Assembly: GCF_003752415.1 (NCBI RefSeq)
Contig: NZ_RKHG01000001.1
Location: 2,294,001-2,358,000, forward strand
Length of the DNA stretch: 64,000 bases
Origin: Luteococcus japonicus
GTDB lineage: Bacteria; Actinomycetota; Actinomycetes; Propionibacteriales; Propionibacteriaceae
Direction: 5' to 3'
The notes under the pieces are model-generated. The model had not been told where the DNA came from, did not search any database, and was given only the letters and a program-made list of their open reading frames with translations. Below are positions 1 to 64,000 of this stretch, in pieces. The translations under genes were made by a program, and so were the position numbers. Within the stretch, counting starts at the first letter, position 1. Each line of letters opens with the position of its first letter.

Positions 1-1107
1 GCCATCTTCGCCACCCTCTTCGGCTCTGCCACCTCGCTGGGCCTGGGCGCGCTGCAGATCGCCGAGGGCGCCAAGATCGTCGGCTGGCTCGACGAGGCCA
101 CCAACAAGTTCCTGGTGGTGCTGATCACCGTACTGACCATCTGCTTCATCCTGTCCGCCGTCTCCGGCGTCGGCAAGGGCATCCAGTACCTGTCGAACAT
201 CAACATGGTGCTGGCCCTGGTGCTGGCCCTGTTCGTCTTCGTCGTCGGCCCCACCGTCTTCATCCTCAACCTCATCCCGTCCACCCTGGGTACCTATCTG
301 CAGGACCTGATGATGATGAGCGCCCGCACCGGCGTCAGCGGCGGGGACAAGACCTCCGACTGGCTGGCCGGCTGGACCATCTTCTACTGGGCCTGGTGGG
401 TCAGCTGGACCCCCTTCGTGGGCATGTTCATCGCCCGCATCTCCAAGGGCCGCACCATTCGCCAGTTCGTCTCCGGTGTGCTGCTGGTGCCGTCCGTGGT
501 GAGCCTGGTCTGGTTCGCCATCTTCGGTGGCGCCGCCATCAACTCTGAGCGGATCGGCGCCAAGCTCAGCGAGGCCGGCTCCTCCGAGGCCATGCTCTTC
601 GCCCTGCTGGACACCATGCCGTGGGCCAAGGTCACCTCCGTGCTGGTCATGGTCCTGGTGGGCATCTTCTTCGTCTCCGGCGCCGACGCCGCCTCCATCG
701 TGATGGGCACCCTGAGCGAGAACGGCACCATCGAGCCGTCGCGGTGGAGCGTCATCTTCTGGGGCATCGCCACCGGCGCCGTCGCCGCCATCATGCTGGT
801 CACCGGCGGTTCCGATGCGCTGGGCGGCCTGCAACAGATCATCATCGTCGCCGGTCTGCCCTTCATGGTGATCATGATCGGCATGGCCATCGCGCTGGTG
901 AAGGACCTGGCGCGGGACCCGATGATCGTGCGTGGCCAGTACGCCAAGGCTGCGGTGGAGAAGGCCATTGTCGAGGGCGTCACGGCCCACGGGGACGACT
1001 TCCACTTCGCGGTGGAACCCACGGCTCCCGGTGAGGGTGCCGGCTCCATGGTGGACACCTCCACCATGGAGGTCGTCACCGATGAGACCGAGGACCCGCG
1101 GGTCTGA
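1..1107 (+). CDS. BCCT family transporter, 3' part (start outside window)
   Basis: The open frame runs in from the first base, so the N-terminus is missing; 368 residues remain. It is a polytopic membrane protein of the betaine/carnitine/choline transporter family, which imports quaternary ammonium osmolytes with Na+ or H+. The family signature is clear: a Trp-rich segment TIFYWAWWVSWTPFVGMFIA at about residues 129-148 followed by RISKGRTIRQF. At least six further hydrophobic helices and a charged cytoplasmic tail rich in Asp, Glu and Thr follow. Substrate cannot be told from this part. A strong hairpin terminator follows the stop codon. Confidence 0.93.
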   Translation, partial: AIFATLFGSATSLGLGALQIAEGAKIVGWLDEATNKFLVVLITVLTICFILSAVSGVGKGIQYLSNINMVLALVLALFVFVVGPTVFILNLIPSTLGTYLQDLMMMSARTGVSGGDKTSDWLAGWTIFYWAWWVSWTPFVGMFIARISKGRTIRQFVSGVLLVPSVVSLVWFAIFGGAAINSERIGAKLSEAGSSEAMLFALLDTMPWAKVTSVLVMVLVGIFFVSGADAASIVMGTLSENGTIEPSRWSVIFWGIATGAVAAIMLVTGGSDALGGLQQIIIVAGLPFMVIMIGMAIALVKDLARDPMIVRGQYAKAAVEKAIVEGVTAHGDDFHFAVEPTAPGEGAGSMVDTSTMEVVTDETEDPRV

Positions 1108-1127
1108 CGGTCCTCGCAGCAAGCGTC

Positions 1128-1165
1128 AACGGGCCGCTCGTCCTCTCCCGATGGGCGGCCCGTTT
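1128..1165 (+). terminator. Hairpin terminator after the BCCT transporter
   Basis: AACGGGCCGC pairs with GCGGCCCGTT across an 18-nt loop and is followed by TTCG, without a long T run. It starts 20 nt after the transporter stop codon. Confidence 0.75.
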
Positions 1166-1196
1166 CGCGTCCTCGGGGGACTCGCGCCCCGACTCG

Positions 1197-1286
1197 CCCC
1201 GAGAATCGACCACTGCCTGCCATCCGGGTGCCCACTCCCTGCGCGGCAGCTGATCCTCGTGACGGCAGCGGGGTCGATTCTCGGGG
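1197..1286. repeat. Family A inverted-arm element, copy 1 (90 bp)
   Basis: The left arm CCCCGAGAATCGACC and the right arm GGTCGATTCTCGGGG are perfect inverted repeats of 15 bp enclosing 60 bp. The element lies between the BCCT gene and the nitronate monooxygenase gene, both on the plus strand. It is one of ten copies in the window. Confidence 0.85.
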
Positions 1287-1391
1287 GGCCTGGCGTGAGG
1301 ACCGAGACCATGACCTCCCGCGCCGGACGCAGGCATGGCAGGCTTGCCCCGAGATGGCCTCGCTGCTCACCCGAAGATTCCAGGAGGACCG

Positions 1392-2399
1392 ATGAAACTT
1401 CCGATCGCGCTGCCCCTGATGCTTGCCCCGATGGCCGGTGGCCCCACCAGCCCGGAACTGCTCGCCGCGGTGACCGCGGCGGGTGCCGGTGGCTTCCTGC
1501 CGGGTGGCTACCTCACGGCAGCCCAGTTGGAGGGTCGGTTGGGGGAGCTGTCGGACCGGATGGTGGCCGCGGGCCTGGGGGATTCGCCCCATGGCGTCAA
1601 TCTCTTCGTCCCGGGACCCACGGACAGGCGCCGCGACGAGAATGCCGTGGCCCTCTACTCACAGCGGCTCGGTGAGGGAGTGGGGAGGCCCGATTGGGGG
1701 GACCGGGACCACTACGAGGACAAGCTGCGGCTCCTGCTGGAGGTGCACCCCGTCGCCATGGTCAGCTTCACCTTCGGCTGCCCGACGGCCGAGGAGGTGA
1801 CCGCCCTGCACCGGGCGGGGAGCCGGGTCCTGGTCACCGTGACCGACGCCGAGGAGGCCCGAGCCGCGGCCGCGGTGGGGGCAGATGCCCTGGTGGCGCA
1901 GGGATTCGACGCGGGCGGCCATCGGGGCACACATGCCGTCACCAAGATCCCCAACCGTCGCGATGCCCTGGCCCTGATCCCCGAGCTGACTGGTCTGGGG
2001 CTCCCGCTCATTGCCGCCGGTGGCGTGGCCACCCGGGGCGATGTACAGCGGCTGCTGGCAGCCGGGGCCGTCGCGGTCCAGGTGGGTACCGCCTTCCTCC
2101 GCTGCCCCGAGGCCGGCACCAGCGCCGCGCACCGTGACCTGCTGGTCACGGCCCGGGGGACGAAGGTCACCAGAGCCTTCAGCGGGCGTCCGGCGCGTGG
2201 GCTGGTCAACGACTTCCTGCTGGCCCACGACGACCAGGCGCCGGCGGTCTACCCGCAGGTGGACCAGATCACCAAGCCGCTGCGGGCCGCGGCCGCGGCC
2301 CGGGGAGACTCCTCGCAGGTCTCCGGCTGGGCGGGCACTGGTTGGGCGGCGGCCCAGGAGGTCCCGGCCGCCGAGGTCATCGCGTCGCTGCTGCCCTGA
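1392..2399 (+). CDS. Nitronate monooxygenase-like flavoprotein
   Basis: This 335-residue protein fits the 2-nitropropane dioxygenase / nitronate monooxygenase family, FMN-dependent TIM barrels that oxidise nitronates. Visible features are the N-terminal LMLAPMAGGP flavin loop, SFTFGCP, the DALVAQGFDAGGHRGTH motif with its conserved His, and the phosphate-binding LIAAGGVATRGD and VQVGTAFL segments. The start is set at ATG 1392, because GGAGG lies 4 nt upstream; an upstream in-frame ATG at 1335 has no ribosome site and would overlap unlikely sequence. The gene is convergent with the PAP2 gene, with only 3 bp between the stop codons. True substrate is unknown; many family members are misnamed. 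Confidence 0.88.
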   Translation: MKLPIALPLMLAPMAGGPTSPELLAAVTAAGAGGFLPGGYLTAAQLEGRLGELSDRMVAAGLGDSPHGVNLFVPGPTDRRRDENAVALYSQRLGEGVGRPDWGDRDHYEDKLRLLLEVHPVAMVSFTFGCPTAEEVTALHRAGSRVLVTVTDAEEARAAAAVGADALVAQGFDAGGHRGTHAVTKIPNRRDALALIPELTGLGLPLIAAGGVATRGDVQRLLAAGAVAVQVGTAFLRCPEAGTSAAHRDLLVTARGTKVTRAFSGRPARGLVNDFLLAHDDQAPAVYPQVDQITKPLRAAAAARGDSSQVSGWAGTGWAAAQEVPAAEVIASLLP

Positions 2400-2402
2400 T
2401 CC

Positions 2403-3314
2403 TCAGATGAGGGCAGCCGCGCGGGCGTCGTGCAGCTGTACCAGCCGCAGCAGCACGCCCATCCCCGCCATCGCGACGCCGCACAGGCCGGCCGCACCGC
2501 CCAGATAGGCGATCAACTGCTCGGAGAAGACAGTGGTGAAGACGTCGTCGACCTGCCAGGTGGCCCAGCCGCAGACCGCGGCCACCCCCGTGGCGATGCA
2601 GCCCAGCAGCACCATCAGGCCCGGGACCGCGCGCGAGGGACGATCGGCCTCCGGGCGGGGCGAATCACCCCACGTGCGGCTGGCCAGCACTCGCTGCCGC
2701 AGCGCACCGACGGCCAGGGCGCCGAAGGCCCAGGCAAAGCAGACCAGGTAGGCACCCACCACGTCCGAGGGGCGGTGCCACTGGGCCGCCAGGGTGCCGT
2801 AGCCGAAGAGCATCATCACCAGCGCGCCCAGCATGGCCACCGGTGCGCGCAGGCTCCTGGGTGCCACCAGCACGGCGGCCACCATGGCCGAGCCGGCAGC
2901 GGTGGTGTGCCCGCTGGGGTAGGAGTTGTGGTGCAGACCCTCCCAGTCCACCAGCAGCGGGCGGTAGAGCAGGTGGTACTTCAGGACCCGGGTGGACAGG
3001 TTGGCGGCCGCCACGAGGGCGGCGGCCTCCAGCGCCAGCATCCAGCGGCGGCGCAGCACGGCCACCAGGGCCACCAGGAGCATCACCAACGCGATGGCCC
3101 CCACCGAGACGGTCTCCAGGACCCGCTGCAGGCGGTCGGCGACGTGGCTCTGGCCGATGGCGGCGCCCAGATAGGCGATGGAGTCCAGCAGCTGGCCGCG
3201 GGTGGTGACGACGAAGAAGCGCCACACACCCAACGTCGCCACCCCCGAGGCGAGGGCCAGCAGCAGCGGACGCACCCAGCGCCACTCGCGGGAGAAAGAG
3301 GTCATGGGGGCCAT
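2403..3314 (-). CDS. PAP2 family phosphatase (membrane)
   Basis: The protein has about 300 residues with an N-terminal helix, a periplasmic stretch and five further helices, as in type 2 phosphatidic acid phosphatases acting on lipid phosphates or undecaprenyl pyrophosphate. The family motifs are visible as the SYPSGHTTAAG block (PSGH) and QWHRPSDVVGAYL (HRPSDV, carrying the catalytic His). The first motif, normally KxxxxxxRP, reads KYHLLYRPL. The start could be ATG 3314 or ATG 3305; neither has a good ribosome site. Long upstream extension of the frame is GC-rich shadow. It is divergent from the HtrA-like gene. Confidence 0.86.
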   Translation of the reverse strand: MAPMTSFSREWRWVRPLLLALASGVATLGVWRFFVVTTRGQLLDSIAYLGAAIGQSHVADRLQRVLETVSVGAIALVMLLVALVAVLRRRWMLALEAAALVAAANLSTRVLKYHLLYRPLLVDWEGLHHNSYPSGHTTAAGSAMVAAVLVAPRSLRAPVAMLGALVMMLFGYGTLAAQWHRPSDVVGAYLVCFAWAFGALAVGALRQRVLASRTWGDSPRPEADRPSRAVPGLMVLLGCIATGVAAVCGWATWQVDDVFTTVFSEQLIAYLGGAAGLCGVAMAGMGVLLRLVQLHDARAAALI

Positions 3315-3434
3315 TCTTTCAAGCGGGGCAAGGCATTGGGTGCGTGCGTGACCGGCGTGGCGTGAGCGGGGATTCACAGCTTCCTCACAGCCGATGCCAT
3401 GGGTTTTCGCAGATCCGCCACGTTCACTGGATGC

Positions 3435-5078
3435 ATGACGAACGGTGTCTCCGGAAACAACCACCCCGACGAGTCCACGCGCCGCCTGGACGATGCGGAG
3501 TGGTTCTGGACGCGGGCGGCCTCCGAGGAGACGGCCCAGCCCGAGCCCACCCAGGTCATCCCCGGCGCCGTCGGCGCGCAGGACTCGGTGGAACCGACGA
3601 TCCAGCTGCCGCAGGCCGAGATGCCCCTGGCCCTCAGTGCGGCGATCGGCTCGGCGGCGGCCACCGCCGCCCACCCGTCGGCGCCCCAGCCGGGTGTCGC
3701 GGGGCCCCGTGCCGGACAGCAGGGTGGCCAGCGGCCGACGGGGCCCCAGCTCGCAGCGTGGGCGCCGCCCACCGGTGTGCCTGCCGCCAGCACGTCGCCA
3801 TCGACGGCCCGTCGGTCCGGCGGCCCCAATGCACTGCTCGCGGTCTTCGCGGCGAGCCTGATGACGGGAATGGCCGTGCTCCAGGCGCCTGCCCTGGCCC
3901 GGACGGCCGGTGAGCTCCTGCCCGGTGGCCAGACCTCAATCCAGCCGGCACCGACGCAGGAGGATCCCGGCACCCAGACCGGTGGCACCCAGACTGGTGG
4001 CACCCAGACCGGCGGCACCCAGGACGGATCGGGCACGCCCGCGGAGGAAGAGCCGTGGGATCCTTGGGGCGTCGACGATCAGGACCCGCAGGACGAACAG
4101 GACCAGGAAGACCAGCAGGGCACCACCAACGAGCAGTCGACCGGCGCCTCACAGGCCTCGGTCACCAGTGCGCAGGGCAAGGGCGTGGTGCTGATCGAGG
4201 CAACCACCGCGTCGGGTCGCTCGGCGGGCACCGGCATGGTGGTCACGGACAACGGCTATGTGCTGACCAACTACCACGTGGTGCAGTCGAGCACCGCCCT
4301 GCGGGTACAGCTGGCCAGCAGCCAGAAGACCTACCAGGCAACGGTCGTCGGGCATGACGCCAGCAATGACGTCGCCCTGCTGAAGTTGGAGGGGGCAGAG
4401 GGGCTGCAGACGGTCACCCTCGACGACGACCAGCTGTCCACCGGGGATGCCGTGACCGCCGTCGGCAATGCCAACGGTCAGGGCCATCTCAGCGCCGCCG
4501 CCGGCACGGTGAAGGACCTGACCAGCTCCATCACCGTCAGCAACGAGACCTCGGCCAGTGGCAAGGAGGAGCTGAGCGACGTCATCAAGACCACCGCCGG
4601 TGCGCAACCCGGGGACTCGGGTGGCCCGATGTTCGATGCCGAGGGCGAGGTGGTCGGGATGACCACCGCCGGCCAGCAGGCCAGCTCCGGCATCCGCACC
4701 CAGAACACCACTGTCGCCAGTTACGCGGTGCCCATCGAACGAGCGATGGGGATCATCACCCAGATTCGCTCCGGCAATGAGTCCGGCACGGTGAAGGTCG
4801 GCCCCAATGCCTACCTCGGGGTCTCCGTCCGCACCCTCGACGACGGCAGCATCAGCGTCGCCTCGGTGGTCAGTGGTGGCCCGGCAGCCACAGCCGGCCT
4901 GTCCCGCGGTGACACCATCACCTCGCTGGACCAGACGTCGATCACCTCCCACGCCGTGCTCAGTGAGGTGCTGGCCGGCAAGGAGCCGGGGGACCGGGTC
5001 ACCATGACCTGGCTCGACGGGTCATCGGGTGCTCGGCGCTCCGCAGAGGTGACCCTGGGCAGCAGCCCGATGAACTAG
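3435..5078 (+). CDS. HtrA/DegP-like serine protease with PDZ domain
   Basis: The 547-residue protein has a long Pro/Ala/Gln-rich cytoplasmic segment (about 1-135), one membrane helix near 138-157 (LLAVFAASLMTGMAVLQAP), an acidic linker, a trypsin-like domain and a C-terminal PDZ domain (about 455-545). The catalytic triad is visible: His281 in LTNYHVV, Asp312 in DASNDVALLKL and Ser395 in AQPGDSGGPMF. Such anchored proteases degrade or refold damaged exported proteins on the outer membrane face. The linker contains a tandem GGTQT repeat at 3968-4026. ATG 3435 is preferred; an in-frame ATG at 3399 is possible. Neither has a clear ribosome site. Confidence 0.87.
   Translation: MTNGVSGNNHPDESTRRLDDAEWFWTRAASEETAQPEPTQVIPGAVGAQDSVEPTIQLPQAEMPLALSAAIGSAAATAAHPSAPQPGVAGPRAGQQGGQRPTGPQLAAWAPPTGVPAASTSPSTARRSGGPNALLAVFAASLMTGMAVLQAPALARTAGELLPGGQTSIQPAPTQEDPGTQTGGTQTGGTQTGGTQDGSGTPAEEEPWDPWGVDDQDPQDEQDQEDQQGTTNEQSTGASQASVTSAQGKGVVLIEATTASGRSAGTGMVVTDNGYVLTNYHVVQSSTALRVQLASSQKTYQATVVGHDASNDVALLKLEGAEGLQTVTLDDDQLSTGDAVTAVGNANGQGHLSAAAGTVKDLTSSITVSNETSASGKEELSDVIKTTAGAQPGDSGGPMFDAEGEVVGMTTAGQQASSGIRTQNTTVASYAVPIERAMGIITQIRSGNESGTVKVGPNAYLGVSVRTLDDGSISVASVVSGGPAATAGLSRGDTITSLDQTSITSHAVLSEVLAGKEPGDRVTMTWLDGSSGARRSAEVTLGSSPMN
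3968..4026 (+). repeat. 15-bp tandem repeat encoding GGTQT
   Basis: Four near-identical units of GGCACCCAGACCGGT encode GTQTGGTQTGG in the linker between the membrane helix and the protease domain. Copy number changes would keep the frame and only alter spacer length. Confidence 0.8.
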
Positions 5079-5176
5079 TCAGCGGTCTGCCCGGGTCCCG
5101 CACCGTCACCTTCGTCCGAGGCCACGTGACTGGTCCTGGGTGGACCCAGCGCACCGATATCGTCCGAGGCGTGGGG

Positions 5177-5686
5177 GTGAGACAGTCCGGGCGGGCACAG
5201 CGGGAGGCCAGGGTGCTGGCCGCTGCGCGTGACCTGTTCACCGCCCAGGGCTACGATCCCCTGCTGGCCAAGATGTTCGGAGAGGACGAGAGCATCGCCT
5301 TCCTGGGCAGGATCGCCCGGATCGAGGCCTGTCCGCCGAGCGACAGGGACTTCGCCGGGGAGGTCCACACCATGTTCGACCCCTGGTACGAGAGTGTCCG
5401 ACGCCAACCCACCCTGGTGCGCACCTTCCTGCTCGACGGCCTTCCTCCCGGGACGGGGCGTAGCGAGGAGCGGCGCAGGGAGGATGCCGCTGTGGTGGAC
5501 GCCATCTGCATGCGGCTGCTCACACGGCACCCGAGCCTGGACCACCACCGGGCCCGCAACCTGTCCTACGCGGCCTACAGCGCCCACGCCGTCGCCCTGA
5601 TTGCCGTGGCCATTGGCAATGTGCCCTTCGACGAGGCACGCGAGCAGGCCCGAGCGGCGGTGTGCACCATCTGTGACCAGGTTTGA
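5177..5686 (+). CDS. TetR-like protein lacking the DNA-binding helices
   Basis: The N-terminus RQSGRAQREARVLAAARDLF is the first helix of a TetR-type regulator, but after TAQGYD (residue 27) the sequence jumps straight to PLLAKMFGEDESIAFLG. The 30 to 40 residues that normally form the helix-turn-helix are absent, while the C-terminal helical ligand domain looks intact. The frame is open throughout, so this is an in-frame deletion, not a frameshift. GTG 5177 has GAGG 7 nt upstream; GTG 5126 is a second possible start with its own GAGG. It may be a defective regulator or an ORF without DNA binding. Function unknown. Confidence 0.6.
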   Translation: MRQSGRAQREARVLAAARDLFTAQGYDPLLAKMFGEDESIAFLGRIARIEACPPSDRDFAGEVHTMFDPWYESVRRQPTLVRTFLLDGLPPGTGRSEERRREDAAVVDAICMRLLTRHPSLDHHRARNLSYAAYSAHAVALIAVAIGNVPFDEAREQARAAVCTICDQV

Positions 5687-5773
5687 GGGCCGGCTGTGTC
5701 CCGAGGACAGCGAACCCGCCACGGGTGCATCATCGTCCAAGGGCCATGACCTGGCCATTGACAAGGAGAAGCG

Positions 5774-6445
5774 ATGAACCTCACCTGGCTGCTGCAGACG
5801 CTGCCCGGGCCACTGGTCTACGTGGCGATCGGACTGCTGATCGGGGTGGAGAGCATAGGCATCCCGGTGCCCGGTGAGACGGCACTGATCGCGGCCACAT
5901 TGGCCTCGCGGCACCCGGCGGCGGCCTTCCATCCGATGGGGATCGCCCTGGTTGCCAGCGCGGGGGCCATCATCGGCGACTCGATCGGCTACTGGGTGGG
6001 CCGGGAGAAGGGCAACCAACTGCTGGGGTGGATGGTGCGTCGGTTCCCCCACCACGTCACCCCGGCACACCTGGGGTGGGCCCGGGAGTTGATGGGCAGC
6101 TACGGCTCGGGAGCGGTCTTTGGCGGCCGCTTCGTCGCCCTGCTGCGGATGCTGGCGGGGCCCCTGGCCGGGACGATGGGCATGCACTACCCCACCTTCC
6201 TGGCGGCCAATGCCGCGGGAGGGATCCTGTGGGCCGGCGGCACCGTCGGAGTGCTCTGGGTGCTGGGGGAGGTGGCCCAGACCTGGCTGTCCCGGGCCGG
6301 CTGGATCGTGCTCGCCGGGCTGCTCGTCGCCGTCCTGCTGGGCTCCCGCAAGATCAACTCGACCATGCAGGCCAGGGTCCGGGCCTATGCTGAAGCCCAT
6401 CCCGAGGAGATGGCCGACTGGAAGGCCACGCAGGCAGGAGAGTGA
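5774..6445 (+). CDS. DedA family membrane protein
   Basis: This 223-residue protein has the DedA (SNARE-associated) layout: a re-entrant segment with IPVPGETALIAA, then GDSIGYWVGRE, then FGGRFVALLRMLAGPLAG with the conserved Arg residues, and two C-terminal helices. The family includes undecaprenyl phosphate and phospholipid flippases, and supports membrane homeostasis. The start is ATG 5774 behind AAGGAG. Its stop overlaps the ribosome site region of the response regulator (2 bp between the stop codon and ATG 6448), so the two are probably co-transcribed. Confidence 0.9.
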   Translation: MNLTWLLQTLPGPLVYVAIGLLIGVESIGIPVPGETALIAATLASRHPAAAFHPMGIALVASAGAIIGDSIGYWVGREKGNQLLGWMVRRFPHHVTPAHLGWARELMGSYGSGAVFGGRFVALLRMLAGPLAGTMGMHYPTFLAANAAGGILWAGGTVGVLWVLGEVAQTWLSRAGWIVLAGLLVAVLLGSRKINSTMQARVRAYAEAHPEEMADWKATQAGE

Positions 6446-6447
6446 CG

Positions 6448-7119
<672 letters not shown>

Positions 7120-7203
7120 GCCGCCGTGTCGGCCGCAGGTTGATCCCACCTCATCCCTGCGGCCGACAGCCCTTGCACCCGCCAAGGTGCGATGATTGCA
7201 TGG

Positions 7204-8082
7204 ATGACTACGCCAGACACCCCATCGTTGGTTGAGCGACGGCCCCACGAGCAGCGGTGGTTCCTGCGTCTGGGCGGGCGGGACCACGTGGCCACCACGA
7301 GTGGCCGGATCACCACCCACGTCGAGCTGCGCCGCGACGGCGAGCTGCTGCTGCACAAGGACACCCTCGAGACCCGGACCACGCTCACCTGCGACGAGGG
7401 ATCCGTGCCTGGGCTGGAGGCCGACCTGCGCCGGACCCGGACCGGGCGCGTCAAGCGCGTCACCCTGCGCATCGATGGCCGCGAGGTGGACTTGGAGCCG
7501 GAGGCCGGATCGCCTGCCGCCCGACGGCTGACGCGGGAACGGCGCCACCCGTGGGCCTACGCGTCGCTCGACGTGCTGGTGGCCGTCGTCGGGGTGCTGC
7601 TGCCCCTGCTGGGGATCGGTGCCCTCATCAAGCTGCTGCTCGCGCCCGTCATCGCATGGCTGCTGGGGCTGCTGCCGGACTGGCACCTGCCGCGGATCCC
7701 GTGGCCGGACATCGACTGGCCAGACATCCCCTGGCCGCACCTCGACTTCTCCTGGATCCCGGACTGGACCCCGCCGTGGTGGTTCATCTGGTTCTTCGAC
7801 CACCTGGGGCAGGTCAAACCCGTCCTCTTTGCGCTGGTCATCGCCGTCTATGAGGTCCGCCGGCGACGTAGGCAGGACCAGGAGAAGAAGGACCCGGAGG
7901 CGCTGGAACGCGAGGAACTGCTCGAACGTCTGGCACGGGCCATGCAGCAGGTGGCCGGAGGCTCAGCGCGGGCCGGGGAGCGTGACCACGAAACGGGCCC
8001 CACCCATCTCCGACCCGTCGACACGGATCGTTCCGCCGTGGGCCGTGACGATCTGGTGGACGATCGCCAGACCCAACCCTGA
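7204..8082 (+). CDS. Trp/Pro-rich membrane protein of unknown function
   Basis: No family was recognised. The 292 residues comprise a beta-rich N-terminal domain (about 15-105), a long hydrophobic segment (about 118-155), a striking Trp-Pro run containing WPDIDWPDIPWPHLDF and IPDWTPPWWFIWFF, then one more helix and a basic, charged tail. The last 40 codons lie antisense to the ATPase domain of the histidine kinase, so the tail looks like a recent extension. ATG 7204 is chosen because GATGAT at 7191-7196 is a leaderless-type -10 site; ATG 7192 is possible. It sits between a regulator and a kinase and may be linked to their signal. Confidence 0.65.
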   Translation: MTTPDTPSLVERRPHEQRWFLRLGGRDHVATTSGRITTHVELRRDGELLLHKDTLETRTTLTCDEGSVPGLEADLRRTRTGRVKRVTLRIDGREVDLEPEAGSPAARRLTRERRHPWAYASLDVLVAVVGVLLPLLGIGALIKLLLAPVIAWLLGLLPDWHLPRIPWPDIDWPDIPWPHLDFSWIPDWTPPWWFIWFFDHLGQVKPVLFALVIAVYEVRRRRRQDQEKKDPEALEREELLERLARAMQQVAGGSARAGERDHETGPTHLRPVDTDRSAVGRDDLVDDRQTQP

Positions 8083-9348
8083 CCCGCCCTGGTCCCGGGA
8101 CCGCGACTCCTCCAGCCGGACGAAGCGCTCGAAGACGCGCTCCCGGTCCGCGGTGGCGATGCCATTGCCGTCGTCCTCGACCCGGATCATCGCGCCGGCA
8201 TGCTCCAGAGGACGGACGTCCACGTGCACCCGGCTCCTCGCGTGCCTGGCGGCGTTGTCGCACAGGTTGCGCAGCACCTGGCCGATCTGGGTGGGGTCGG
8301 CCTCGATCCGGGTGGCGGTGATCTTGGAGGTCACCTCGACGGTGGCGGTGCGGCGCAACCGGGCCACCTCCTGCGCGGCCAGGTCATCCAGGTCCGTCTC
8401 CGTGATGGTGAGCTCGAGACCCCCGTCGTCGCTGCGCGACAGGGCGAGCAGGTCCTGCACCAGCTCCGAGAGCCGGCTCGCCTCGGTCTGCATCAGTGGC
8501 GAGAGTTCCCGCCAGGTCTCGATCCGGTCATCGGATGCGGCGATCTCCAGGGCACCCGACAGGCTGGCCATCGGGGAGCGCAGCTCATGGCTGGCGTCGG
8601 AGATGAAGCGACGCTGGGACTCGTGCGCCGCCTGCAACCGCTGCAGCATCTGGTTCATCGTGATGGCCAGGGAACGCAGCTCGTCCGGGGCCTCCGGCAG
8701 CGGCACGCGCTCATCGAGCGTCGAGGACGTGATCCGCGAGACGCGGGCATTCATCTCGTCGACGGGGTCCAGCGCGCGGCCACCCACCCACCAGGCCGTC
8801 AGGCCGGCGGCCAGCATCACCAGCGGCACGCAGGCCAGCAGCAGGCCCGTCGTGACGGTCACCGCAGACTGCTGGTCCTCCTGGGAGGTCGCGACGATGG
8901 CCACATAGGGGTCCCCCGCGTGGGTGATGCCCTGGGCCACCACCAGGTCACGGTGCTCATTGCGGTCCCCGGGGCCCCACCAGCGCACCGCCCCCTCCTG
9001 CTCCGCGTCGCCCGGCTGGGGGCGCATCTCGCTCAAGGGGCTGGTGTAGTGGGAGTTCGACGTCCACACCACTGCGCCGGAGCTGTCGACCAATTGGGCA
9101 CGGTATCCATCGTCGAGCTGGAAGCTGGTCATGGCCGCGGGGCCGCGTTCCCCGGCATACGCGGCCGTGCGGTGGGCCACCTCCCGGGCCTGGGTGACCT
9201 GGGCATTGGACAGCGAGCTGGTCAGCAGGTTGGCCAGCAGGAGGATGCCGATGCACAGGGGAAGCGCCACCAGGAGCACGGCGACGGTGGTCAACTGTTT
9301 GCGGATCCCCAAGCGGGTCCAGCGGCCGACGATCCTGGTTCTGGGCAT
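7963..9348 (-). CDS. Sensor histidine kinase, HAMP type
   Basis: The 461 residues show an N-terminal membrane helix, an extracytoplasmic sensor domain (about 40-150), a second helix, a HAMP linker, a HisKA domain with the phosphoacceptor His254 in FISDASHELRSPM, and a HATPase domain with the N box (NLCDNAARHA), G1 box (VEDDGNGI) and G2 box (GGSGLGLAI). It should phosphorylate an OmpR-type partner, most likely the one at 6448-7119. ATG 9348 is preferred over ATG 9364-9366. Its 3' end overlaps the Trp/Pro-rich gene by 120 bp in the opposite direction. Confidence 0.92.
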   Translation of the reverse strand: MPRTRIVGRWTRLGIRKQLTTVAVLLVALPLCIGILLLANLLTSSLSNAQVTQAREVAHRTAAYAGERGPAAMTSFQLDDGYRAQLVDSSGAVVWTSNSHYTSPLSEMRPQPGDAEQEGAVRWWGPGDRNEHRDLVVAQGITHAGDPYVAIVATSQEDQQSAVTVTTGLLLACVPLVMLAAGLTAWWVGGRALDPVDEMNARVSRITSSTLDERVPLPEAPDELRSLAITMNQMLQRLQAAHESQRRFISDASHELRSPMASLSGALEIAASDDRIETWRELSPLMQTEASRLSELVQDLLALSRSDDGGLELTITETDLDDLAAQEVARLRRTATVEVTSKITATRIEADPTQIGQVLRNLCDNAARHARSRVHVDVRPLEHAGAMIRVEDDGNGIATADRERVFERFVRLEESRSRDQGGSGLGLAIVHQIVTAHGGTIRVDGSEMGGARFVVTLPGPR

Positions 9349-9399
9349 GGACCCATCGTGCCGCATCGGGTGCGGCCATATCGCGGGTCTCCCAAGGAC

Positions 9400-9480
9400 G
9401 CTCGGCTTCCTGCGAGGCGCTCGGGTTGCAACACACTCGGATCACGCGAACCCGAGCGGCTGTCACGAACCCGAGCGTCT
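9400..9480. repeat. Family B 19-nt unit array, copy 1
   Basis: The core CGCTCGGGTTGCAACACAC (9419-9437) is followed by two units ending in CGAACCCGA and preceded by one related unit in the opposite sense, all with 19-nt spacing. It lies just upstream of the histidine kinase start. Confidence 0.75.
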
Positions 9481-9511
9481 GGCGGCGGGGGCGGGAGCGC
9501 GGGAGAACAGG

Positions 9512-10336
9512 TCAGCTGGTGGGAAGCCCCGCCAGACGTCGCACGGTCTGGAAGAGCTCGTCCTGCCCGGCGCCGGTGACCAGGTGGGTGGCCACCTCGG
9601 TGACGGCGGGGGCGCAGGGCTGCACGCCGATCGAGGTGCCCGCGAAGGTCAGCATCGGCACGTCGGTGGCCGAGTCACCGCAGGCGATCACCTCGTCGGG
9701 TGCCAGCCCCAGGTGCTCGCACAGGGCCTTCAGGGCATTGCCCTTGCCGGAGGTGACAGGCCAGATGTCGTGCAGGCCCATGCCGGAGTGGGTCAGGTTC
9801 AGCCCGTCGATGGCGGCGACGGCCGCCTCCAGTTCCCCGATGTGCGCATCCGGCCCCTCACACAGGATCTTGCGGCAGCGCAGGCCGGCGAGGTCCTCCG
9901 CGGTGGCCACGGGTGCGTGGGTGTCCGCGACGCACCAGGTGTCGTGCTCCTCGCGGGCAATTGCCTCGGGATTGCCGAAGGCCAACCAGCGGCCGTCATC
10001 GGTGTAGACGTCGATGGCACCCTGGCCGTGGTCGTCGACGACGGTCAGTGCCGCCAGGGCCCGCGCCAGTTCGGGCGTCACCTCGAAGCCCACCTCGTGC
10101 ACCACGGTGCCGTCGGCCAGCTTCGTGAGGGCCCCGTTGTAGCTGATCCGAGTCAGCGGGACGCCGATGGCCTCGTTCACCACGGCCATCGACTCGTCCA
10201 GCCGGGCGCTGGCCAGGGCCACGTCCAACCCGTCGGCCACCAGTGCCTTCACCGCGGCTGCCGCCTCCGGGGTGATCCGACTCCCGGTCAGCAGCAGGGT
10301 GTGGTCCAGGTCGAAGACCGCCAGCTTGATCGTCAT
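9512..10336 (-). CDS. Cof-type HAD family phosphatase
   Basis: The 274 residues carry HAD motif I FDLDHTLLL at 8-16, motif II in the LASAR segment, motif III Lys in SGKGNALK and motif IV CGDSATDVPML, with the large C2 cap between motifs II and III. This is the IIB subfamily, which acts on sugar phosphates and related small substrates. GAAGGA precedes ATG 10336. The start codon overlaps the stop codon of the upstream membrane protein gene by one base, so it is translationally coupled as the last gene of a three-gene unit. Confidence 0.9.
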   Translation of the reverse strand: MTIKLAVFDLDHTLLLTGSRITPEAAAAVKALVADGLDVALASARLDESMAVVNEAIGVPLTRISYNGALTKLADGTVVHEVGFEVTPELARALAALTVVDDHGQGAIDVYTDDGRWLAFGNPEAIAREEHDTWCVADTHAPVATAEDLAGLRCRKILCEGPDAHIGELEAAVAAIDGLNLTHSGMGLHDIWPVTSGKGNALKALCEHLGLAPDEVIACGDSATDVPMLTFAGTSIGVQPCAPAVTEVATHLVTGAGQDELFQTVRRLAGLPTS

Positions 10337-11493
10337 CAGAATCCTTCGCCGTCCCTGCGCGCCCAGGGACTGGAGTCGTCGAGGATGCCCGGCGCCGGTG
10401 GAGCGACGGGCGGGGGAGGTGCCATGGGTGGCTCGGGTGCCATGGGCGCCCGTGGCTCAGGGTAGCCGGGTGTCGGCCACTGCGGCTGCACCGGCATCGG
10501 CTGGGGCACTGCCACGCCCGGCCCGCCCTGTTCGAAGCGACGCACGTCGACGTACATCAGGGTCTGCCAGATCGTCGTCCACACCGCGACGAGGAAGCTG
10601 AGCGCCAGGCCCAGCAGGCCCGTGACCACGGCCAGCGGGGCAAGGTCTTGGTTGTCCCGGATGGCCTCATTGGTGAAGTTGACCGTCGTGTTCAGCAGGT
10701 AGGGGAGCGCACCACCGACGATCAGCAGCCCCAACGTGCCCCAGAAGCGGCGGCTGGTCAGGGCCAGCGAACGCCGCAGCACGCCCAGGCCCCGGTGGCC
10801 CTCCAGAGCGAGGGCCTGCAGGCTGTAGACGAGCCGGATCTGCAGGTAGAGGCCGATCAGGAGGGCCGTGAGGAAGAGACCCACTGTGACGAGGACGGCG
10901 GTGTCCGAGAGCCAGTTGTCGCCGGCGGTGATGGTCACGAACAGCACCGACAGCATGGCGCCCAGCCCGAATCCGAGCGCGGCGCCGATCATGATCAGGG
11001 TCCCTGCCCGGCCGGTGGCGTCACGGGTCTGGTTCTCCGCAGAGTTCCACGTCGCGTCGAAGCCGCGCACCGTCTGGTCGACGACCGCCACCATCATGGA
11101 GGTGAACCGTGCCCACAGCCACACGGCCACGGCACCCATCAGCGTCGCGCAGACCAGGATGGCCGGAATGACCATGGTGAGCACCGGACGCGGATCGTAC
11201 TTCCGGTCCTCGTAACCCGCGATGAGGCTGAAGACGCCCAGCATGATGACAATGACCGCGGGGAAGAACATGATTACCACGGCCACCAGAGCGCTGACCA
11301 GGCTGATTCCCAACAGCAGGAGACCCTTGCGCTTGCAGACCTCCCACGTGGCGCGGAACAGCCCCCCGATGCCCAACCGGCCCGGCGGCAGCACCGGTGG
11401 GCGGTTCGCCAGCGGAGCCCCGAAGAGGTTCGGGTAGTGCGGCCCGGGGCCAACTGGGACAGCGGAGGGTTGGCCCCACGGGGGATTGGTCAT
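10336..11493 (-). CDS. Polytopic membrane protein with Pro-rich tails
   Basis: The 385-residue protein has a Pro-rich N-terminus (to about 45), six or more hydrophobic helices and a Pro/Met-rich C-terminus containing PMAPEPPMAPPPPVAPPAPG. The helix arrangement resembles the membrane domain found in some glycerophosphoryl diester phosphodiesterases and related DUF families, but no catalytic motif is present, so no function is assigned. ATG 11493 follows TGAGG, which is the end of the DinB gene; ATG 11496 is adjacent. It is the middle gene of the DinB, membrane protein, HAD unit. Confidence 0.75.
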   Translation of the reverse strand: MTNPPWGQPSAVPVGPGPHYPNLFGAPLANRPPVLPPGRLGIGGLFRATWEVCKRKGLLLLGISLVSALVAVVIMFFPAVIVIMLGVFSLIAGYEDRKYDPRPVLTMVIPAILVCATLMGAVAVWLWARFTSMMVAVVDQTVRGFDATWNSAENQTRDATGRAGTLIMIGAALGFGLGAMLSVLFVTITAGDNWLSDTAVLVTVGLFLTALLIGLYLQIRLVYSLQALALEGHRGLGVLRRSLALTSRRFWGTLGLLIVGGALPYLLNTTVNFTNEAIRDNQDLAPLAVVTGLLGLALSFLVAVWTTIWQTLMYVDVRRFEQGGPGVAVPQPMPVQPQWPTPGYPEPRAPMAPEPPMAPPPPVAPPAPGILDDSSPWARRDGEGF

Positions 11494-11500
11494 CATGGCC

Positions 11501-12130
11501 TCAGTTCTGGTCTTCCTTCGGGTTCTGGGCGACGGCATCCAGGGCGCCCACCTCGGCCTGCTTGGCGAGGGTGCGCAGCCTGGTCAGGTGCTCCTCCCAG
11601 AATTCCGTTCCCTGACCCCACATGTTGTCATTCGTGGCGGTCAGGCCGGCCTTGCCGTCGATCTGCTCCCGCACGATGTCCGCATGGCCCAGATGCCGGG
11701 CGGTCTCGACGGTGACGTGGACGACCAGGCGCTCGAGGGTGGTGGGCTCCTGCCACCACGGGACTTGGGCGACGGCATCGAGGTCCAGCTCGGCGCAGGT
11801 CTGGCGCGAGGCAGCGATGGCATCCCGATAGCCCTGGATGATCTCGTCGGCCCGCTCCTGGGCGGTGGCATAGAAGTCGAGGTTTCGGTCCGCGTCCATC
11901 CGCAGGTTCTCCAGATCCGGGTAGGGGCGTCCGAAGGACATCTGGAAGTAGCCGTACTCCACGGCGGTGAGGTGCTTGACCAGACCCAGCAGGTTGGTGC
12001 CGGTGCCGGTCATCGGGCGCCGCAGCTGGCCCTCGTCGAGGCCCTCCACCTTCCACAGCAGGGATCCCCGCTGTGTGTCGAGGTAACTGAGCAGGATCTC
12101 TTTTGTCTGGCTGGGGGTGCTGTCGCTCAT
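11501..12130 (-). CDS. DinB family / DUF664 protein
   Basis: This 209-residue protein has the four-helix DinB fold: KEILLSYLDTQRGSLLWKVEGL, a HLTAVEYGYFQ segment with the first metal His, and VHVTVETARHLGHADIVREQIDG with the second and third His. Family members include metal-dependent thiol transferases such as mycothiol-dependent maleylpyruvate isomerase and bacillithiol transferases; mycothiol would be the actinobacterial thiol. ATG 12130 is used; the frame continues upstream into repeat DNA, which is not coding. It heads a three-gene unit. Confidence 0.87.
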   Translation of the reverse strand: MSDSTPSQTKEILLSYLDTQRGSLLWKVEGLDEGQLRRPMTGTGTNLLGLVKHLTAVEYGYFQMSFGRPYPDLENLRMDADRNLDFYATAQERADEIIQGYRDAIAASRQTCAELDLDAVAQVPWWQEPTTLERLVVHVTVETARHLGHADIVREQIDGKAGLTATNDNMWGQGTEFWEEHLTRLRTLAKQAEVGALDAVAQNPKEDQN

Positions 12131-12170
12131 GCTCCCACGGTATCCGCCGCAGAGCCCGGATCCCGGGGGG

Positions 12171-12287
12171 CGCTCGGGTCCAGGCATCCGAGTGGGTTTG
12201 CGTCAGCCGCGCGGGTTTCTGGGATCCGCTCGTGTTGCAACACACTCGGATTGCAGGAACCCACGCGGCTTTCGGGAACCCGAGCGG
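12171..12287. repeat. Family B 19-nt unit array, copy 2
   Basis: This is the longest copy. Three leftward units (CGCTCGGGTC..., CGAGTGGGTTTGCG..., CGCGCGGGTTTCTG...) lead into the core CGCTCGTGTTGCAACACAC (12228-12246). Units TCGGATTGCAGGAACCCAC and GCGGCTTTCGGGAACCCGA follow. Unit length is 19 nt, with one of 18. It lies between the divergent DinB and HrpB genes. Confidence 0.8.
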
Positions 12288-12358
12288 GTGCGCGGGCCGT
12301 GGCCGGGCAGCTGCGGCCGGCGCCGTGGGCCGCACCAAACGCGATGGGGCAGGGCCCA

Positions 12359-12447
12359 CCACGAGAATCGACCGCGGGTGTGGCGGGGCCGCTCCCGCCC
12401 CGCAGGGGAAGGGCGGCCCCGGGCGCACGGGCGGTGCATTCTCGTGG
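12359..12447. repeat. Family A inverted-arm element, copy 2 (89 bp)
   Basis: The left arm CCACGAGAATCGACC faces the right arm GGTGCATTCTCGTGG. It lies between the divergent DinB and HrpB genes and ends about 50 nt before the HrpB start. Confidence 0.82.
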
Positions 12448-12497
12448 CGGGCTCGGTACACAGGCGTCGTGGGGGCGGCGCTGCGAGAATGGAGCCC

Positions 12498-15059
12498 ATG
12501 ACCTTCGAGCCCATGACCTTTGATCTTGCGCGGATCGGGGCCGGGCTGCCCGTCACCGACGCCCGGGAGGAGCTGGGGGAGGCGCTGGCCGGAGGCATCG
12601 CCGTGGTCCAGGCGCCGCCCGGCACCGGCAAGACCACTCTCGTCCCGCCGCTGGTGGCCAACCTGCTCGGCGCCGGTGAGGGGCGGGTCGTGGTCACCCA
12701 GCCCCGGCGGATCGCAGCCCGTGCCGCGGCTCGACGATTGGCGCACCTGTCCGGAGGAGCGCTTGGCGGCGAGGTGGGATTCAGCATCCGCGGGGAGAAC
12801 CGCACCAGCGCCGCCACCCGCGTCGAGTTCGTGACCACCGGCGTGCTGGTGCGTCGCCTGCTCAACGACCCCGCCCTGGACGGGACCGGCGCCATAGTCC
12901 TCGATGAGGTGCACGAACGTTCCCTGGACAGTGACCTGGCCTTCGCCATGGTGCGGGAGCTGCGGGAACTGCGCCCCGAACTCAGGGTGGTCGTGATGTC
13001 CGCGACGCTGGATGCCGAGCGCTGGGCCGGCCTGCTCGGGGAGCACCGGGAGGACGGGGTGCCGGCTCCCGTCGTCGCCGTCGCCGCGGACCTGTACCCC
13101 CTGGAGATCCGCTGGGCGCCAGCGCCGCCCGGCGTCATGAGACTGGACCAGCGTGGCATCACCGACGCCTTCCTGGACCATCTGGCCAGCGTCACGGCCG
13201 AGGCCATGGGCCAGACCCAGCAGGGCCGCGCGCTGGTCTTCGTCCCCGGCGCCCGGGAGGCCGAGCGCGTCGCGCAAAGGCTGCAGAACCTGGGAATCGA
13301 GGCCGATGCGCTGAGCGGTTCGCTGGATGCCCGTAGCCAGGACCGGGTGCTCACCGACGACGGCAGCCGGCGCGTGGTGGTGGCCACCGCCGTCGCCGAG
13401 TCCTCCCTGACAGTGCCGGGCGTGCGGATCGTCGTCGACGCCGGACTGGCTCGCGAACCCCGCTTCGACGTCGGCCGCCAGATGGGTGGCCTGGTCACGA
13501 TCAGCGAGGCCCGCGCCTCGGCCGAACAGCGCTCGGGCCGCGCCGCGCGGCTGGGTCCGGGTCTGGCGATCCGCTGCTTCTCGGCCGACGACTGGCCCCG
13601 GATGCGGCCCTTCCCCACACCCGAGGTGGCCACCGCGGACCTCACCCAGGCCGTGCTGGACCTGGCCTGCTGGGGCGCTCCCCGCGGCGTGGGGATGGCG
13701 CTGCCCGACGAGTTGCCACCGGCGGCCGCCTCACTGGCCGAGCAGACCCTGCAGGGGCTGGGCGCCCTGGACACAGACGGCCGTGCCACCGAACGGGGCC
13801 GACGGATGGCGCGCGTCCCCGCCGACCCCCGGCTCGCCCGTGCCCTGCTGGACGGCGCGCAGCTGGTCGGAGCCGGGGCGGCGGCGCGGGCCGTCGCGCT
13901 GCTGAGCCTCGACGAACGCGCTCCCGGCGGGGACCTGGAGGCCCTGCAGCGTCAACTGCGGCGCGGTGGTGCACCGGCCGCCGCCCGGTGGAAGCAGGAG
14001 ACGCAGCGGCTCGAATCCTTGCTGGGCAGACAATCCTCCGCCCGTTCCCGGGAGGATCCGGGGGCCCTGGGGCTGGTGGCGGCGCTGGCCTTCCCGGACC
14101 GGATCGCCCGGCGTCGTGGCGGACCGGAATCCACCTCCTACCTGCTGGCCTCCGGCACCGGTGCGGTCCTGGAGCGAGGTTCGTCGCTGGCGGGCCACGA
14201 GTGGCTGGCGGTGACCGACGCGGCGCGCAGCCATACCCGGGATGCCACCGGTGCGGTGGTGCGCCGTGCGGTTCCGATCACCCGGGACGTGGCCGAGCAG
14301 GCCGCGGAACACCTGGTGGGGGAGCGTCTCGAGGCCAGCTGGAGCGACGGACGGGTGACGGCCCGTCGGGTGGAGGCGCTGGGAGCGATCGAGCTGGGGG
14401 CCGTGCGGGTGGCGCCCACCGTCGAGCAGGGGCGCCGGGCCGTGCTGGATGCCCTGCGGGAGCACGGTCTGGGGCTGGATGCTCCTGGTCTGCTCAGCTG
14501 GCCGGAGGCGGCCCTCGGGCTGCGACGGCGCCTGGCGCTGCTGCACCACGTGATGGGGGACCCCTGGCCCTCGATGGCGGAGGCCGACCTGCTGGAGCGC
14601 GCCGACGCCTGGTTGGCGCCCGAGCTGGAGGCGCTGGCGTCGGGCCGCCAGGCCGCGACTCTGGACCTCGCCCAGGCCCTGCGCCGCCTGCTGCCCTGGC
14701 CCGCGGCGGGACGGCTGGACGAGCTGGTGCCCGAACGGCTCGAGGTGCCCACGGGTTCCCACATCCGGCTGGTCTACCCCGATGACCCGTCGGACCGGGT
14801 GGTGCTGGCCGTCAAGTTGCAGGAGTGCTTCGGCCTGTTGACCACGCCGACGGTGGCCGACGGCCGGGTGCCGGTGCTGATGCACCTGCTCAGCCCGGCG
14901 CAGCGTCCGCTGGCGATCACCGACGACCTGGCCTCCTTCTGGAGCAATGCCTATCCAGGGGTGCGGGCGGAGAACCGCGGCCGCTATCCGAGGCATCCAT
15001 GGCCGGAGGATCCGCTGACCGCACCACCCCGCCGGGGGACGACCCGTTCGGGCCGCTGA
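12498..15059 (+). CDS. hrpB: ATP-dependent helicase HrpB
   Basis: The roughly 853-residue protein is a DEAH-type superfamily 2 helicase. Visible motifs are Walker A APPGTGKTT, QPRRIAARAAARRL (Ia), DEVHERS (II), VMSATLD (III), a helicase C domain with FVPGAREAERVA and the QRSGRAARLGPG arginine-finger motif, then HA2 and the HrpB C-terminal domain ending in NAYPGVRAENRGRYPRHPWPEDP, which is diagnostic for HrpB. The cellular RNA substrate is unsettled. ATG 12498 sits 7 nt after GAGAAT, a leaderless-type -10 site; ATG 12489 is the alternative. The frame upstream is non-coding repeat DNA. Confidence 0.92.
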   Translation: MTFEPMTFDLARIGAGLPVTDAREELGEALAGGIAVVQAPPGTGKTTLVPPLVANLLGAGEGRVVVTQPRRIAARAAARRLAHLSGGALGGEVGFSIRGENRTSAATRVEFVTTGVLVRRLLNDPALDGTGAIVLDEVHERSLDSDLAFAMVRELRELRPELRVVVMSATLDAERWAGLLGEHREDGVPAPVVAVAADLYPLEIRWAPAPPGVMRLDQRGITDAFLDHLASVTAEAMGQTQQGRALVFVPGAREAERVAQRLQNLGIEADALSGSLDARSQDRVLTDDGSRRVVVATAVAESSLTVPGVRIVVDAGLAREPRFDVGRQMGGLVTISEARASAEQRSGRAARLGPGLAIRCFSADDWPRMRPFPTPEVATADLTQAVLDLACWGAPRGVGMALPDELPPAAASLAEQTLQGLGALDTDGRATERGRRMARVPADPRLARALLDGAQLVGAGAAARAVALLSLDERAPGGDLEALQRQLRRGGAPAAARWKQETQRLESLLGRQSSARSREDPGALGLVAALAFPDRIARRRGGPESTSYLLASGTGAVLERGSSLAGHEWLAVTDAARSHTRDATGAVVRRAVPITRDVAEQAAEHLVGERLEASWSDGRVTARRVEALGAIELGAVRVAPTVEQGRRAVLDALREHGLGLDAPGLLSWPEAALGLRRRLALLHHVMGDPWPSMAEADLLERADAWLAPELEALASGRQAATLDLAQALRRLLPWPAAGRLDELVPERLEVPTGSHIRLVYPDDPSDRVVLAVKLQECFGLLTTPTVADGRVPVLMHLLSPAQRPLAITDDLASFWSNAYPGVRAENRGRYPRHPWPEDPLTAPPRRGTTRSGR

Positions 15060-15392
15060 AGACTTGTGGGCACGGGATTTCCTGATTGTTATGCAGTGCA
15101 TCATAATTGGGTCATCGCGATGATGTGGCCGGGGCTCGGGGCCGTCGACCGGTGGACCAAGGATGGTGGCCCGCCCCGACACAGGACCTCTGGGGGGTCG
15201 CACCGGCACGGCGATCGATGTGCGGTTCCCCACCCGGACCTGCGTCCAGGGCTGGGGAACCGCCACCATCGGGACTCGCGCCCCGTCAGGAGGCACAGCC
15301 TCAAGCGTGACTCGACCTACGCTTTCAACCAGCTGGTCACCCCGTCGTAGGGTCGGGCGCGCAAGAGTCCGTCCTGCCACGAAGGAGTGCGC
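15060..15392. other. Non-coding structured gap upstream of the dctA pseudogene
   Basis: No gene is seen here. An AT-richer stretch at 15085-15115 holds the near-palindrome TTATGCAGTGCATCATAA. A strong hairpin lies at 15222-15263, with outer stem GCGGTTCCCCA/TGGGGAACCGC and inner stem GGAC/GTCC. GATGGTGGC at 15163-15171 can alternatively pair with GCCACCATC at 15262-15270. The two structures overlap and are mutually exclusive in part. No known riboswitch class was recognised. Confidence 0.55.
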
Positions 15393-16685
15393 ATGTCAGC
15401 ACAGCTTGACCGTCCACCGGTCGTCGTCGAACCGAAGTAGCCCGCGCGGGACAACACCCACTGGCTCTACATCGGCGTCATCGTTGCCGTGATTGCCGGC
15501 ATCGTGGGCGGCGTCGTCGCCCCCGAGTTCGCCAAGAGCTGCGCCTGGATCGGCAAGACCTTCGTCAGCCTGGTCAAGATGATGATCAGCCCGGTCATCT
15601 TCTGCCCCATCGTGCTGGGGCAGCGGCTCGGTCAAGGCCGCGGCCAGCGTCGGCAAGGCCGGCGGCATCGCGCTGGCCTACTTCATCACCATGTCCACCT
15701 TCGCGCTGGCGATCGGCCTTGTGGTGGGCAACTTCCTGCACCCCGGCAGCAACCTGCACATCAAGGCCGGCTCCGGCTCCGAGTACGCGGAGAAGGCCGG
15801 CGCGGAGGGCCACGGCACCGTCGAATTCCTGCAGTCCATCGTCCCCGAAAGCTTGTTCAGTCCGCTGGTGGGCGAGAAGGTCCTGCAGACCCTCTTCGTC
15901 GCCCTGCTGATCGGCTTCGCCGTGCAGAAGATGGGCAAGCAGGGCGAGCCCATCCTGAACTTCATCTCCACTTCCTCTTCGTCTTCGTCGTGCTGGGCCT
16001 GGTGCTGAAGGTCTTCACCGGCCTCAACATCTTCCAGCTGGTCAAGTACCTGGCCAAGGAATACCTGCTGATCTTCGCAACCTCCTCCTCGGAGTCCGCG
16101 CTGCCCAACCTGATGGCCAAGATGGAACACGTCGGCGTGCAGAAGTCGACGGTCGGCATCGTGGTGCCCACCGGCTACTCCTTCAACCTGGACGGCACCG
16201 CCATCTACCTGACGATGAGCTCCATCTTCATCGCCAATGCCATGGGCAAGCCGCTGGGCATGGGCGAGCAGATCAGCCTGCTGGTCTTCATGATGATCGT
16301 CTCGAAGGGTGCCGCCGGTGTCTCCGGCGCCGGCCTGGCCACGCTGGCTGGCGGCCTGCAGGCCCACCGCCCCGAGCTGCTCGACGGCGTCGGCATCATC
16401 GTCGGCATCGACCGCTTCATGTCCGAGGCCCGCGCCATCACCAACTTCTCCGGCAATGCGGTGGCGACCCTGCTGGTGGGCACGTGGACCAGGACCATCG
16501 ACGTCGGCCGGGTCCGCGAGGTCCTGTCCGGACAGCACCCCTTCGACTACGCATCGATGACCGACGGCCACGGCGTCGGCGGCGACGAGGTGCAGATCGG
16601 CAAGGTGCCGCACCCCGGCGACGTGCGCAACCAGTTGCCAGCGACGCCCTACCCGGTGCTGCCGGAGGATGCCTCCAAGCACTGA
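15393..16685 (+). pseudogene. dctA: Decayed C4-dicarboxylate symporter (DctA-like)
   Basis: Three reading-frame segments together spell a DctA-type Na+/dicarboxylate symporter. The start ATG 15393 behind GAAGGAG gives MSAQLDRPPVVVEPK and then an in-frame TAG at 15438. Translation in the same frame continues ARDNTHWLYIGVIVAVIAG until a frameshift near 15620, after PIVLG. The next frame carries GSVKAAASVGKAGGIALAYF up to ILNFI near 15962. There a deletion of roughly 50 codons joins FLFVFVVLGLVLKVFTG in a third frame, which runs to the stop and includes FATSSSESALPNLMAKMEH and the substrate-site GYSFNLDGTAIY. With a nonsense codon, a frameshift and a deletion, it cannot make a full transporter. 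Confidence 0.88.
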
Positions 16686-16692
16686 GTACCCG

Positions 16693-16742
16693 CTCATGAC
16701 AGTGCCCCGCCGACGTCCACGTCGGCGGGGCACTGTCATGAG
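16693..16742. terminator. Perfect 23-bp stem bidirectional terminator
   Basis: CTCATGACAGTGCCCCGCC and its exact complement form a 23-bp stem with loop TCCA at 16716-16719. It separates the dctA pseudogene from the convergent small gene at 16755-16913 and can serve both strands. It has no T run. Confidence 0.85.
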
Positions 16743-16754
16743 GGGGTGGCGTGG

Positions 16755-16913
16755 TCAGGCGCGGGAGATCCGCAGCCCGGAACCCTGGGGCACCCGGACT
16801 CGCACGGTGCCGGCGGGGCGTCCGCGCAGCAGGTAGGCGATCGCCGTCGGGGTGAGGGTGACGGCGTGGCTGGGGGCGTTCAGGGTGCGGATCTCGTGCT
16901 GGTCATTCTTCAT
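16755..16913 (-). CDS. Small 52-residue protein, unknown function
   Basis: This is a short open frame with an excellent ribosome site, AAGGAG, 6 nt before ATG 16913. It encodes a 52-residue protein beginning MKNDQHEIRTLNAPSHAVTL and ending GSGLRISRA. It contains TAIAYLLRGRPAGTVRVRVP, a basic, beta-like stretch, with no cysteine or signal peptide. It lies 116 nt downstream of serC on the same strand, beyond two hairpins, and ends at the bidirectional terminator. No family was recognised. The reading frame, codon use and spacing all suggest a real gene. Confidence 0.65.
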   Translation of the reverse strand: MKNDQHEIRTLNAPSHAVTLTPTAIAYLLRGRPAGTVRVRVPQGSGLRISRA

Positions 16914-16976
16914 GGCTCACTCCTTGGCCTGTGGTGCCGGGTTGGCTGATGAGTCCATGGAAGTGGCCGAAGCTGT

Positions 16977-17026
16977 CCGCAGGCTGTGCGTGCGCCCAGC
17001 CTGCGGTGTGAGCCCGTGCGGGGCTC
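16977..17026 (-). terminator. Double hairpin after serC
   Basis: GAGCCC/GGGCTC (17010-17026, loop 5 nt) starts 4 nt after the serC stop codon. A second hairpin follows, CCGCAGGCTG/CAGCCTGCGG (16977-17006, loop 10 nt). It either ends serC transcripts or attenuates read-through into the 52-residue gene. Confidence 0.6.
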
Positions 17027-17029
17027 GGA

Positions 17030-18148
17030 TCAGGAATTGGCGACGACGAAGTCGACGCAGCGGGTCAGGCGCGTGACGTCCTCGGGATCGACGGCCGGGA
17101 ACATGCCGACCCGGATCTGGTTGCGCTTCAGCGCCCGGTAGGGGAAGACGTCCAGCACGCCGTTGGCGGCCAGGGCCTGCACCACCGCGGCGGCATCGAT
17201 CGACGCGTCGAGGTCCACCGTGCCCACCACCTGGGAGCGGAAGGCCGGGTCCGCGACGAAGGGGCTTGCCCATTCGGTCTGCTCGGCCCACTGGTACAGC
17301 CGCTGCGAGGAGTCGCGGGTGCGGGCGTCGGCCCAGGCCAGGCCGCCCTGCTCGTTGAGCCAGTGGAGCTGCTCGTCCATCAGGATCAGCGGCGCGATGG
17401 CCGGCGTGTTGTAGGTCTGGTTCTTGGCGGAGTTGTCGATGGCGGTGGTCAGGCTGAGGAAGTCCGGGATCCAGCGGTCGGTGGCGGCAATCTGGCGGGC
17501 GCGCTCCAGGGCGCGGGGGCTCATGATGGCGAACCACAGGCCACCCTCGCTGGCGAAACCCTTCTGGGGGCTGAAGTAGTAGACATCGCACTGGTTGAGG
17601 TCCACGGGCAGGCCCGCGGCGCCGGAGGTGGCGTCGATGACCACCAGGGCGTCCTCGTCGGCACCCTCGACCCGCTGCACCGGCAGCATCACGCCGGTGG
17701 AGGTCTCGTTGTGGGGCCAGGCGTAGAGGTCGACGCCGGCGGTGGCGTGGGGGGCGACGCCCTGGCCGGCCGGAACCTCGATGACTTCCGGGTCGGCGAG
17801 GAAGGGGGCCCTGGTGGTCTCCTTGCAGAACTTGCGGCTGAACTCGCCGAGCACCAGGTGCTGCGCGCGATTGTGGACCAGGCCGAAGGTGGCGATGTCC
17901 CAGAAGGCGGTGGCGCCGCCATTGCCGAGGACCACCTGGTAGCCGTCGGGCATCTGGAAGAGCTCCGCGAGGCCCTCCTGCACGCTCCTGACCAGGTCCT
18001 TCACCGGGGGCTGGCGGTGGGATCCCCCGAAGAGCCCGGCGCCGCGGGCGGCCAGGGCGCTGATCTGCTCGGGGCGCACCTTGGAAGGGCCGGAGCCGAA
18101 GTGGCCTTCGGCGGGCAGCAGGTCAGCGGGGATGGTCAGGTGGGTCAC
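17030..18148 (-). CDS. serC: Phosphoserine aminotransferase
   Basis: The 372-residue PLP enzyme converts 3-phosphohydroxypyruvate and glutamate to phosphoserine and 2-oxoglutarate, in serine biosynthesis. Family evidence is the N-terminal FGSGPSKVRPEQ, LGNGGATAFWD, WPHNETSTGV, VIDATSGAAGLPVD and the PLP-Lys site YYFSPQKGFASEGG. Length and the GSHRQPP motif match the actinobacterial SerC group. GTG 18148 is chosen: GAGAGG is 7 nt upstream and the protein then starts at the conserved THLTIPADLLP. It is the only serine gene in the window and sits beside the cobalamin locus without evident link. Confidence 0.94.
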   Translation of the reverse strand: MTHLTIPADLLPAEGHFGSGPSKVRPEQISALAARGAGLFGGSHRQPPVKDLVRSVQEGLAELFQMPDGYQVVLGNGGATAFWDIATFGLVHNRAQHLVLGEFSRKFCKETTRAPFLADPEVIEVPAGQGVAPHATAGVDLYAWPHNETSTGVMLPVQRVEGADEDALVVIDATSGAAGLPVDLNQCDVYYFSPQKGFASEGGLWFAIMSPRALERARQIAATDRWIPDFLSLTTAIDNSAKNQTYNTPAIAPLILMDEQLHWLNEQGGLAWADARTRDSSQRLYQWAEQTEWASPFVADPAFRSQVVGTVDLDASIDAAAVVQALAANGVLDVFPYRALKRNQIRVGMFPAVDPEDVTRLTRCVDFVVANS

Positions 18149-18228
18149 GGTCAGCCTCTCGTCCGGGTGTCCGCCCATCCTTTCGCGTCGCGCTCCGGGC
18201 CGCCAGACGGGGCCGTTCGCTGGACCTT

Positions 18229-18328
18229 CCACGGGAATCCGCCACGGGTTGGCCAGCGGGGTGCCTGGGGGTGCCTCCTCGCGCGGGGACCGGCCGGACC
18301 GGTGGGATCGAGTGGTCGATTTCCGTGG
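18229..18328. repeat. Family A inverted-arm element, copy 3 (100 bp)
   Basis: Left arm CCACGGGAATCCGCC, right arm GGTCGATTTCCGTGG, 70 bp between. It lies upstream of serC and downstream of cobS, both on the minus strand. Confidence 0.82.
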
Positions 18329-18388
18329 CCGGGGCCGCGACAGGAGCGGCCCACGGGGGAGGGGGAGGCAGGCCGGGCAGCCTTGGGG

Positions 18389-19171
18389 TCAGGCCAGCAG
18401 CCCACACACCAGGGCGGCCAGGATGGCGAAGCTGGTCTGGGCGACCTCGATCAAGGACCCGAAGGTGTCACCGGTCAGACCCCCCAGCCGGCGCAGCAGG
18501 TGCTTCCGCCAGCGGCCGGCCACCAGCCATGCGATCACGGCCCCAAGGGGGAGGCCGACGGCAAGGCCGAAGCCACCGGTGAGGAAACCAGCCGCGGCGG
18601 TCACCAGCAGCACGGCAAGCGAGTCCAGTACCGCCGTGGTGCGCGAGGTGACCCCGGTGAACAATGCCCCGAAGCCCTTGGCCCGGGCCCCGGGAATGCC
18701 CTCCACCGTCGCGTGCACCGCGGCGATCCGGCCCACCATCGGCAGGCAGGCCACCGTCGCCACCAGCGGAAGCCCGCCCAGGGACTCCGAGGCCAGGGCT
18801 GTGGCCTGCAGCAGCAGCACCAGCACCACCGTCGCCACCCCCATCGGCCCGATGTCCGAGTGCCGCATGATGGCCAGCGCCTCCTCCGGAGGCTTGCGGG
18901 AGGCCAGGCCGTCTGCGGTGTCGGCGACGCCATCCAGGTGCATGGCGCCCGTGACACCGGTGATGGCGGCCAGGCCGGTCATCGCGGCCAGCAGGTCACC
19001 GGCGCCGCACAACACGACGACTGCCGCCACGGTCGCCCCGATCAGACCACACACCAGCCCGGACCACGGCAGCGCCACGATCACTCGACGGTTGACTTGC
19101 GGCGTCACCTCCATGGTGGGCGGGACCGGCAGCAGGGTGAACATGCCCAGTGCGGTGACAAGGGATTTCAC
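18389..19171 (-). CDS. cobS: Adenosylcobinamide-GDP ribazoletransferase
   Basis: The roughly 260-residue membrane protein joins adenosylcobinamide-GDP and alpha-ribazole (phosphate) in the last step of B12 assembly. The typical N-terminus is visible: SLVTALGMFTLLPVPP. The metal-binding motif is HLDGVADTADGLA, followed by MRHSDIGPMGV, with about seven hydrophobic helices and the C-terminal LGGLTGDTFGS. The start is GTG 19169-19171, which overlaps the cobU stop codon, so it is translationally coupled and the last gene of the cobB-C/cobT/cobU/cobS unit. The frame upstream of this GTG is shadow of cobU. Confidence 0.95.
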   Translation of the reverse strand: MKSLVTALGMFTLLPVPPTMEVTPQVNRRVIVALPWSGLVCGLIGATVAAVVVLCGAGDLLAAMTGLAAITGVTGAMHLDGVADTADGLASRKPPEEALAIMRHSDIGPMGVATVVLVLLLQATALASESLGGLPLVATVACLPMVGRIAAVHATVEGIPGARAKGFGALFTGVTSRTTAVLDSLAVLLVTAAAGFLTGGFGLAVGLPLGAVIAWLVAGRWRKHLLRRLGGLTGDTFGSLIEVAQTSFAILAALVCGLLA

Positions 19172-19749
19172 GAGGCGTCCTTCAGGGTCATCGGGATCCC
19201 GGCGGTGCAGAAGACCACCCGCTCGCACGCACCGGCCACCCGGGTGTTCAGGATGCCCAGCTGGTCCCGGAAGAAGCGTCCGGACCAGTGCGCCGGCACC
19301 ACACCCTGCCCCACCTCGTTGCTGACGAAGACCACCTCGCGCCGGGTCTGTTCCACGGCGGTCACGAGTTCGTCGATGCGGCGCTGCAGCCGCGCACGGG
19401 GGGCCTCGACAGGCTCGGCTGTCGAGGAGGGCTCGGCCTCCCAGATGCCGCACTCATCCATCATCCGGGTGATCCACACCCCGAGGCAGTCCACCAGGAC
19501 CACCGGTTCGACGGGCTCACCGGACAACGCGGGGGGCGTCCGCAGCACCGAGGCGATGTCCGCCGTCTCCAGGGTGCGCCAGTGTCCCGGGCGTCGCGCC
19601 TGGTGCAGGGCAATCCGCTCCACCCACTCGGCGTCGTCGGGATTGACCGCGGAGGTGGCGACGTAGTCCACCGCAGCGGCCCCCATCACCAGCTGCTCCG
19701 CGTGGGTGGACTTGCCGGAGCGCGCCCCGCCAAGCACCAGGGTCCGCAT
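19168..19749 (-). CDS. cobU: Adenosylcobinamide kinase / guanylyltransferase
   Basis: The 193-residue P-loop enzyme phosphorylates adenosylcobinamide and then transfers GMP. Visible motifs are GGARSGKS (residues 7-14), YVATSA, WRTLE, LVDCLGVWITRMM, VSNEVGQGVVP and FRDQLGILN. Near residue 100 it has an unusual extra stretch PSSTAEPVEAPR encoded by the family C repeat at 19404-19436, and a related EPVEPV at about 78-83, both in surface linkers. ATG 19749 overlaps the cobT stop by one base. Confidence 0.95.
   Translation of the reverse strand: MRTLVLGGARSGKSTHAEQLVMGAAAVDYVATSAVNPDDAEWVERIALHQARRPGHWRTLETADIASVLRTPPALSGEPVEPVVLVDCLGVWITRMMDECGIWEAEPSSTAEPVEAPRARLQRRIDELVTAVEQTRREVVFVSNEVGQGVVPAHWSGRFFRDQLGILNTRVAGACERVVFCTAGIPMTLKDAS
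19404..19436. repeat. Family C inverted pair inside cobU
   Basis: CCTCGACAGGCTCGG is followed at once by CTGTCGAGG, a compact inverted pair, and encodes STAEPVEA in frame within CobU. A weaker related copy, GGTTCGACGGGCTCACCGG, is at about 19503-19521. Confidence 0.7.
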
Positions 19750-20816
19750 CACTCGTGCTCCCCGGTGACGCCGGCATCGGCGAAGGTGGCCATCTCCCGC
19801 AGGATCTTTGCGGCGGTCACCACCACGGGAAGGGCCAGCGCCCCTCCGGAACCCTCGCCCAGGCGAAGGTCCAGGCTGACCACGGGCCGGATGCCCAGGG
19901 TCTTCACGACGGCCTGGATGCCCGGCTCCACCCCGGCATGCCCGGCGATCAGGTAGCCCTTGGCGGCGGGGCACAGGGCGACGGCCACCAGCGCCGCGGA
20001 ACAGGCGATGGCGCCATCCAGCACCAGCGGCACCTTCTGTTCGGCGGCTCCCAGGATCAGGCCCACCATGGCGGCGTGCTCGAGGCCTCCGACGCACTGC
20101 AGCGCGCGCAGCGGATCGGCGGCGGCGCTCCGGGTGGTCAGGCCGTGCAGGGCGAAGCCCTGGGCGATCACCTCGCACTTGCGGGTCAGCATCGCGTCGT
20201 CCGCGCCGGATCCACGGCCGGTCACCTCGGCGACGTCGACTCCGGTGAACAGACTGGTCAGCGCCGACGACGGGGTGGTGTTCCCGATCCCCACCTCGCC
20301 CGGGACCAGTGCCGCGAACCCGTCGGCGACGGCCTGCCGTGCGGCGTCCAGACCCACCTGGATGGCCTGCTCGCACTGCTCGGGCGTCATGGCGGGCTCG
20401 ACGGTGAAGTCGGCGGTGCCGCCGCGCACCACGACGGCGTCGACGACGCCCTCGGCGGGGGCCAGCATGCCCACGTCGTAGACCGTCAGGGTGGCTCCGG
20501 CCGTGCGGGCGATCACGCTGGCACCGGCGCCGCCCCGGGCGATGTTGGCGGCCATCTGCACCGTGACCTCCTGGGGCCAGGGGGAGACCTTCTGCCGCTG
20601 CACGCCATGGTCGGCGGCGAAGACGCACACCTTGGCCGGCTCCGGGACCGGCGGCGGGCAGGTGCCGGCGATGGCGCACAGCTGGTTGCCCAGCGTCTCC
20701 AGCTCGCCCAGCGAGCCGGGCGGCTTGGTCAGCTGGTTCTGCCGCTCCTGTGCGGCGGTGCGAGCCTGCTCGTCGACGGGTGTGATGGTGGCGATGGTCT
20801 CGGCCAGGGTGCTCAT
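19749..20816 (-). CDS. cobT: Nicotinate-nucleotide:dimethylbenzimidazole phosphoribosyltransferase
   Basis: The 355-residue enzyme makes alpha-ribazole phosphate for the lower ligand of B12. It is full length for the family. Motifs: LTKPPGSLGELE, FAADHGVQRQKVSPWP, GGAGASVIAR, GEVGIGNTTPSSAL, GRGSGADDA, GHAGVEPG and the C-terminal LRLGEGSGGALALP, which carries the catalytic Glu. AAGGAAG precedes ATG 20816. It follows the cobB-C fusion by 13 bp in the same unit and is coupled to cobU. Confidence 0.96.
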   Translation of the reverse strand: MSTLAETIATITPVDEQARTAAQERQNQLTKPPGSLGELETLGNQLCAIAGTCPPPVPEPAKVCVFAADHGVQRQKVSPWPQEVTVQMAANIARGGAGASVIARTAGATLTVYDVGMLAPAEGVVDAVVVRGGTADFTVEPAMTPEQCEQAIQVGLDAARQAVADGFAALVPGEVGIGNTTPSSALTSLFTGVDVAEVTGRGSGADDAMLTRKCEVIAQGFALHGLTTRSAAADPLRALQCVGGLEHAAMVGLILGAAEQKVPLVLDGAIACSAALVAVALCPAAKGYLIAGHAGVEPGIQAVVKTLGIRPVVSLDLRLGEGSGGALALPVVVTAAKILREMATFADAGVTGEHE

Positions 20817-20829
20817 GTGTTCTTCCTTG

Positions 20830-23385
20830 TCAGTGAGGTGTAGTGGTCTGTGTGTGGTGCAGGCCGGCCAGGGCGGCGGCGGCCCGACGGGAGGTCTCCT
20901 CGTCGCGGACGGCGAGCCGGATCCAGACCGGCCCGAGCCCGGGGAAGCTCTCCCCTCGTCGCACCGCGAAACCGGATTCGGCCATCCGCTCCCGGACCCA
21001 GCCGGGGGTGTGGGCCAGGGGACCCAGCGGCGAGGTGTCCACCAGCACGAAGGGTGCCCGCGGATTGGCGACGGGAGGCAGCCCGGCCTCGGTGAGGGCC
21101 CGGACCAGGTGCTCGCGGTCGGCATCGATCCGGTGGGCGATGGTCTGGGTTTGCGCCCGTGCCTCCTCGCGCGCGCACGCCACCATGGCATCCAGCGCCG
21201 GGGTGGCCACCGACCAGGGCGTCTGCAACTCTTCGAGCTGCCGGACCAGCCGGGGATCCCCGACGACGTAGCCGGCCCGGATCCCCGCCAGGCTCCAGGT
21301 CTTGGTGAGCGAGCGCGTCACCAGGATCCCGGTCATCTCCGGCCTGACCAGGGACTCCGGCTCCCCGGGGACGGCATCCATGAAGGCCTCGTCCACCAGC
21401 AGGACGCGTCCCGGCCGGGCAAGCCGGCGCAGCATGGCGGCGGGGTGCAGGACGCCCGTCGGGTTGGTGGGATTGCCCACCACCACCAGGTCTGCCCGGC
21501 CGTCCACCTCGTCGGGGTGCAGCGTGAAGCCGTCCTGCGGCCGCAGGATGTGGCGACGCGGAAGATGCCCGGCCAGCCGTAGCGCCTGCTCCGGCTCGGT
21601 GAACTGCGGGTGCACCACGAGGCTGCACCGGGTGGGCAGCGCGCGGGCGATGAGGGTGAACGCCTCGGCGGCACCGCTGGTGGGCAGCACCATGGCGGGG
21701 TCGAGGCCGTGCAGGGCGGCCAGCGCCTCGCGGGCGGAGCGGGCGTCGGGATAGGCCGCCCAGTTCGGTGCCCGGGAGCAGAGTTCGGCGGCGAGCTGGG
21801 CGGGTGGCTGGTGCGAGCGCACGTTGACCGCCAGGTCCGTCAGTCCGGGAACCAGGTCCCGGTCCCCGTGGTGCGTGAGGTCCGGCTGCTCCGCAACGGT
21901 GGCCGAGCTTGTCGAGGCCTCGGTGGGCCCATCGACAGGCTCGGGGATCGGATGGGGTTGCTCGGGGATCGGATGGGGTGGTTCGGGGGTTGGGTGGGTT
22001 GCGTCTGGGACCCGGTGCTGCGCCGCGGCCTCGGCGAGGCGCTGGGCGGCCTGCGGGAATCCGGCCCAGTGCAGGTGCTGGTAGCTGGCGTGCAGGCTCG
22101 CCGAGCCGACGCCCTCGGCACGCCCGGCAACGTCCCAGGCCACCGAAAGGCCTTCCGCCAGCCCGTCGAGCGGCACGACGGTGCGGTGGAACTCGTGACT
22201 GCGCACCCGCTCGCCGACCCTTGTCAGCAGGGTGTCCGCGGCCGCGACGGGCTCCTTGTAGCCCAGCGTCAGCTTCGGGCTCATCGTCGCGGCCAGGGGC
22301 AGGGCGCCCGTCATCGGCTGGTCGTCGAGGGTCGAGCACAGGTAGAGCAGCCCGGCGCACTCGGCCACCGTCGGCAGGCCGTCGACAACCCGGCGGCGGA
22401 TGTCCTCGCGCAGGGCCTCATTGGCGGACAGCTCACCGGCGAAGACCTCCGGGAAGCCCCCACCCAGGTACAGGCCCGCCGTCGCGGAGGGCAGCGAGGC
22501 GTCGGTCAGCGGGTCGAACTCCACCACCTCACATCCGGCGGCTCGCAACAGCTCGGCGGTCTCGGCATAGCGGAAGGTGAAGGCGCGGCCCGCCGCGACC
22601 GCCACCACCGGACGGCCCTCGACCCGAGTCACCAGTCGCGACGGGTCCCACGCGTCGGCCTCCAGTGGGGCGGCGGCCCGGGCTAGTTCCAGTACCCGGT
22701 CCAGGTCCACGTGCGCCGCCACCAGCTCCCCGGCAGCCTCGACCATGGCGCGGGCCTGGTCACGCTCGGCGGCGGGCACCAGCCCCAGGTGCCGCGACGG
22801 CGTCGTCAGGTCCGGGGACCGTGGCACCGCGCCCACCACGGGAATCCCCAGGTCCTCGATGGCCCGGGTGCACTCGTCGATGTTGCGCTGGCTGCCCGCC
22901 TTGTTGAGGACCACGCCGGCCACCTGCAGGTCATGGTCGAAGCTGGCCATGCCGTGGGCGACCGCCGCAACCGTCGTCGAGCTCTTCGCGGCATCCACCA
23001 CCAGCAGCACGGGGGAGTGGGTCAGCTTGGCGATGTGCGCGCTGGAGCCGAAGGCCGCCCGCCCGACCGGCGGGACGCCCAGCCTGCCGTCGAACAGGCC
23101 CATCGCGCCCTCGATCACCGCAATGTCTGCCTGGCCAGGGGTCCTGGAGCCGTGCAGCAGGAGCGGTGCGATCAGTTCCGGGCCGCAAAGGTGCGCGTCC
23201 AGGTTGCGCCCGGGGTGACCCGTCGCGAGCCCGTGGTAGCCGGGATCGATGTAGTCGGGGCCCGTCTTGAAGGGGGCCACTCGCAGTCCGCGGTCACGCA
23301 GCGCCCGCATCAGGCCCACAGCCAGGGTGGTCTTGCCCGTGCTGGATGACGCCGCACCCAGCACCAGGCGGGGGACTGTCGTCAT
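20830..23385 (-). CDS. Fused cobyrinate a,c-diamide synthase and CobC-type aminotransferase
   Basis: The 851-residue fusion has two halves. Residues 1-450 are CobB/CbiA: P-loop ASSSTGKTT, FKTGPDYIDP, VIEGAMGLFDG, and a GATase domain with Cys in VAECAGLLYL; it amidates cobyrinate side chains a and c. Residues about 505-850 are a class I/II PLP enzyme of the CobC/CobD type, with GAAEAFTLIA, VVGNPTNPTGV, VDEAFMD and the PLP-Lys site TRSLTKTWSLAGIRAGYV; it would supply the aminopropanol-phosphate arm. The linker (about 470-500) contains tandem HPIPEP units and family C repeats. ATG 23385 follows AAAGG, which is buried in a small hairpin below riboswitch 1. It is the first gene of its unit. Confidence 0.93.
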   Translation of the reverse strand: MTTVPRLVLGAASSSTGKTTLAVGLMRALRDRGLRVAPFKTGPDYIDPGYHGLATGHPGRNLDAHLCGPELIAPLLLHGSRTPGQADIAVIEGAMGLFDGRLGVPPVGRAAFGSSAHIAKLTHSPVLLVVDAAKSSTTVAAVAHGMASFDHDLQVAGVVLNKAGSQRNIDECTRAIEDLGIPVVGAVPRSPDLTTPSRHLGLVPAAERDQARAMVEAAGELVAAHVDLDRVLELARAAAPLEADAWDPSRLVTRVEGRPVVAVAAGRAFTFRYAETAELLRAAGCEVVEFDPLTDASLPSATAGLYLGGGFPEVFAGELSANEALREDIRRRVVDGLPTVAECAGLLYLCSTLDDQPMTGALPLAATMSPKLTLGYKEPVAAADTLLTRVGERVRSHEFHRTVVPLDGLAEGLSVAWDVAGRAEGVGSASLHASYQHLHWAGFPQAAQRLAEAAAQHRVPDATHPTPEPPHPIPEQPHPIPEPVDGPTEASTSSATVAEQPDLTHHGDRDLVPGLTDLAVNVRSHQPPAQLAAELCSRAPNWAAYPDARSAREALAALHGLDPAMVLPTSGAAEAFTLIARALPTRCSLVVHPQFTEPEQALRLAGHLPRRHILRPQDGFTLHPDEVDGRADLVVVGNPTNPTGVLHPAAMLRRLARPGRVLLVDEAFMDAVPGEPESLVRPEMTGILVTRSLTKTWSLAGIRAGYVVGDPRLVRQLEELQTPWSVATPALDAMVACAREEARAQTQTIAHRIDADREHLVRALTEAGLPPVANPRAPFVLVDTSPLGPLAHTPGWVRERMAESGFAVRRGESFPGLGPVWIRLAVRDEETSRRAAAALAGLHHTQTTTPH
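21901..21946. repeat. Family C inverted pair in the CobB-CobC linker
   Basis: GGCCGAGCTTGTCGAGGCC (21901-21919) faces CATCGACAGGCTCGGGG (21930-21946). In the minus-strand protein it encodes EPVDGPTEASTSSA, within the fusion linker. Confidence 0.75.
21939..22001. repeat. 21-bp tandem repeat in the CobB-CobC linker
   Basis: Two identical 20-bp cores GCTCGGGGATCGGATGGGGT and one diverged unit in 21-bp steps encode 7-residue repeats of the type HPIPEPx. The array abuts and shares sequence with one arm of the family C repeat. Confidence 0.78.
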
Positions 23386-23388
23386 GGC

Positions 23389-23404
23389 GGCCTTTCGTGA
23401 GGCC
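23389..23404 (-). promoter_or_regulatory. Hairpin masking the cobB-C ribosome site
   Basis: On the minus strand GGCCT, a six-base loop and AGGCC form a hairpin whose right arm contains the ribosome site AAAGG directly before ATG 23385. It is a candidate expression platform for riboswitch 1. Confidence 0.5.
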
Positions 23405-23439
23405 AGCGGCGACGGTTGTCCGTCCGCCCCTCGGCCGGG

Positions 23440-23570
23440 AGCAGTTCGGGGCACGGGGGCAGGCGACCGGGCTCATCCCCCGAAGGGACATCACCGTTGC
23501 GGGACAGCGTCGGATTCACACCGACTTCGCTGGCACACGTGCGCTGGCGTCTGCCAGCGGTCCAACTCTA
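23440..23570 (-). promoter_or_regulatory. Cobalamin riboswitch 1, leader of cobB-C/cobT/cobU/cobS
   Basis: Read on the minus strand, the leader shows the conserved core CCAGCGAAGTCGGTGTGAAT, then CGCTGTCCCGCAACGGTGA and the B12 box GAGCCCGGTCGCCTGCC. These match the cobalamin riboswitch pattern. The aptamer ends about 55 nt upstream of the start codon. Edges are approximate. Confidence 0.9.
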
Positions 23571-23684
23571 GACCCATCGGATACGGCGGTCGCCGGGGCC
23601 CCTGGTGCTGGTTCATGCCGGGATGCTCCCGGGACCTGTGACATGATGCTGCCCGGGGTCGCGCCGCCCCACCCACAATTCCAC

Positions 23685-23797
23685 CTTGTCACCAGCACAC
23701 TGCGAGGAAGCCGGACGAGCCGGCACGGTCGCGCCACTGTGACCTCGGTACCCATCAGGGGCCGGGGGAGTCAGGAACTCGGATGCGCTGGTTGTCC
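23685..23797 (+). promoter_or_regulatory. Cobalamin riboswitch 2, leader of cobG/cobH/cobIJ/cobM
   Basis: Conserved blocks are GAGGAAGCCGGACGAGCCGG, CACGGTCGCGCCACTGTGAC and the B12 box GGGAGTCAGGAACTCGG. ACCAGC at 23691 and GCTGGT at 23787 can close the outer helix. It is divergent from riboswitch 1, with about 115 bp between them, so both promoters lie in that gap. Confidence 0.92.
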
Positions 23798-23804
23798 TTG
23801 ATGA

Positions 23805-23832
23805 ACGAGACGCGCAATCTCGTAGGAGACAC
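23805..23832 (+). promoter_or_regulatory. Alternative hairpins at the cobG ribosome site
   Basis: ACGAGA (23805-23810) pairs perfectly with TCTCGT (23818-23823). The same TCTC can instead pair with GAGA of the ribosome site AGGAGA (23824-23829). The two pairings exclude each other, as expected for a translational on/off switch. Confidence 0.5.
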
Positions 23833-23833
23833 G

Positions 23834-24715
23834 ATGGCTTCCGCCCCTGTTGGCACAGCCGGACCCAGTGCGGTCCGCACCCGTCCCGATCGTTGCCCTG
23901 GCATCCTTCGCCCCTGGCCCGCCGACGATGGTCTGCTGGTGAGACTGCGTCTGGTGGCCGGCAATCTCACCGTAGACGCCCTCACTGCCCTGGTGCAGGT
24001 TGCCCAGAGCTTCGGCGACGGCCGCATCCACCTGACCAGCCGCGCCAACCTGCAGTTGCGGGGCCTGCCCGACGACGGCACCGGCCACCTCACCACCCCC
24101 GTCCACCGGGCGCTCACCGACACGGGGCTGCTGCCCGCTCCCACCCATGACCTGGTGCGCAATGTGATGGCCAGCCCCTTGACCGGGATCGACGGCGGCC
24201 GCACGGACCTGACCGCCCTGGCCCGTGACCTCGACCGGGGGATCCGCGCCAGCCAGAGCCTCGCCGGCCTGCCCGGCAAATTCCTCTTCGTGCTGGACGA
24301 CGGCCGCGGCGACCTGATGGGGCACTGGTGTGACCTGGGGCTGGTGGCACTCGACGATCACAGCGTGCAGTTGCGCGTCGGTGACCACTACGCCGCGGTG
24401 GTGGAGCTGTCCCGGGCGGTGCCCGAGCTGCTGGCCCTCGCGGAGCGATTCGTCGCAGAGCGCGGTGACGGCCCCGAGGCCGCCTGGCATGTCAACGAGC
24501 TGACCAGCCCGCTGGCCGACGCCCAACCAGCAGACCCGCGCCTGCCACGGCCCGACGAGCCGCTGCCCTTCGTGGCGGCGGACGGCTGGGAACACCTGGC
24601 GGTGGGTGCCGATGGCATCGCCGGCGAGGAGCTCCTGGCGCGGCTGGCGGGGCAGGCCCGGGTACGGGTGACGCCTTGGTACGGCATCGTCGTCTGGGAC
24701 GGAGGGCAGGCATGA
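23834..24715 (+). CDS. cobG: CobG-like sulfite/nitrite reductase domain protein (short)
   Basis: This 293-residue protein begins as CobG does, with RTRPDRCPGILRPWPADDG and HLTSRANLQLRGLP, the ferredoxin-like half domain of nitrite/sulfite reductases. CobG is the oxygen-dependent precorrin-3B synthase of the aerobic B12 pathway. The region that should hold four Fe-S/siroheme cysteines is missing: only two isolated cysteines remain (RCPG and HWCDLG), and the protein is shorter than classical CobG (about 450 residues). It may be a degenerate or altered enzyme. ATG 23834 follows AGGAGA. Its stop overlaps cobH. Confidence 0.78.
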   Translation: MASAPVGTAGPSAVRTRPDRCPGILRPWPADDGLLVRLRLVAGNLTVDALTALVQVAQSFGDGRIHLTSRANLQLRGLPDDGTGHLTTPVHRALTDTGLLPAPTHDLVRNVMASPLTGIDGGRTDLTALARDLDRGIRASQSLAGLPGKFLFVLDDGRGDLMGHWCDLGLVALDDHSVQLRVGDHYAAVVELSRAVPELLALAERFVAERGDGPEAAWHVNELTSPLADAQPADPRLPRPDEPLPFVAADGWEHLAVGADGIAGEELLARLAGQARVRVTPWYGIVVWDGGQA

Positions 24716-25377
24716 ACCAGCAGACCAGGCCGTCGCGCCACTACGACTACATCGATTCCGGAGCCGCGATCTACGTCGACTCCTTTGCGACGATCCGCCG
24801 CGAGGCGGACCTGTCACGTGTTCCCGCCGACGCCGAGAAGCTCGCGGTGCGCATGATCCACGGCTCGGGCCAGGTGGATCTGGTCGACGACCTGGTGGTG
24901 CACCCCGGCTTCATGTCCGCGGCGCGCGGCGCATTGCAGGCCGGTGCGCCGATCCTGTGCGACGCGACGATGGTGGCCACAGGGGTCACGCGCGCCCGGC
25001 TGCCCCGGGACAATGACGTCATCTGTCTGCTGAAGGACCCGCGGGTTGCTGAACTGGCCAAGGATTTCGGCACCACCAGAACCGCCGCTGCGGTGAGCCT
25101 GTGGCAGCCGCGGCTGGAGGGGGCGCTGGTGGCGATCGGCAATGCCCCCACTGCCCTGTTCCACCTGCTCGAGATGATCCTGGACGGCGGCCCGCGTCCC
25201 GCGGCGATCATCGGCTGCCCGGTGGGTTTCATCGGCGCGGCCGAATCCAAGCAGGCCCTCGAGCAGTTTGCCGCGGTGCACGGCATCGACATTCCCTTCG
25301 TCACGGTGCGGGGCCGTCGCGGCGGCTCGGCGATGACCTCCTCTGCTCTCAATGCGATTGCGCAGGAGAAGGAGTGA
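24712..25377 (+). CDS. cobH: Precorrin-8X methylmutase
   Basis: The 221-residue enzyme moves the C11 methyl group to C12, turning precorrin-8X into hydrogenobyrinate. Motifs: the catalytic His50 in VRMIHGSGQVD, ILCDATMVATGVTR, VAIGNAPTALFHLLEMI, IIGCPVGFIGAAESK and the C-terminal GRRGGSAMTSSALNA. The length is normal. ATG 24712 has GGAGGGCAGG upstream and overlaps the cobG stop by four bases. Confidence 0.96.
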   Translation: MNQQTRPSRHYDYIDSGAAIYVDSFATIRREADLSRVPADAEKLAVRMIHGSGQVDLVDDLVVHPGFMSAARGALQAGAPILCDATMVATGVTRARLPRDNDVICLLKDPRVAELAKDFGTTRTAAAVSLWQPRLEGALVAIGNAPTALFHLLEMILDGGPRPAAIIGCPVGFIGAAESKQALEQFAAVHGIDIPFVTVRGRRGGSAMTSSALNAIAQEKE

Positions 25378-26957
25378 GCGCCGCGCAGGGGCATTTCTAC
25401 GGCGTCGGCGTGGGGCCCGGTGACCCCGAACTGGTCACCCTGAAGGCGGCGCGACTGATCGGTGACGCCGACGTGGTGGCCTACCACGCGGCGGCCGGCA
25501 AGCCGTCGAATGCGCGGGGGATCGTCGCGGACCTGCTGCCCGAGGGGGTGGTGGAGGAGCGCCTGGAGTACCCGGTGACCACCGGCAGCACCGACCATCC
25601 CGGTGGCTATGCCGGGGCGATGGCGGACTTCTATGCGCACAGTGCCGCCCGGCTGGCTGCGCACCTGTCAGCGGGCCGCACCGTGGTGCTGCTGGCCGAG
25701 GGCGACCCCATGCTCTACGGCAGCTTCATGTACATGCATGACCGCTTGTCAGCGAGTTTCCCCACCGAGGTGGTGCCCGGCGTGCCGGCCTTCCTGGCGG
25801 CGACGGCGACCACCGCCAATCCGCTGGTGCGCCAGACCGACGTGCTGACGGTGCTGCCCGGCACCCTCGAAGAGCCGGAGTTGGCCCGTCGCCTGGCCGA
25901 CACCGACGGCGCCGTGATCATGAAGCTGGGCAGGAATTTCACCAAGGTGCGCAGGGCGCTCGCCGCGGCCGGCCGGCTGGACGGTGCGCTGTACGTGGAG
26001 CGTGCCTCGATGGAAGCCGAGCGTTGGCTCCCGGTCGCCGACGTCGATCCGGAGTCGGTGCCCTACTTCAGCCTCGTCGTGCTGCCCGGGGATGCCGCGC
26101 ACGGGAAGCGCTCCCGCACCCTCCCCGAGCCCTCTTCCTCGTTCCCCGAGTCTTCTCCCTCGTTCCCCGAGCTTGTCGAGGGGGCGACGGCGCCCGCCCC
26201 GGCCGAACTCCTGGTGGTGGGCCTGGGGCCCGGCCCCGACCGCTGGATCACCCCCGAGGTCTCCGACGCCCTGGCCCGGGTGCAGCACGTCGTCGGCTAC
26301 GGCCCCTATGTGAACCGCGTGCCGCAGCGCGAGGGGCTGACCCGGCATGCCAGCGGAAACACCGTCGAGGTGGACCGGGCGCGGCTCGCACTCGACCTGG
26401 CCCTGGCGGGGGAGTCCGTGGCGGTGGTCTCGGGCGGCGACGCCGGTGTCTTCGGAATGGCCTCGGCGGTCTTCGAGGCCGCCGAGGATCCACGTTTCGG
26501 TGGGGTGCCGGTCCGGGTGCTGCCCGGTGTGAGTGCCGTGCAGGCGGTCGCGGCCCGGGCAGGTGCCCCGGTGGGCGCCGACTTCGCCGTCGTCTCGCTG
26601 AGCGACCGGCTCAAGCCCTGGCAGGTGGTGGAGGAACGGCTGCGGCACATTGCCCGGGCTGATCTGGTGCTGGCCGTCTACAACCCCGCCTCCCGCAGCC
26701 GCACCGAGCAGGTTCACCGCTTCCGTGAGGTCCTGCTGGAGGAATGCAGCCCGCAGACCGTCGTCGTGATGGGCCGCGACGTGGGCCGCGCCGAGGAATC
26801 CTTGACAGTGACCACTCTGGAGGCGCTCGATCCGTCGGTGATCGACATGAAGTGCCTCCTCATCGTGGGATGCCGGGGGACGAGGGTGACCCCTTCCGGT
26901 CAGGTGTGGAGCCCCCGTTTCGTGCGTGCCGCGTCGGCCCAGGAGGCAATCCAGTGA
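25374..26957 (+). CDS. cobIJ: CobI-CobJ fused precorrin methyltransferase
   Basis: The 527 residues contain two SAM-dependent tetrapyrrole methyltransferase domains. The first (1-240) is CobI, precorrin-2 C20-methyltransferase: FYGVGVGPGDPELVTLKA, LLAEGDPMLYG, VVPGVPAFLAA. The second (about 275-520) is CobJ, precorrin-3B C17-methyltransferase: LLVVGLGPGP, VVGYGPYV, VVSGGDAGVFGMA, LPGVSAVQAVAARAGAPVG, VYNPASRSR. The fusion is known from actinobacteria. The linker holds SSSFPESSPSFPELVEG, from a tandem and a family C repeat. GTG 25374 lies behind AGGAGAAGGA and overlaps the cobH stop. Confidence 0.95.
   Translation: MSAAQGHFYGVGVGPGDPELVTLKAARLIGDADVVAYHAAAGKPSNARGIVADLLPEGVVEERLEYPVTTGSTDHPGGYAGAMADFYAHSAARLAAHLSAGRTVVLLAEGDPMLYGSFMYMHDRLSASFPTEVVPGVPAFLAATATTANPLVRQTDVLTVLPGTLEEPELARRLADTDGAVIMKLGRNFTKVRRALAAAGRLDGALYVERASMEAERWLPVADVDPESVPYFSLVVLPGDAAHGKRSRTLPEPSSSFPESSPSFPELVEGATAPAPAELLVVGLGPGPDRWITPEVSDALARVQHVVGYGPYVNRVPQREGLTRHASGNTVEVDRARLALDLALAGESVAVVSGGDAGVFGMASAVFEAAEDPRFGGVPVRVLPGVSAVQAVAARAGAPVGADFAVVSLSDRLKPWQVVEERLRHIARADLVLAVYNPASRSRTEQVHRFREVLLEECSPQTVVVMGRDVGRAEESLTVTTLEALDPSVIDMKCLLIVGCRGTRVTPSGQVWSPRFVRAASAQEAIQ
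26130..26190. repeat. Tandem plus family C half-repeat in the CobI-CobJ linker
   Basis: TCGTTCCCCGAG occurs twice, 21 bp apart, and runs into CCCCGAGCTTGTCGAGG. The block encodes SFPE-SSPSFPE-LVEG in frame between the two methyltransferase domains. Confidence 0.72.
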
Positions 26958-27703
26958 TCCACTTCGTGGGCGCCGGCCCCGGCGCCGCAGACCTGTTGAC
27001 CGTTCGGGCCACCCGCTTGCTGGCCACCGCCGACGTCGTGCTCTACCCGGGCACCTATCTGGACCCCGAGGTGCTGGCGCACGTCAGCGACGGTGCCGAA
27101 CTGGTCGACACCCAGCACCTGAGCCTCGACGAGATCACCGAGCACCTGGTGGCCGCAGAGCGTGACGGGCGTCAGACGGTCCGGTTGGGCACCGGCGACA
27201 TGAGCGTCTACTCGGCCCTGCACGAGCAGACCCGACGGTTGGACGCCGCCGGCGTGGAATGGGACGTGACGCCGGGCGTCCCCGCCTATGCCGCTGCCGC
27301 CGCGGCGGTGGGACGGGAACTGACGGTACCCCTGGTGGCGCAGTCGGTGGTGCTGACCCGCACCCGCGCCCGGTCCACCCCGATGCCCGACGGCGAGGAA
27401 CTCAAGAACTTTGCCGCCACCGGCGCGACGTTGGTGCTGCACCTTGCCATCACCCGTACCCGGGAGTTGATGGCAGAGCTGGAGCCTACCCATGGCCCCG
27501 ACTGCCCGGTGGTCGTCGTCAGCCGCGCCAGCCAACCCGAGGAGCAGGTGCTGCGCGGCACCGTCGGCACCATCGCCGACGCAGTGGAGCAGGCGGGTCT
27601 GAGGCAGGCCGCCGTGATCCTGGTGGGCCGGGCACTGGATGCCACCGGTGGCGAGAGCTACCTCTACGACGCGCAGCGGGAACGTCGGGCCCGCGCCAGC
27701 TGA
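26954..27703 (+). CDS. cobM: Precorrin-4 C11-methyltransferase
   Basis: The 249-residue SAM-dependent enzyme methylates C11 of precorrin-4. The tetrapyrrole methylase fold is shown by VIHFVGAGPGAADLLTVRA, VLYPGTYLDPEVL, VRLGTGDMSVYSAL, VTPGVPAYAAAAAAVGRELT and the C-terminal ILVGRAL. AGGAGG is 7 nt before GTG 26954, which overlaps the cobIJ stop. It is the last gene of the riboswitch 2 unit and faces cobL tail to tail with 8 bp between stops. Confidence 0.95.
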   Translation: MIHFVGAGPGAADLLTVRATRLLATADVVLYPGTYLDPEVLAHVSDGAELVDTQHLSLDEITEHLVAAERDGRQTVRLGTGDMSVYSALHEQTRRLDAAGVEWDVTPGVPAYAAAAAAVGRELTVPLVAQSVVLTRTRARSTPMPDGEELKNFAATGATLVLHLAITRTRELMAELEPTHGPDCPVVVVSRASQPEEQVLRGTVGTIADAVEQAGLRQAAVILVGRALDATGGESYLYDAQRERRARAS

Positions 27704-27711
27704 GGTCCCCG

Positions 27712-28938
27712 TTAGGACGACGGCCTGGTCCAGTGCCACTGGGTGACGGTGCGGGCGGGCCCCCAACCGGTGGAGCTGCCGCTGGCGTCACTGTTCTCAA
27801 CCGTCAGCCGGGTCAGTTCCCCGCCGCGTTCGGCGAGGGCCGTGGCCAGCAGTCTCTCGGTCTCCAGCGTCACGGCGTGGACGACGATCCGTCCGCCCGG
27901 CCGCAGCGCGTCCAGACAGGCCTCCAGCACACCGGGGCAGGTGGCGTCGCCGCCGATGAAGATCGCGTCAGGAGCCTCCAGGTCGGCCAGGGCGTCGGGC
28001 GTCGGTCCGTTGACCACGCGCAGCCCGGGAACCCCCAGCCGGTGGGCATTGCGGCAGGCGCGCTCGGCATTCCCAGCACTTGGTTCGACGGCGGTGGCGC
28101 GGCAGCTGGGGTGGCTGCGCATCCACTCGATGCCGAGGGACCCGGACCCGGCGGCGACATCCCACAGGTGCTCTCCCGGGAGGGGTTGCAGGCGGGACAG
28201 GGCACTGGCGCGCAGGTCTCTCCCGGTGATCTGGCCGTCGTGCTCATAGGCGTCGTCGGGCAGGCCCGGTGCCCATCCGGCCTCGGCGGGACCCGCCAGT
28301 TCCAGGGCCACGATGTTGAGCCTGGGGGACTCCCCCGCCCAGCCCTCGGCGCAACCGCCGTGCCGTGACTCCCGGTCCGAGCCCAGGTTCCCCAGCACGT
28401 GCAGCGTCGACTTGCCGTAGCCACAGGCGGTCAGCAGCGCCGCGAGTCGCTCGGGGGTGGTCTCGTCGGAACTCAGCACCAGCACGCGACGCCCGGGGGC
28501 CAGCTCGCGCAGCGCCAGTTCCACCGGCCGTCCGACGACGCTGACCACCGCGCAACCCTCGGCTGACCAACCCATCCGCGCACGCGCCAGCGCCACCGAG
28601 GAGACCGCCGGATCGATCTCCACCCGCTCGGCACCCAGCAGTTCCACCAGGGTGGTGCCGATGCCGCTCACCAACGGATCGCCACTGGCCAGCACCGTGA
28701 CCTGCGCCGCGGCCGGCAGTGAGCCGAGCAATCCGGGAAGTGTCTCCCGCAGGGGCGAGGGCCACGGCTCGCGACGCTGCCCCTCGACGTCGGGAAGCAT
28801 CGCCAGGTGTCTGGCGCCGCCCAGCACCACATCGGCCTGCAACAGCTCCTCACGCTGGGAACAGGTCAGCCCGGCCCAGCCTTCGGCGCCAATTCCCAGC
28901 ACCAGCAGGTGCGGCCCGTCTGCGGTGCGCAAGGTCAT
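27712..28938 (-). CDS. cobL: Precorrin-6Y C5,15-methyltransferase (decarboxylating)
   Basis: The 408 residues fuse a CbiE domain (about 8-205: LLVLGIGAEGWAGLT, VVLGGARHL, VLASGDPLVSGIG) and a CbiT domain (about 235-400: DVAAGSGSLGIEW, AVEPSAGNAERACRN, DAIFIGGDA). The enzyme methylates C5 and C15 and removes the C12 acetate carboxyl. It stands alone on the minus strand, divergent from the riboswitch 3 gene. It has no ribosome site, but TAGCGT lies 6 nt before ATG, suggesting a leaderless transcript not covered by a riboswitch. Confidence 0.95.
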   Translation of the reverse strand: MTLRTADGPHLLVLGIGAEGWAGLTCSQREELLQADVVLGGARHLAMLPDVEGQRREPWPSPLRETLPGLLGSLPAAAQVTVLASGDPLVSGIGTTLVELLGAERVEIDPAVSSVALARARMGWSAEGCAVVSVVGRPVELALRELAPGRRVLVLSSDETTPERLAALLTACGYGKSTLHVLGNLGSDRESRHGGCAEGWAGESPRLNIVALELAGPAEAGWAPGLPDDAYEHDGQITGRDLRASALSRLQPLPGEHLWDVAAGSGSLGIEWMRSHPSCRATAVEPSAGNAERACRNAHRLGVPGLRVVNGPTPDALADLEAPDAIFIGGDATCPGVLEACLDALRPGGRIVVHAVTLETERLLATALAERGGELTRLTVENSDASGSSTGWGPARTVTQWHWTRPSS

Positions 28939-28944
28939 GCAGGA

Positions 28945-28950
28945 ACGCTA
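28945..28950 (-). promoter_or_regulatory. Leaderless-type -10 site for cobL
   Basis: TAGCGT on the minus strand ends 6 nt before the cobL ATG, placing the transcript start at the start codon. Confidence 0.5.
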
Positions 28951-28998
28951 GCGCTCCCCTTGTCGGGCCGCATCCGCGCTAGGGTGGGCGGAGCACGA

Positions 28999-29115
28999 GG
29001 TGCCCCGATCGGCCAGTCCGGGAGGGGAGAATCTGGGAAGCCGGTGGGAGTCCGGCACAGGCCCGCTGCGGTGATCGACGAAAGTCGTCAGTCCGAAGAC
29101 CGGCCTCGCGCATTT
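28999..29115 (+). promoter_or_regulatory. Cobalamin riboswitch 3, leader of the ChlI-ChlD gene
   Basis: Conserved blocks are GGGAAGCCGGTGGGAGTCCG, GCACAGGCCCGCTGCGGTGA and the B12 box AGTCCGAAGACCGGCC. GAGGTGCC at 28997 lies at the 5' side. The aptamer ends about 30 nt before the start codon, which fits control of translation initiation. Confidence 0.93.
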
Positions 29116-29145
29116 CCTGTCCGGCAACGAATGAGCGGGAGCCTC

Positions 29146-31314
29146 ATGCCACAGCACTATCCCTTCACGGCCATCGTCGGTTGCGAGCCAGACGCGCTCG
29201 ACCCGATGGGCCTGTCCCTGGTGCTCAGCACCATCTCGCCCCAGGTCGGTGGGGTGCTGGTGCGCGGCCAGAAGGGCACCGCCAAGTCGACCGCGGTGCG
29301 CGCCCTGGCCGAGGTGCTGCCACGGATCAGCGTCTACGACGGCGACCGTTTCTCCATCGATCCCGACGATCCGCAGGCCATCTCACCCGACGGCCCCTTC
29401 ACCGCAGAGAGCGCGCGTCACGAACGTCCGGTGCGGCTGGTCGAGCTGCCCGTCGGCGCCACCGAGGACCGGGTCCTCGGCTCACTGCACCTACAGAGTG
29501 CCTTGTCAGCAGGCGAGGTGAGCTATGAGCCCGGCCTTCTGGCCCGGGCCCACCGCGGCATCCTCTACGTCGACGAGGTGAACCTGCTGCACGACCACCT
29601 GGTCGACCTGCTGCTGGATGCCGCCGCCATGGGCCGTTCCACCGTCGAGCGCGACGGCATCTCGGTGAGCCACCAGGCGCGCTTCGTCCTGATCGGCACC
29701 ATGAACCCGGAGGAGGGCGAGCTGCGCCCGCAGCTGCTCGACCGCTTCGGCCTCACCGTCGAGGTCTCCGCCCCGAATGAGCACGCCGCCCGCGCCGCCG
29801 TGGTGCGCCGCCGGATGGCCTTCGACAGCGATCCCACAGCCTTCATCGCCGCCCATGCCGCCGACGAAGCGGCCCTGAGCGCGCGGATCGCCGATGCCCA
29901 GCAGCGCCTCGGCGCCGTCCGGCTGGGCGACGCCGCACTGCTCAAGATCGCCGAGGTCTGCGCCGCCTTCGAAGTGGACGGCCTGCGCGCCGACATCGTC
30001 ACCGCCCGCACCGCCATCGCCCACGCCGCCTGGTGCGGCCGGGCCAGCGTCACGCGCGAGGACATCCGCCAGGCAGCGCTGCTCGCCCTGCCGCACCGCC
30101 GCCGTCGCAACCCCTTCGATGCGCCCGGCATGGACGAGGAGCTGCTCGACCAGATCCTGGGCGACGACGAACTGCCACCCGACGAGCCGCACAAACCCGA
30201 CGAACCCGGCCCCGAGGACCCCGAACAGGGCGAGGCCACCGACCCGCAGGGCGACCTGCCGCAGGGAGATGGTCAGGGAAAAGCACCTGAGGGTGGCCCC
30301 GACCAGGAGCCACCCGCCGTCGACCAGCCCCGGGACACCCCGGAGAACAGTTCCGACGTGAACCCGCCCGAGCAGGACCTCCCGGCCCCTCCGCCCACCG
30401 GCGCGGTCCCGGAGACCGTCGTGCAGGCCGGTACCCCGTCGCCCCGGCCACGCACCTTCACCGTCCGAGGCCTTGGTGAAGGGGCCGCGGGGCGACGTTC
30501 CCGGGCCATCACGTCGAGCGGCCGCCGGGTGGGGGCTCGCCGCCCCGAGTCGGGGCCCGGTTCCCTGCACCTGGTGGAGACGCTGCGCGCCGCGGCGGGG
30601 GAGCAGCCCCGCCGCCGCGCCCTGCAGCCTCCGACCCCCGAGCCGGTCGAGGGGCTCGACATCCGCGCCGAAGACCTGCGCCTGGCAGTGCGTGAGGGGC
30701 GGGAGGCCAACCTGGTGCTCTTCTGCGTCGATGCCTCCGGTTCGATGGCGGCACGCAAACGCATGGTGCAGGTGAAGACCGCGATCCTCAGCCTGCTGCT
30801 GGATGCCTACCGTCGGCGCGACAAGGTGGGCCTGGTGACCTTCCGCGGGCAGGGCGCGGAGCTGGCCCTGCCACCGACCCGCAGCATCGACATTGCCGCG
30901 GCCCGGCTCGACGAGATCCCCGCGGGTGGCCGCACCCCGCTTGCCGAAGGACTGCTGGAGACCGCCCGGGTGCTGCGACGCGAGCAGCTGCGCGACCCCC
31001 AGCTGCGCCCGCTGCTGGTGCTGGTCACGGACGGCCGCGCCACAGCCGGGGCGGGGGCCGTCGACCGGTCACGCCAGGCAGCGGACTTCGTCGCCGGCCT
31101 GGGGATCTCGACGGTGGTGATCGACGGGGAGCAGGGCCCGCTGCGCCTCGGGCTGGCGCGCCAGCTGGCCACGCGCATGGGCGCCGAGCACGTGCCCGTC
31201 GACGAGGTCACCGCAGACGGCCTGACCCGCACCGTGCGGTCGCAGCTGCCGCTGTCACACCCGGCCCCAAGCACTCACTCGTCGTCCTCCAGGTCTCCCT
31301 CGACCTCCAGGTAG
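29146..31314 (+). CDS. ChlI-ChlD fused chelatase subunit, partner of CobN
   Basis: The 722 residues combine an AAA+ domain like ChlI/BchI and a C-terminal von Willebrand A domain like ChlD/BchD. Walker A is RGQKGTAKST (40-49), Walker B is GILYVDEVNLL, sensor 1 is LIGTMNPEEGELRPQLLDRFG, and the MIDAS motif is DASGSM near residue 528. An acidic Pro-rich linker (about 335-480) joins them. With CobN it should form the ATP-dependent cobalt chelatase, in place of CobS/CobT. GGGAG precedes ATG 29146; ATG 29131 is less likely. Its last 40 bp overlap the end of cobN on the other strand. Confidence 0.93.
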   Translation: MPQHYPFTAIVGCEPDALDPMGLSLVLSTISPQVGGVLVRGQKGTAKSTAVRALAEVLPRISVYDGDRFSIDPDDPQAISPDGPFTAESARHERPVRLVELPVGATEDRVLGSLHLQSALSAGEVSYEPGLLARAHRGILYVDEVNLLHDHLVDLLLDAAAMGRSTVERDGISVSHQARFVLIGTMNPEEGELRPQLLDRFGLTVEVSAPNEHAARAAVVRRRMAFDSDPTAFIAAHAADEAALSARIADAQQRLGAVRLGDAALLKIAEVCAAFEVDGLRADIVTARTAIAHAAWCGRASVTREDIRQAALLALPHRRRRNPFDAPGMDEELLDQILGDDELPPDEPHKPDEPGPEDPEQGEATDPQGDLPQGDGQGKAPEGGPDQEPPAVDQPRDTPENSSDVNPPEQDLPAPPPTGAVPETVVQAGTPSPRPRTFTVRGLGEGAAGRRSRAITSSGRRVGARRPESGPGSLHLVETLRAAAGEQPRRRALQPPTPEPVEGLDIRAEDLRLAVREGREANLVLFCVDASGSMAARKRMVQVKTAILSLLLDAYRRRDKVGLVTFRGQGAELALPPTRSIDIAAARLDEIPAGGRTPLAEGLLETARVLRREQLRDPQLRPLLVLVTDGRATAGAGAVDRSRQAADFVAGLGISTVVIDGEQGPLRLGLARQLATRMGAEHVPVDEVTADGLTRTVRSQLPLSHPAPSTHSSSSRSPSTSR
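30638..30660. repeat. Family C repeat in the chelatase linker
   Basis: CCCCGAGCCGGTCGAGGGG followed by CTCGAC encodes PEPVEGLD in frame in the linker before the von Willebrand domain. Confidence 0.65.
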
Positions 31315-34300
31315 ACCTGCTGCAACTGCTGCATCAGGTCGGCGTCGGGCTGCTCCCACAGGCCACGCTCGGCGGCCTCGTGCAGGCGTTCCACGATCCC
31401 GCGTAGCGCCCACGGATTGCTGGTGCGCATGAACTCCTGCGTGGTCTCGTCCAGCACGTACTCGCGCGCCACCCGGTCGTACATCCAGTCCTCGACGACG
31501 CCGGCGGTGGCGTCGAAACCGAAGAGGTAGTCGACGGTGGCGGCCAGCTCGAAGGCCCCCTTGTAACCGTGGCGCTGCATCGCCGCGATCCACCGGGGAT
31601 TGACGACGCGGGCGCGGAAGACGCGGGCGGTCTCCTCGCTCAGGCTGCGGGTGCGGACCCGGTCCGGGCTGGTGGAGTCACCCACATAGGCCTTGGGCTC
31701 CGCGCCGGTCAGTGCCCGCACGGTGGCGATCATGCCGCCGTGGTACTGGTAGTAGTCGTCGGAGTCGATGATGTCGTGCTCGGCGGAGTCGACATTCTTG
31801 GCGGCCACCTGGATGCGCCGGTAGTTGGTGCGCATGTCGTCGCTGGCGGGAACGCCGTCCAGTCCGCGCCCGTAGGCGAAGCCGCCCCAGGCCGTGTAGA
31901 CCTGCGCCAGGTCGTCGTCACTGCGCCAGTTGCCGCTCTCCACCACCTGCAGGATTCCCGCCCCGTAGCTGCCGGGCTTCGAGCCGAAGATGCGGGTGCG
32001 GGCGCGCCGCTGGTCGCCGTGTTCGGCCTGGTCTGCCAGGGCGTGGGCGCGCACGTAGTTCTGGTCGTCGGGCTCGTCCAGTTCCGCCACCATCGCCACC
32101 GCGTCGTCCAGCATGGCGATGACGTGGGGGAAGGCGTCGCGGAAGAAGCCCGAGATGCGCACCGTCACGTCGATGCGGGGACGGCCCAGTTCGGCCAGCG
32201 GCACCACCTCCAGCCGGCTGACCCGACGCGAGGCCTCGTCCCATTCGGGGCGCACGCCCATCAGGGCCAGCACCTCGGCGATGTCGTCGCCGCTGGTCCG
32301 CATCGCGGAGGTGCCCCACACACTCAGCCCCACCGACGTGGGGTAGGCGCCCGTCTCGGCCAGGTGGCGCTGCAGCAAGGAGTCGGCCATCGCCTGACCC
32401 GTCTGCCAGGCAAGCCGCGACGGCACCGCGCGCGGGTCGACGGTGTAGAAGTTGCGCCCGGTCGGCAGCACGTTCACCAGCCCGCGCAGTGGGGATCCCG
32501 ACGGCCCCGACGGGATGAAACCACCCTCCAGCGCGTGCAGCACGGCAGTCAGCTCGTCGGTGGTGCGATCCAGCCGCGGCACCACCTGTTCTGCGGCGAA
32601 GCGCAGCACCTGGGCCACCTCGCCCCTCGACAAGCTCGGGGATCGTGGTGGGATTTCATGTCCGTCGGCCGAGCCTGTCGAGGCCCCGAGCACCCGGGAG
32701 ACCACGTCATCGGCACGTTCGGGATCCCAACCGGCCTCCTCCATCGCCTGCACCAGTGCGCGGGCCTCTGCCTCCACCTCGTCGGTGCGCGCCGAGTCGG
32801 CGTCGTCCCCGAGCCCGAGGGCGCGACGGAGCCCCGGCACGGCATCACTCGCGCCGCCCCAGACCTGCTGCGCGCGCAGGATCGCCAGCACCAGGTTGAC
32901 CCGCGCCTCACCGGCGGGCGCAGCGCCCAGGGTGTGCAGGCCGTCGCGGATCTGCGCGTCCTTGATCTCACACAGCCAGCCGTCGACGTGCAGCAGGAAG
33001 TCGTCGAACTCCTCGTCCTGCGGCCTTTCCTCCAGGCCCAGGTCACGGTGCATCTCCGCGGCGCGCATCAGCGCCCAGATCTCACCGCGCACCGCCGGCA
33101 GCTTCGCCGGGTCCATCGACGCGATGTTGGCGTGTTCGTCGAGCAGCTGCTCCAGCCGGGCGATGTCGCCATAGCTCTCGGCGCGCGCCATCGGCGGCAC
33201 CAGGTGGTCGACGATCACCGCATGTGCCCGACGCTTGGCCTGCGCCCCCTCGCCCGGATCGTTGACGAGGAAGGGGTAGACCAGCGGCAGCGAGCCGATC
33301 GCGGCGTCGGGTCCGCAGGCTGCGCTCAGCGCCGCATTCTTGCCCGGCAGCCACTCCATCGAGCCGTGCTTGCCCAGGTGCACCACGGCGTGCGCGCCGA
33401 AGCCGTGCTCGAGCCACCGATAGGCGCCGATGTAGTGGTGGCTGGGGGCCATGTCCGGGTCGTGGTAGATCGCGACGGGGTTCTCGCCGAAGCCGCGCGG
33501 CGGCTGGATCAGGATCACCACATTGCCGGCCTGCAGGGTGGCCAGCACCAGTTCCCCGTCGTCATTGACGAACAGGCTGCCCGGTCCCTCGCCCCAGGCC
33601 TCCCGCATCCGGTCGCGCAGTTCGACGGGCAGGTCGGCGGTCCACTCGCGGTACTGCTCGGCCGTGATCCGCACGTGCGCGTCGGTGAGCTGCGCGCTGG
33701 TGAGCCACTCCTCGTCCTGACCACCGGCGGCGATCAGGGCGTGGATCAGCGCATCACCCGCGCGGGTCTCGGCCTCGGGGCTGCCGTCGGAGCCGTCGAC
33801 GATCCGGGTCACCTCATTGTCGCCACCCAGGTCATAGCCCTGTTCGCGGAGCCGACGCAGCAGGCGGATCGCCGAGACGGGCGTGTCCAGGCCCACCGCA
33901 TTGCCGATCCGGGCGTGCTTGGTGGGGTAGGCGCTCAGCACCAGCGCCAGCTTCTTGTCCCGGTTGGGCGTGTGGCGCAGCCGGGCATGATTGACGGCCA
34001 GCCGCGCCAACCGGGTGCAGCGCTCCGGGTCCGCGACATAACGGGGCAGACCCTCGTCGTCGAACTCCTTGAAGCTGAAGGGGCCGGCGATGATGCGGCC
34101 GTCGAATTCCGGGATCGCGATCTGGGTGGCCGAGTCCAGCGGTGTGACGCCTTCGTCATTGTCCTGCCACTCGGTGCGGCTGCTGGTCAGGCACAGGCCC
34201 TGGATGATCGGGATGTCGAGTTCCGCCATCCGGGCGACGTCCCACGCCTCGTCATCGCCGCCCGCCTGGGCGCTGGCCGGGGAGGAACCACCAGCGGCGA

Positions 34301-34943
34301 GCACCGTGACCACCAGGGCATCCAGGCTCGCCAACGCCTGGTAGAGCTCGTCGGGGGCCTGCCGCAGCGAGCCCGCGAAGATGGGCAGCCCCACCGCGAG
34401 CCCCGTCGCATCGATCGCGTCGGCCAGGTCGTGCGCAAAGGCGGCATTGCCACTGACCTCGTGGGCGCGGTAGTAGAGGACGCCCACCGTGGGCAGCTCC
34501 TGCGCCCCGGGCTCCTGCTCCCTCGCCGCCCAACCCCAGGCCGGGACCGGGTGCGGTGGCTCGAAACCCTCACCGGTGAGCAGCACCGTGTCGGACAGGA
34601 AGGCGTGCAGCTGGCGCAGGTTGGCGGGGCCACCCTCGGCCAGGTAGCGGTGGGCCTGGGCGGCGACACCGATCGGCACGCTGGACAGCTCCATCAGCTG
34701 GGCGCTGGGTTCCTGCTCGCCGCCCAGCACCACCATCGGCCTTGTGTCGGCGATGCGGCGGAAGCCCTCGCACAGGTCCTGTGGGCCGCCCAGGATGCGG
34801 GTCACCACCAGGTCGCACCCGGCGACCTCGTCGGCCATTTCCTGGTGCATCGGGCGGGACGGATTGCCCAACAGGTAGTCGGAGCCGCTGGCGCGGGCCG
34901 AGAGCAGGTCGGTGTCGGACGTGGACAGCAGGGCGATGCGCAT
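31275..34943 (-). CDS. cobN: Cobaltochelatase large subunit CobN
   Basis: The 1222-residue CobN inserts Co2+ into hydrogenobyrinate a,c-diamide. Family features include the N-terminal MRIALLSTSDTDLLSAR, LVVTRILGG, LQAGNVVILIQPPRGFGENP, HLGKHGSMEWLPGKNAALS, SVGLSVWGTSAMRTSGDD and YYQYHGGMIATVRALTG. An Asp/Glu-rich tail ends the protein. An insertion near residue 760-780 contains GASTGSADGHEIPPRSPSLS from a family C pair. ATG 34943 has GGAGGAG upstream and lies below riboswitch 4. Length matches actinobacterial CobN. The opposite strand is open for 1152 codons but is only shadow. Confidence 0.96.
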   Translation of the reverse strand: MRIALLSTSDTDLLSARASGSDYLLGNPSRPMHQEMADEVAGCDLVVTRILGGPQDLCEGFRRIADTRPMVVLGGEQEPSAQLMELSSVPIGVAAQAHRYLAEGGPANLRQLHAFLSDTVLLTGEGFEPPHPVPAWGWAAREQEPGAQELPTVGVLYYRAHEVSGNAAFAHDLADAIDATGLAVGLPIFAGSLRQAPDELYQALASLDALVVTVLAAGGSSPASAQAGGDDEAWDVARMAELDIPIIQGLCLTSSRTEWQDNDEGVTPLDSATQIAIPEFDGRIIAGPFSFKEFDDEGLPRYVADPERCTRLARLAVNHARLRHTPNRDKKLALVLSAYPTKHARIGNAVGLDTPVSAIRLLRRLREQGYDLGGDNEVTRIVDGSDGSPEAETRAGDALIHALIAAGGQDEEWLTSAQLTDAHVRITAEQYREWTADLPVELRDRMREAWGEGPGSLFVNDDGELVLATLQAGNVVILIQPPRGFGENPVAIYHDPDMAPSHHYIGAYRWLEHGFGAHAVVHLGKHGSMEWLPGKNAALSAACGPDAAIGSLPLVYPFLVNDPGEGAQAKRRAHAVIVDHLVPPMARAESYGDIARLEQLLDEHANIASMDPAKLPAVRGEIWALMRAAEMHRDLGLEERPQDEEFDDFLLHVDGWLCEIKDAQIRDGLHTLGAAPAGEARVNLVLAILRAQQVWGGASDAVPGLRRALGLGDDADSARTDEVEAEARALVQAMEEAGWDPERADDVVSRVLGASTGSADGHEIPPRSPSLSRGEVAQVLRFAAEQVVPRLDRTTDELTAVLHALEGGFIPSGPSGSPLRGLVNVLPTGRNFYTVDPRAVPSRLAWQTGQAMADSLLQRHLAETGAYPTSVGLSVWGTSAMRTSGDDIAEVLALMGVRPEWDEASRRVSRLEVVPLAELGRPRIDVTVRISGFFRDAFPHVIAMLDDAVAMVAELDEPDDQNYVRAHALADQAEHGDQRRARTRIFGSKPGSYGAGILQVVESGNWRSDDDLAQVYTAWGGFAYGRGLDGVPASDDMRTNYRRIQVAAKNVDSAEHDIIDSDDYYQYHGGMIATVRALTGAEPKAYVGDSTSPDRVRTRSLSEETARVFRARVVNPRWIAAMQRHGYKGAFELAATVDYLFGFDATAGVVEDWMYDRVAREYVLDETTQEFMRTSNPWALRGIVERLHEAAERGLWEQPDADLMQQLQQVYLEVEGDLEDDE
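32623..32685. repeat. Family C inverted pair inside cobN
   Basis: CCCCTCGACAAGCTCGGGG (32623-32641) and GGCCGAGCCTGTCGAGGCC (32667-32685) are inverted relative to each other with 25 bp between. The insert is in frame in CobN. Confidence 0.78.
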
Positions 34944-34959
34944 CGGCGCGTCTCCTCCC

Positions 34960-34977
34960 CCGGAGTTCTCGCTCCGG
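34960..34977 (-). promoter_or_regulatory. Hairpin next to the cobN ribosome site
   Basis: CCGGAG/CTCCGG with a six-base loop forms directly upstream of GGGGAGGAG in the cobN leader. It is a candidate expression platform of riboswitch 4. Confidence 0.45.
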
Positions 34978-34989
34978 AACGTGGGCATG

Positions 34990-35096
34990 GACTCACCCGA
35001 CGTCCAGTGTCTGGCTTGCCCTCGTAGGGCTTCACAGTGGCGGAACCGCCCCGGGATCTCACCGGGTTCCTGGGCCGTGGGCTGCGACCAGCCTAG
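34990..35096 (-). promoter_or_regulatory. Cobalamin riboswitch 4, leader of cobN
   Basis: On the minus strand the core reads GGCGGTTCCGCCACTGTGAA, then GGGCAAGCCAGACACTGGA as B12 box. The 5' part is GGAACCCGGTGAGATCCCGG. It lies between cobO and cobN and ends about 45 nt before the cobN start. Confidence 0.93.
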
Positions 35097-35109
35097 CGGG
35101 AACGGGGAC

Positions 35110-35715
35110 TCACCACTCGATGCCCGCCTGCCCCTTGGCGCCGGTGTCGAAGGGGTGCTTGATCTTGGTCATCTCGGTGACCAGGTCGGCGGCGTCGAGC
35201 ACCTGCTGCGGCATCCGTCGACCGGTCATCACGACATGCTGGGTGCCGGGCCGGTTGCGCAGGGTCTCGAGCACCTCGTCGACGTCGAGCCAGCCATTGG
35301 CCAGCACATAGCTGAACTCGTCGAGCACGTACAGATCATGCGTCTCGTTCGCGAGCTGTTCGCTGATCCGCGCCCAGCCCTCCTTGCTCATCGCGACGTG
35401 GTCCACCTCCTTGGTGGAGCGCAGCCAGGTCCATCCGGCACCCATCGCATGCCACTCCACCGGACCGCCCTGACCGGTCTGCTCGTGCACCTCGTTCAGC
35501 GCGGCGAAGGCGGCCTTCTCCCCGGTGCGCCAGTTCGGCGACTTCACGAACTGGTACACGCCGATGCTCCAGCCCTGGTTCCAGCCGCGCAGCGCCATCC
35601 CGAAGGCGGCCGTCGACTTGCCCTTGCCGTCGCCGGTGTTGACGATCAGCCGCGGTTGGTGGCGCAGCTGGCGGGTGGTGAGCTTCTCGTCCTTGACCGG
35701 TGGGGTGCCCTGCAT
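35110..35715 (-). CDS. cobO: Cob(I)yrinic acid a,c-diamide adenosyltransferase
   Basis: The 201-residue CobO/BtuR family protein adds the adenosyl group to the upper face of cobalt. The ATP-binding loop is IVNTGDGKGKSTAA (residues 24-37), followed by GVYQFVKSPNWRTGE, DLYVLDEFSYVL and the C-terminal MTKIKHPFDTGAKGQAGIEW. GAGGAG is 7 nt before ATG 35715, and only 1 nt separates it from the cobQ stop. It is the last gene of the cbiB/cobQ/cobO unit. Confidence 0.96.
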   Translation of the reverse strand: MQGTPPVKDEKLTTRQLRHQPRLIVNTGDGKGKSTAAFGMALRGWNQGWSIGVYQFVKSPNWRTGEKAAFAALNEVHEQTGQGGPVEWHAMGAGWTWLRSTKEVDHVAMSKEGWARISEQLANETHDLYVLDEFSYVLANGWLDVDEVLETLRNRPGTQHVVMTGRRMPQQVLDAADLVTEMTKIKHPFDTGAKGQAGIEW

Positions 35716-35716
35716 G

Positions 35717-37237
35717 TCAGTTCTCCTCTGGGGTGGGGTGGGTGAGGGCCAGCAGGGCGTCGACGTCCAGCTGCTCCTCGATGGCATCGGCCAATGTCTC
35801 GATCATTCGTTCCCGCAAGGCACCGAATCCCGGTGCGTCTGCGGTGGGACGCCACGGATGCCCCGCCTGGTCGGCGACGCGGGTGAGCCAGGCGCGGCGG
35901 AACTCGTCGTGCTCCAGCGCCCCGTGCCAGTGGGTGCCCCAGGTGGGGCCCACCCGCATCCCGTCCAGGAAGCGCTCGTCGGGTTCGGCGAGGGTGGTCG
36001 GGCGGCCGTGGTGGATCTCGTAGCCGATGGTCTGGTGGCCCTGCCAGCTACCGGTGGGGCGGGCCAGCACCTTGCCCGGGTGGAAGTCGACGCGCAGCGG
36101 CAGCAGGTCCAACCCCTCGACAGGCTCGTGCGTCGTGGGGCTGCGGCCGGCGGCGGGCTTCCCGGTGGCCGAGCCTGTCGAGGCCTGTTCCACCTCGTCG
36201 ACTATCAGCTTCCCGAGCATCTGGTAGCCGCCGCAGATCCCCAGGGTCGCGCGCCCGGCGGCATGCCGCTGGGCCACCACCCGGTCGATCCCCCGGGCCC
36301 GCAACCAGGCCAGGTCGTCGATGGTGGCGCGCGTGCCGGGCAGCACCAGCAGGTCCGCGCGGGCGCAGACGGCCGGGTCCGCGGTCACCGTCACGTGCAC
36401 GCCCGGCTCGGCGGCCAGGGCATCGACATCGGTGGCATTGCTGACCCGCGGCAGCCGCACCACGGCCACCTCCAACGCACGTTCGGCGTGGTGGGGTGTG
36501 GTTCCGGCGCGGTGCCAGGCGCCGATCGCCAGGGCATCCTCGCCATCCAGCCAGACACCCTCCAGCCAGTTGAGGACACCGAAGTTGGCCAGCCCGGTCA
36601 GTTCGCTGATCCGGGTCAGGCCGGGGGCCAGCACCTCGGGGTCGCCGCGGAACTTGTTGATCACATAGCCCTTCAGCAGGCCACGGTCCGCATCGTCGAG
36701 CAGCGCCCAGGTGCCGTAGATGCTGGCCAGGACCCCACCACGGTCGATGTCTCCCACCAGGACCACCGGCATCCCGAACTGGCGGGCCAGTCCCATGTTC
36801 ACGTAGTCGCCGGAACGCAGGTTGACCTCGGCCGGGGAGCCGGCGCCCTCACAGACCACGAGCTCGTGGGCGGCCTCCAGCTCCCGTAAGGACTCGAAGG
36901 CGGCGGCCGCCAGATGCCCCCGCCCGGTGGCGTACTGGCCGGCCTCCAGCGTCCCGTCGGGCTGGCCGCGCAGCACGACGTGGGCCCGACGGTCGGTCCC
37001 CGGCTTGATCAGCACCGGGTTCATGGCGGTGGTGGGCTCCACCCGGGCGGCGACGGCCTGCAGGTACTGGGCGCGGCCGATCTCACCGTCGGCCACCACC
37101 ATGGAGTTGTTGCTCATGTTCTGCGCCTTGAAGGGCGCCACGTCGATGCCGCGGCGGCGCAGGGCCCGGCACAGGCCCGTCACCACCAGGGACTTGCCGG
37201 CATCGGAGGAGGTGCCGGTCACCAGGATTCCCGTCAT
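35717..37237 (-). CDS. cobQ: Cobyric acid synthase
   Basis: The 506-residue amidotransferase amidates side chains b, d, e and g of adenosylcobyrinate a,c-diamide. The synthase half shows GTSSDAGKS, FKAQNMSNNS and VVCEGAGSPAEVNL; the glutaminase half has Cys in LGICGGYQMLG and His in GTHWHGALEHD. An in-frame insertion after VEQ, encoding ASTGSATGKPAAGRSPTTHE and PVEG, comes from a family C pair and sits between the Cys and the next conserved block. ATG 37237 overlaps the cbiB stop. Confidence 0.96.
   Translation of the reverse strand: MTGILVTGTSSDAGKSLVVTGLCRALRRRGIDVAPFKAQNMSNNSMVVADGEIGRAQYLQAVAARVEPTTAMNPVLIKPGTDRRAHVVLRGQPDGTLEAGQYATGRGHLAAAAFESLRELEAAHELVVCEGAGSPAEVNLRSGDYVNMGLARQFGMPVVLVGDIDRGGVLASIYGTWALLDDADRGLLKGYVINKFRGDPEVLAPGLTRISELTGLANFGVLNWLEGVWLDGEDALAIGAWHRAGTTPHHAERALEVAVVRLPRVSNATDVDALAAEPGVHVTVTADPAVCARADLLVLPGTRATIDDLAWLRARGIDRVVAQRHAAGRATLGICGGYQMLGKLIVDEVEQASTGSATGKPAAGRSPTTHEPVEGLDLLPLRVDFHPGKVLARPTGSWQGHQTIGYEIHHGRPTTLAEPDERFLDGMRVGPTWGTHWHGALEHDEFRRAWLTRVADQAGHPWRPTADAPGFGALRERMIETLADAIEEQLDVDALLALTHPTPEEN
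36113..36185. repeat. Family C inverted pair inside cobQ
   Basis: CCCCTCGACAGGCTCG (36113-36128) and GGCCGAGCCTGTCGAGGCC (36167-36185) are inverted with 38 bp between, encoding extra low-complexity residues in CobQ. Confidence 0.78.
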
Positions 37238-38199
37238 CGGGCGTTCCTCTCGTCGGACTCGTGGTCGGTTCTCATGACGGCGGCCAGCGCAAGGGCCGAC
37301 GCGGCCAGCGCCGCGGCCTCCTGCACGCGGCGTGCCAGGGCGGAGGCCCGCCGCAGGTCCGCGGCGACGGGGCGGGGGCCGTCCCCCAGTAGCCCGCGGT
37401 GCTCCACACGGCCCCCGGGGTAGACATTGCGGCCACCCAGCTGCACGCCCAGCGCCCCGGCAAAGGCGGACTCGCACCACCCGCCATTGGGGCTGGGATG
37501 GTCATGGGCGTCGCGGCGCATCGTCTGCCAGGCAACGGATCTCCGTGTGCCAGCCAGCCCGCAGGCGAGCGCCCCCGTGATCCTGGCCGGCAGCCAGCAG
37601 GCGGCGTCGTCGAGCCGGGCCGCCACCATCCCGAAGTTCTCGTAGCGCTCGTTGTGGTGGCCCACCATGGCATCCAGCGTGTTGATGCCGCGGTGCACCA
37701 GCAGGCCGGGAACCCCGGACACCGCACCCCAGAAGAGGGGAGCCACCACCGCATCGGCGGTGTTCTCCGCCACGGATTCCAGCGCGGCGCGGGCCAACTC
37801 CGGCTCGTCGAGCTCGTCGGCCTGGCGCCCGCACAGCCAGGACAGCCGGTTTCGGGCCGCGGCCAGGTCTCCGTCCGCCAGGAAGGTGGCCATCGTCTCG
37901 CCCTCCCGGGCCAGCGAGGAACCTCCGGTGACGGCCCAGGTGGCAAGCGCGGTCAGCGCCACCTGGGCCGCTGGGTGCCTGCGGCCCACGGCTTCGGCGG
38001 CCACCCCGAGTGCGACAAGTGGAGCCAGACTGAGTGTCACGTGCCCCACGCCCGCGGCACGGGAGTCTCGGTAGTCGTGCGCTTCGAGGGCCGCGGCCCA
38101 CGTGCCGAACCAGGCCACCGGATGGTGCCGTTGCGGGTCGGGGATCACCCGGTCCGCAACGGTTCCCAATAGCAGGCCCACCGCTCGCGCCCAGATCAC
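37234..38199 (-). CDS. cbiB: Adenosylcobinamide-phosphate synthase (CbiB/CobD)
   Basis: The 321-residue membrane protein attaches (R)-1-amino-2-propanol or its phosphate to adenosylcobyrate. It shows the family N-terminus GLLLGTVADRVIPDPQRHHPVAWFG, AALESVAENTADAVVAPLFWG, GINTLDAMVGHHNERYENFG and NGGWCESAFAGALGVQLGG. Start is GTG 38199, with only 23 bp to the divergent cobC start. The unit cbiB/cobQ/cobO has no local room for a leader, and riboswitch 5 lies about 660 nt upstream beyond cobC. Confidence 0.94.
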   Translation of the reverse strand: MIWARAVGLLLGTVADRVIPDPQRHHPVAWFGTWAAALEAHDYRDSRAAGVGHVTLSLAPLVALGVAAEAVGRRHPAAQVALTALATWAVTGGSSLAREGETMATFLADGDLAAARNRLSWLCGRQADELDEPELARAALESVAENTADAVVAPLFWGAVSGVPGLLVHRGINTLDAMVGHHNERYENFGMVAARLDDAACWLPARITGALACGLAGTRRSVAWQTMRRDAHDHPSPNGGWCESAFAGALGVQLGGRNVYPGGRVEHRGLLGDGPRPVAADLRRASALARRVQEAAALAASALALAAVMRTDHESDERNAR

Positions 38200-38210
38200 A
38201 GCGCCCCCAC

Positions 38211-38216
38211 TAGGGT
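38211..38216 (+). promoter_or_regulatory. Leaderless-type -10 site for cobC
   Basis: TAGGGT ends 6 nt before ATG 38223 and no ribosome site is present. Confidence 0.5.
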
Positions 38217-38222
38217 TGATGC

Positions 38223-38786
38223 ATGCAGCTCGTCCTCGTCCGGCACGGCCAGAGCACCTGGAACCTCGAACATCGCCTTCAGGGGCAGACGCTCGGGGTG
38301 CCCCTCACCGAACTGGGGCGAACCCAGGCTCGGGAAGCCGCCGAACGCGTCGCCGCCCTCGTTCCGGCCGGCACGCCAGTGCTGACCAGCGACCAACTGC
38401 GCGCCGTCCAGACCGCCGAACCCATTGCCGCGGCCCTGTGCGTGACGCCGCGGCGCACCGAGGCGCTGCGCGAACAGGCGCTGGGAGAGCTGGAGGGCCG
38501 GCTGACCAGCGAACTCGCCGCCGAACCCGTCCCGGAGGGGCTGCACATCAGCGAGGTCTGCTGGGGTGGTGGGGAATCCATCGAGCAGGTCCACCTGCGC
38601 TGCAGGCTGCTGCTGGCCCGGCTGGCCGACGAGTATCCGGATGCTCCGGCATTGGTCCTGGTGGGGCACGGCGACAGCCTGCGTGTCCTGTTGGCGGTGC
38701 TGGACGGCCGGGGTCATCGTGACGTGGAGTGGGGCGTGGTCGGCAACGGGAAGGTCATCGCCCGCAGCTGGAATCCAGCCGGTTGA
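38223..38786 (+). CDS. cobC: Histidine phosphatase family protein, probable alpha-ribazole phosphatase
   Basis: The 187-residue protein has the catalytic [10 protein letters not shown] (His8), [33 protein letters not shown], the Glu motif ELEGRLTSE, and the second catalytic His in [14 protein letters not shown]. Its place next to cbiB suggests it removes phosphate from alpha-ribazole phosphate or adenosylcobalamin phosphate (CobC role), although the fold alone does not prove it. It looks leaderless. The whole gene is antisense to the transcript expected from riboswitch 5. Confidence 0.82.
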
Positions 38787-38854
38787 CAGCATCTCTCGTC
38801 CTTCGCGAGCGGGGCGAAGGGACGAACCGTCCGCCCTGTCGCCGAGGGCAGTGA

Positions 38855-38990
38855 GGCGCGCCGAGGCCAGGCGACCGGGCTCATCCCCAACCCTGGTAGA
38901 AGGGTGGGGCATCACCGTTGCGGGACAGCGCCGGGTTCACACCGGCTTCGCTGGGCAGCGACGCGCTGGCATTGGCCAGCACCAGACACC
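38855..38990 (-). promoter_or_regulatory. Cobalamin riboswitch 5, antisense to cobC
   Basis: The minus strand reads CCAGCGAAGCCGGTGTGAAC, CGCTGTCCCGCAACGGTGA and the B12 box GAGCCCGGTCGCCTGGCC, nearly identical to riboswitch 1. Downstream on the minus strand is a bulged hairpin at about 38796-38825 (CGTCCCTTCG with CGAAGGACG). The next same-strand gene is cbiB, 656 nt further on, with the plus-strand cobC gene between. Confidence 0.9.
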
Positions 38991-39037
38991 CTAGACCCCC
39001 GCTGACGGACCGGACCGGCGGGGCCATGGTCGGCCGG

Positions 39038-39126
39038 CCACGAGAATCGACCGACAGTCCTCCGGGCTCGTGCCCCGCCCGCGGGGGACCTCTGCCGGCC
39101 GCGCAGGCGCGGGTTGATTTCCGTGG
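39038..39126. repeat. Family A inverted-arm element, copy 4 (89 bp)
   Basis: Left arm CCACGAGAATCGACC, right arm GGTTGATTTCCGTGG. It lies between riboswitch 5 (minus) and uppP (plus), a divergent gap. Confidence 0.82.
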
Positions 39127-39277
39127 CGGGTGCCCGGGGTACCCCTGAAGTCCGCCAAGACGCGGCCAAGGAGGCGCTGAGTCCGTCCTGAGAGGAGTTC
39201 GGTGGCCCCAACACGGCCCCCATAACCTGTCGAGGACGACGCCGAGGTCCGGCGAACGTTGCCGAAGGGGAACAAAC

Positions 39278-40126
39278 ATGACGTGGTGGCAATCGATCAT
39301 CCTGGGGATTGTGGAGGGCGTGACGGAATTCCTCCCCGTCTCCAGCACCGGTCACCTGACCATCACCGAGAAGCTGATGGGCATGCCCATTGATGACCCG
39401 GGCATCACCGCCTACACGGCCATCATCCAGATCGGCGCGATCCTGGCCGCCGTCATCTACTTCTGGAAGGACATCGCCCGCATTGGTGCCGCCTTCCTGA
39501 AGGGCCTGGGCAACAAGGATGCCCGCGACGCGGACTACAACATGGGCTGGGCCGTCGTGGTCGGCACCGTGATCACCGCCGGCGTCGCCCTGCTCGGCAA
39601 GGACCTCATCACCGGCGCCCTGCGGAGCATGTGGGTGGTGGCCATTGGCCTGATCGTCTGGTCCTTCGCCATGTTCGCCGCGGACCGTCACGCCGCCAAG
39701 GTGCCCGCCAGCAAGCAGCGCACCCTCGAGACCATCACCTGGAAGGACGGCGCCATCCTGGGCGCCGTGCAGTGCCTGTCGCTGGTTCCCGGCGTCTCCC
39801 GCTCCGGCGCCACCATCACCGGTGGCCTGTTCAGTGGCCTGGACCGTCTGGCCGCCACCAAGCTCTCCTTCTACTTGGGCATCCCCGCCCTGGTCGCCGC
39901 CGGCTGCTACGAGGCCGCCAGCGAGTTCACCCACGTCTCCAACACCATCGGTTGGGGTGTGACGATCATCGGCATGGTGGTCAGCTTCTTCGTCGCCTAC
40001 GCCTCCATCGCATGGTTGCTGCAGTTCGTGGCCAGCAATACCTTCACCAGCTTCGTGGTGTACCGGATCGTGGTGGGCGTTGCCATCATCGGCCTGCTGG
40101 TCAGCAACGTGATCACCGCCGTCTGA
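39278..40126 (+). CDS. uppP: Undecaprenyl-diphosphate phosphatase
   Basis: The 282-residue membrane enzyme recycles the undecaprenyl carrier for cell-wall synthesis and gives some bacitracin tolerance. Both signature motifs are present: EGVTEFLPVSSTGHL at 13-27 and PGVSRSGATITGGL near 171-184, with about eight hydrophobic helices. AAGGGGAAC precedes ATG 39278. A strong terminator follows. Confidence 0.97.
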   Translation: MTWWQSIILGIVEGVTEFLPVSSTGHLTITEKLMGMPIDDPGITAYTAIIQIGAILAAVIYFWKDIARIGAAFLKGLGNKDARDADYNMGWAVVVGTVITAGVALLGKDLITGALRSMWVVAIGLIVWSFAMFAADRHAAKVPASKQRTLETITWKDGAILGAVQCLSLVPGVSRSGATITGGLFSGLDRLAATKLSFYLGIPALVAAGCYEAASEFTHVSNTIGWGVTIIGMVVSFFVAYASIAWLLQFVASNTFTSFVVYRIVVGVAIIGLLVSNVITAV

Positions 40127-40142
40127 TCCCTTCTGCCTTCGG

Positions 40143-40174
40143 CAGGGGCCGTCACCTTCGGGTGACGGCCCCTG
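40143..40174 (+). terminator. Terminator after uppP
   Basis: CAGGGGCCGTCACC, loop TTCG and GGTGACGGCCCCTG form a perfect 14-bp stem 16 nt after the uppP stop. Confidence 0.85.
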
Positions 40175-40188
40175 CTCTCGTCTCGGCC

Positions 40189-40194
40189 TAGGAT
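40189..40194 (+). promoter_or_regulatory. Leaderless-type -10 site for the EamA gene
   Basis: TAGGAT ends 6 nt before GTG 40201, with no ribosome site between. It lies just beyond the uppP terminator. Confidence 0.5.
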
Positions 40195-40200
40195 CGCCCC

Positions 40201-41079
40201 GTGACCCAGCAGCTCCGCGCCAGCCTCGCCCTCGTCGGGTCCATGCTGCTGTTCGCCGCCAGCTACACCATGACCAAGGTGGCGCTGGTGGACCTCGGCC
40301 CCATGACACTGGGCGCCGTGCGCTTCCTGCTGGCGACTGCCGTGATCGCCGCTGTCATCAGCATCCGGCGGGGATGGCAGCGTCCCACCCGCGACGATGC
40401 CCGGACCTTGGCCGTCGGCGGCCTGCTCGGTGTCACCGCCTACTTCGCGCTGGAGAACCTCGGGGTGCACTGGGCCACGGCGACGGATGCGACGTTGTTG
40501 GCCGTCGCCATCCCGGCCATCATCGCCGTCTGTGACGTGCTGGCCAATGGCGCCGTGATCGCGCGCCGTGGTTGGTTGGGGATCGCGGTGGCGATGGTGG
40601 GCGCCGGGTTCATCGTCTTCGGCGCACCCATCTCCACCGAGGCCGGCCCGCGCCGCCTGTGGGGAGCCCTGTTGATCCTGCTCGCCGGGGTGGCCTGGGC
40701 CTTCTACACCTTCGCGACGCGCGACGTGGCCACTCGGTACTCGTCGTGGACGACGGTGCTGTGGCAGGACGGGGCGGGTGCGCTGGCCTTCATTCCCCTG
40801 GCGCTGCTGGAGGCGCCCGGTTGGCACCGGCCCACCAGAATGGTGCCCACCCTGGCCGCGGTGCTGGCGCTGACCCTGCTGTGCTCGGTGCTGGCCATGG
40901 TGCTTTACGCCATCGCGGTGCGGCAGCTGCCCACGGCCCTGGTGGCGGCCTCCATCAACCTGGAGCCCATCTTCGGGCTGCTGATCGCGGTGGTCGTGCT
41001 GGGCGAACGCGTCAGCCCGGCGCAGATGCTGGGCGGCGTGGTGGTGGTCTGTGGGGTCTGGCTGACCCATCGGCCCTGA
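40201..41079 (+). CDS. EamA/DMT family permease
   Basis: The 292-residue protein has ten hydrophobic segments in two EamA halves, the first with GSMLLFAASYTMTKVAL and the second with GALLILLAGVAWAFYTFATR and ASINLEPIFGLLIAVVVLGE. The family exports amino acids, nucleobases and other metabolites; the substrate is not evident. GTG 40201 appears leaderless. The gene is monocistronic and faces the rhodanese gene tail to tail. Confidence 0.9.
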   Translation: MTQQLRASLALVGSMLLFAASYTMTKVALVDLGPMTLGAVRFLLATAVIAAVISIRRGWQRPTRDDARTLAVGGLLGVTAYFALENLGVHWATATDATLLAVAIPAIIAVCDVLANGAVIARRGWLGIAVAMVGAGFIVFGAPISTEAGPRRLWGALLILLAGVAWAFYTFATRDVATRYSSWTTVLWQDGAGALAFIPLALLEAPGWHRPTRMVPTLAAVLALTLLCSVLAMVLYAIAVRQLPTALVAASINLEPIFGLLIAVVVLGERVSPAQMLGGVVVVCGVWLTHRP

Positions 41080-41093
41080 TCAGCCTGCCGTGA

Positions 41094-41513
41094 TCAGCCC
41101 TTCGAGTACTCCGCGACGGGCAGGCCGGCCTTGCGCCAACCGGAGAAGCCGCCGCCCAGGTGGGCGACGTCATCGCGCCCCATCCGCTGCAGGACCTCGG
41201 CCGACAAGGCCGAACGCCACCCGGAGCCGCAGTACAGGACCAGCCGGCGTCCGTCATCGAGCTCCGGCTTGTGGTACGGGCTCTCCGGGTCGATCCAGAA
41301 TTCGAGCATCCCGCGCGGCGCGTGCCGGGCCCCGGGGATCATCCCGTCGCGTTCGAGTTCCCGGATGTCACGAATGTCCACGATCTGCACCGTGGGGTCC
41401 TCCAGCATGGCGAGCACGTCCTGCTGGTCCAGCGTGGTGATGGTCTCCTGCGCGCTGGCCACCAGGGCAGCCGAGGAGAGGGAGAGGGGGGCGCCGGGAG
41501 CTCTGGTCATCAT
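41094..41513 (-). CDS. Rhodanese-like sulfurtransferase
   Basis: The 139-residue single-domain protein has the rhodanese fold: IVDIRDIRELERDGMIPGARHAPRG with CH2A features, and the active-site loop YCGSGWRSALSAEVL containing the persulfide-forming Cys. GGGFSGWRKAGLPV closes the domain. Start ATG 41513 or the adjacent ATG 41510, both close behind AGG. Donor and acceptor are unknown. Confidence 0.92.
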   Translation of the reverse strand: MMTRAPGAPLSLSSAALVASAQETITTLDQQDVLAMLEDPTVQIVDIRDIRELERDGMIPGARHAPRGMLEFWIDPESPYHKPELDDGRRLVLYCGSGWRSALSAEVLQRMGRDDVAHLGGGFSGWRKAGLPVAEYSKG

Positions 41514-41559
41514 TGGCCTGTTCGTCGTCGGGACTGACGCCAGCCTACCCCGGTGAGGC

Positions 41560-41967
41560 TCAGTTGCCGAGGTCCTGCGCGATCTCCCAGCTGTGGCCAT
41601 CGGGGTCCAGGAAGGTGGCGGTGCGCATGCCCCAGTCCTGGTCCACCGGGCCGGTGTCGAAGCGCACGCCGCGGCCGGTGAGGACCTCCACGACGGTGTC
41701 GATGTCGTCCACCCAGATGCTGAGCTGAGAGCGTTCCCCGGCCTCGCGGCTGGCGACGGGTGCCGGGGTGAGCAGGCGCTCACCCTCGCTTCGGATCAGC
41801 AGGTTCAGCACGACGCTGCCCAGGCTGAAGCCGACCGACTTCTCGTCGATCCACAGGGCATCCTCCGCGAAGGCACGGGAGTAGAACGCGCGGGCCACCT
41901 CCAGGTCGTCGACCAGCAGCGAGATGGCCGACAGGGACGGCGTGAACGTGGGCTCGTGGGATTCCAT
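41560..41967 (-). CDS. VOC family (glyoxalase-like) protein
   Basis: The 135-residue protein has two beta-alpha-beta-beta-beta modules: SAISLLVDDLEVARAFYSRAF and SIWVDDIDTVVEVLTGRGVRF, ending in ATFLDPDGHSWEIAQDL. Metal ligands typical of glyoxalase I are partly visible (the C-terminal Glu in WEIAQ). It may be a dioxygenase, a resistance protein or an isomerase. ATG 41967 is used; the upstream frame reaches into a repeat and is non-coding. Confidence 0.87.
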   Translation of the reverse strand: MESHEPTFTPSLSAISLLVDDLEVARAFYSRAFAEDALWIDEKSVGFSLGSVVLNLLIRSEGERLLTPAPVASREAGERSQLSIWVDDIDTVVEVLTGRGVRFDTGPVDQDWGMRTATFLDPDGHSWEIAQDLGN

Positions 41968-42029
41968 GGCCCCCACGGTATCTGGCGGGGGACCAGGGCA
42001 GGCGGGGTTCAACCACTGGACGGCGGGCC

Positions 42030-42129
42030 CCACGAGAACCGACCACAGGATCCCCCCGCGCCGGGTCCGGCAGGGTCATCCAGGCGTGAAGGACATGGCG
42101 GGCGTTCAACCCGTGGCCGATTCTCAGGG
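42030..42129. repeat. Family A inverted-arm element, copy 5 (100 bp)
   Basis: Left arm CCACGAGAACCGACC, right arm GGCCGATTCTCAGGG. It lies between the divergent VOC and MFS genes, ending 55 nt before the MFS start. Confidence 0.8.
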
Positions 42130-42170
42130 CGCCGACAGCTCTCGATGCGGCTGGGGACGGCCACCACCCG

Positions 42171-42176
42171 TAGTGT
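42171..42176 (+). promoter_or_regulatory. Leaderless-type -10 site for the MFS exporter
   Basis: TAGTGT ends 8 nt before GTG 42185; no ribosome site. Confidence 0.45.
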
Positions 42177-42184
42177 CGGGCGAC

Positions 42185-43693
42185 GTGAACCGTCCCCCGC
42201 ACGCCGCTTCGGCTGGCACTTCCCCCGTCGAGGACCTCGACCCCCGCGCCTGGCCGGCGATGTTCGCGATGGCCGTCGGCTTCTTCATGATCATGATCGA
42301 CACGACGATCGTCAGCGTCTCGATCCCCGCGATCATGGCGCACTTCGGTGCTGACGTGACGCAGGTGATCTGGGTGAGCTCGGCCTACCTGCTGACCTAC
42401 GCCATCCCGCTGCTGATCACCGGCCGCCTGGGTGACCGCTTCGGCCCAAAACGGATCTACCTGCTGGGCCTGGTGGTCTTCACCCTCTCCAGCCTGTGGT
42501 GCGGCCTGTCCGGCAGCATCGGATCCCTGATCGCCGCGCGTGCCGTACAAGGTCTCGGTGCGGCGATGATGTCACCGCAGACGATGGCGGTGATCACCCG
42601 CATGTTCCCCGCCCGTCGTCGCGGCGCTCCGATGGGGTTGTGGGGCGCCACCGCCTCGGTCGCCAGCCTCGCCGGGCCCCTGCTGGGCGGAGTGCTGGTG
42701 GACACCGTCGGCTGGGAGTGGATCTTCTTCGTCAATGTGCCGATCGGGATTGCCGCCATCATCGCCGTCTGGAAGCTGGTGCCGGACCTCGAGTCCCACG
42801 CCCACTCCTTCGACCTCCTGGGCGTCGCCCTCAACGCAGTCGGCCTGACCCTGGTGGTCTTCGCCATCCAGGAAGGGCAGGCCAAGGGCTGGCCGACGTG
42901 GGTGCTGGGGATGATTGCCGCCGGTCTGCTGGTGCTGGGTGTATTCCTGTGGCAGCAGGCGCGCAACACCCGCGAGCCCCTGATGCCGCTGCAGCTCTTC
43001 GCCAACCGCAACTTCACCGCCGCCAATGCCGCCATCTTCGTGATGGGTGCCGCCGTGGTGGCCATGAGCTTCCCGATGATGCTCTACCTGCAGACCGCAC
43101 GGGGCCTGTCGCCGACCCATGCCGCGCTGTTGAGTCTGCCCTCGGCAGTGGTCTCCTTCATCGGTGCGCCGCTGGTGGGCAAGGCGGCCAACACCCGGCC
43201 GACGAGGGGCTTCGCGGTTCTTGGCTTCGTCTTCTTCGGCGTCGGGCTTCTGGCCCAGGCGGAGCTGATGCGCGCCAGCCTCTCCGTGCTGTGGATGTTG
43301 TTGCCCTCGGTCTCCCTTGGCCTGTCCGGCGCCCTGATCTGGGGACCGCTGTCCATGTCCGCGACGCGTGACCTGCCCGCCCGTTGGGCCGGGGCCGGCT
43401 CGGGTGTCTACAACGCCACCCGCCAGCTGGGATCGGTGCTGGGTTCGGCTGCCATCGCCGCGATCATCGAGTGGCAGCTGGGGCTGCAGATGCCGTCCGG
43501 GCACGCCGGACAACGGCAGGCCGAGGGCACCCACGTCGCACTGCCAGGCTTCCTGGCCGAGCCCTTCAGCGTCGCCATGCGCCACGCGACGTGGTTCCCC
43601 GTGGCGTTGGCCGTCCTGGGTGGTCTGGCCGCATCCTTCCTCGTCAAGCCCCAATTCATGCGCGACGACGAGGCGCGCGCCGCCCGGTCATGA
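42185..43693 (+). CDS. DHA2 (EmrB/QacA) family MFS drug exporter
   Basis: The 502-residue protein has 14 membrane helices. Motif D1 is IMIDTTIVSVSIPAI, motif A is GRLGDRFGPKRIYLLG, motif B is LIAARAVQGLGAAMM, and motif C is GPLLGGVLVDTVGWEWIFFV, the hallmark of 14-helix proton antiporters for drugs and cations. The start is GTG 42185, where the conserved sequence begins; the frame upstream is non-coding. It overlaps the next EamA gene by four bases, so the two are co-translated. Confidence 0.93.
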   Translation: MNRPPHAASAGTSPVEDLDPRAWPAMFAMAVGFFMIMIDTTIVSVSIPAIMAHFGADVTQVIWVSSAYLLTYAIPLLITGRLGDRFGPKRIYLLGLVVFTLSSLWCGLSGSIGSLIAARAVQGLGAAMMSPQTMAVITRMFPARRRGAPMGLWGATASVASLAGPLLGGVLVDTVGWEWIFFVNVPIGIAAIIAVWKLVPDLESHAHSFDLLGVALNAVGLTLVVFAIQEGQAKGWPTWVLGMIAAGLLVLGVFLWQQARNTREPLMPLQLFANRNFTAANAAIFVMGAAVVAMSFPMMLYLQTARGLSPTHAALLSLPSAVVSFIGAPLVGKAANTRPTRGFAVLGFVFFGVGLLAQAELMRASLSVLWMLLPSVSLGLSGALIWGPLSMSATRDLPARWAGAGSGVYNATRQLGSVLGSAAIAAIIEWQLGLQMPSGHAGQRQAEGTHVALPGFLAEPFSVAMRHATWFPVALAVLGGLAASFLVKPQFMRDDEARAARS

Positions 43694-44580
43694 GCCAGGG
43701 GATGGCCCCGGTGGCGGGGGCAGCACGCAAGCCACTTGCACTGGCGGCGCTGGTCCTGATGGGGATGCTGTGGGGAAGCACCTTCTTCAGCATGAAGGAC
43801 CTCACGACGCGGATCCCGGTTCCGGACCTGCTCGCGGTGCGCTTCATGATTGCGGCGGCGGCCCTGGGGCTGTTGGCCCACCGGCACTGGCGGATGAGCC
43901 GCACCACCCTGTGGCAGGGCACGGTGCTGGGCCTGATCTATGGCAGCGCCCAGCTGGTGCAGACCGTCGGCCTTGCCCACACCGCCGCGTCGGTCTCGGG
44001 TTTCGTGACCGGTCTCTACGTGGTGATCACGCCCTTCCTGGCCGCATGGCTGCTGCGGGAACGCATCCCGGCGCTCACCTGGCTTGCGGTGGTGCTGGCC
44101 GCCGCGGGTCTGGGGATGCTGACGCTGGACCTCTCCGCCGGGGTCCGGATCGGGCACGGGGAGCTGCTCACCCTTGTCAGCGCGGTGATGTATGCCTGTC
44201 ACATCGTGGCAGTGGACCGTTGGTCAACCCGGGAGAACTCCATCTCGCTGACCCTGGTCACGCTGACGGTGGTGGCCTTGGAGTGCACCCTGGCCGCACT
44301 GCCCGGTGGCATCCAGGCGCCCAGTGGCCGTACCGACTGGCTGTGGATGATGCACATCGCCCTGATCGCCGGCGCCATCCCGATCCTGCTGCAGGTCTGG
44401 GCGCAGGCCGTCGTCGAGTCCACCACGGCGGCCGTGCTGATGGCCGGCGAGCCGGTGTGGGCCGCGGTCTTCGCGGTCCTGCTGGGTGGTGAGGTCTTCA
44501 CCTGGCAGATGGGGCTGGGTGGCGGTTCGATGTTCGCCGCGATGATCCTGGTGACGATCCTGCCCCGGCTGCGCCGCTGA
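43690..44580 (+). CDS. EamA/DMT family permease
   Basis: The 296-residue protein has ten hydrophobic helices in two EamA domains, including LVLMGMLWGSTFFSMKDLT, GSAQLVQTVGLAHTAASVSG, FVTGLYVVITPFLAAWLL and VLMAGEPVWAAVFAVLLGGE. It is a metabolite exporter of unknown substrate. ATG 43690 overlaps the MFS stop codon, so it is the second gene of a two-gene export unit. The DoxX gene faces it tail to tail. Confidence 0.92.
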   Translation: MSQGMAPVAGAARKPLALAALVLMGMLWGSTFFSMKDLTTRIPVPDLLAVRFMIAAAALGLLAHRHWRMSRTTLWQGTVLGLIYGSAQLVQTVGLAHTAASVSGFVTGLYVVITPFLAAWLLRERIPALTWLAVVLAAAGLGMLTLDLSAGVRIGHGELLTLVSAVMYACHIVAVDRWSTRENSISLTLVTLTVVALECTLAALPGGIQAPSGRTDWLWMMHIALIAGAIPILLQVWAQAVVESTTAAVLMAGEPVWAAVFAVLLGGEVFTWQMGLGGGSMFAAMILVTILPRLRR

Positions 44581-44588
44581 GGCTGGCG

Positions 44589-44981
44589 CTACTTCTTGCG
44601 GTCCATCGCGACCATCATCAGGCCGCCGATGATTGCCACATTGGACAGGAATGAACTGAGCTTCTGTGCCCGCTTGCCCGGATCCTCCTGCTTCCAGAAG
44701 GGGTGTCCGATGACGGTGGTGGGGGCCATCATCCCGGCCAGGGTTGCGGCCGAGGTGCGTGGCAGGATCCCCAGGGTCATGGCCGTGCCGGCGGCCACCA
44801 TGCCCGCGCCGTTGAGGGTGACCAGGTCCTGACCTGCGGTCGGAAGCTCAAGTCCGTAACCGGCGGCCTCCGCCTCCACCACGGAACCGAGCTTGTCCGG
44901 TGCCTTGAGCTGTCCGATGCCTCCATTGATGAAGACGGCCCCCAACAGGGCTCGCGCCACGAACTTCGCAGGGTTGAACAT
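44589..44981 (-). CDS. DoxX family membrane protein
   Basis: The 130-residue protein has four hydrophobic helices: FVARALLGAVFINGGIGQLKAP, the LVTLNGAGMVAAGTAMTLGI segment, ATLAGMMAPTTVIGHPFW and FLSNVAIIGGLMMVAM. This is the DoxX/YphA arrangement, found in proteins linked to thiol and redox stress. AAGGA is 5 nt before ATG 44981. The upstream frame is repeat DNA. Confidence 0.9.
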   Translation of the reverse strand: MFNPAKFVARALLGAVFINGGIGQLKAPDKLGSVVEAEAAGYGLELPTAGQDLVTLNGAGMVAAGTAMTLGILPRTSAATLAGMMAPTTVIGHPFWKQEDPGKRAQKLSSFLSNVAIIGGLMMVAMDRKK

Positions 44982-45052
44982 GTGGATCCTTCCGCTGGGG
45001 AGCTCGACCCTTCGACGATAACGCCCCAGTTCAGGGGCTCCTCGAGCGCCCC

Positions 45053-45142
45053 CCACGAGAACCAGCCGTCGGATGCCTGCAGGGGCGGGGGATCCGGCGG
45101 AAGGAGTGCGCGGGGAACGCAACCCGCGGGCGGTTCCCGTGC
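45053..45142. repeat. Family A inverted-arm element, copy 6 (90 bp)
   Basis: Left arm CCACGAGAACCAGCC, right arm GGGCGGTTCCCGTGC. It lies in the gap between the divergent DoxX and AbiEi-like genes. Confidence 0.78.
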
Positions 45143-45243
45143 TGCCCTCCCTGCCACTCGGCTTCGATGCCGCCGGCCGCCGCCGTGGGCGTGGCGCGTT
45201 TTCCACAATCACCGCTTCCTGCAGCAGGATCGGCCAGTTGTGG

Positions 45244-46167
45244 ATGGCTGGAAATCCCGAGGGGGCCGACGCACACACTCCAGTCGTGAAACTCATCGAT
45301 CAGGCCCGGGAAGTGGTGACGTCCGCGGGTGGGGTGGTGCGCCGCCGAGATCACAGGGAACTGGCCAATGCCCTGGACTGGCTGGTCCAGAAGGGTGAAC
45401 TGGTGCGGCTGCTGCCCGGTGTGGTGGCCGCGGCGGGCCGGGCGGAGGACTTCCAGGTGCTCGTTGCCGCCGTGCGGCTGTGGGACCCGGACGCCGTCAT
45501 CACCGGCAGGGCCGCAGCCCGTCTGGGCTATCTGGAGGAGCTGAGCGTGGAGACCATCACGGTGCTGACCCGTCGCCGGCTGAAGCCCCGCGCCCACTAC
45601 CTCTTTCGTCGGACGCAGATTGACGCTGGGGACGTGGTGGAGACCGGTGAGGGGATCCGGTACAGCTCACCGACCTGGACCGCCCTCTGGGAGGCGGCAT
45701 GGGACGAGGGTGAGCTCGCGGACGAGGCGATGCGCACCTTCGAAACCACCCCGGACAAGCTGGCGGAGGGGTTGGTGGTCATGAAGGGCCGCCCCGGCGT
45801 GTGGGTTCGGCGTTTCATCGTCGCCAATTCCGGGGAGCACCCATGGTCACCCTTGGAACGGCAGGTGCACATGATGCTGCGCGAGGCCGGGGTCTGCGGC
45901 TGGAGCGGCAACCACGTCTTCGACATCGGGGGCCGGTCATGGCCCGCAGACGTCGTCTTCCCCGGGCTGAAATTGGTGATCGAGATCGATGGCTTCTCCT
46001 CCCACCAGCACGCCGATGTCTTCCATGACGACCACGAGAAGACCCTCTTGCTCCTGTCCGAGGGCTGGTTGACGGTGCGCTTCAGCATGCCCCAGCTGGC
46101 CGACGCCGAGCGCTTCGTCTCCTGGGTGCGTGATGCCATCGCCATGGCCGAGCACGTCGCCCGCTGA
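45244..46167 (+). CDS. AbiEi-like / DUF559 domain protein
   Basis: The N-terminal part (VVRRRDHRELANALDWLVQKG, then LVRLLPGVVAAAGRA) is the winged helix of AbiEi-type antitoxins. The C-terminal part (about 205-300) is a DUF559/Vsr-like PD-(D/E)XK domain with VFPGLKLVIEIDGFSSH and HDDHEKTLLLLSEGWLTVRF, holding the Asp, Glu and Lys of the nuclease site. Such orphan fusions are common in actinobacteria and their role is not known. No AbiEii-type nucleotidyltransferase toxin is adjacent. ATG 45244 is used; GTG 45286 would start at the conserved VKLIDQAREV. Confidence 0.8.
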   Translation: MAGNPEGADAHTPVVKLIDQAREVVTSAGGVVRRRDHRELANALDWLVQKGELVRLLPGVVAAAGRAEDFQVLVAAVRLWDPDAVITGRAAARLGYLEELSVETITVLTRRRLKPRAHYLFRRTQIDAGDVVETGEGIRYSSPTWTALWEAAWDEGELADEAMRTFETTPDKLAEGLVVMKGRPGVWVRRFIVANSGEHPWSPLERQVHMMLREAGVCGWSGNHVFDIGGRSWPADVVFPGLKLVIEIDGFSSHQHADVFHDDHEKTLLLLSEGWLTVRFSMPQLADAERFVSWVRDAIAMAEHVAR

Positions 46168-46329
46168 GCGGCATCTGAGGGGGCGCTGCGAAAGGGCTGA
46201 AGAATGCGCGCCGCAGAACCCTTGCGTGATTGGGGAAGGGCATCGTTCTCAGGGATTGGCGGGGTGCGCCCGCTACCATCGAACAGGCGTGCACCCTGCG
46301 CGCTCGAAGACCTTTCTCGGGGGAGAGCC

Positions 46330-47118
46330 TTGACCGAACTGACCATCCCAGTGCCCGACGACATCCAGATCGTGGCCTTTGACCTGGACGACACGTTGGC
46401 GGCCTCGAAGTCTCCGGTGCAGCCGGAGATGGCCGCGACCCTGCGGGACCTGTTGGCCGTGCGTCCGGTGTGCATCATCTCCGGTGGACGTTACGAGCAG
46501 TTCCAGGCCCAGGTGCTGGACAACCTGCCCACCGATGCGGACCTGTCGCGGCTGCACCTGATGCCCACCTGCGGAACGCGTTACCTGCGCCACGTCGACG
46601 GGGCGTGGACCCAGATCTATGCCCATGACCTGGACGAGGCGGACAAGGCTGCGGCGATCGCGTCCTTGGAGAAGCGCGCCAAGGAGCTGGGTGTGTGGGA
46701 GCCCGACGAGAAGTGCAAGGGTGACCGGATCGAGGACCGTGGTTCGCAGATCACCTTCTCTGCCTTGGGTCAGCAGGCGTCGGTGGCGGACAAGCATGCG
46801 TGGGATCCGGACATGACCAAGCGTGGTGCGCTGCGTGATGCGGTGGCGGCGGATGTTCCGCAGCTGGAGGTGCGTTCGGGTGGTTCGACGAGCATCGACA
46901 TCACCCAGAAGGGCATCGACAAGGCCCATGGGATGCGTGCCCTGACCGAGCAGACGGGGATCCAGCCGGAGAACATGCTGTTCATCGGTGATCGTCTGCA
47001 GCCGGGTGGCAATGACTACCCGGTCTACGAGATGGGCATCGCCTGTCATGCGGTGGAGGGTCCCCAGGACACCATCGGCTATGTGCGCAGCCTGATCGAC
47101 GGCTTCCAGAAGGCCTGA
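46330..47118 (+). CDS. HAD-IIB family hydrolase
   Basis: The 262-residue HAD protein shows motif I VAFDLDDTLAASKSP, motif II IISGGRYEQF, MPTCGTRYL, motif III Lys in ITQKGIDKAHGM, and motif IV LFIGDRLQPGGNDYPV. The cap resembles that of phosphomannomutase and sucrose-phosphate phosphatase-type enzymes, so a sugar phosphate substrate is likely. The start is TTG 46330, 3 nt behind GGAGAG; the reading frame upstream lacks conserved sequence. Confidence 0.88.
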   Translation: MTELTIPVPDDIQIVAFDLDDTLAASKSPVQPEMAATLRDLLAVRPVCIISGGRYEQFQAQVLDNLPTDADLSRLHLMPTCGTRYLRHVDGAWTQIYAHDLDEADKAAAIASLEKRAKELGVWEPDEKCKGDRIEDRGSQITFSALGQQASVADKHAWDPDMTKRGALRDAVAADVPQLEVRSGGSTSIDITQKGIDKAHGMRALTEQTGIQPENMLFIGDRLQPGGNDYPVYEMGIACHAVEGPQDTIGYVRSLIDGFQKA

Positions 47119-47127
47119 CCAGAGACA

Positions 47128-47198
47128 CACGATCCCCGAGCCTGGGTCATCACGATCCCCGAGCCTGGGTCATCACGATCCCCGAGCTTGTCGAGGGG
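47128..47198. repeat. 23-bp tandem repeat with family C half-site
   Basis: CACGATCCCCGAGCCTGGGT plus CAT is repeated exactly at 47128-47150 and 47151-47173. A third unit turns into CCCCGAGCTTGTCGAGGGG. It lies between convergent genes. Confidence 0.82.
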
Positions 47199-47310
47199 TG
47201 CGGGGCCGTCCATCACGGTGGGCGGCCCCTTTGTCATGCCCGCTCGGAGCCCGATGTGCATGCCGAACGGTCGGGGCCCAGGCCCGCCCGTGCGCATCCG
47301 ACGTGGCCGT

Positions 47311-47400
47311 CCCCGGGAACCGGCCTCCAGATGTCCTCCCGCGGGGGCTCCCCGCGGGAAGGCGACGCGCGGCCGCCAAACCCGCGGTGGATTCTCGGGG
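47311..47400. repeat. Family A inverted-arm element, copy 7 (90 bp)
   Basis: Left arm CCCCGGGAACCGGCC, right arm GGTGGATTCTCGGGG. The right arm ends at the base next to the LysE stop codon. Inside, CCCGCGGGGG/CCCCGCGGG adds a further inverted repeat. This is the only copy between convergent genes, where it could work as a terminator. Confidence 0.8.
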
Positions 47401-47991
47401 TCAGGCCAGCAGGCTGATGGCGACGGCGACCATCACGAGCCCCGTCAGGACGTCGACGGCGCGCCAGACCGACGGCCTGCCCAAGGGCCCGGACAGTGCC
47501 CGGGCCCCGAAACCGAGCCCGGTGAACCACAGCAGCGATGCACACATCGCGCCAGCGGCGAAGGCCCACTTCAGAGGCCCGTGGCTCGCGGCAATGGACC
47601 CCAGCATCACGACTGTGTCCAGGTGGACGTGCGGGTTGAGCCAGGTCACCGCCAACACGGTCCCCAGCACCGAGGAGCGGGACCTGGGTGCCGTCTGGCC
47701 CAGCGTCCCGGGATTCGCGGCGGCCCGGAAGGACCCGATGGCGCACCACAACAGGTAGGCGGCGCCCACCCAGCTCAACACCCGCAGGGCCCCCGGGTGG
47801 GCGGCTGCGACGGCTCCCATACCTGCGGTGCCTGCGCCGATCAGCAGCAGGTCTCCCAGTGCACACACCGCCACGACGAGGGCGACATGCTCGCGGCGCA
47901 GCCCCTGGCGTAGCACCAGGGCATTCTGCACGCCGATGACGATGATCAGGGACAGGCCGGTCGCGAGGCCGGTGAACCAGGTGGAAAGCAT
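47401..47991 (-). CDS. LysE/ArgO family amino acid exporter
   Basis: The 196-residue protein has six helices and matches lysine/arginine exporters: GLATGLSLIIVIGVQNALVLRQGL, VCALGDLLLIGAGTAGMG, TWLNPHVHLDTVVMLGSIA and FTGLGFGARAL. It is divergent from an ArgP/LysG-type regulator that should induce it when basic amino acids accumulate. ATG 47991 lies 7 nt after TAGCGT and has no ribosome site, so the transcript is probably leaderless. Confidence 0.94.
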   Translation of the reverse strand: MLSTWFTGLATGLSLIIVIGVQNALVLRQGLRREHVALVVAVCALGDLLLIGAGTAGMGAVAAAHPGALRVLSWVGAAYLLWCAIGSFRAAANPGTLGQTAPRSRSSVLGTVLAVTWLNPHVHLDTVVMLGSIAASHGPLKWAFAAGAMCASLLWFTGLGFGARALSGPLGRPSVWRAVDVLTGLVMVAVAISLLA

Positions 47992-47998
47992 GGGAATG

Positions 47999-48054
47999 AC
48001 GCTAGGGATCGGCCACGGTGAAGACAAACGATCGATTCTTGACTTCCATAAGAT
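47999..48054. promoter_or_regulatory. Divergent leaderless promoters of the LysE/LysG pair
   Basis: TAGCGT (minus, 47999-48004) and TAAGAT (plus, 48049-48054) lie 7 and 6 nt before their start codons. The 70-bp gap also has ATCGAT-type symmetry (CGATCGATTC at 48029), a possible operator for the LysG-type regulator. Confidence 0.5.
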
Positions 48055-48060
48055 GTGCTC

Positions 48061-48924
48061 ATGAATGGCGATTGGCTACGAACGATGATCGCGGTCATCG
48101 ACGAAGGAAGTTTCGAGTCGGCCGCCGACGAGCTGCACGTCTCCCCGTCGGCGGTCAGCCAGCGGATCAAGGCCCTGGAGCAGCACCTGGGACAGGTGAT
48201 GGTCCGCCGCACCCTGCCGTGTGTCCCGACACCGGCCGGGGAGGCAATCCTGCGGATGGCGCGCCAGGTGGTCTTCGTAGAGGACGAGACCCTGGCCGAA
48301 CTCGGCCACTCCCGCACCGGGGGGCTGCTGAGGGTGGCGGTGAATGCGGACTCACTGGCCACCTGGTTCCGGCCCGTCCTGGAGGAGGCCGCGCGCTGGG
48401 ATGGCGTCACGCTGAGACTCGAGGTGGAGGACCAGGCCCACTCCACGCAGCTCTTGCGTCGCGGCGACGTGCTGGGTGCCGTCACCTCCGACCCGTCCCC
48501 GGTGGCGGGCTGCCGGACGGAAAGCCTGGGCCGCATGCGCTACGTCCCGGTTGCCGCTCCCCAGCTGGCCGGCCGCTTCCGTACCGCCGACGGACTTGAC
48601 TGGGCGCGCCTGCCGGCGCTGCGCTACAACGACAAGGACGACCTGCAGCTGGACTTCCTGACCCGCGCCGGGGTCACCGGCACACCGCCACAGCCGCAGG
48701 TTCCGGGCTCGGAGGCCTTCCTGGCCGGGGTCCTGGCCGGCCTGGGCTGGGGTCTCATCCCGCAGGTCCAGCTGGGCACGCATCTGGAGGAGGGACGCCT
48801 GGTCCGGCTGTCCGGTGACGTGGTCGACGTGCCGCTGCACTGGCAGGTGTGGAGCATCGACTCCCCGCGCATCAAGCAGCTGGGCGACGCGATCCGCCGC
48901 GCCGCCCAGGCCCTGGACGCCTGA
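48061..48924 (+). CDS. LysR-type regulator, LysG/ArgP family
   Basis: The 287-residue protein has the N-terminal helix-turn-helix SFESAADELHVSPSAVSQRIKALEQHLGQ and a periplasmic-type binding domain (about 90-285). The sequence LRTMIAVIDEGSFESAADEL is typical of ArgP/LysG. It should sense lysine or arginine and activate the divergent exporter gene. ATG 48061 lies 6 nt after TAAGAT; GTG 48055 is possible. It faces the aldo-keto reductase gene tail to tail. Confidence 0.93.
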   Translation: MNGDWLRTMIAVIDEGSFESAADELHVSPSAVSQRIKALEQHLGQVMVRRTLPCVPTPAGEAILRMARQVVFVEDETLAELGHSRTGGLLRVAVNADSLATWFRPVLEEAARWDGVTLRLEVEDQAHSTQLLRRGDVLGAVTSDPSPVAGCRTESLGRMRYVPVAAPQLAGRFRTADGLDWARLPALRYNDKDDLQLDFLTRAGVTGTPPQPQVPGSEAFLAGVLAGLGWGLIPQVQLGTHLEEGRLVRLSGDVVDVPLHWQVWSIDSPRIKQLGDAIRRAAQALDA

Positions 48925-48933
48925 AAGGCCTGC

Positions 48934-49929
<996 letters not shown>

Positions 49930-50011
49930 GTCTACCTCCCGGGCTCGTCGTCGCTGACAGTCCTAGGCTATGCCGCCAGCGGACATTGCGGGAGGGTTCC
50001 GGGGCAGAGCA

Positions 50012-51685
50012 TCAGCGGTGGTGAAGGTCCAGATGGGCGTGCACAAGGGGAACCACGCCGGCGCCCTCGCCCGCCGCCGAGGCCACTCTCTTCATGGACC
50101 CGGAGCGGGTGTCCCCGACGGCGAAGACGCCGGGCATCGTGGTCTCCAGCGCGGCCGGTGGGGTGCCGTCATGCCAGGCCGAACGCGGGGTCTCGGCGCC
50201 GGTGAGGATGAAGCCGTGCTCGTCGAGGGCAATGTCGTCGGGCAGCCAGTCACAGTGCGGTGCCGCCCCGATGAGCAGGAAGAGCCCGTCGGCGGGGATG
50301 CGCTCCCGGGCGTCGTCGCGGGTGGAGGCGAGCGTGATCCACTCCAGGCGTCCGTCGCCACCGCCACCGACCACCTGGGCGCGGCCGCGGACATGGATGC
50401 GCGGATTGGCCTCGATCTCGTCGACGAGGTAGGCGCTCATCGTCTCCGTCAGGCCTTCGCGGCGCACGACGATGGTCACCGATTCCGCGAAGCGCGCCAG
50501 GTGCATGGCGGCCTGACCAGCGGAATTGCCGCCGCCCACCACCACCGCGTGGCCGCCCTCCAGTTCGCGAGCGGCCGTGGTGACTGCCCCGTAGTGGACG
50601 CCCTTGCCCACCAGCTCCTCGATCTCGTCCACGCCCAGTCGCCGATAGGTGACCCCGGTGGCCACCACGACGGTGCGGGCCGCCATGTCGCCGCCGTCGG
50701 TGTGGACGATGAAGTGCCCGTCGGCACGGCTGATGCCGGTGGCCGGCCAGCCGGTCCAGAAGCGGGTGCCGAAACGCAGCGCCTGGGCTCGTGCGCGCTG
50801 CGCGAGCCGCATCCCGGAGATGCCGCGGGGAAATCCCAGGTAGTTGCGGATCATCGACGAGGTTCCGGCCTGTCCGCCGATCGCCTCCGACTCCAGGCAG
50901 TGGGTGGTCAGCCCTTCCGACGAGGCGTAGACGCTGGCCGCCAGTCCTGCCGGTCCGGCGCCTACGATCACCACGTCGGCGACCTCATCGGACTCGATCT
51001 GGTCCGGGCGGCCGTAGAACATGGCCGCCAGCTCACGCACGCTCGACGGGCTGAAGGGCTTCCCGAACTGGGGCGCCTTCACCAGCGGCAGCCGGCGCTC
51101 CTCCGACGGTAGGGAGTGCAGCAATTCCTTGGCCCGGGGGGCATCCGGCCGGACGGTCTTGAAGGGCATCCCGGTGCGGTGCAGGTAGTCGCCCAGCGCC
51201 AGCCCCAGGGCATCCGAGGCCTCCGCAATGATCAAAACATTGGCCACCACCGGGGCGCCCACCATGTTGCCCCAGTCACTCAGCAGCTCGGTGACGGCGG
51301 TGTGGAACTCCTCGTCGCGCACGCCCCGGGGCATCAACAGGGAGGCGTCGAAGACGCTCCGGGCCAGGTGGGTGCGCAGCAGCGGCACGGTCTCCGCAAA
51401 GCGCTCCCATGGGGTGAAGACCAGCCGGCGAGCATTGGGTTCCAGGGCACGCCACTGCTCGAAGGCGTCGGCGACCTCCGCGTCGGGAAGCAAGGAATCG
51501 GAGACGATCAGGGCCACGTCCCCGCCGTCGGCATTGATGCTGCGCATCACCTGGCAGGCCTGTTCGGCATCGGGGGCGCAGTGGAGTTCGTAGTCACGGG
51601 CGTAGCGGCCGAACTCGTCGAGCAGGTGGTCGCAGTGCTCGGGGCTGATGATGACGATGCTGGGTCTTGCGGTACTGGGGATCAC
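50012..51685 (-). CDS. Thioredoxin reductase-like flavoprotein with N-terminal receiver-like domain
   Basis: The 557 residues have three parts: a divergent receiver-like domain (about 5-130) with SIVIISPEHCDHLLDEFGR and LIVSDSLLPD, a thioredoxin-fold-like domain without cysteines (about 150-225), and an FAD/NAD(P)H oxidoreductase domain (about 240-557). The last has VVIVGAGPAGLAASVYASSE, GGQAGTSSMIRNYLGFPRGI, VVVGGGNSAGQAAMHLA and a final VFAVGDTRSGSMKR. The CxxC dithiol of true thioredoxin reductase is absent, so it probably reduces another partner. GGAG is 7 nt before GTG 51685. Confidence 0.85.
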   Translation of the reverse strand: MIPSTARPSIVIISPEHCDHLLDEFGRYARDYELHCAPDAEQACQVMRSINADGGDVALIVSDSLLPDAEVADAFEQWRALEPNARRLVFTPWERFAETVPLLRTHLARSVFDASLLMPRGVRDEEFHTAVTELLSDWGNMVGAPVVANVLIIAEASDALGLALGDYLHRTGMPFKTVRPDAPRAKELLHSLPSEERRLPLVKAPQFGKPFSPSSVRELAAMFYGRPDQIESDEVADVVIVGAGPAGLAASVYASSEGLTTHCLESEAIGGQAGTSSMIRNYLGFPRGISGMRLAQRARAQALRFGTRFWTGWPATGISRADGHFIVHTDGGDMAARTVVVATGVTYRRLGVDEIEELVGKGVHYGAVTTAARELEGGHAVVVGGGNSAGQAAMHLARFAESVTIVVRREGLTETMSAYLVDEIEANPRIHVRGRAQVVGGGGDGRLEWITLASTRDDARERIPADGLFLLIGAAPHCDWLPDDIALDEHGFILTGAETPRSAWHDGTPPAALETTMPGVFAVGDTRSGSMKRVASAAGEGAGVVPLVHAHLDLHHR

Positions 51686-51751
51686 GGGGTGCTCCAAGGT
51701 TGGTCTGGCGTCAGCGTAGCGCCGGGCAATGGACCGGGATCTGGGGCCCGG

Positions 51752-51841
51752 CCACGCAAACCAGCCGCGGGTTCTCCGGCCGGCTGGCTCCCCACGCGGG
51801 AGATCCCTGGGCGGGGATCTTCCAGCGGTCGGTTCCCGTGG
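51752..51841. repeat. Family A inverted-arm element, copy 8 (90 bp)
   Basis: Left arm CCACGCAAACCAGCC, right arm GGTCGGTTCCCGTGG. It is in the gap between the divergent flavoprotein and NmrA-like genes. Confidence 0.78.
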
Positions 51842-51947
51842 CCGCCCCAGTGGCACCGGGGGGCGGGCTCGGAATAGGGGCGACGGCGGCGTGCGTTGTA
51901 TCCGGAACAGGCCGGCACCGGGCCGGCCCCGTCGTGAGGAGGCCGTC

Positions 51948-52598
51948 ATGGCCGCAGTGACCGTCATCGGAGCCCACGGGAAGGTGTCCCTGCTGGCGCT
52001 GCCCCTGCTGGTGGAGGCCGGGCACCCGGCCCAGGGCGTCATCCGCAAGCCGGAGCAGGCCGACGACATCGCCGCCACCGGGGCCACGCCCGTGGTGGCC
52101 GACGTCGAGTCCTTGGACACCGCAGCACTCACCGAACTGCTGCGCGGGCAGGACGTGGTGGTCTGGTCTGCCGGAGCCGGCGGCGGCAGCCCCGAGCGCA
52201 CCTACGCCGTGGACCGTGACGCCGCCATCCGCACCATCGATGCGGCGGTTGCCGCCGGGGTCCCGCGCTTCGTGATGGTCAGCTACTTCGGTGCCGGGCG
52301 GGACCACGGGGTCAGCCCCGAGAACTCCTTCTTCCACTATGCCGAGGCCAAGGCCGCCGCCGACGAGCACCTGATGGCGAGCTCCCTGGACTGGGTCGTG
52401 CTGCGGCCCAGCACCCTGACCCTCGACGAGCCGACTGGGGAGATCTCGGTGGCTGACGAGTCTGCCGGGAAGGTCTCCCGCGGGAATGTGGCCCAGGTGA
52501 TCGCCGCGGTGGTGGACGCCCCGGAGGCCACCTCCCGGAAGGTGATCAGCTTCAACGAAGGCCGGACCCCCGTCGCACAGGCCGTCGCTCAGGCCTGA
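51948..52598 (+). CDS. NAD(P)H-binding NmrA/SDR-like protein
   Basis: The 216-residue atypical short-chain dehydrogenase starts with the nucleotide loop VTVIGAHGKVSLLALPLL (Gly-x-x-Gly-like, GAHGKV) and continues RKPEQADDIAATGATPVVAD, VVWSAGAGG, RFVMVSYFGAG and HYAEAKAAADEHLMASSLDW with the Tyr-x-x-x-Lys pair. Members bind NAD(P) and often sense redox state. AGGAGG precedes ATG 51948. It overlaps the HAD gene by 10 bp at the 3' end. Confidence 0.9.
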   Translation: MAAVTVIGAHGKVSLLALPLLVEAGHPAQGVIRKPEQADDIAATGATPVVADVESLDTAALTELLRGQDVVVWSAGAGGGSPERTYAVDRDAAIRTIDAAVAAGVPRFVMVSYFGAGRDHGVSPENSFFHYAEAKAAADEHLMASSLDWVVLRPSTLTLDEPTGEISVADESAGKVSRGNVAQVIAAVVDAPEATSRKVISFNEGRTPVAQAVAQA

Positions 52599-53245
52599 TG
52601 CAGGCGGTCCCGCAGCAGCGGGACGAGATCGCGCAGGTCACCCAGCAGCGGGGAGTCGGTGCCGGGCGTGGGGGCCTGCGCGCCGTGGACGAAGCGGACG
52701 AATGCCGTGCCCAGACGGGCGGCGATCTCTTCGTCGTGGTTGGTGTCGCCCACCATCACCACCTCGCCCGGTGCCAGCTCCGTGCGGGACAACCATCTGG
52801 TCACCACATGCTCCTTGTTGGGGTCCAGCGCCTCCATCACGCCCAGCATCGCCTCGAAGTGACCGCCGAGGTCGTGCTGGGCGAGCTGGCGCGACAGCTG
52901 GTCCTGCCGGGTGGCGGAGATGAGCACCTGACGCAGCCCCAGCCCGGCCACCTCCTGCAGCACTTCCCGGGCGTGGGGCTGTAGTGGCACGGCTGCCACC
53001 CCGGCCCAGAAGAACTCCAGATAATGGTTGGCGCCCGCAGTGAAGGCCTCGTCAGTCACGAAGCCGACGCTGGAGTAGAAGTCCCGGATGGGCCAGCCGA
53101 AGCGCGCCCGGTAGGCCTCGCGGTCCAGGGGCTCCAGTCCGTGCTCGGTCATTGCCGTGGCGAGGCTGGCGACGCAGAGGTCCACGTCATCCAGCAGGGT
53201 GCCATTCCAGTCCCAGATGATGGCGCGGGGCGCGGGAGTAGTCAC
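52589..53245 (-). CDS. HAD family hydrolase, phosphoglycolate phosphatase-like
   Basis: The 218-residue protein shows motif I IIWDWNGTLLDD, a helical C1 cap with REAYRARFGWPIRDFYSSVGF, motif II LISATRQD, motif III Lys in LDPNKEHV and motif IV VMVGDTNHDEEIA. It is related to Gph-type phosphatases; substrate uncertain. GTG 53245 lies 7 nt after TACGAT with no ribosome site, so it looks leaderless. Confidence 0.9.
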   Translation of the reverse strand: MTTPAPRAIIWDWNGTLLDDVDLCVASLATAMTEHGLEPLDREAYRARFGWPIRDFYSSVGFVTDEAFTAGANHYLEFFWAGVAAVPLQPHAREVLQEVAGLGLRQVLISATRQDQLSRQLAQHDLGGHFEAMLGVMEALDPNKEHVVTRWLSRTELAPGEVVMVGDTNHDEEIAARLGTAFVRFVHGAQAPTPGTDSPLLGDLRDLVPLLRDRLHQA

Positions 53246-53252
53246 CCGAGCG

Positions 53253-53258
53253 ATCGTA
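53253..53258 (-). promoter_or_regulatory. Leaderless-type -10 site for the HAD gene
   Basis: TACGAT on the minus strand ends 7 nt before GTG 53245. Confidence 0.45.
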
Positions 53259-53281
53259 GGGCGCCATTCCCACCGGGCCCG

Positions 53282-53371
53282 CCACGGGAACCGGCCGCGG
53301 GATCACGGCCGGGCTCACCCATCGCGTTGGTGCCCGATGCGCTGGGGGAGACGGGTGGTCGATTCTCGTGG
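53282..53371. repeat. Family A inverted-arm element, copy 9 (90 bp)
   Basis: Left arm CCACGGGAACCGGCC, right arm GGTCGATTCTCGTGG. It lies between the divergent HAD and LssY-like genes, 23 bp beyond the HAD -10 site. Confidence 0.82.
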
Positions 53372-53455
53372 CCGGTCTGCGCGGCCGGGGGCTTCTGTCG
53401 TCGTGCGCGGAGGGCAGGGATCCGGTGACCGGCCCGGCTGCGGCAGGATGGGGTC

Positions 53456-54823
53456 ATGTCCTCGCCCCGCTACCCGGTGCCGCCGGCCCCGCCGGTCTAC
53501 CGGCACGCGCCGGACAAGGTCTCGGCGCGGCGCACCTTCGCGGTCTTCGAGCTGCTGGCCGCGGCTTTCGTGGTGGTGGCACTGGCATTGGCCTTCTGGC
53601 TGGCCGCCATCTTGTTGACCACGGGATTCTCCGGCCACCGGGTCCGCCTGATGCACCTGGTGCTCTTCTGGGCGACGACGGCCTACCTGGCCCTTCCTCG
53701 GGTGCACCAGCTGTTCACATTGCTCTACCTGCCCGACTACTTCATTGGCCGGACCCGCACCGCGGACGGTCTGCTGGGAGACCCGATCAACCTTGGGCTG
53801 GACGGCAATGAGCACGATGTCCATGCCGCCATGCGTGCCGCGGGCTGGACCCGCGCCGATGACCTGTCGGTCCGTTCGGCCTGGGGGATGATCCGCTCCT
53901 CGGTGCTTCGGCGTTCCTATCCAGCTGCCCCGGTCTCCGGGCTCTTCCTCTTCCAGCGACGCCAGGACTTCGCCTACCAGCAGGAGGTGGACGGCAACCC
54001 GGCGCGGCGCCACCACGTGCGCTTCTGGCGGGTGCCGCACGGCTGGCTGCTGCCCGGTGGCCAACCGGTCACCTGGCTGGCGGCCGCCACCTATGACCGG
54101 GCCGTGGGTTTCTCCATGTTCACCTGGCAGATCACCCACAAGATCGACGAGAACATCGACATCGAGCGGGACTACCTGATTGACACGGTGCGCTACGCGG
54201 ACCCGGAGACAACGGTCCATGTCATCAAGGACTTCTCCACGGCCTACCATCACCGCAATGGCGGTGGCGACCGGGTTCGCACCGACGGTGACCTGCCCAT
54301 CCTTGACGTCGGCGGGGCCCTGATGCGGGTCGAGCCGGAGGAGAAGATCGCCGCCCGTTCCTATCGCTATCCCGGCTTCGCCAGGCATGGTGTGCCCCCG
54401 GCGGCCCTGTGGATCACGGGTGTCCTGGTGGCCGGGCGGGCATTGTTGGTGGCCGCGGCCTGGGGCTTCGTGGGCCTGCGCGACCTGTTGGGCCCGGTGC
54501 TGGGTGCCGGGATGTCGGACCTGCGCGCGTCGACGCTGGTGGCCCTGGCGGCCGTGGTGCTGTGGTGGTTGATCGTGGCGCGCAAGCGTCTGGCGTGGGT
54601 CCTCCTGATGGTGGTGGCCGTCGTCGACGCGGTGAACCTGCTGGCGGGGATCACTGCGTCGGGAGCCACGGGGCTGGGGAGTCTCACGGCGGCGGGGTTG
54701 GCCGTGCTGACGGTGCTTGCCTCCAGCGCGTCTCCCGTGCGGGACTGGGTCTCCCGCGGCCGCCGCGAGCCGGAGGTCACCATCCCGGAGCCCACCTGGC
54801 GTCATCTGCGCGAGCGGGGCTGA
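53456..54823 (+). CDS. LssY-like C-terminal domain membrane protein
   Basis: The 455-residue protein has two N-terminal helices, a large soluble domain and four C-terminal helices. The soluble domain matches the LssY C-terminal domain: DPINLGLDGNEHDVHAAMRA, AGWTRADDLS, LFLFQRRQDFAYQQE, HHVRFWRVP, ATYDRAVGFS and HKIDENIDIERDYLIDTVRY. It is found in membrane phosphatase fusions and alone; its activity is not established. ATG 53456 lies 6 nt after CAGGAT, so it looks leaderless. Confidence 0.85.
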   Translation: MSSPRYPVPPAPPVYRHAPDKVSARRTFAVFELLAAAFVVVALALAFWLAAILLTTGFSGHRVRLMHLVLFWATTAYLALPRVHQLFTLLYLPDYFIGRTRTADGLLGDPINLGLDGNEHDVHAAMRAAGWTRADDLSVRSAWGMIRSSVLRRSYPAAPVSGLFLFQRRQDFAYQQEVDGNPARRHHVRFWRVPHGWLLPGGQPVTWLAAATYDRAVGFSMFTWQITHKIDENIDIERDYLIDTVRYADPETTVHVIKDFSTAYHHRNGGGDRVRTDGDLPILDVGGALMRVEPEEKIAARSYRYPGFARHGVPPAALWITGVLVAGRALLVAAAWGFVGLRDLLGPVLGAGMSDLRASTLVALAAVVLWWLIVARKRLAWVLLMVVAVVDAVNLLAGITASGATGLGSLTAAGLAVLTVLASSASPVRDWVSRGRREPEVTIPEPTWRHLRERG

Positions 54824-54852
54824 ACCCTGCGCCGCGTGGCAGCATGGGCGTC

Positions 54853-55182
54853 ATGAACTGGCTCATCCTGGTGCTCTCCGGTCTGTTCGAGGCGGTGTGG
54901 GCAACGGCCCTGGGCCGCATCACCGGCTTCTCCCGTCCGTGGCCCATCGTCGCCTTCCTGGCCGGCATGACCCTGTCGATGGCGGGGTTGGCCTACGGGA
55001 TGCGCACCATCCCCGTCGGCACCGCCTATGCCGTGTGGGTGGGGATCGGCGCCAGTGCGACGCTCTTCTACGCGATTGCCGCCGACGAGGAGCGCTTCAG
55101 TCTGGTCAAGGTGCTGCTGGTGCTGGGCATCCTCGCGTGCGTCATGGGGCTGAAGGTGGTGGGCGAGCCGGCTGGCACGTAG
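54853..55182 (+). CDS. SMR family exporter, SugE/Gdx-like
   Basis: The 109-residue four-helix protein has the essential Glu13 in LSGLFEAVWATAL, PVGTAYAVWVGIGA and a conserved final helix. It works as an antiparallel dimer. The GLFEA and WVGIGA features favour the guanidinium-exporting SugE/Gdx group over drug-exporting EmrE. CAGCAT lies 7 nt before ATG 54853, favouring this start over ATG 54844. No guanidine riboswitch was seen upstream. Confidence 0.9.
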   Translation: MNWLILVLSGLFEAVWATALGRITGFSRPWPIVAFLAGMTLSMAGLAYGMRTIPVGTAYAVWVGIGASATLFYAIAADEERFSLVKVLLVLGILACVMGLKVVGEPAGT

Positions 55183-55257
55183 GCTGGGGGCACAGGGGAT
55201 TCAATCGACGCGTGTGAGGCCGGGGCGCGTCCCGTCCGACGACCCCTGGAGATCTTG

Positions 55258-56505
55258 ATGACACAGGCCACCGACGTGGGCCCGCAGGCCCCGCATGGCA
55301 CCTTTCCCGAGCCCGGCTCCCAGTCCCTGGTCAGCGCCGGTGGCTGGGCCTTCCTGCTGACCGCCTTCTTTGCCCGGCTGCCCAGTTCCATGGTGCAGCT
55401 GGGATACCTGATGGTGCTCTCCCACGACGGGCGTGGCCTGGCGACGGGTGGGCTCGCCGTGGCGGCCGTCGGTCTGGGCAGCGCGGTGGGTGCACCCGTC
55501 GTGGGGCGCCTGGTGGACCGGCTCGGGCCGCTGCCGGTGGTTGCCGGGGCGACGCTGGTCTCCCTCGCCGGGCAGGCCGCCTTCCTCATCGGGCTGTTGC
55601 ACCACGTCGCGTCTTGGCAGCTGCTGGCCTGCGGGGCGGTGGTCGGTGCGGCCAATCCGCAGATCGGGCCGGTGGCCCGCAGTCACTGGTCACACCTCGC
55701 GACGCGGCTGCGCGCCCCGCACCTGGTCTCCCGGGCGCTCGGCTATGAGGGGGCGGTCGACGAGATCGGTTTCGTGATCGGGCCGGTGCTGGCCAGTGTC
55801 CTGGTGAGTTGGTTGGGGGCCGCACCAGCGGCGCTCGCGATGATGGGGATGACCCTCGTCCTGCAAGGGGTCTTCGTCGGCCACCTGTGGCGGGAACGCG
55901 AGGACTGGGCCGTCCATGACACGGCCGCGCAGGGCCCACGGGCCCACTCGCGTACCGGGCGCTCGGTGTTGTGGCCGATGCTCGCCTGTCTGGGCGTCGG
56001 CATCCTGTTCGGGGCGACGCAGACAGCCCTGACAGCGCTCTTCAACGCGCGCGGCATGCCCGGCATCACGGGCCTGGTCTACGGGTGCGTGGGGATCGGC
56101 AGTGGCGCGGCGAGCCTTCTGGTCGGCCGCCTGGCCGATCGCTTCACCGTTCCCTTGCGGGTGCTGTCCGGTGGGGTGCTGATGGTGCTGTCCGCGCTGG
56201 GCCTGATGGTGCTGCCGTCGGCGTGGCTGGCGTCGCTGGTCTGTCTGGTGTTGGGTGTGGGTGCCGGCGTGACGCTGGTCAGCTCCTTCGGCTGGATGGA
56301 GCGGATCGCGCCGCGGGACCGGGTGGCGACGATGATGACCGTGCTGGCCACCTGCCTGACGCTCGGCGTGAGCGCCGGGGCGGCGGTGGCCGGACGTCTT
56401 GCCGTCTGGCCGGCGCATGGCTTCTGGCCGGTGCTCGCCTCGGGCGTGATGGCCGCGGTGGCCTCCGCCGGGATGCGGCTCAGCCTGCGCAGGGCCGCTC
56501 GCTGA
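55258..56505 (+). CDS. MFS transporter
   Basis: The 415-residue protein has twelve hydrophobic segments. Family signs are GAPVVGRLVDRLGPLPVV (motif A, first half) and LLVGRLADRFTVPLRVL (second half). It resembles small sugar or drug exporters of the YfcJ/YttB type; substrate unknown. Start ATG 55258 behind GGAG; TTG 55255 is adjacent. Confidence 0.9.
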   Translation: MTQATDVGPQAPHGTFPEPGSQSLVSAGGWAFLLTAFFARLPSSMVQLGYLMVLSHDGRGLATGGLAVAAVGLGSAVGAPVVGRLVDRLGPLPVVAGATLVSLAGQAAFLIGLLHHVASWQLLACGAVVGAANPQIGPVARSHWSHLATRLRAPHLVSRALGYEGAVDEIGFVIGPVLASVLVSWLGAAPAALAMMGMTLVLQGVFVGHLWREREDWAVHDTAAQGPRAHSRTGRSVLWPMLACLGVGILFGATQTALTALFNARGMPGITGLVYGCVGIGSGAASLLVGRLADRFTVPLRVLSGGVLMVLSALGLMVLPSAWLASLVCLVLGVGAGVTLVSSFGWMERIAPRDRVATMMTVLATCLTLGVSAGAAVAGRLAVWPAHGFWPVLASGVMAAVASAGMRLSLRRAAR

Positions 56506-56519
56506 CGGGGCGCGCCCGG

Positions 56520-56723
56520 TCAGATCTCGGTGCTGCGGTCCTCGTCGCGGATCCAGGTGCGGGGACGATCGGCGCGCACGACGGAGCGGGTCAGGCCCAG
56601 CATGTCGCGGTCGTCGACGGCCACCTGACCACGGATGGTGCCGATGTAGCCTTCCTCGTCGAACTGGATGGCGCTGCGGGTGGCGTGGTTGTAGGACTCG
56701 CGGGGTGCGCGGTCAATGGACAT
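56520..56723 (-). CDS. Small 67-residue protein of unknown function
   Basis: ATG 56723 has an ideal ribosome site AAAGGAG. The 67 residues begin MSIDRAPRESYNHATRSAIQ and contain FDEEGYIGTIRGQVAVDDRD followed by RADRPRTWIRDEDRS. It is highly charged and soluble, without cysteine or signal peptide. No family was recognised. It is separated from other genes and preceded by an AT-rich control region with two inverted repeats, which suggests tight regulation. Confidence 0.75.
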   Translation of the reverse strand: MSIDRAPRESYNHATRSAIQFDEEGYIGTIRGQVAVDDRDMLGLTRSVVRADRPRTWIRDEDRSTEI

Positions 56724-56789
56724 GCTTGCTCCTTTCCGGGCACGGCGGGGCCGGACCGGACTCGTCATTGGGTGTGTCGCGGGGAGACG

Positions 56790-56815
56790 GGTGAACAGAT
56801 GTTGCCCCGTTCACC
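56790..56815. promoter_or_regulatory. Inverted repeat in the leader of the 67-residue gene
   Basis: GGTGAAC and GTTCACC are 12 bp apart, about 67 bp upstream of the start codon. It is a possible operator or leader hairpin. Confidence 0.5.
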
Positions 56816-56835
56816 TGAGAGAACCTCTCGGTCTC

Positions 56836-56900
56836 TAGATATATTCCATTTTCTGGAAAAGTTCCAGAAAATGGCCTCCGCGATGTGGTCTTACCAAAGT
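56836..56900. promoter_or_regulatory. AT-rich island with a perfect 13-bp palindrome
   Basis: CCATTTTCTGGAA (56846-56858) and TTCCAGAAAATGG (56862-56874) form a perfect inverted repeat with a three-base gap, beside TAGATATATT. In this GC-rich genome it stands out as a promoter and operator for the 67-residue gene. It could also terminate the DUF2461 gene, which ends at 56902 and points towards it. Confidence 0.65.
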
Positions 56901-56901
56901 A

Positions 56902-57552
56902 TCACCCGCGGGACGTCTCTGTCTCCCCGACGAAGTCATGGAGCCACGACATCAAGGGCCGCAGCTCGTCCCAGCCATCGTTGACGTACTCGGCGGCCTC
57001 CGGCGTCGCCATCCATTCCGGTTCACCCAGTGTCAGGTCTGCGGACAAGGCCTTGTGGCGCAGCAGTTCCAGCCGCGGCGCATCGGCGGACGTGCCGCGC
57101 GGGCGCGTGGCGAGCTTCTCTCCGCCCAACACATAGCCGGCCTCGGTCAGCTCTCGCAGGATCTCCTCCAGCTGCACGCCCGTCGCATCATTCGTGACGG
57201 CCGCCCGGTAGCGCGCCAGCTGGTCCCCGGCCCAGAAATAGCTGCCGCCAGCCAGCAGGAAGCCCGTCGAGTCCACCTGCAGGTACCAGCCGGTGAACGA
57301 CGAACTGTGCACGTACAGGCCCTGGTGGGTCTTGTAGGGCGACTTGTCATGGCTGAACCGCACGTCGCGGTGCGGGCGGTAGATCTTGGGCTCCCCGAAG
57401 GCGGGCGCCACCAGCTCGGCCAGCTCCAGGAAGGGTTGCTTGACCAGTTCCTCGTAGCGGGGCTTGTTGGCCAGCCACCACTCGCGGGTGTTGTTCACCG
57501 ACAGTTCGCGGTAGAAGTCGACGGCCTCGAGGGGAATTCCGGAGAACGGCAT
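56902..57552 (-). CDS. DUF2461 family protein
   Basis: The 216-residue protein is a clear member of the DUF2461/TIGR02453 family: FYRELSVNNTREWWLANKPRYEELV, PKIYRPHRDVRFSHDKSPYKTHQG, STGFLLAGGSYFWAGDQLARYR. The activity of the family is unknown. ATG 57552 lies 6 nt after TAGGGT and has no ribosome site, so it is probably leaderless. A family B array lies just upstream. Confidence 0.93.
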   Translation of the reverse strand: MPFSGIPLEAVDFYRELSVNNTREWWLANKPRYEELVKQPFLELAELVAPAFGEPKIYRPHRDVRFSHDKSPYKTHQGLYVHSSSFTGWYLQVDSTGFLLAGGSYFWAGDQLARYRAAVTNDATGVQLEEILRELTEAGYVLGGEKLATRPRGTSADAPRLELLRHKALSADLTLGEPEWMATPEAAEYVNDGWDELRPLMSWLHDFVGETETSRG

Positions 57553-57558
57553 GCCCCA

Positions 57559-57564
57559 ACCCTA
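57559..57564 (-). promoter_or_regulatory. Leaderless-type -10 site for the DUF2461 gene
   Basis: TAGGGT on the minus strand ends 6 nt before ATG 57552. Confidence 0.5.
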
Positions 57565-57651
57565 GGACTGGGGCGCGCCCGGCCCGCTCCCCCGGGGTCT
57601 GGCTCCGGGATTCTTGCTCGCCCGGTCCGGCCTCCCGCTCGCCGAACATGC

Positions 57652-57736
57652 GCTCGGGTTGCAACACACGCGGATCGTAGGAACCCACTCGGATCGCAGG
57701 AACCCACTCGGCTTGCGGAAAATCACTCGGTTGCCC
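57652..57736. repeat. Family B 19-nt unit array, copy 3
   Basis: The core CGCTCGGGTTGCAACACAC (57652-57670) is followed by 19-nt units GCGGATCGTAGGAACCCAC, TCGGATCGCAGGAACCCAC and TCGGCTTGCGGAAAATCAC. It lies between the divergent DUF2461 and TauE/SafE genes. Confidence 0.82.
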
Positions 57737-57751
57737 GAGGCTGTGATCTCG

Positions 57752-57772
57752 TTCCCCGAGCCTGTCGAGGGG
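57752..57772. repeat. Family C half-repeat, intergenic
   Basis: TTCCCCGAGCCTGTCGAGGGG lies 15 bp before the TauE/SafE start codon. Confidence 0.75.
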
Positions 57773-57787
57773 TGGAAGGATCGGGCC

Positions 57788-58546
57788 ATGGTCTTCTCCG
57801 CCCCGGTCCTGGTGCTGGTGCTCGCCGCCGTCTTCGTCGGTGCCGTGCTGCAGCGGCTGTCCGGCACCGGGATGGGCCAGGTGTTGGCGCCGATCCTGGC
57901 CGTCGTGCTGGGGGCTGCGACCGGTGTCCTGGTGGCCAATGCCACCACCACCGTCTCCGCCCTCATGATGCTCGTCGCCCTGCGCCGCGACGTGGAATGG
58001 TCCCGGACCCTGCTGATCTGCGGCTTCGCCGTCCCCGGGGCCGTCGTCGGAGGTTTCGTCGTCAAGCAGACCCCGGCGGCCTGGTTGCAGGTCATCGTCG
58101 GGGCCGTGGTGCTGAGCGCCATCCTGATCACCGTCGCTGCGAGCGCGCTGGGCCGGATGCCCACCCTGCGCAACCGCTGGATCACGCCGCTCGCGGGTTT
58201 CCTGGGCGGCATCTTCAACACCACCGCCGGGGTGTCCGCGCCGGTGATGGTGGTGCACTCCCGGCTGGTGGACTGGAACCAGAAGGCCTTCGCGGCCTCC
58301 ATGCAGCCGGTCTTCGCGACGATGGGATTCTCGTCGGTGCTGGTGAAGTCCCTGATGTCCGCGGCCGGGACTGCCCTGCCGCCGTGGTGGCTGCTGCCCG
58401 TGGTGGTGGTCACCGTCGTGGCCGGGATCCTTGCCGGGGGATGGCTGGCGCAACGCGTGAGACTGGAGCGGGCCAGGTCCGTGGCGCTCACCCTTGCCGG
58501 GCTTGGTGGATTCAGCGCGCTGGTCCGCGGCCTGATGTCGCTGTGA
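57788..58546 (+). CDS. TauE/SafE (TSUP) family permease
   Basis: The 252-residue protein has eight or nine helices and the TSUP repeats: GAVLQRLSGTGMGQVLAPILA, ANATTTVSALMML, GFAVPGAVVGGFVVKQ and GFLGGIFNTTAGVSAPVMVVH. The family moves sulfite, sulfoacetate, thiosulfate and other organosulfur anions. AAGGAT 6 nt before ATG 57788 may act as a -10 site or ribosome site. Its last 35 bp overlap the end of the PP2C-like pseudogene. Confidence 0.9.
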   Translation: MVFSAPVLVLVLAAVFVGAVLQRLSGTGMGQVLAPILAVVLGAATGVLVANATTTVSALMMLVALRRDVEWSRTLLICGFAVPGAVVGGFVVKQTPAAWLQVIVGAVVLSAILITVAASALGRMPTLRNRWITPLAGFLGGIFNTTAGVSAPVMVVHSRLVDWNQKAFAASMQPVFATMGFSSVLVKSLMSAAGTALPPWWLLPVVVVTVVAGILAGGWLAQRVRLERARSVALTLAGLGGFSALVRGLMSL

Positions 58547-59337
58547 CGGCCCAGGCGATCGAGAGGTCGTCGTGCACCTTGGTGGCGCTCGCGCGCAGGG
58601 CCTCGGCCCGGACCTCCTCGGTGGCACGGATCGTGGCCGCCAGGCGGGGCGCGTCCCCAGTCAGCACCTCGTCGGCCAGGTGCGCGAGCTCGAAGAGCCC
58701 CAGGCCCTGGTGCCCGCGGGTGGCACCGTCGCTGGCGGCGATGACGCCCCTCAACTCCCGCAGGTCATGTGCCCCGGTCAGGGCCTCGAAGGCGGCGGCC
58801 GGGTCGTGCTGGCAACACCACCAGCCACCTGGGACATTGCGGGTCCGGTGCATTGCCTCCAGACGTCGCACCAACCGCTCGGCCGGATCCGCAAGACCCG
58901 CCTGCGCGGGCCCCACCACGCGATCGAGCCGATCGTCGGTGACCCCCACGACGGTGCCGTCGGCGAAGGCCAGCACGATGGAGGCATCGCACAGCACCAG
59001 GTGCTCCACAAGGTGATCTGTCTCACGGAAGGCCGCCACCGTCGCGCTCGGGGCCGTATGGTCCAGGCGGCACTCGGGATGCAGTGCCCGCCCTCACCTG
59101 CGTGATCGCCAGGGCAAGGGCCTCGTCCATCGGCAGCGCCCTGTCCCGCAGCAGGTCCCGGTAGCGCTCTGCCGGGGCGCGCGAGTGCCAGCTCACCGGG
59201 TGCCGACAGCCGGCCTCGGGGTCACGGGGAAGGCCTGCACCGTCGACGACCACCGCGATGCCGTCCTGCTCGTCGAGCGCGAGGGCGTCCTGGTTGTCCC
59301 GCGGATCGGCGGCGAGGGTGAACCCCGGCGGTTGCAT
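58512..59337 (-). pseudogene. PP2C-like phosphatase gene, frameshifted
   Basis: The first frame from ATG 59337 gives a PP2C-like start (AADPRDNQDALALDEQDGIAV, VVDGAG, HPVSWHSRAPAERYRDLL, AITQVR) and then drifts to a stop at about 59023. The next frame carries the rest, from ALHPECRLDHTAPSATVAAF through LVLCDASIVLAFADGTVVGV and TDDRLDRV to VHDDLSIAWAV. The break lies at a direct duplication of GGGC (GCCCGCCC at 59086-59093); removing one copy restores a single frame of about 270 residues. The start codon overlaps the SRPBCC stop by one base. Metal ligands Asp are visible in both parts. Confidence 0.8.
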
Positions 59338-59828
59338 CAGGGCTGCTGGGCGAGCAGTCCGTCGATCTGGTTGATCGCCGACGTGCTGCCCTCGATGACG
59401 CCCATCTCCAGCACCTGCTGCAGACCCTCGGAACTGGCGAAGGTGCTGGCGTAGGTGGCGCGGGTCCCGCCGTCGACGGCCTCGAAGCGGAACTCGTTGT
59501 CACTGGTGGGCAGGTCCGTGTTGGGCCGGAAGTCCTCGTCGGCAAAGCCGTCGCGCACGGTGAAGTCGTGGGGCTCGTCCACCGTCAGCACCTCCCAGTA
59601 GCCGCAGTACTTCTGGCCGTCGGGGCCGGTCATGTAGTAGTTCATCCGGCCGCCGGGAGTCAGGGCGTGCTCCGTGAAGGTGGCGGGCATCTCGGCCGGG
59701 CCCCAGACCTTCTCCAACTGGCGCGGGTCGGCGTAGACCTGCCAGAAACGCTCCACGGGGGCCGCGAACCAGGCGGTGAGGGTGAGGGTGCGGGCCTAGA
59801 GGTCGTGGCTGGCATCGATGAGGGGCAT
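59337..59828 (-). pseudogene. SRPBCC (AHSA1-like) protein gene with amber codon 11
   Basis: From ATG 59828, with AGGAG 5 nt upstream, the frame reads MPLIDASHDL, then TAG at 59796-59798, then ARTLTLTAWFAAPVERFWQV and the normal AHSA1-like sequence: LEKVWGPAEMPATFTEH, GGRMNYYMTGPDG, EVLTVDEPHDF, MGVIEGSTSAINQIDGLL. A GAG to TAG change is the simplest cause. Translation could restart at GTG 59756 (139 residues), but this lacks the first beta strand. The family binds small hydrophobic ligands or acts as Hsp90 co-chaperone domains. Confidence 0.8.
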
Positions 59829-59904
59829 GGGGGCTCCTGGAGGTCGTCGTTGGCGCCCAACCCAGTGGAATCGTCAACTGGTGTGAGCTGGCTTCCGGGG
59901 GCGG

Positions 59905-60004
59905 CCACGAGAATCGGCCACGGGTTGCCCGGGCCGATTTCGCGTGCCCTTGTCGGAAGGAACCGGCCATCTGGTAGGCCCAGACTGTTGGTCGGTTCTC
60001 GTGG
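59905..60004. repeat. Family A inverted-arm element, copy 10 (100 bp)
   Basis: Left arm CCACGAGAATCGGCC, right arm GGTCGGTTCTCGTGG. The right arm lies 24-38 bp before the leaderless start of the hydrolase gene, on its -35 region. The gap is between divergent genes. Confidence 0.83.
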
Positions 60005-60015
60005 AGAGGCCGGGC

Positions 60016-60021
60016 TAGGGT
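60016..60021 (+). promoter_or_regulatory. Leaderless-type -10 site for the hydrolase gene
   Basis: TAGGGT ends 6 nt before ATG 60028; no ribosome site. Confidence 0.5.
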
Positions 60022-60027
60022 GCCAGC

Positions 60028-60780
60028 ATGAGCGGTTCCCTGAGCGTCAACGTCCACGGCCAGCCCCACGATCCGGCGCTGGTGCTGGTGCACGGTGTCA
60101 CCGATGCGGGCACCACCTGGCCCGACGCCGTCGCCCATTGGTCCGCAGACTGGCGGGTGCACACCGTCAGCCTGCGGGGCCACGGGGAATCGCCGCGCTT
60201 CACCGAGGAGCAGGCCGGGGACATGGTCGCCACCCACGTCGCGGATCTCGTGGAGGTTCTGGAGGGCTTCGACGAATCACCAGTGGTGGTGGGTCACTCC
60301 CTGGGCGGTCGCACCGCGGTGCTGGCGGCCCTGCAGCGCCCGGAACTGGTGCGGGCCCTGGTGCTGGAGGATCCGGCGCTGATGGACACCACGCCCCACC
60401 GCCGCCGCGAGATGCGCCTGTGGATCGACGGTCTCAAGGACTTCGGGCAGCGCAAGGACACGGAGATCGCCCGCCAGATCGAGGCCGGTTGGTCGGCCGC
60501 TGAGGCACAGGCCTGGGCGGCTTCCAAACTGCAGGTGGATCTGCGGATGATGGAGCTCCTGGACTTCGGCCCGATGGACCGCGACGAGGTGCTCAACGGG
60601 TTGGCCGTGCCCACCCTGGTGCTGGCGCCCTCGGACTCGACGATCGTTCCTTCCCCGGAGCGCGTCACGAATCCGCAGGTGCGGATGGAGCTGCTGGACG
60701 GTGTGGGGCACTGCGTGCGTCGCGATGACCCGGAGAGCTATTTCCGGATCGTCGACGCTTTCCTGGCCAGCCTCAGCTGA
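60028..60780 (+). CDS. Alpha/beta hydrolase
   Basis: The 250-residue protein has the alpha/beta hydrolase fold: LVLVHGVTDAGTTWPDAV with the oxyanion HG, the nucleophile elbow VVGHSLGGRTAVLAAL (Ser in GHSLGG), Asp in LVLAPSDSTIVP and the catalytic His in LLDGVGHCVRRDDP. It is a small esterase or hydrolase of unknown substrate. It overlaps the end of the L,D-transpeptidase gene by 8 bp, tail to tail. Confidence 0.93.
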   Translation: MSGSLSVNVHGQPHDPALVLVHGVTDAGTTWPDAVAHWSADWRVHTVSLRGHGESPRFTEEQAGDMVATHVADLVEVLEGFDESPVVVGHSLGGRTAVLAALQRPELVRALVLEDPALMDTTPHRRREMRLWIDGLKDFGQRKDTEIARQIEAGWSAAEAQAWAASKLQVDLRMMELLDFGPMDRDEVLNGLAVPTLVLAPSDSTIVPSPERVTNPQVRMELLDGVGHCVRRDDPESYFRIVDAFLASLS

Positions 60781-61987
60781 GGGCCGACTTCTTCTTCCAC
60801 TGCTCCCAGGTCATGTCCCACTCGGTCCAGCCGTTGCCCACCTCGAGCTTGCGGCTGGAACCGGTGAAGACCACCGGGTCACCGATCTGGGCGGTCGTGT
60901 ACAGCTTGTACATCTGCCCTTCGTCCATCCCGACGCAACCGTGGGAGGCATTGCGGACACCGAAGTTTCCGGTATTCCACGGGGCGGAGTGGATGAACTC
61001 GCCGGAGCTGGTGACCCGCAGGGCGTAGGCGACGGGGACGTTGTAGCCCTCCGGCGAGTCCTGCGCGATGCCGGTGGTCTCCGAGTTCATCTTGATGTGC
61101 TCGGCCTTCTCCATCACCAGCTTCGTCCCGGAGCGGGTGGTGAAGCCGGGCTTGCCGGCGGTCATCGGCCAGGTGCCGACGGGCTTGCCGTCGCGAAGCC
61201 AGGTGATGGTGTGCTTGGCGATGTCCACCTTGCCGGACTGGTTCCGGCCGATCTCCAGCTCCAGCGTGCGGTTCAGCTGGCCGTAGTTGCCACCGCCCGC
61301 ATCGACACCATTGAGCCGCGCATCGAGCGAGATCTTCGTGCCGGGCTTCCAGTGCTGCTTGGGCCGGTAGTGGACCGTCTTGTCGTCGTACCAGCCCCAG
61401 GATCCCTCCTGTGTGGGGGTGCTGGTGACGTGCATGTTGCGTTCGAACTCGGCCTTGTTCTTCACCGGTACGTCGAAGTGCACGACGATGGGCTGGGCCA
61501 CCCCGTAGGGGCCGTTGATCACCGGCGACAGGGTGGGGAAGACCTCCTGGGAACGGGACAGCGTGGCGGTGGTGAAGCTGGCTGTCGTGCTCTCGCCGGC
61601 CGGGCCGGTGGCGTTCACCGTGTAGCGGGCGCCGGGGTCCAACCGGTCATCGGCCACCCAGGAGCCCTTGTCATTGAGCTTTCCGGTGATCTTCGGGACG
61701 GCATTCTTGCCCGAGGCGTTGGTGGTGACCTGCACGTCGCTCGGGTTTCCGGTGACGGTGATCTGGGTGCTGACCGGAACCTGCGTCGCACCGTCCTTGA
61801 CGTTCATGGACAGCGGCGCGGCAGTGGTGCTGGGGCTCTGGGTTGGCGCGGAACTCGGTTCCGGTGTGGTGGAGGCAGCAGGTGCTTCGGCAGGCGCGGA
61901 CCCCGTGGTTGTCCCCGGATTGCCACCGGCACAGCCGACGAGTGTCAGGGCGGTGAGTGCCGCGGTCAGCATCTGGCGATTGTGCAT
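60773..61987 (-). CDS. L,D-transpeptidase lipoprotein
   Basis: The 404-residue protein begins with a lipoprotein signal, AALTALTLVGC (lipid-modified Cys19), then a Thr/Ser/Pro-rich linker, two Ig-like domains (about 55-250) and the YkuD catalytic domain (about 255-380) with FIHSAPWNTGNFG and the active-site NASHGCVGM. This is the layout of mycobacterial LdtMt2-like enzymes that make 3-3 peptidoglycan crosslinks. AAGGAGG is 8 nt before ATG 61987. The C-terminal cap contains WDMTWEQWKKKS. Confidence 0.94.
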   Translation of the reverse strand: MHNRQMLTAALTALTLVGCAGGNPGTTTGSAPAEAPAASTTPEPSSAPTQSPSTTAAPLSMNVKDGATQVPVSTQITVTGNPSDVQVTTNASGKNAVPKITGKLNDKGSWVADDRLDPGARYTVNATGPAGESTTASFTTATLSRSQEVFPTLSPVINGPYGVAQPIVVHFDVPVKNKAEFERNMHVTSTPTQEGSWGWYDDKTVHYRPKQHWKPGTKISLDARLNGVDAGGGNYGQLNRTLELEIGRNQSGKVDIAKHTITWLRDGKPVGTWPMTAGKPGFTTRSGTKLVMEKAEHIKMNSETTGIAQDSPEGYNVPVAYALRVTSSGEFIHSAPWNTGNFGVRNASHGCVGMDEGQMYKLYTTAQIGDPVVFTGSSRKLEVGNGWTEWDMTWEQWKKKSALS

Positions 61988-62174
61988 CTGGAACCCCTCC
62001 TTCAACGCTCGCTTTCCATGATGGGTATCACAATTCTGCGGTGGATCGGGCTCACGGAGGGGCGATGGGCGGTGGATCGCCCAGATCTTCAGTGGATGGA
62101 TGGGATCCGCGGGCGACTCCCGGTGGCTCGTCGGGCAGGATGGGGGAGACCGCCCAACCACGACGGGAGATGCC

Positions 62175-62957
62175 ATGACGCAGCAGGTGAGGGCCGAGAT
62201 CAGCGATGACGTGGCGAGCATCGTGCTCAGCGCCCCGGAGACGGGAAACCGGATCGACGTCGGCTTCGTGGAGAGCCTGGTGGAGGCACTCGACGTCGTC
62301 GAGGCCCACCAGGACGTGCGGGCCTTGTGGCTGCGTGCGGATGGGCAGGACTTCTCCCAGGGCGGCAACATGCGGGCCTTCCATGAGCGGATCGATGACC
62401 TGCAGGGCGCCATCATGGACCTCTTCGAGAGCTTCAACCCAGCGCTGGAAAGGCTGTGGGGGCTGGGTTTGCCGTCGGTGGCGCAGGTCCAGGGCTGGTG
62501 TGTCGGCGGGGCGCTGGGGATGGTCTCCATGGCCGACGTCGTGGTGGCGGGCAACTCCGCTCGTTTCCGGGCCTCCTTCCCCGGGCTGGGGATCTCCAAT
62601 GCCGGTGGCTCGACGGTGGGTTTCGCATCCAGGATGGGGATTTCCGCGGCCCGCCGCTTCTGCATGCTCAACGAGCCGATGTCCGCCGACGAGGCGCTGA
62701 CCGCCGGCCTGGCCGACATCGTCGTCCCGGACCAGGATGTGCCCGGACGCGCGCAGGAACTGGTGACCCAGCTTGCCGCGGGGCCCACCGTCGCCTATCG
62801 CGGCATGCGGCACAACTTCGGGGCGCTGGGCCTGAGCTATGCGGAGGCCCTGCATCGGGAGAACGAGAACATGCGCTTCTGTGCCTCCTCGCAGGATGCG
62901 GCCGAGGCCGTCGCTGCCTTCGTGGAGAAGCGTCGCCCGGTGATGCGGGGACGTTGA
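62175..62957 (+). CDS. Enoyl-CoA hydratase/isomerase family protein
   Basis: The 260 residues have the crotonase fold: VASIVLSAPETGNRIDVGFVE, ALWLRADGQDFSQGGNMRAF (oxyanion hole), VQGWCVGGALGMVSMADVV, FRASFPGLGISNAGGST. Positions of the two catalytic glutamates of true hydratases are Gly and Phe here, so it is unlikely to hydrate crotonyl-CoA. It may be an isomerase, a thioesterase or another crotonase-fold enzyme. GGGAGA precedes ATG 62175; CAGGAT upstream at 62137 may be the -10 site. Confidence 0.85.
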   Translation: MTQQVRAEISDDVASIVLSAPETGNRIDVGFVESLVEALDVVEAHQDVRALWLRADGQDFSQGGNMRAFHERIDDLQGAIMDLFESFNPALERLWGLGLPSVAQVQGWCVGGALGMVSMADVVVAGNSARFRASFPGLGISNAGGSTVGFASRMGISAARRFCMLNEPMSADEALTAGLADIVVPDQDVPGRAQELVTQLAAGPTVAYRGMRHNFGALGLSYAEALHRENENMRFCASSQDAAEAVAAFVEKRRPVMRGR

Positions 62958-62992
62958 CCACCAGGTTGTCGCAATCGGTGATTCTTTGCGCG

Positions 62993-64000
62993 ATGGGCGA
63001 AGATGGAACCATGGCTGTCCCAGAGTCGCCCGACAACGGCTTGCCGCAGTCCTCGCCCGAGCCATCCGGGACTCGCGGCTGAGCCTGCGGCAGATCCAGC
63101 AGCAGCTGTGGCGCCAGGAGGGGTGCGGCTGGACCTCGCCTCCCTGAGATACTGGCGCTCGGGCGCGGCCCTTCCGGCCCAGGAGAGGGACATGCAGGCC
63201 CTGGCCGCGCTGGAATCCCTGCTGGGGCTGGGCGTCGGGCAGCTCTCCCTGCCACTGCCCGAGGACGCCATCAGCCGGTGGGATCCGGTGCGCCGTGCCA
63301 CGGCGGCCGAGCAGCTGGAAGAGACCATGTCCGTGCTGGGGCTGCACCCGCAAGGCAGTCATGACTACGCCTTCGTGCAGGACACGCTGTGGGCCTCGGA
63401 GGATCGGATGGAGCAGCGCGAACACACCCGGCCGCGGTTGCTAGCTACGCGACGTCGTCCGGCTGGAGGACCAGACCATCCTCTGCGCCAACATCCGTCT
63501 GCCCCGTCCGCTGGCCACGGGGGAGCTGCACATGTTCGACTTCACGATGGACTGGCGCTTCTCCGAGCGGAAGGACACCTACGGTTTCACCCGTGTGACC
63601 CGCGGAGAGATGCGTTACTGGGCCCTGGTGGCGCACTTCACGGAGGCGCCGCATCGGATCAGCTACGCCTTCGACTACGCCAATGCCACCAAGGACGGTT
63701 CGGTTCCGTGCGTCGTGGAGCGCACCATCTGCGTGCTCGCGCGGCCGGTGGTGGCCCGGCAAGGTGACCCGGGGGTCTGGCTGCTGGTGCCCTCGGGTGC
63801 CCGGGGGGAGGTGCTGGACCTCACTGGACGGGAGCGGCTGGCCGATCCCGTCGAGACCGGCGACGGGTGGGACCTGGTGCACCTGACCCGGCGTCGGATT
63901 TCGACGGTCACGCCCGGGCACCGACTGACCGCCGAGTACCGCCTGCGAATCACCGCGTCCCAGCCGATGGAGGCAATCCGCGTGGCGCTGCCGGAGATGG
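62993..64000 (+). pseudogene. Helix-turn-helix-like gene with two or more frameshifts, runs off window
   Basis: Three frames carry one protein. The first shows VLARAIRDSRLSLRQIQQQL (a HTH-like start) and breaks at GAGGGGTG near 63115, where one G less than expected shifts the frame. The next frame reads LASLRYWRSGAALPAQERDM, LAALESLLGLGVGQLSL and DYAFVQDTLWASEDRM. A second shift near 63440 returns to the first frame: DVVRLEDQTILCANIRLP, MFDFTMDWRFSERKDTYGF and then an open frame to the window end. The likely original product is a DNA-binding protein with a long C-terminal domain. The start codon (62993 or 63011) is also in another frame, so the N-terminus is uncertain. Confidence 0.65.

Follow-up and report, generated by a model that had tools for sequence, protein, structure and literature searches.

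A cobalamin riboswitch of Luteococcus japonicus appears to control the translation of a relay frame that lies on the back of cobC and passes ribosomes to cbiB; we put the probability of this reading at roughly 70%. The output of the minus-strand B12 riboswitch would be a start codon. At low B12 a Shine-Dalgarno (SD) sequence at 38806-38799 would be free, and ribosomes initiating at the ATG at 38792 would read 198 codons antisense to cobC, terminate in a GTGA overlap and restart on cbiB, with cobQ following through an ATGA overlap. At high B12 the SD would be masked, the long leader would stay untranslated and cbiB-cobQ-cobO would be silent; the untranslated leader would probably be lost, to decay or, we infer, to Rho. 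Positions are those of the window, the whole stretch of 64,000 nucleotides of L. japonicus DNA that was analysed.

Anatomy of the locus

The Rfam covariance model RF00174 matches the minus strand at 38946-38875 with 31.5 bits, exactly its gathering score (E-value 6.9e-6 in a search of 1.3 kb, 4.4e-6 in the whole genome). This is the weakest of the ten cobalamin matches in the genome, and it is absent from the RF00174 listing when the entire 64-kb window is scanned. The conserved part of the predicted aptamer (CAGCGAAG...CGCCTG) spans 38868-38953 on the minus strand, with the Rfam core at 38875-38946, and the conserved core is common to a second copy in the same genome, at 23.5 kb. By the RF00174 cut-off the element is classed as a cobalamin riboswitch, and the original prediction of an intact minus-strand aptamer behind cobC is borne out. 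A role as an upstream element of cobC was rejected, as the riboswitch lies on the wrong strand. The window holds three further cobalamin riboswitches, at 23441-23573 (minus strand), 28981-29122 (plus strand) and 34985-35121 (minus strand).

A -10-like promoter motif found in a TANNNT scan (TAGGGT, 38988-38993, minus strand) is located 40 nt 5′ of CAGCGAAG. The 75 nt between the aptamer end and the ATG (38793-38867, minus strand) make up the putative expression platform. When these nucleotides are folded together with the first codons, the minimum-energy structure pairs much of the SD region; by such minimum-energy folds alone, the SD is largely paired at the L. japonicus locus, though not at every other locus. 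An intrinsic terminator was rejected as the expression platform, since a scan of the minus strand between 38100 and 39400 found no terminator-like site. The single terminator-like site in that interval is on the plus strand (39099-39112), between cobC and uppP.

The SD-like motif identified by motif scan (GCGAAGGA, 38799-38806, minus strand) is followed by the ATG at 38792, which comes 14 nt after the first base of GCGAAGGACG, the SD-like sequence read from 38806. The frame opened by this ATG (38196-38792, minus strand) is antisense to the whole of cobC and ends in a TGA (38198-38196) that forms the GTGA overlap with the cbiB start at 38199. Next in line on the minus strand are cbiB, encoding adenosylcobinamide-phosphate synthase (37234-38199; NCBIfam NF002276, 395 bits, cut-off 381; TIGR00380, 186.2 bits, cut-off 165.9), cobQ for cobyric acid synthase (35717-37237), whose ATG overlaps the cbiB stop (ATGA), and cobO for cob(I)yrinic acid a,c-diamide adenosyltransferase (35110-35715). 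The cobQ and cobO proteins were assigned by NCBIfam scores above the respective cut-offs; the starts of both genes were read off the sequence. The cbiB GTG is preceded by a G-rich stretch, GTGGGGGCGCT, which could allow direct ribosome binding at cbiB.

The cobC gene (38223-38786, plus strand) is thus embedded in the relay frame. Its product matches Pfam His_Phos_1 with 126 bits, which makes it a histidine phosphatase, and scores 67.1 bits against the alpha-ribazole phosphatase CobC model TIGR03162, below the curated cut-off of 162.9, so that only the superfamily is assigned and the name cobC rests on context. The gene has a -10-like motif of its own (TAGGGT, 38211-38216, plus strand, motif scan) 6 nt 5′ of its ATG, in the 23-nt gap to cbiB, and its transcript is probably leaderless. 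The gene order had been foreseen correctly: cobC follows the aptamer on the opposite strand, with cbiB, cobQ and cobO beyond it from 38199.

Conservation in the family

Among 117 sampled genomes of the family, 74 contain cbiB. Of the cbiB loci, 70 were examined together with 0.8 to 3.6 kb of upstream sequence; a few partial or distant matches (e.g. G098, G114, G031 and G048) were left out. cobC and cbiB are arranged head-to-head at 15 of the 70 loci (with a gap of ∼ 450 nt in L016), and at eight of these 15, L. japonicus counted, the strand of cbiB has a cobalamin-clan match on the far side of cobC. The eight are L. japonicus, its congener L060, L063 (genome G012), L064 (G037) and L017, L024, L029 and L019, apparently four species of Propionibacterium; they stem from only four genera. 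L019 belongs to G066, which we take to be Propionibacterium freudenreichii DSM 20271. Rfam scores fall under the family cut-offs at four of the loci (L060, L063, L064 and L019). The aptamer core is nearly invariant in the alignment at seven of the eight; that a core-pattern search retrieves these seven at zero mismatches follows by construction, as these loci are part of the alignment that yielded the pattern. Run across the order, the same pattern detected 12 additional loci; in none of them does cobC lie behind the switch. A profile search with the cobC alignment gave 80 loci, with cbiB nearby in three.

A GCGAAGG-type motif is found at seven of the eight loci, L064 being the one without it. 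The first start codon after the motif is in register with the cobC codons in all seven, and the frame is open through cobC to cbiB. The distance from relay start to cobC stop (3, 6, 33, 93 or 147 nt) is always a multiple of three; an in-register start has a chance of 1/3 per locus, and the seven loci represent three genera. The relay starts of L048, L064 and L217 were chosen outside the motif script, by visual inspection or in one follow-up, and are excluded from this count. GCGAAGG was rejected as a general trait of the ten riboswitches of the L. japonicus genome: 3′ of the aptamer only the copy at 38868-38953 has it, and the copy at cobB reads CGAAAGG.

The relay ends differ. An overlap with the cbiB start is seen in L. 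japonicus (GTGA), L017 and L024 (both ATGA). At the other five loci (L060, L063, L019, L029 and L064) the relay is in frame with cbiB with no stop between, so the overlap mechanism is not uniform among the members; in these relatives an extended CbiB or internal initiation would be expected. N-terminally extended CbiB proteins are possible at all five (relay plus cbiB amounts to 532 codons in L029 and 548 in L019), and annotation may hide the extension; the L060 contig ends within cbiB. In L064 a 379-codon gene for a NicT-type nickel transporter (1578-2717, minus strand; 451.5 bits, cut-off 450) sits between switch and cobC, and the antisense frame starts in an overlap with the stop of this gene.

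Head-to-head loci without an aptamer have at least one stop in the register frame in seven of seven cases. One of them, L048 (G026), carries an SD and an ATG at the same place, and the first stop in its register frame (oriented positions 1943-2455) is a TGA 6 nt 5′ of the cbiB ATG. No aptamer is recognizable there; a relay may thus exist without a riboswitch.

Promoter motifs were compared using one cbiB start per locus (up to three in an earlier motif scan). TANNNT is present 5′ of the aptamer at all seven loci with a directly adjacent switch and begins 37-43 nt 5′ of CAGCGAAG in six of them (18 nt in L063); shuffled 75-mers of the seven loci give a match at 37-43 in 1-8%. No TANNNT occurs within 60 nt 5′ of the chosen cbiB start at any of the eight aptamer-bearing loci, and at the six head-to-head loci with neither aptamer nor relay start it is found 12-13 nt 5′ of cbiB in every case. 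In L048, grouped here with the relay loci, TANNNT occurs twice within 60 nt, in neither case at the leaderless position. From this pattern cbiB seems to rely on a promoter beyond cobC. A riboswitch-controlled cbiB leader antisense to cobC, as originally predicted, is most likely present, given the conserved layout and these motifs; what the prediction missed is that the leader is probably more than untranslated RNA, with an SD-like motif before a frame that crosses cobC and joins cbiB.

The same riboswitch subclass occurs in other arrangements. An Rfam scan of 11 further loci shows where the switch directly precedes cbiB. In G030 and G099 it would start cbiB directly (GCGAAGGACGTACGG followed by GTG, the start 41 nt after the aptamer), and in G011 it would start a 24-codon frame that ends in an ATGA overlap with cbiB. 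At the L. japonicus cobB copy (cobB by NCBIfam) the start (23385) comes 74 nt after the aptamer, compared with 75 nt at the relay copy. The cobB frame (20830-23385, minus strand) is about 850 codons long, nearly twice the usual CobB, and may be a fusion. Read from the DNA, the predicted arrangements form a series of direct start, short relay and long relay on the back of cobC. The relay probably originated when cobC, in reverse orientation, ended up between the riboswitch and a gene that the switch was already serving. A second copy of the switch in G030 (L217, G030:C22, 1310-2094) is followed by an in-register frame antisense to cobC, which ends over the TTG start of cobT (Pfam DBI_PRT); by eye, GGAGGGAG would serve as SD before a GTG start, and there is no GCGAAGG motif.

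Codon choice and alternative readings

In GC-rich genomes, L. japonicus included, an open antisense frame proves nothing alone. Given the protein and the codon usage, the register frame would be open by chance with P 0.63 in L. japonicus cobC, 0.51 in G066 and 0.40 in G037, and control cobC genes elsewhere in the family are equally open in 10 of 30 rows (8 of 26 genomes; three rows exceed 500 codons). On the first of these values the open frame of L. japonicus was rejected as proof of the relay. The cobC of G012 (51% GC) has TTA, CTA or TCA at none of its 28 Leu and Ser codons, with 7.5-7.7 expected (P about 1e-4); in this genome TTA and CTA make up 33% of Leu codons and TCA 16% of Ser codons. 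Other A-ending codons show normal use in this gene (34 of 123; the genome sample gives 0.268). A frame open over the first 190 codons occurs in none of 141 G012 genes sampled, and a frame open from end to end in one of 154. An equally long open run somewhere is present in four of 154, one of which is the relay-cbiB frame, taken by a simple gene caller instead of cobC. In G026, the genome of L048, P is 0.005 for the run and 0.017 for the count; here an equally long run occurs in 19 of 110 genes of at least 150 codons. With equal runs at these frequencies the open-run test alone is weak, and the strong codon evidence comes from one genome only, G012. A second antisense frame of the G012 cobC is also stop-free (L063, 1943-2494; 3.6 stops expected, P 0.011), and this is unexplained by the relay. 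The +1 antisense frame at L063 ends in the cbiB ATGA, yet the SD-led start sits in the other frame.

The sequences show the layout, the extent to which it is conserved and, in one cobC (G012), codons that keep the back strand free of stops; transcription, translation, the response to ligand, reinitiation and the action of Rho at the locus we infer. The original prediction likened the locus to an excludon, in which the long leader of one gene is antisense to a neighbour of opposed function. At low B12 the cbiB leader would silence cobC by antisense pairing or by collision of transcription, its translation being irrelevant. By gene layout alone this anatomy, a long leader over a divergent neighbour, is present: the whole of cobC would lie under the leader, the gap contains a -10-like motif for cobC, the minus strand lacks a terminator-like site as described above, and antisense-acting cobalamin riboswitches are a described class, with 81 nt here between the aptamer end (38868) and the end of cobC (38786) on the opposite strand, 3′ of the gene and inside the < 500 nt used for that class. 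However, an untranslated leader predicts neither the SD-like motif with an in-register start at all seven motif loci, nor the missing TTA, CTA and TCA codons in G012, nor the overlap with cobT in G030, and silencing a B12-synthesis gene at low B12 would be counter-productive. By annotation cobC and cbiB sit in one pathway, B12 synthesis, and an opposition between them would be metabolically odd. The comparative evidence points to cbiB as the target of the switch. We therefore regard the excludon as not the best reading and as unlikely on its own; it may hold in addition to the translational relay, which we prefer, but it leaves the frame evidence unpredicted. A combined version has somewhat better prospects, doubtful as it is: one RNA would do two jobs, feeding cbiB through the relay and opposing cobC output to cbiB by occupying the back strand, and the need for a stop-free frame would have shaped the codon choice of cobC.

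The layout could also be fortuitous, with the riboswitch a relic or serving a small local product, an internal cobC promoter driving cbiB, and high GC accounting for the open frame. Open register frames are indeed common in GC-rich genes, and a weak promoter inside cobC would be beyond the reach of consensus scans, but layout, start register and platform are conserved across genera and the G012 codon test argues against it; we rate this reading as quite improbable. Least credible of all is a separate function for the product of the frame, either as an independent protein or as a working N-terminal domain of CbiB, with the relay coming second. The frame does run stop-free into cbiB at five loci (L060, L063, L019, L029 and L064), but no Pfam domain was matched in any of five relay frames tested, that of L. 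japonicus included, the length varies from 184 to 253 codons, and sister genera do without the frame.

Implications and comparison with known systems

If the relay operates as proposed, a riboswitch acts on a target ∼ 670 nt away via a translated relay on the back of another gene, which would explain how a translational switch retains control once a gene intervenes. A small-molecule switch might then constrain the coding sequence of a gene not its own, with the cobC DNA kept stop-free on both strands, and silent mutations could be used to ask if the translation of antisense frames serves a purpose. The genus Propionibacterium, used in industry, shares this layout, and its cbiB riboswitch has already found use as a sensor, so that the finding bears on B12 output there. 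The L. japonicus leader resembles that of an excludon in being antisense to a neighbour and differs from it in that it appears to be translated. A literature search for a riboswitch-started relay antisense to a gene gave none among the matches listed (open-licence papers).

The published systems are compared here from excerpts of the papers cited. A riboswitch upstream of P. freudenreichii cbiB (cobD) has been published, and these excerpts mention neither an antisense cobC nor a relay frame (PMC5644110, PMC11494915, PMC8123684); a 213-bp piece of this switch, used with gfp, is reported to work as a B12 sensor (PMC8123684). If G066 is P. freudenreichii, that riboswitch is the one at L019, and it is probably orthologous to the L. 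japonicus switch. Antisense-acting riboswitches have been surveyed, with ubiG-mccBA (SAM) and pocR (B12) as examples and a position behind a gene, on the opposite strand and within 500 nt, as the criterion; a word search of the main text of the survey finds neither cobC nor cbiB named (PMC9943018). In ubiG-mccBA and pocR the antisense RNA controls the gene that it covers (PMC9943018), whereas the L. japonicus RNA most likely serves as mRNA for the gene on its far side, cbiB. A long frame embedded antisense in a gene is likewise found in pop/ompA of Escherichia coli O157 (PMC7103648); the L. japonicus frame differs in its link to a start codon that follows a riboswitch and to the next gene downstream.

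In Mycobacterium tuberculosis the ppe2 B12 riboswitch acts through uPPE2 and an AUGA overlap, as demonstrated with reporters and tags, and the authors propose that a gene invaded a riboswitch-cob locus (PMC11260477). The arrangement in L. japonicus is alike: the SD and start after the switch belong to an upstream frame, which meets the next gene in a GUGA stop-start overlap. As in ppe2/uPPE2, the B12 riboswitch would mask the SD of the upstream frame and not that of the protein gene, here proposed from sequence (PMC11260477). The two differ in the overlap itself (AUGA in ppe2, GTGA in L. japonicus) and in that ppe2 is without an obvious SD of its own, whereas L. japonicus cbiB has the G-rich stretch upstream (PMC11260477). 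Finally, uPPE2 is short and lies in a free leader (PMC11260477), whereas the L. japonicus relay takes up about 200 codons and runs antisense to a gene that is intact.
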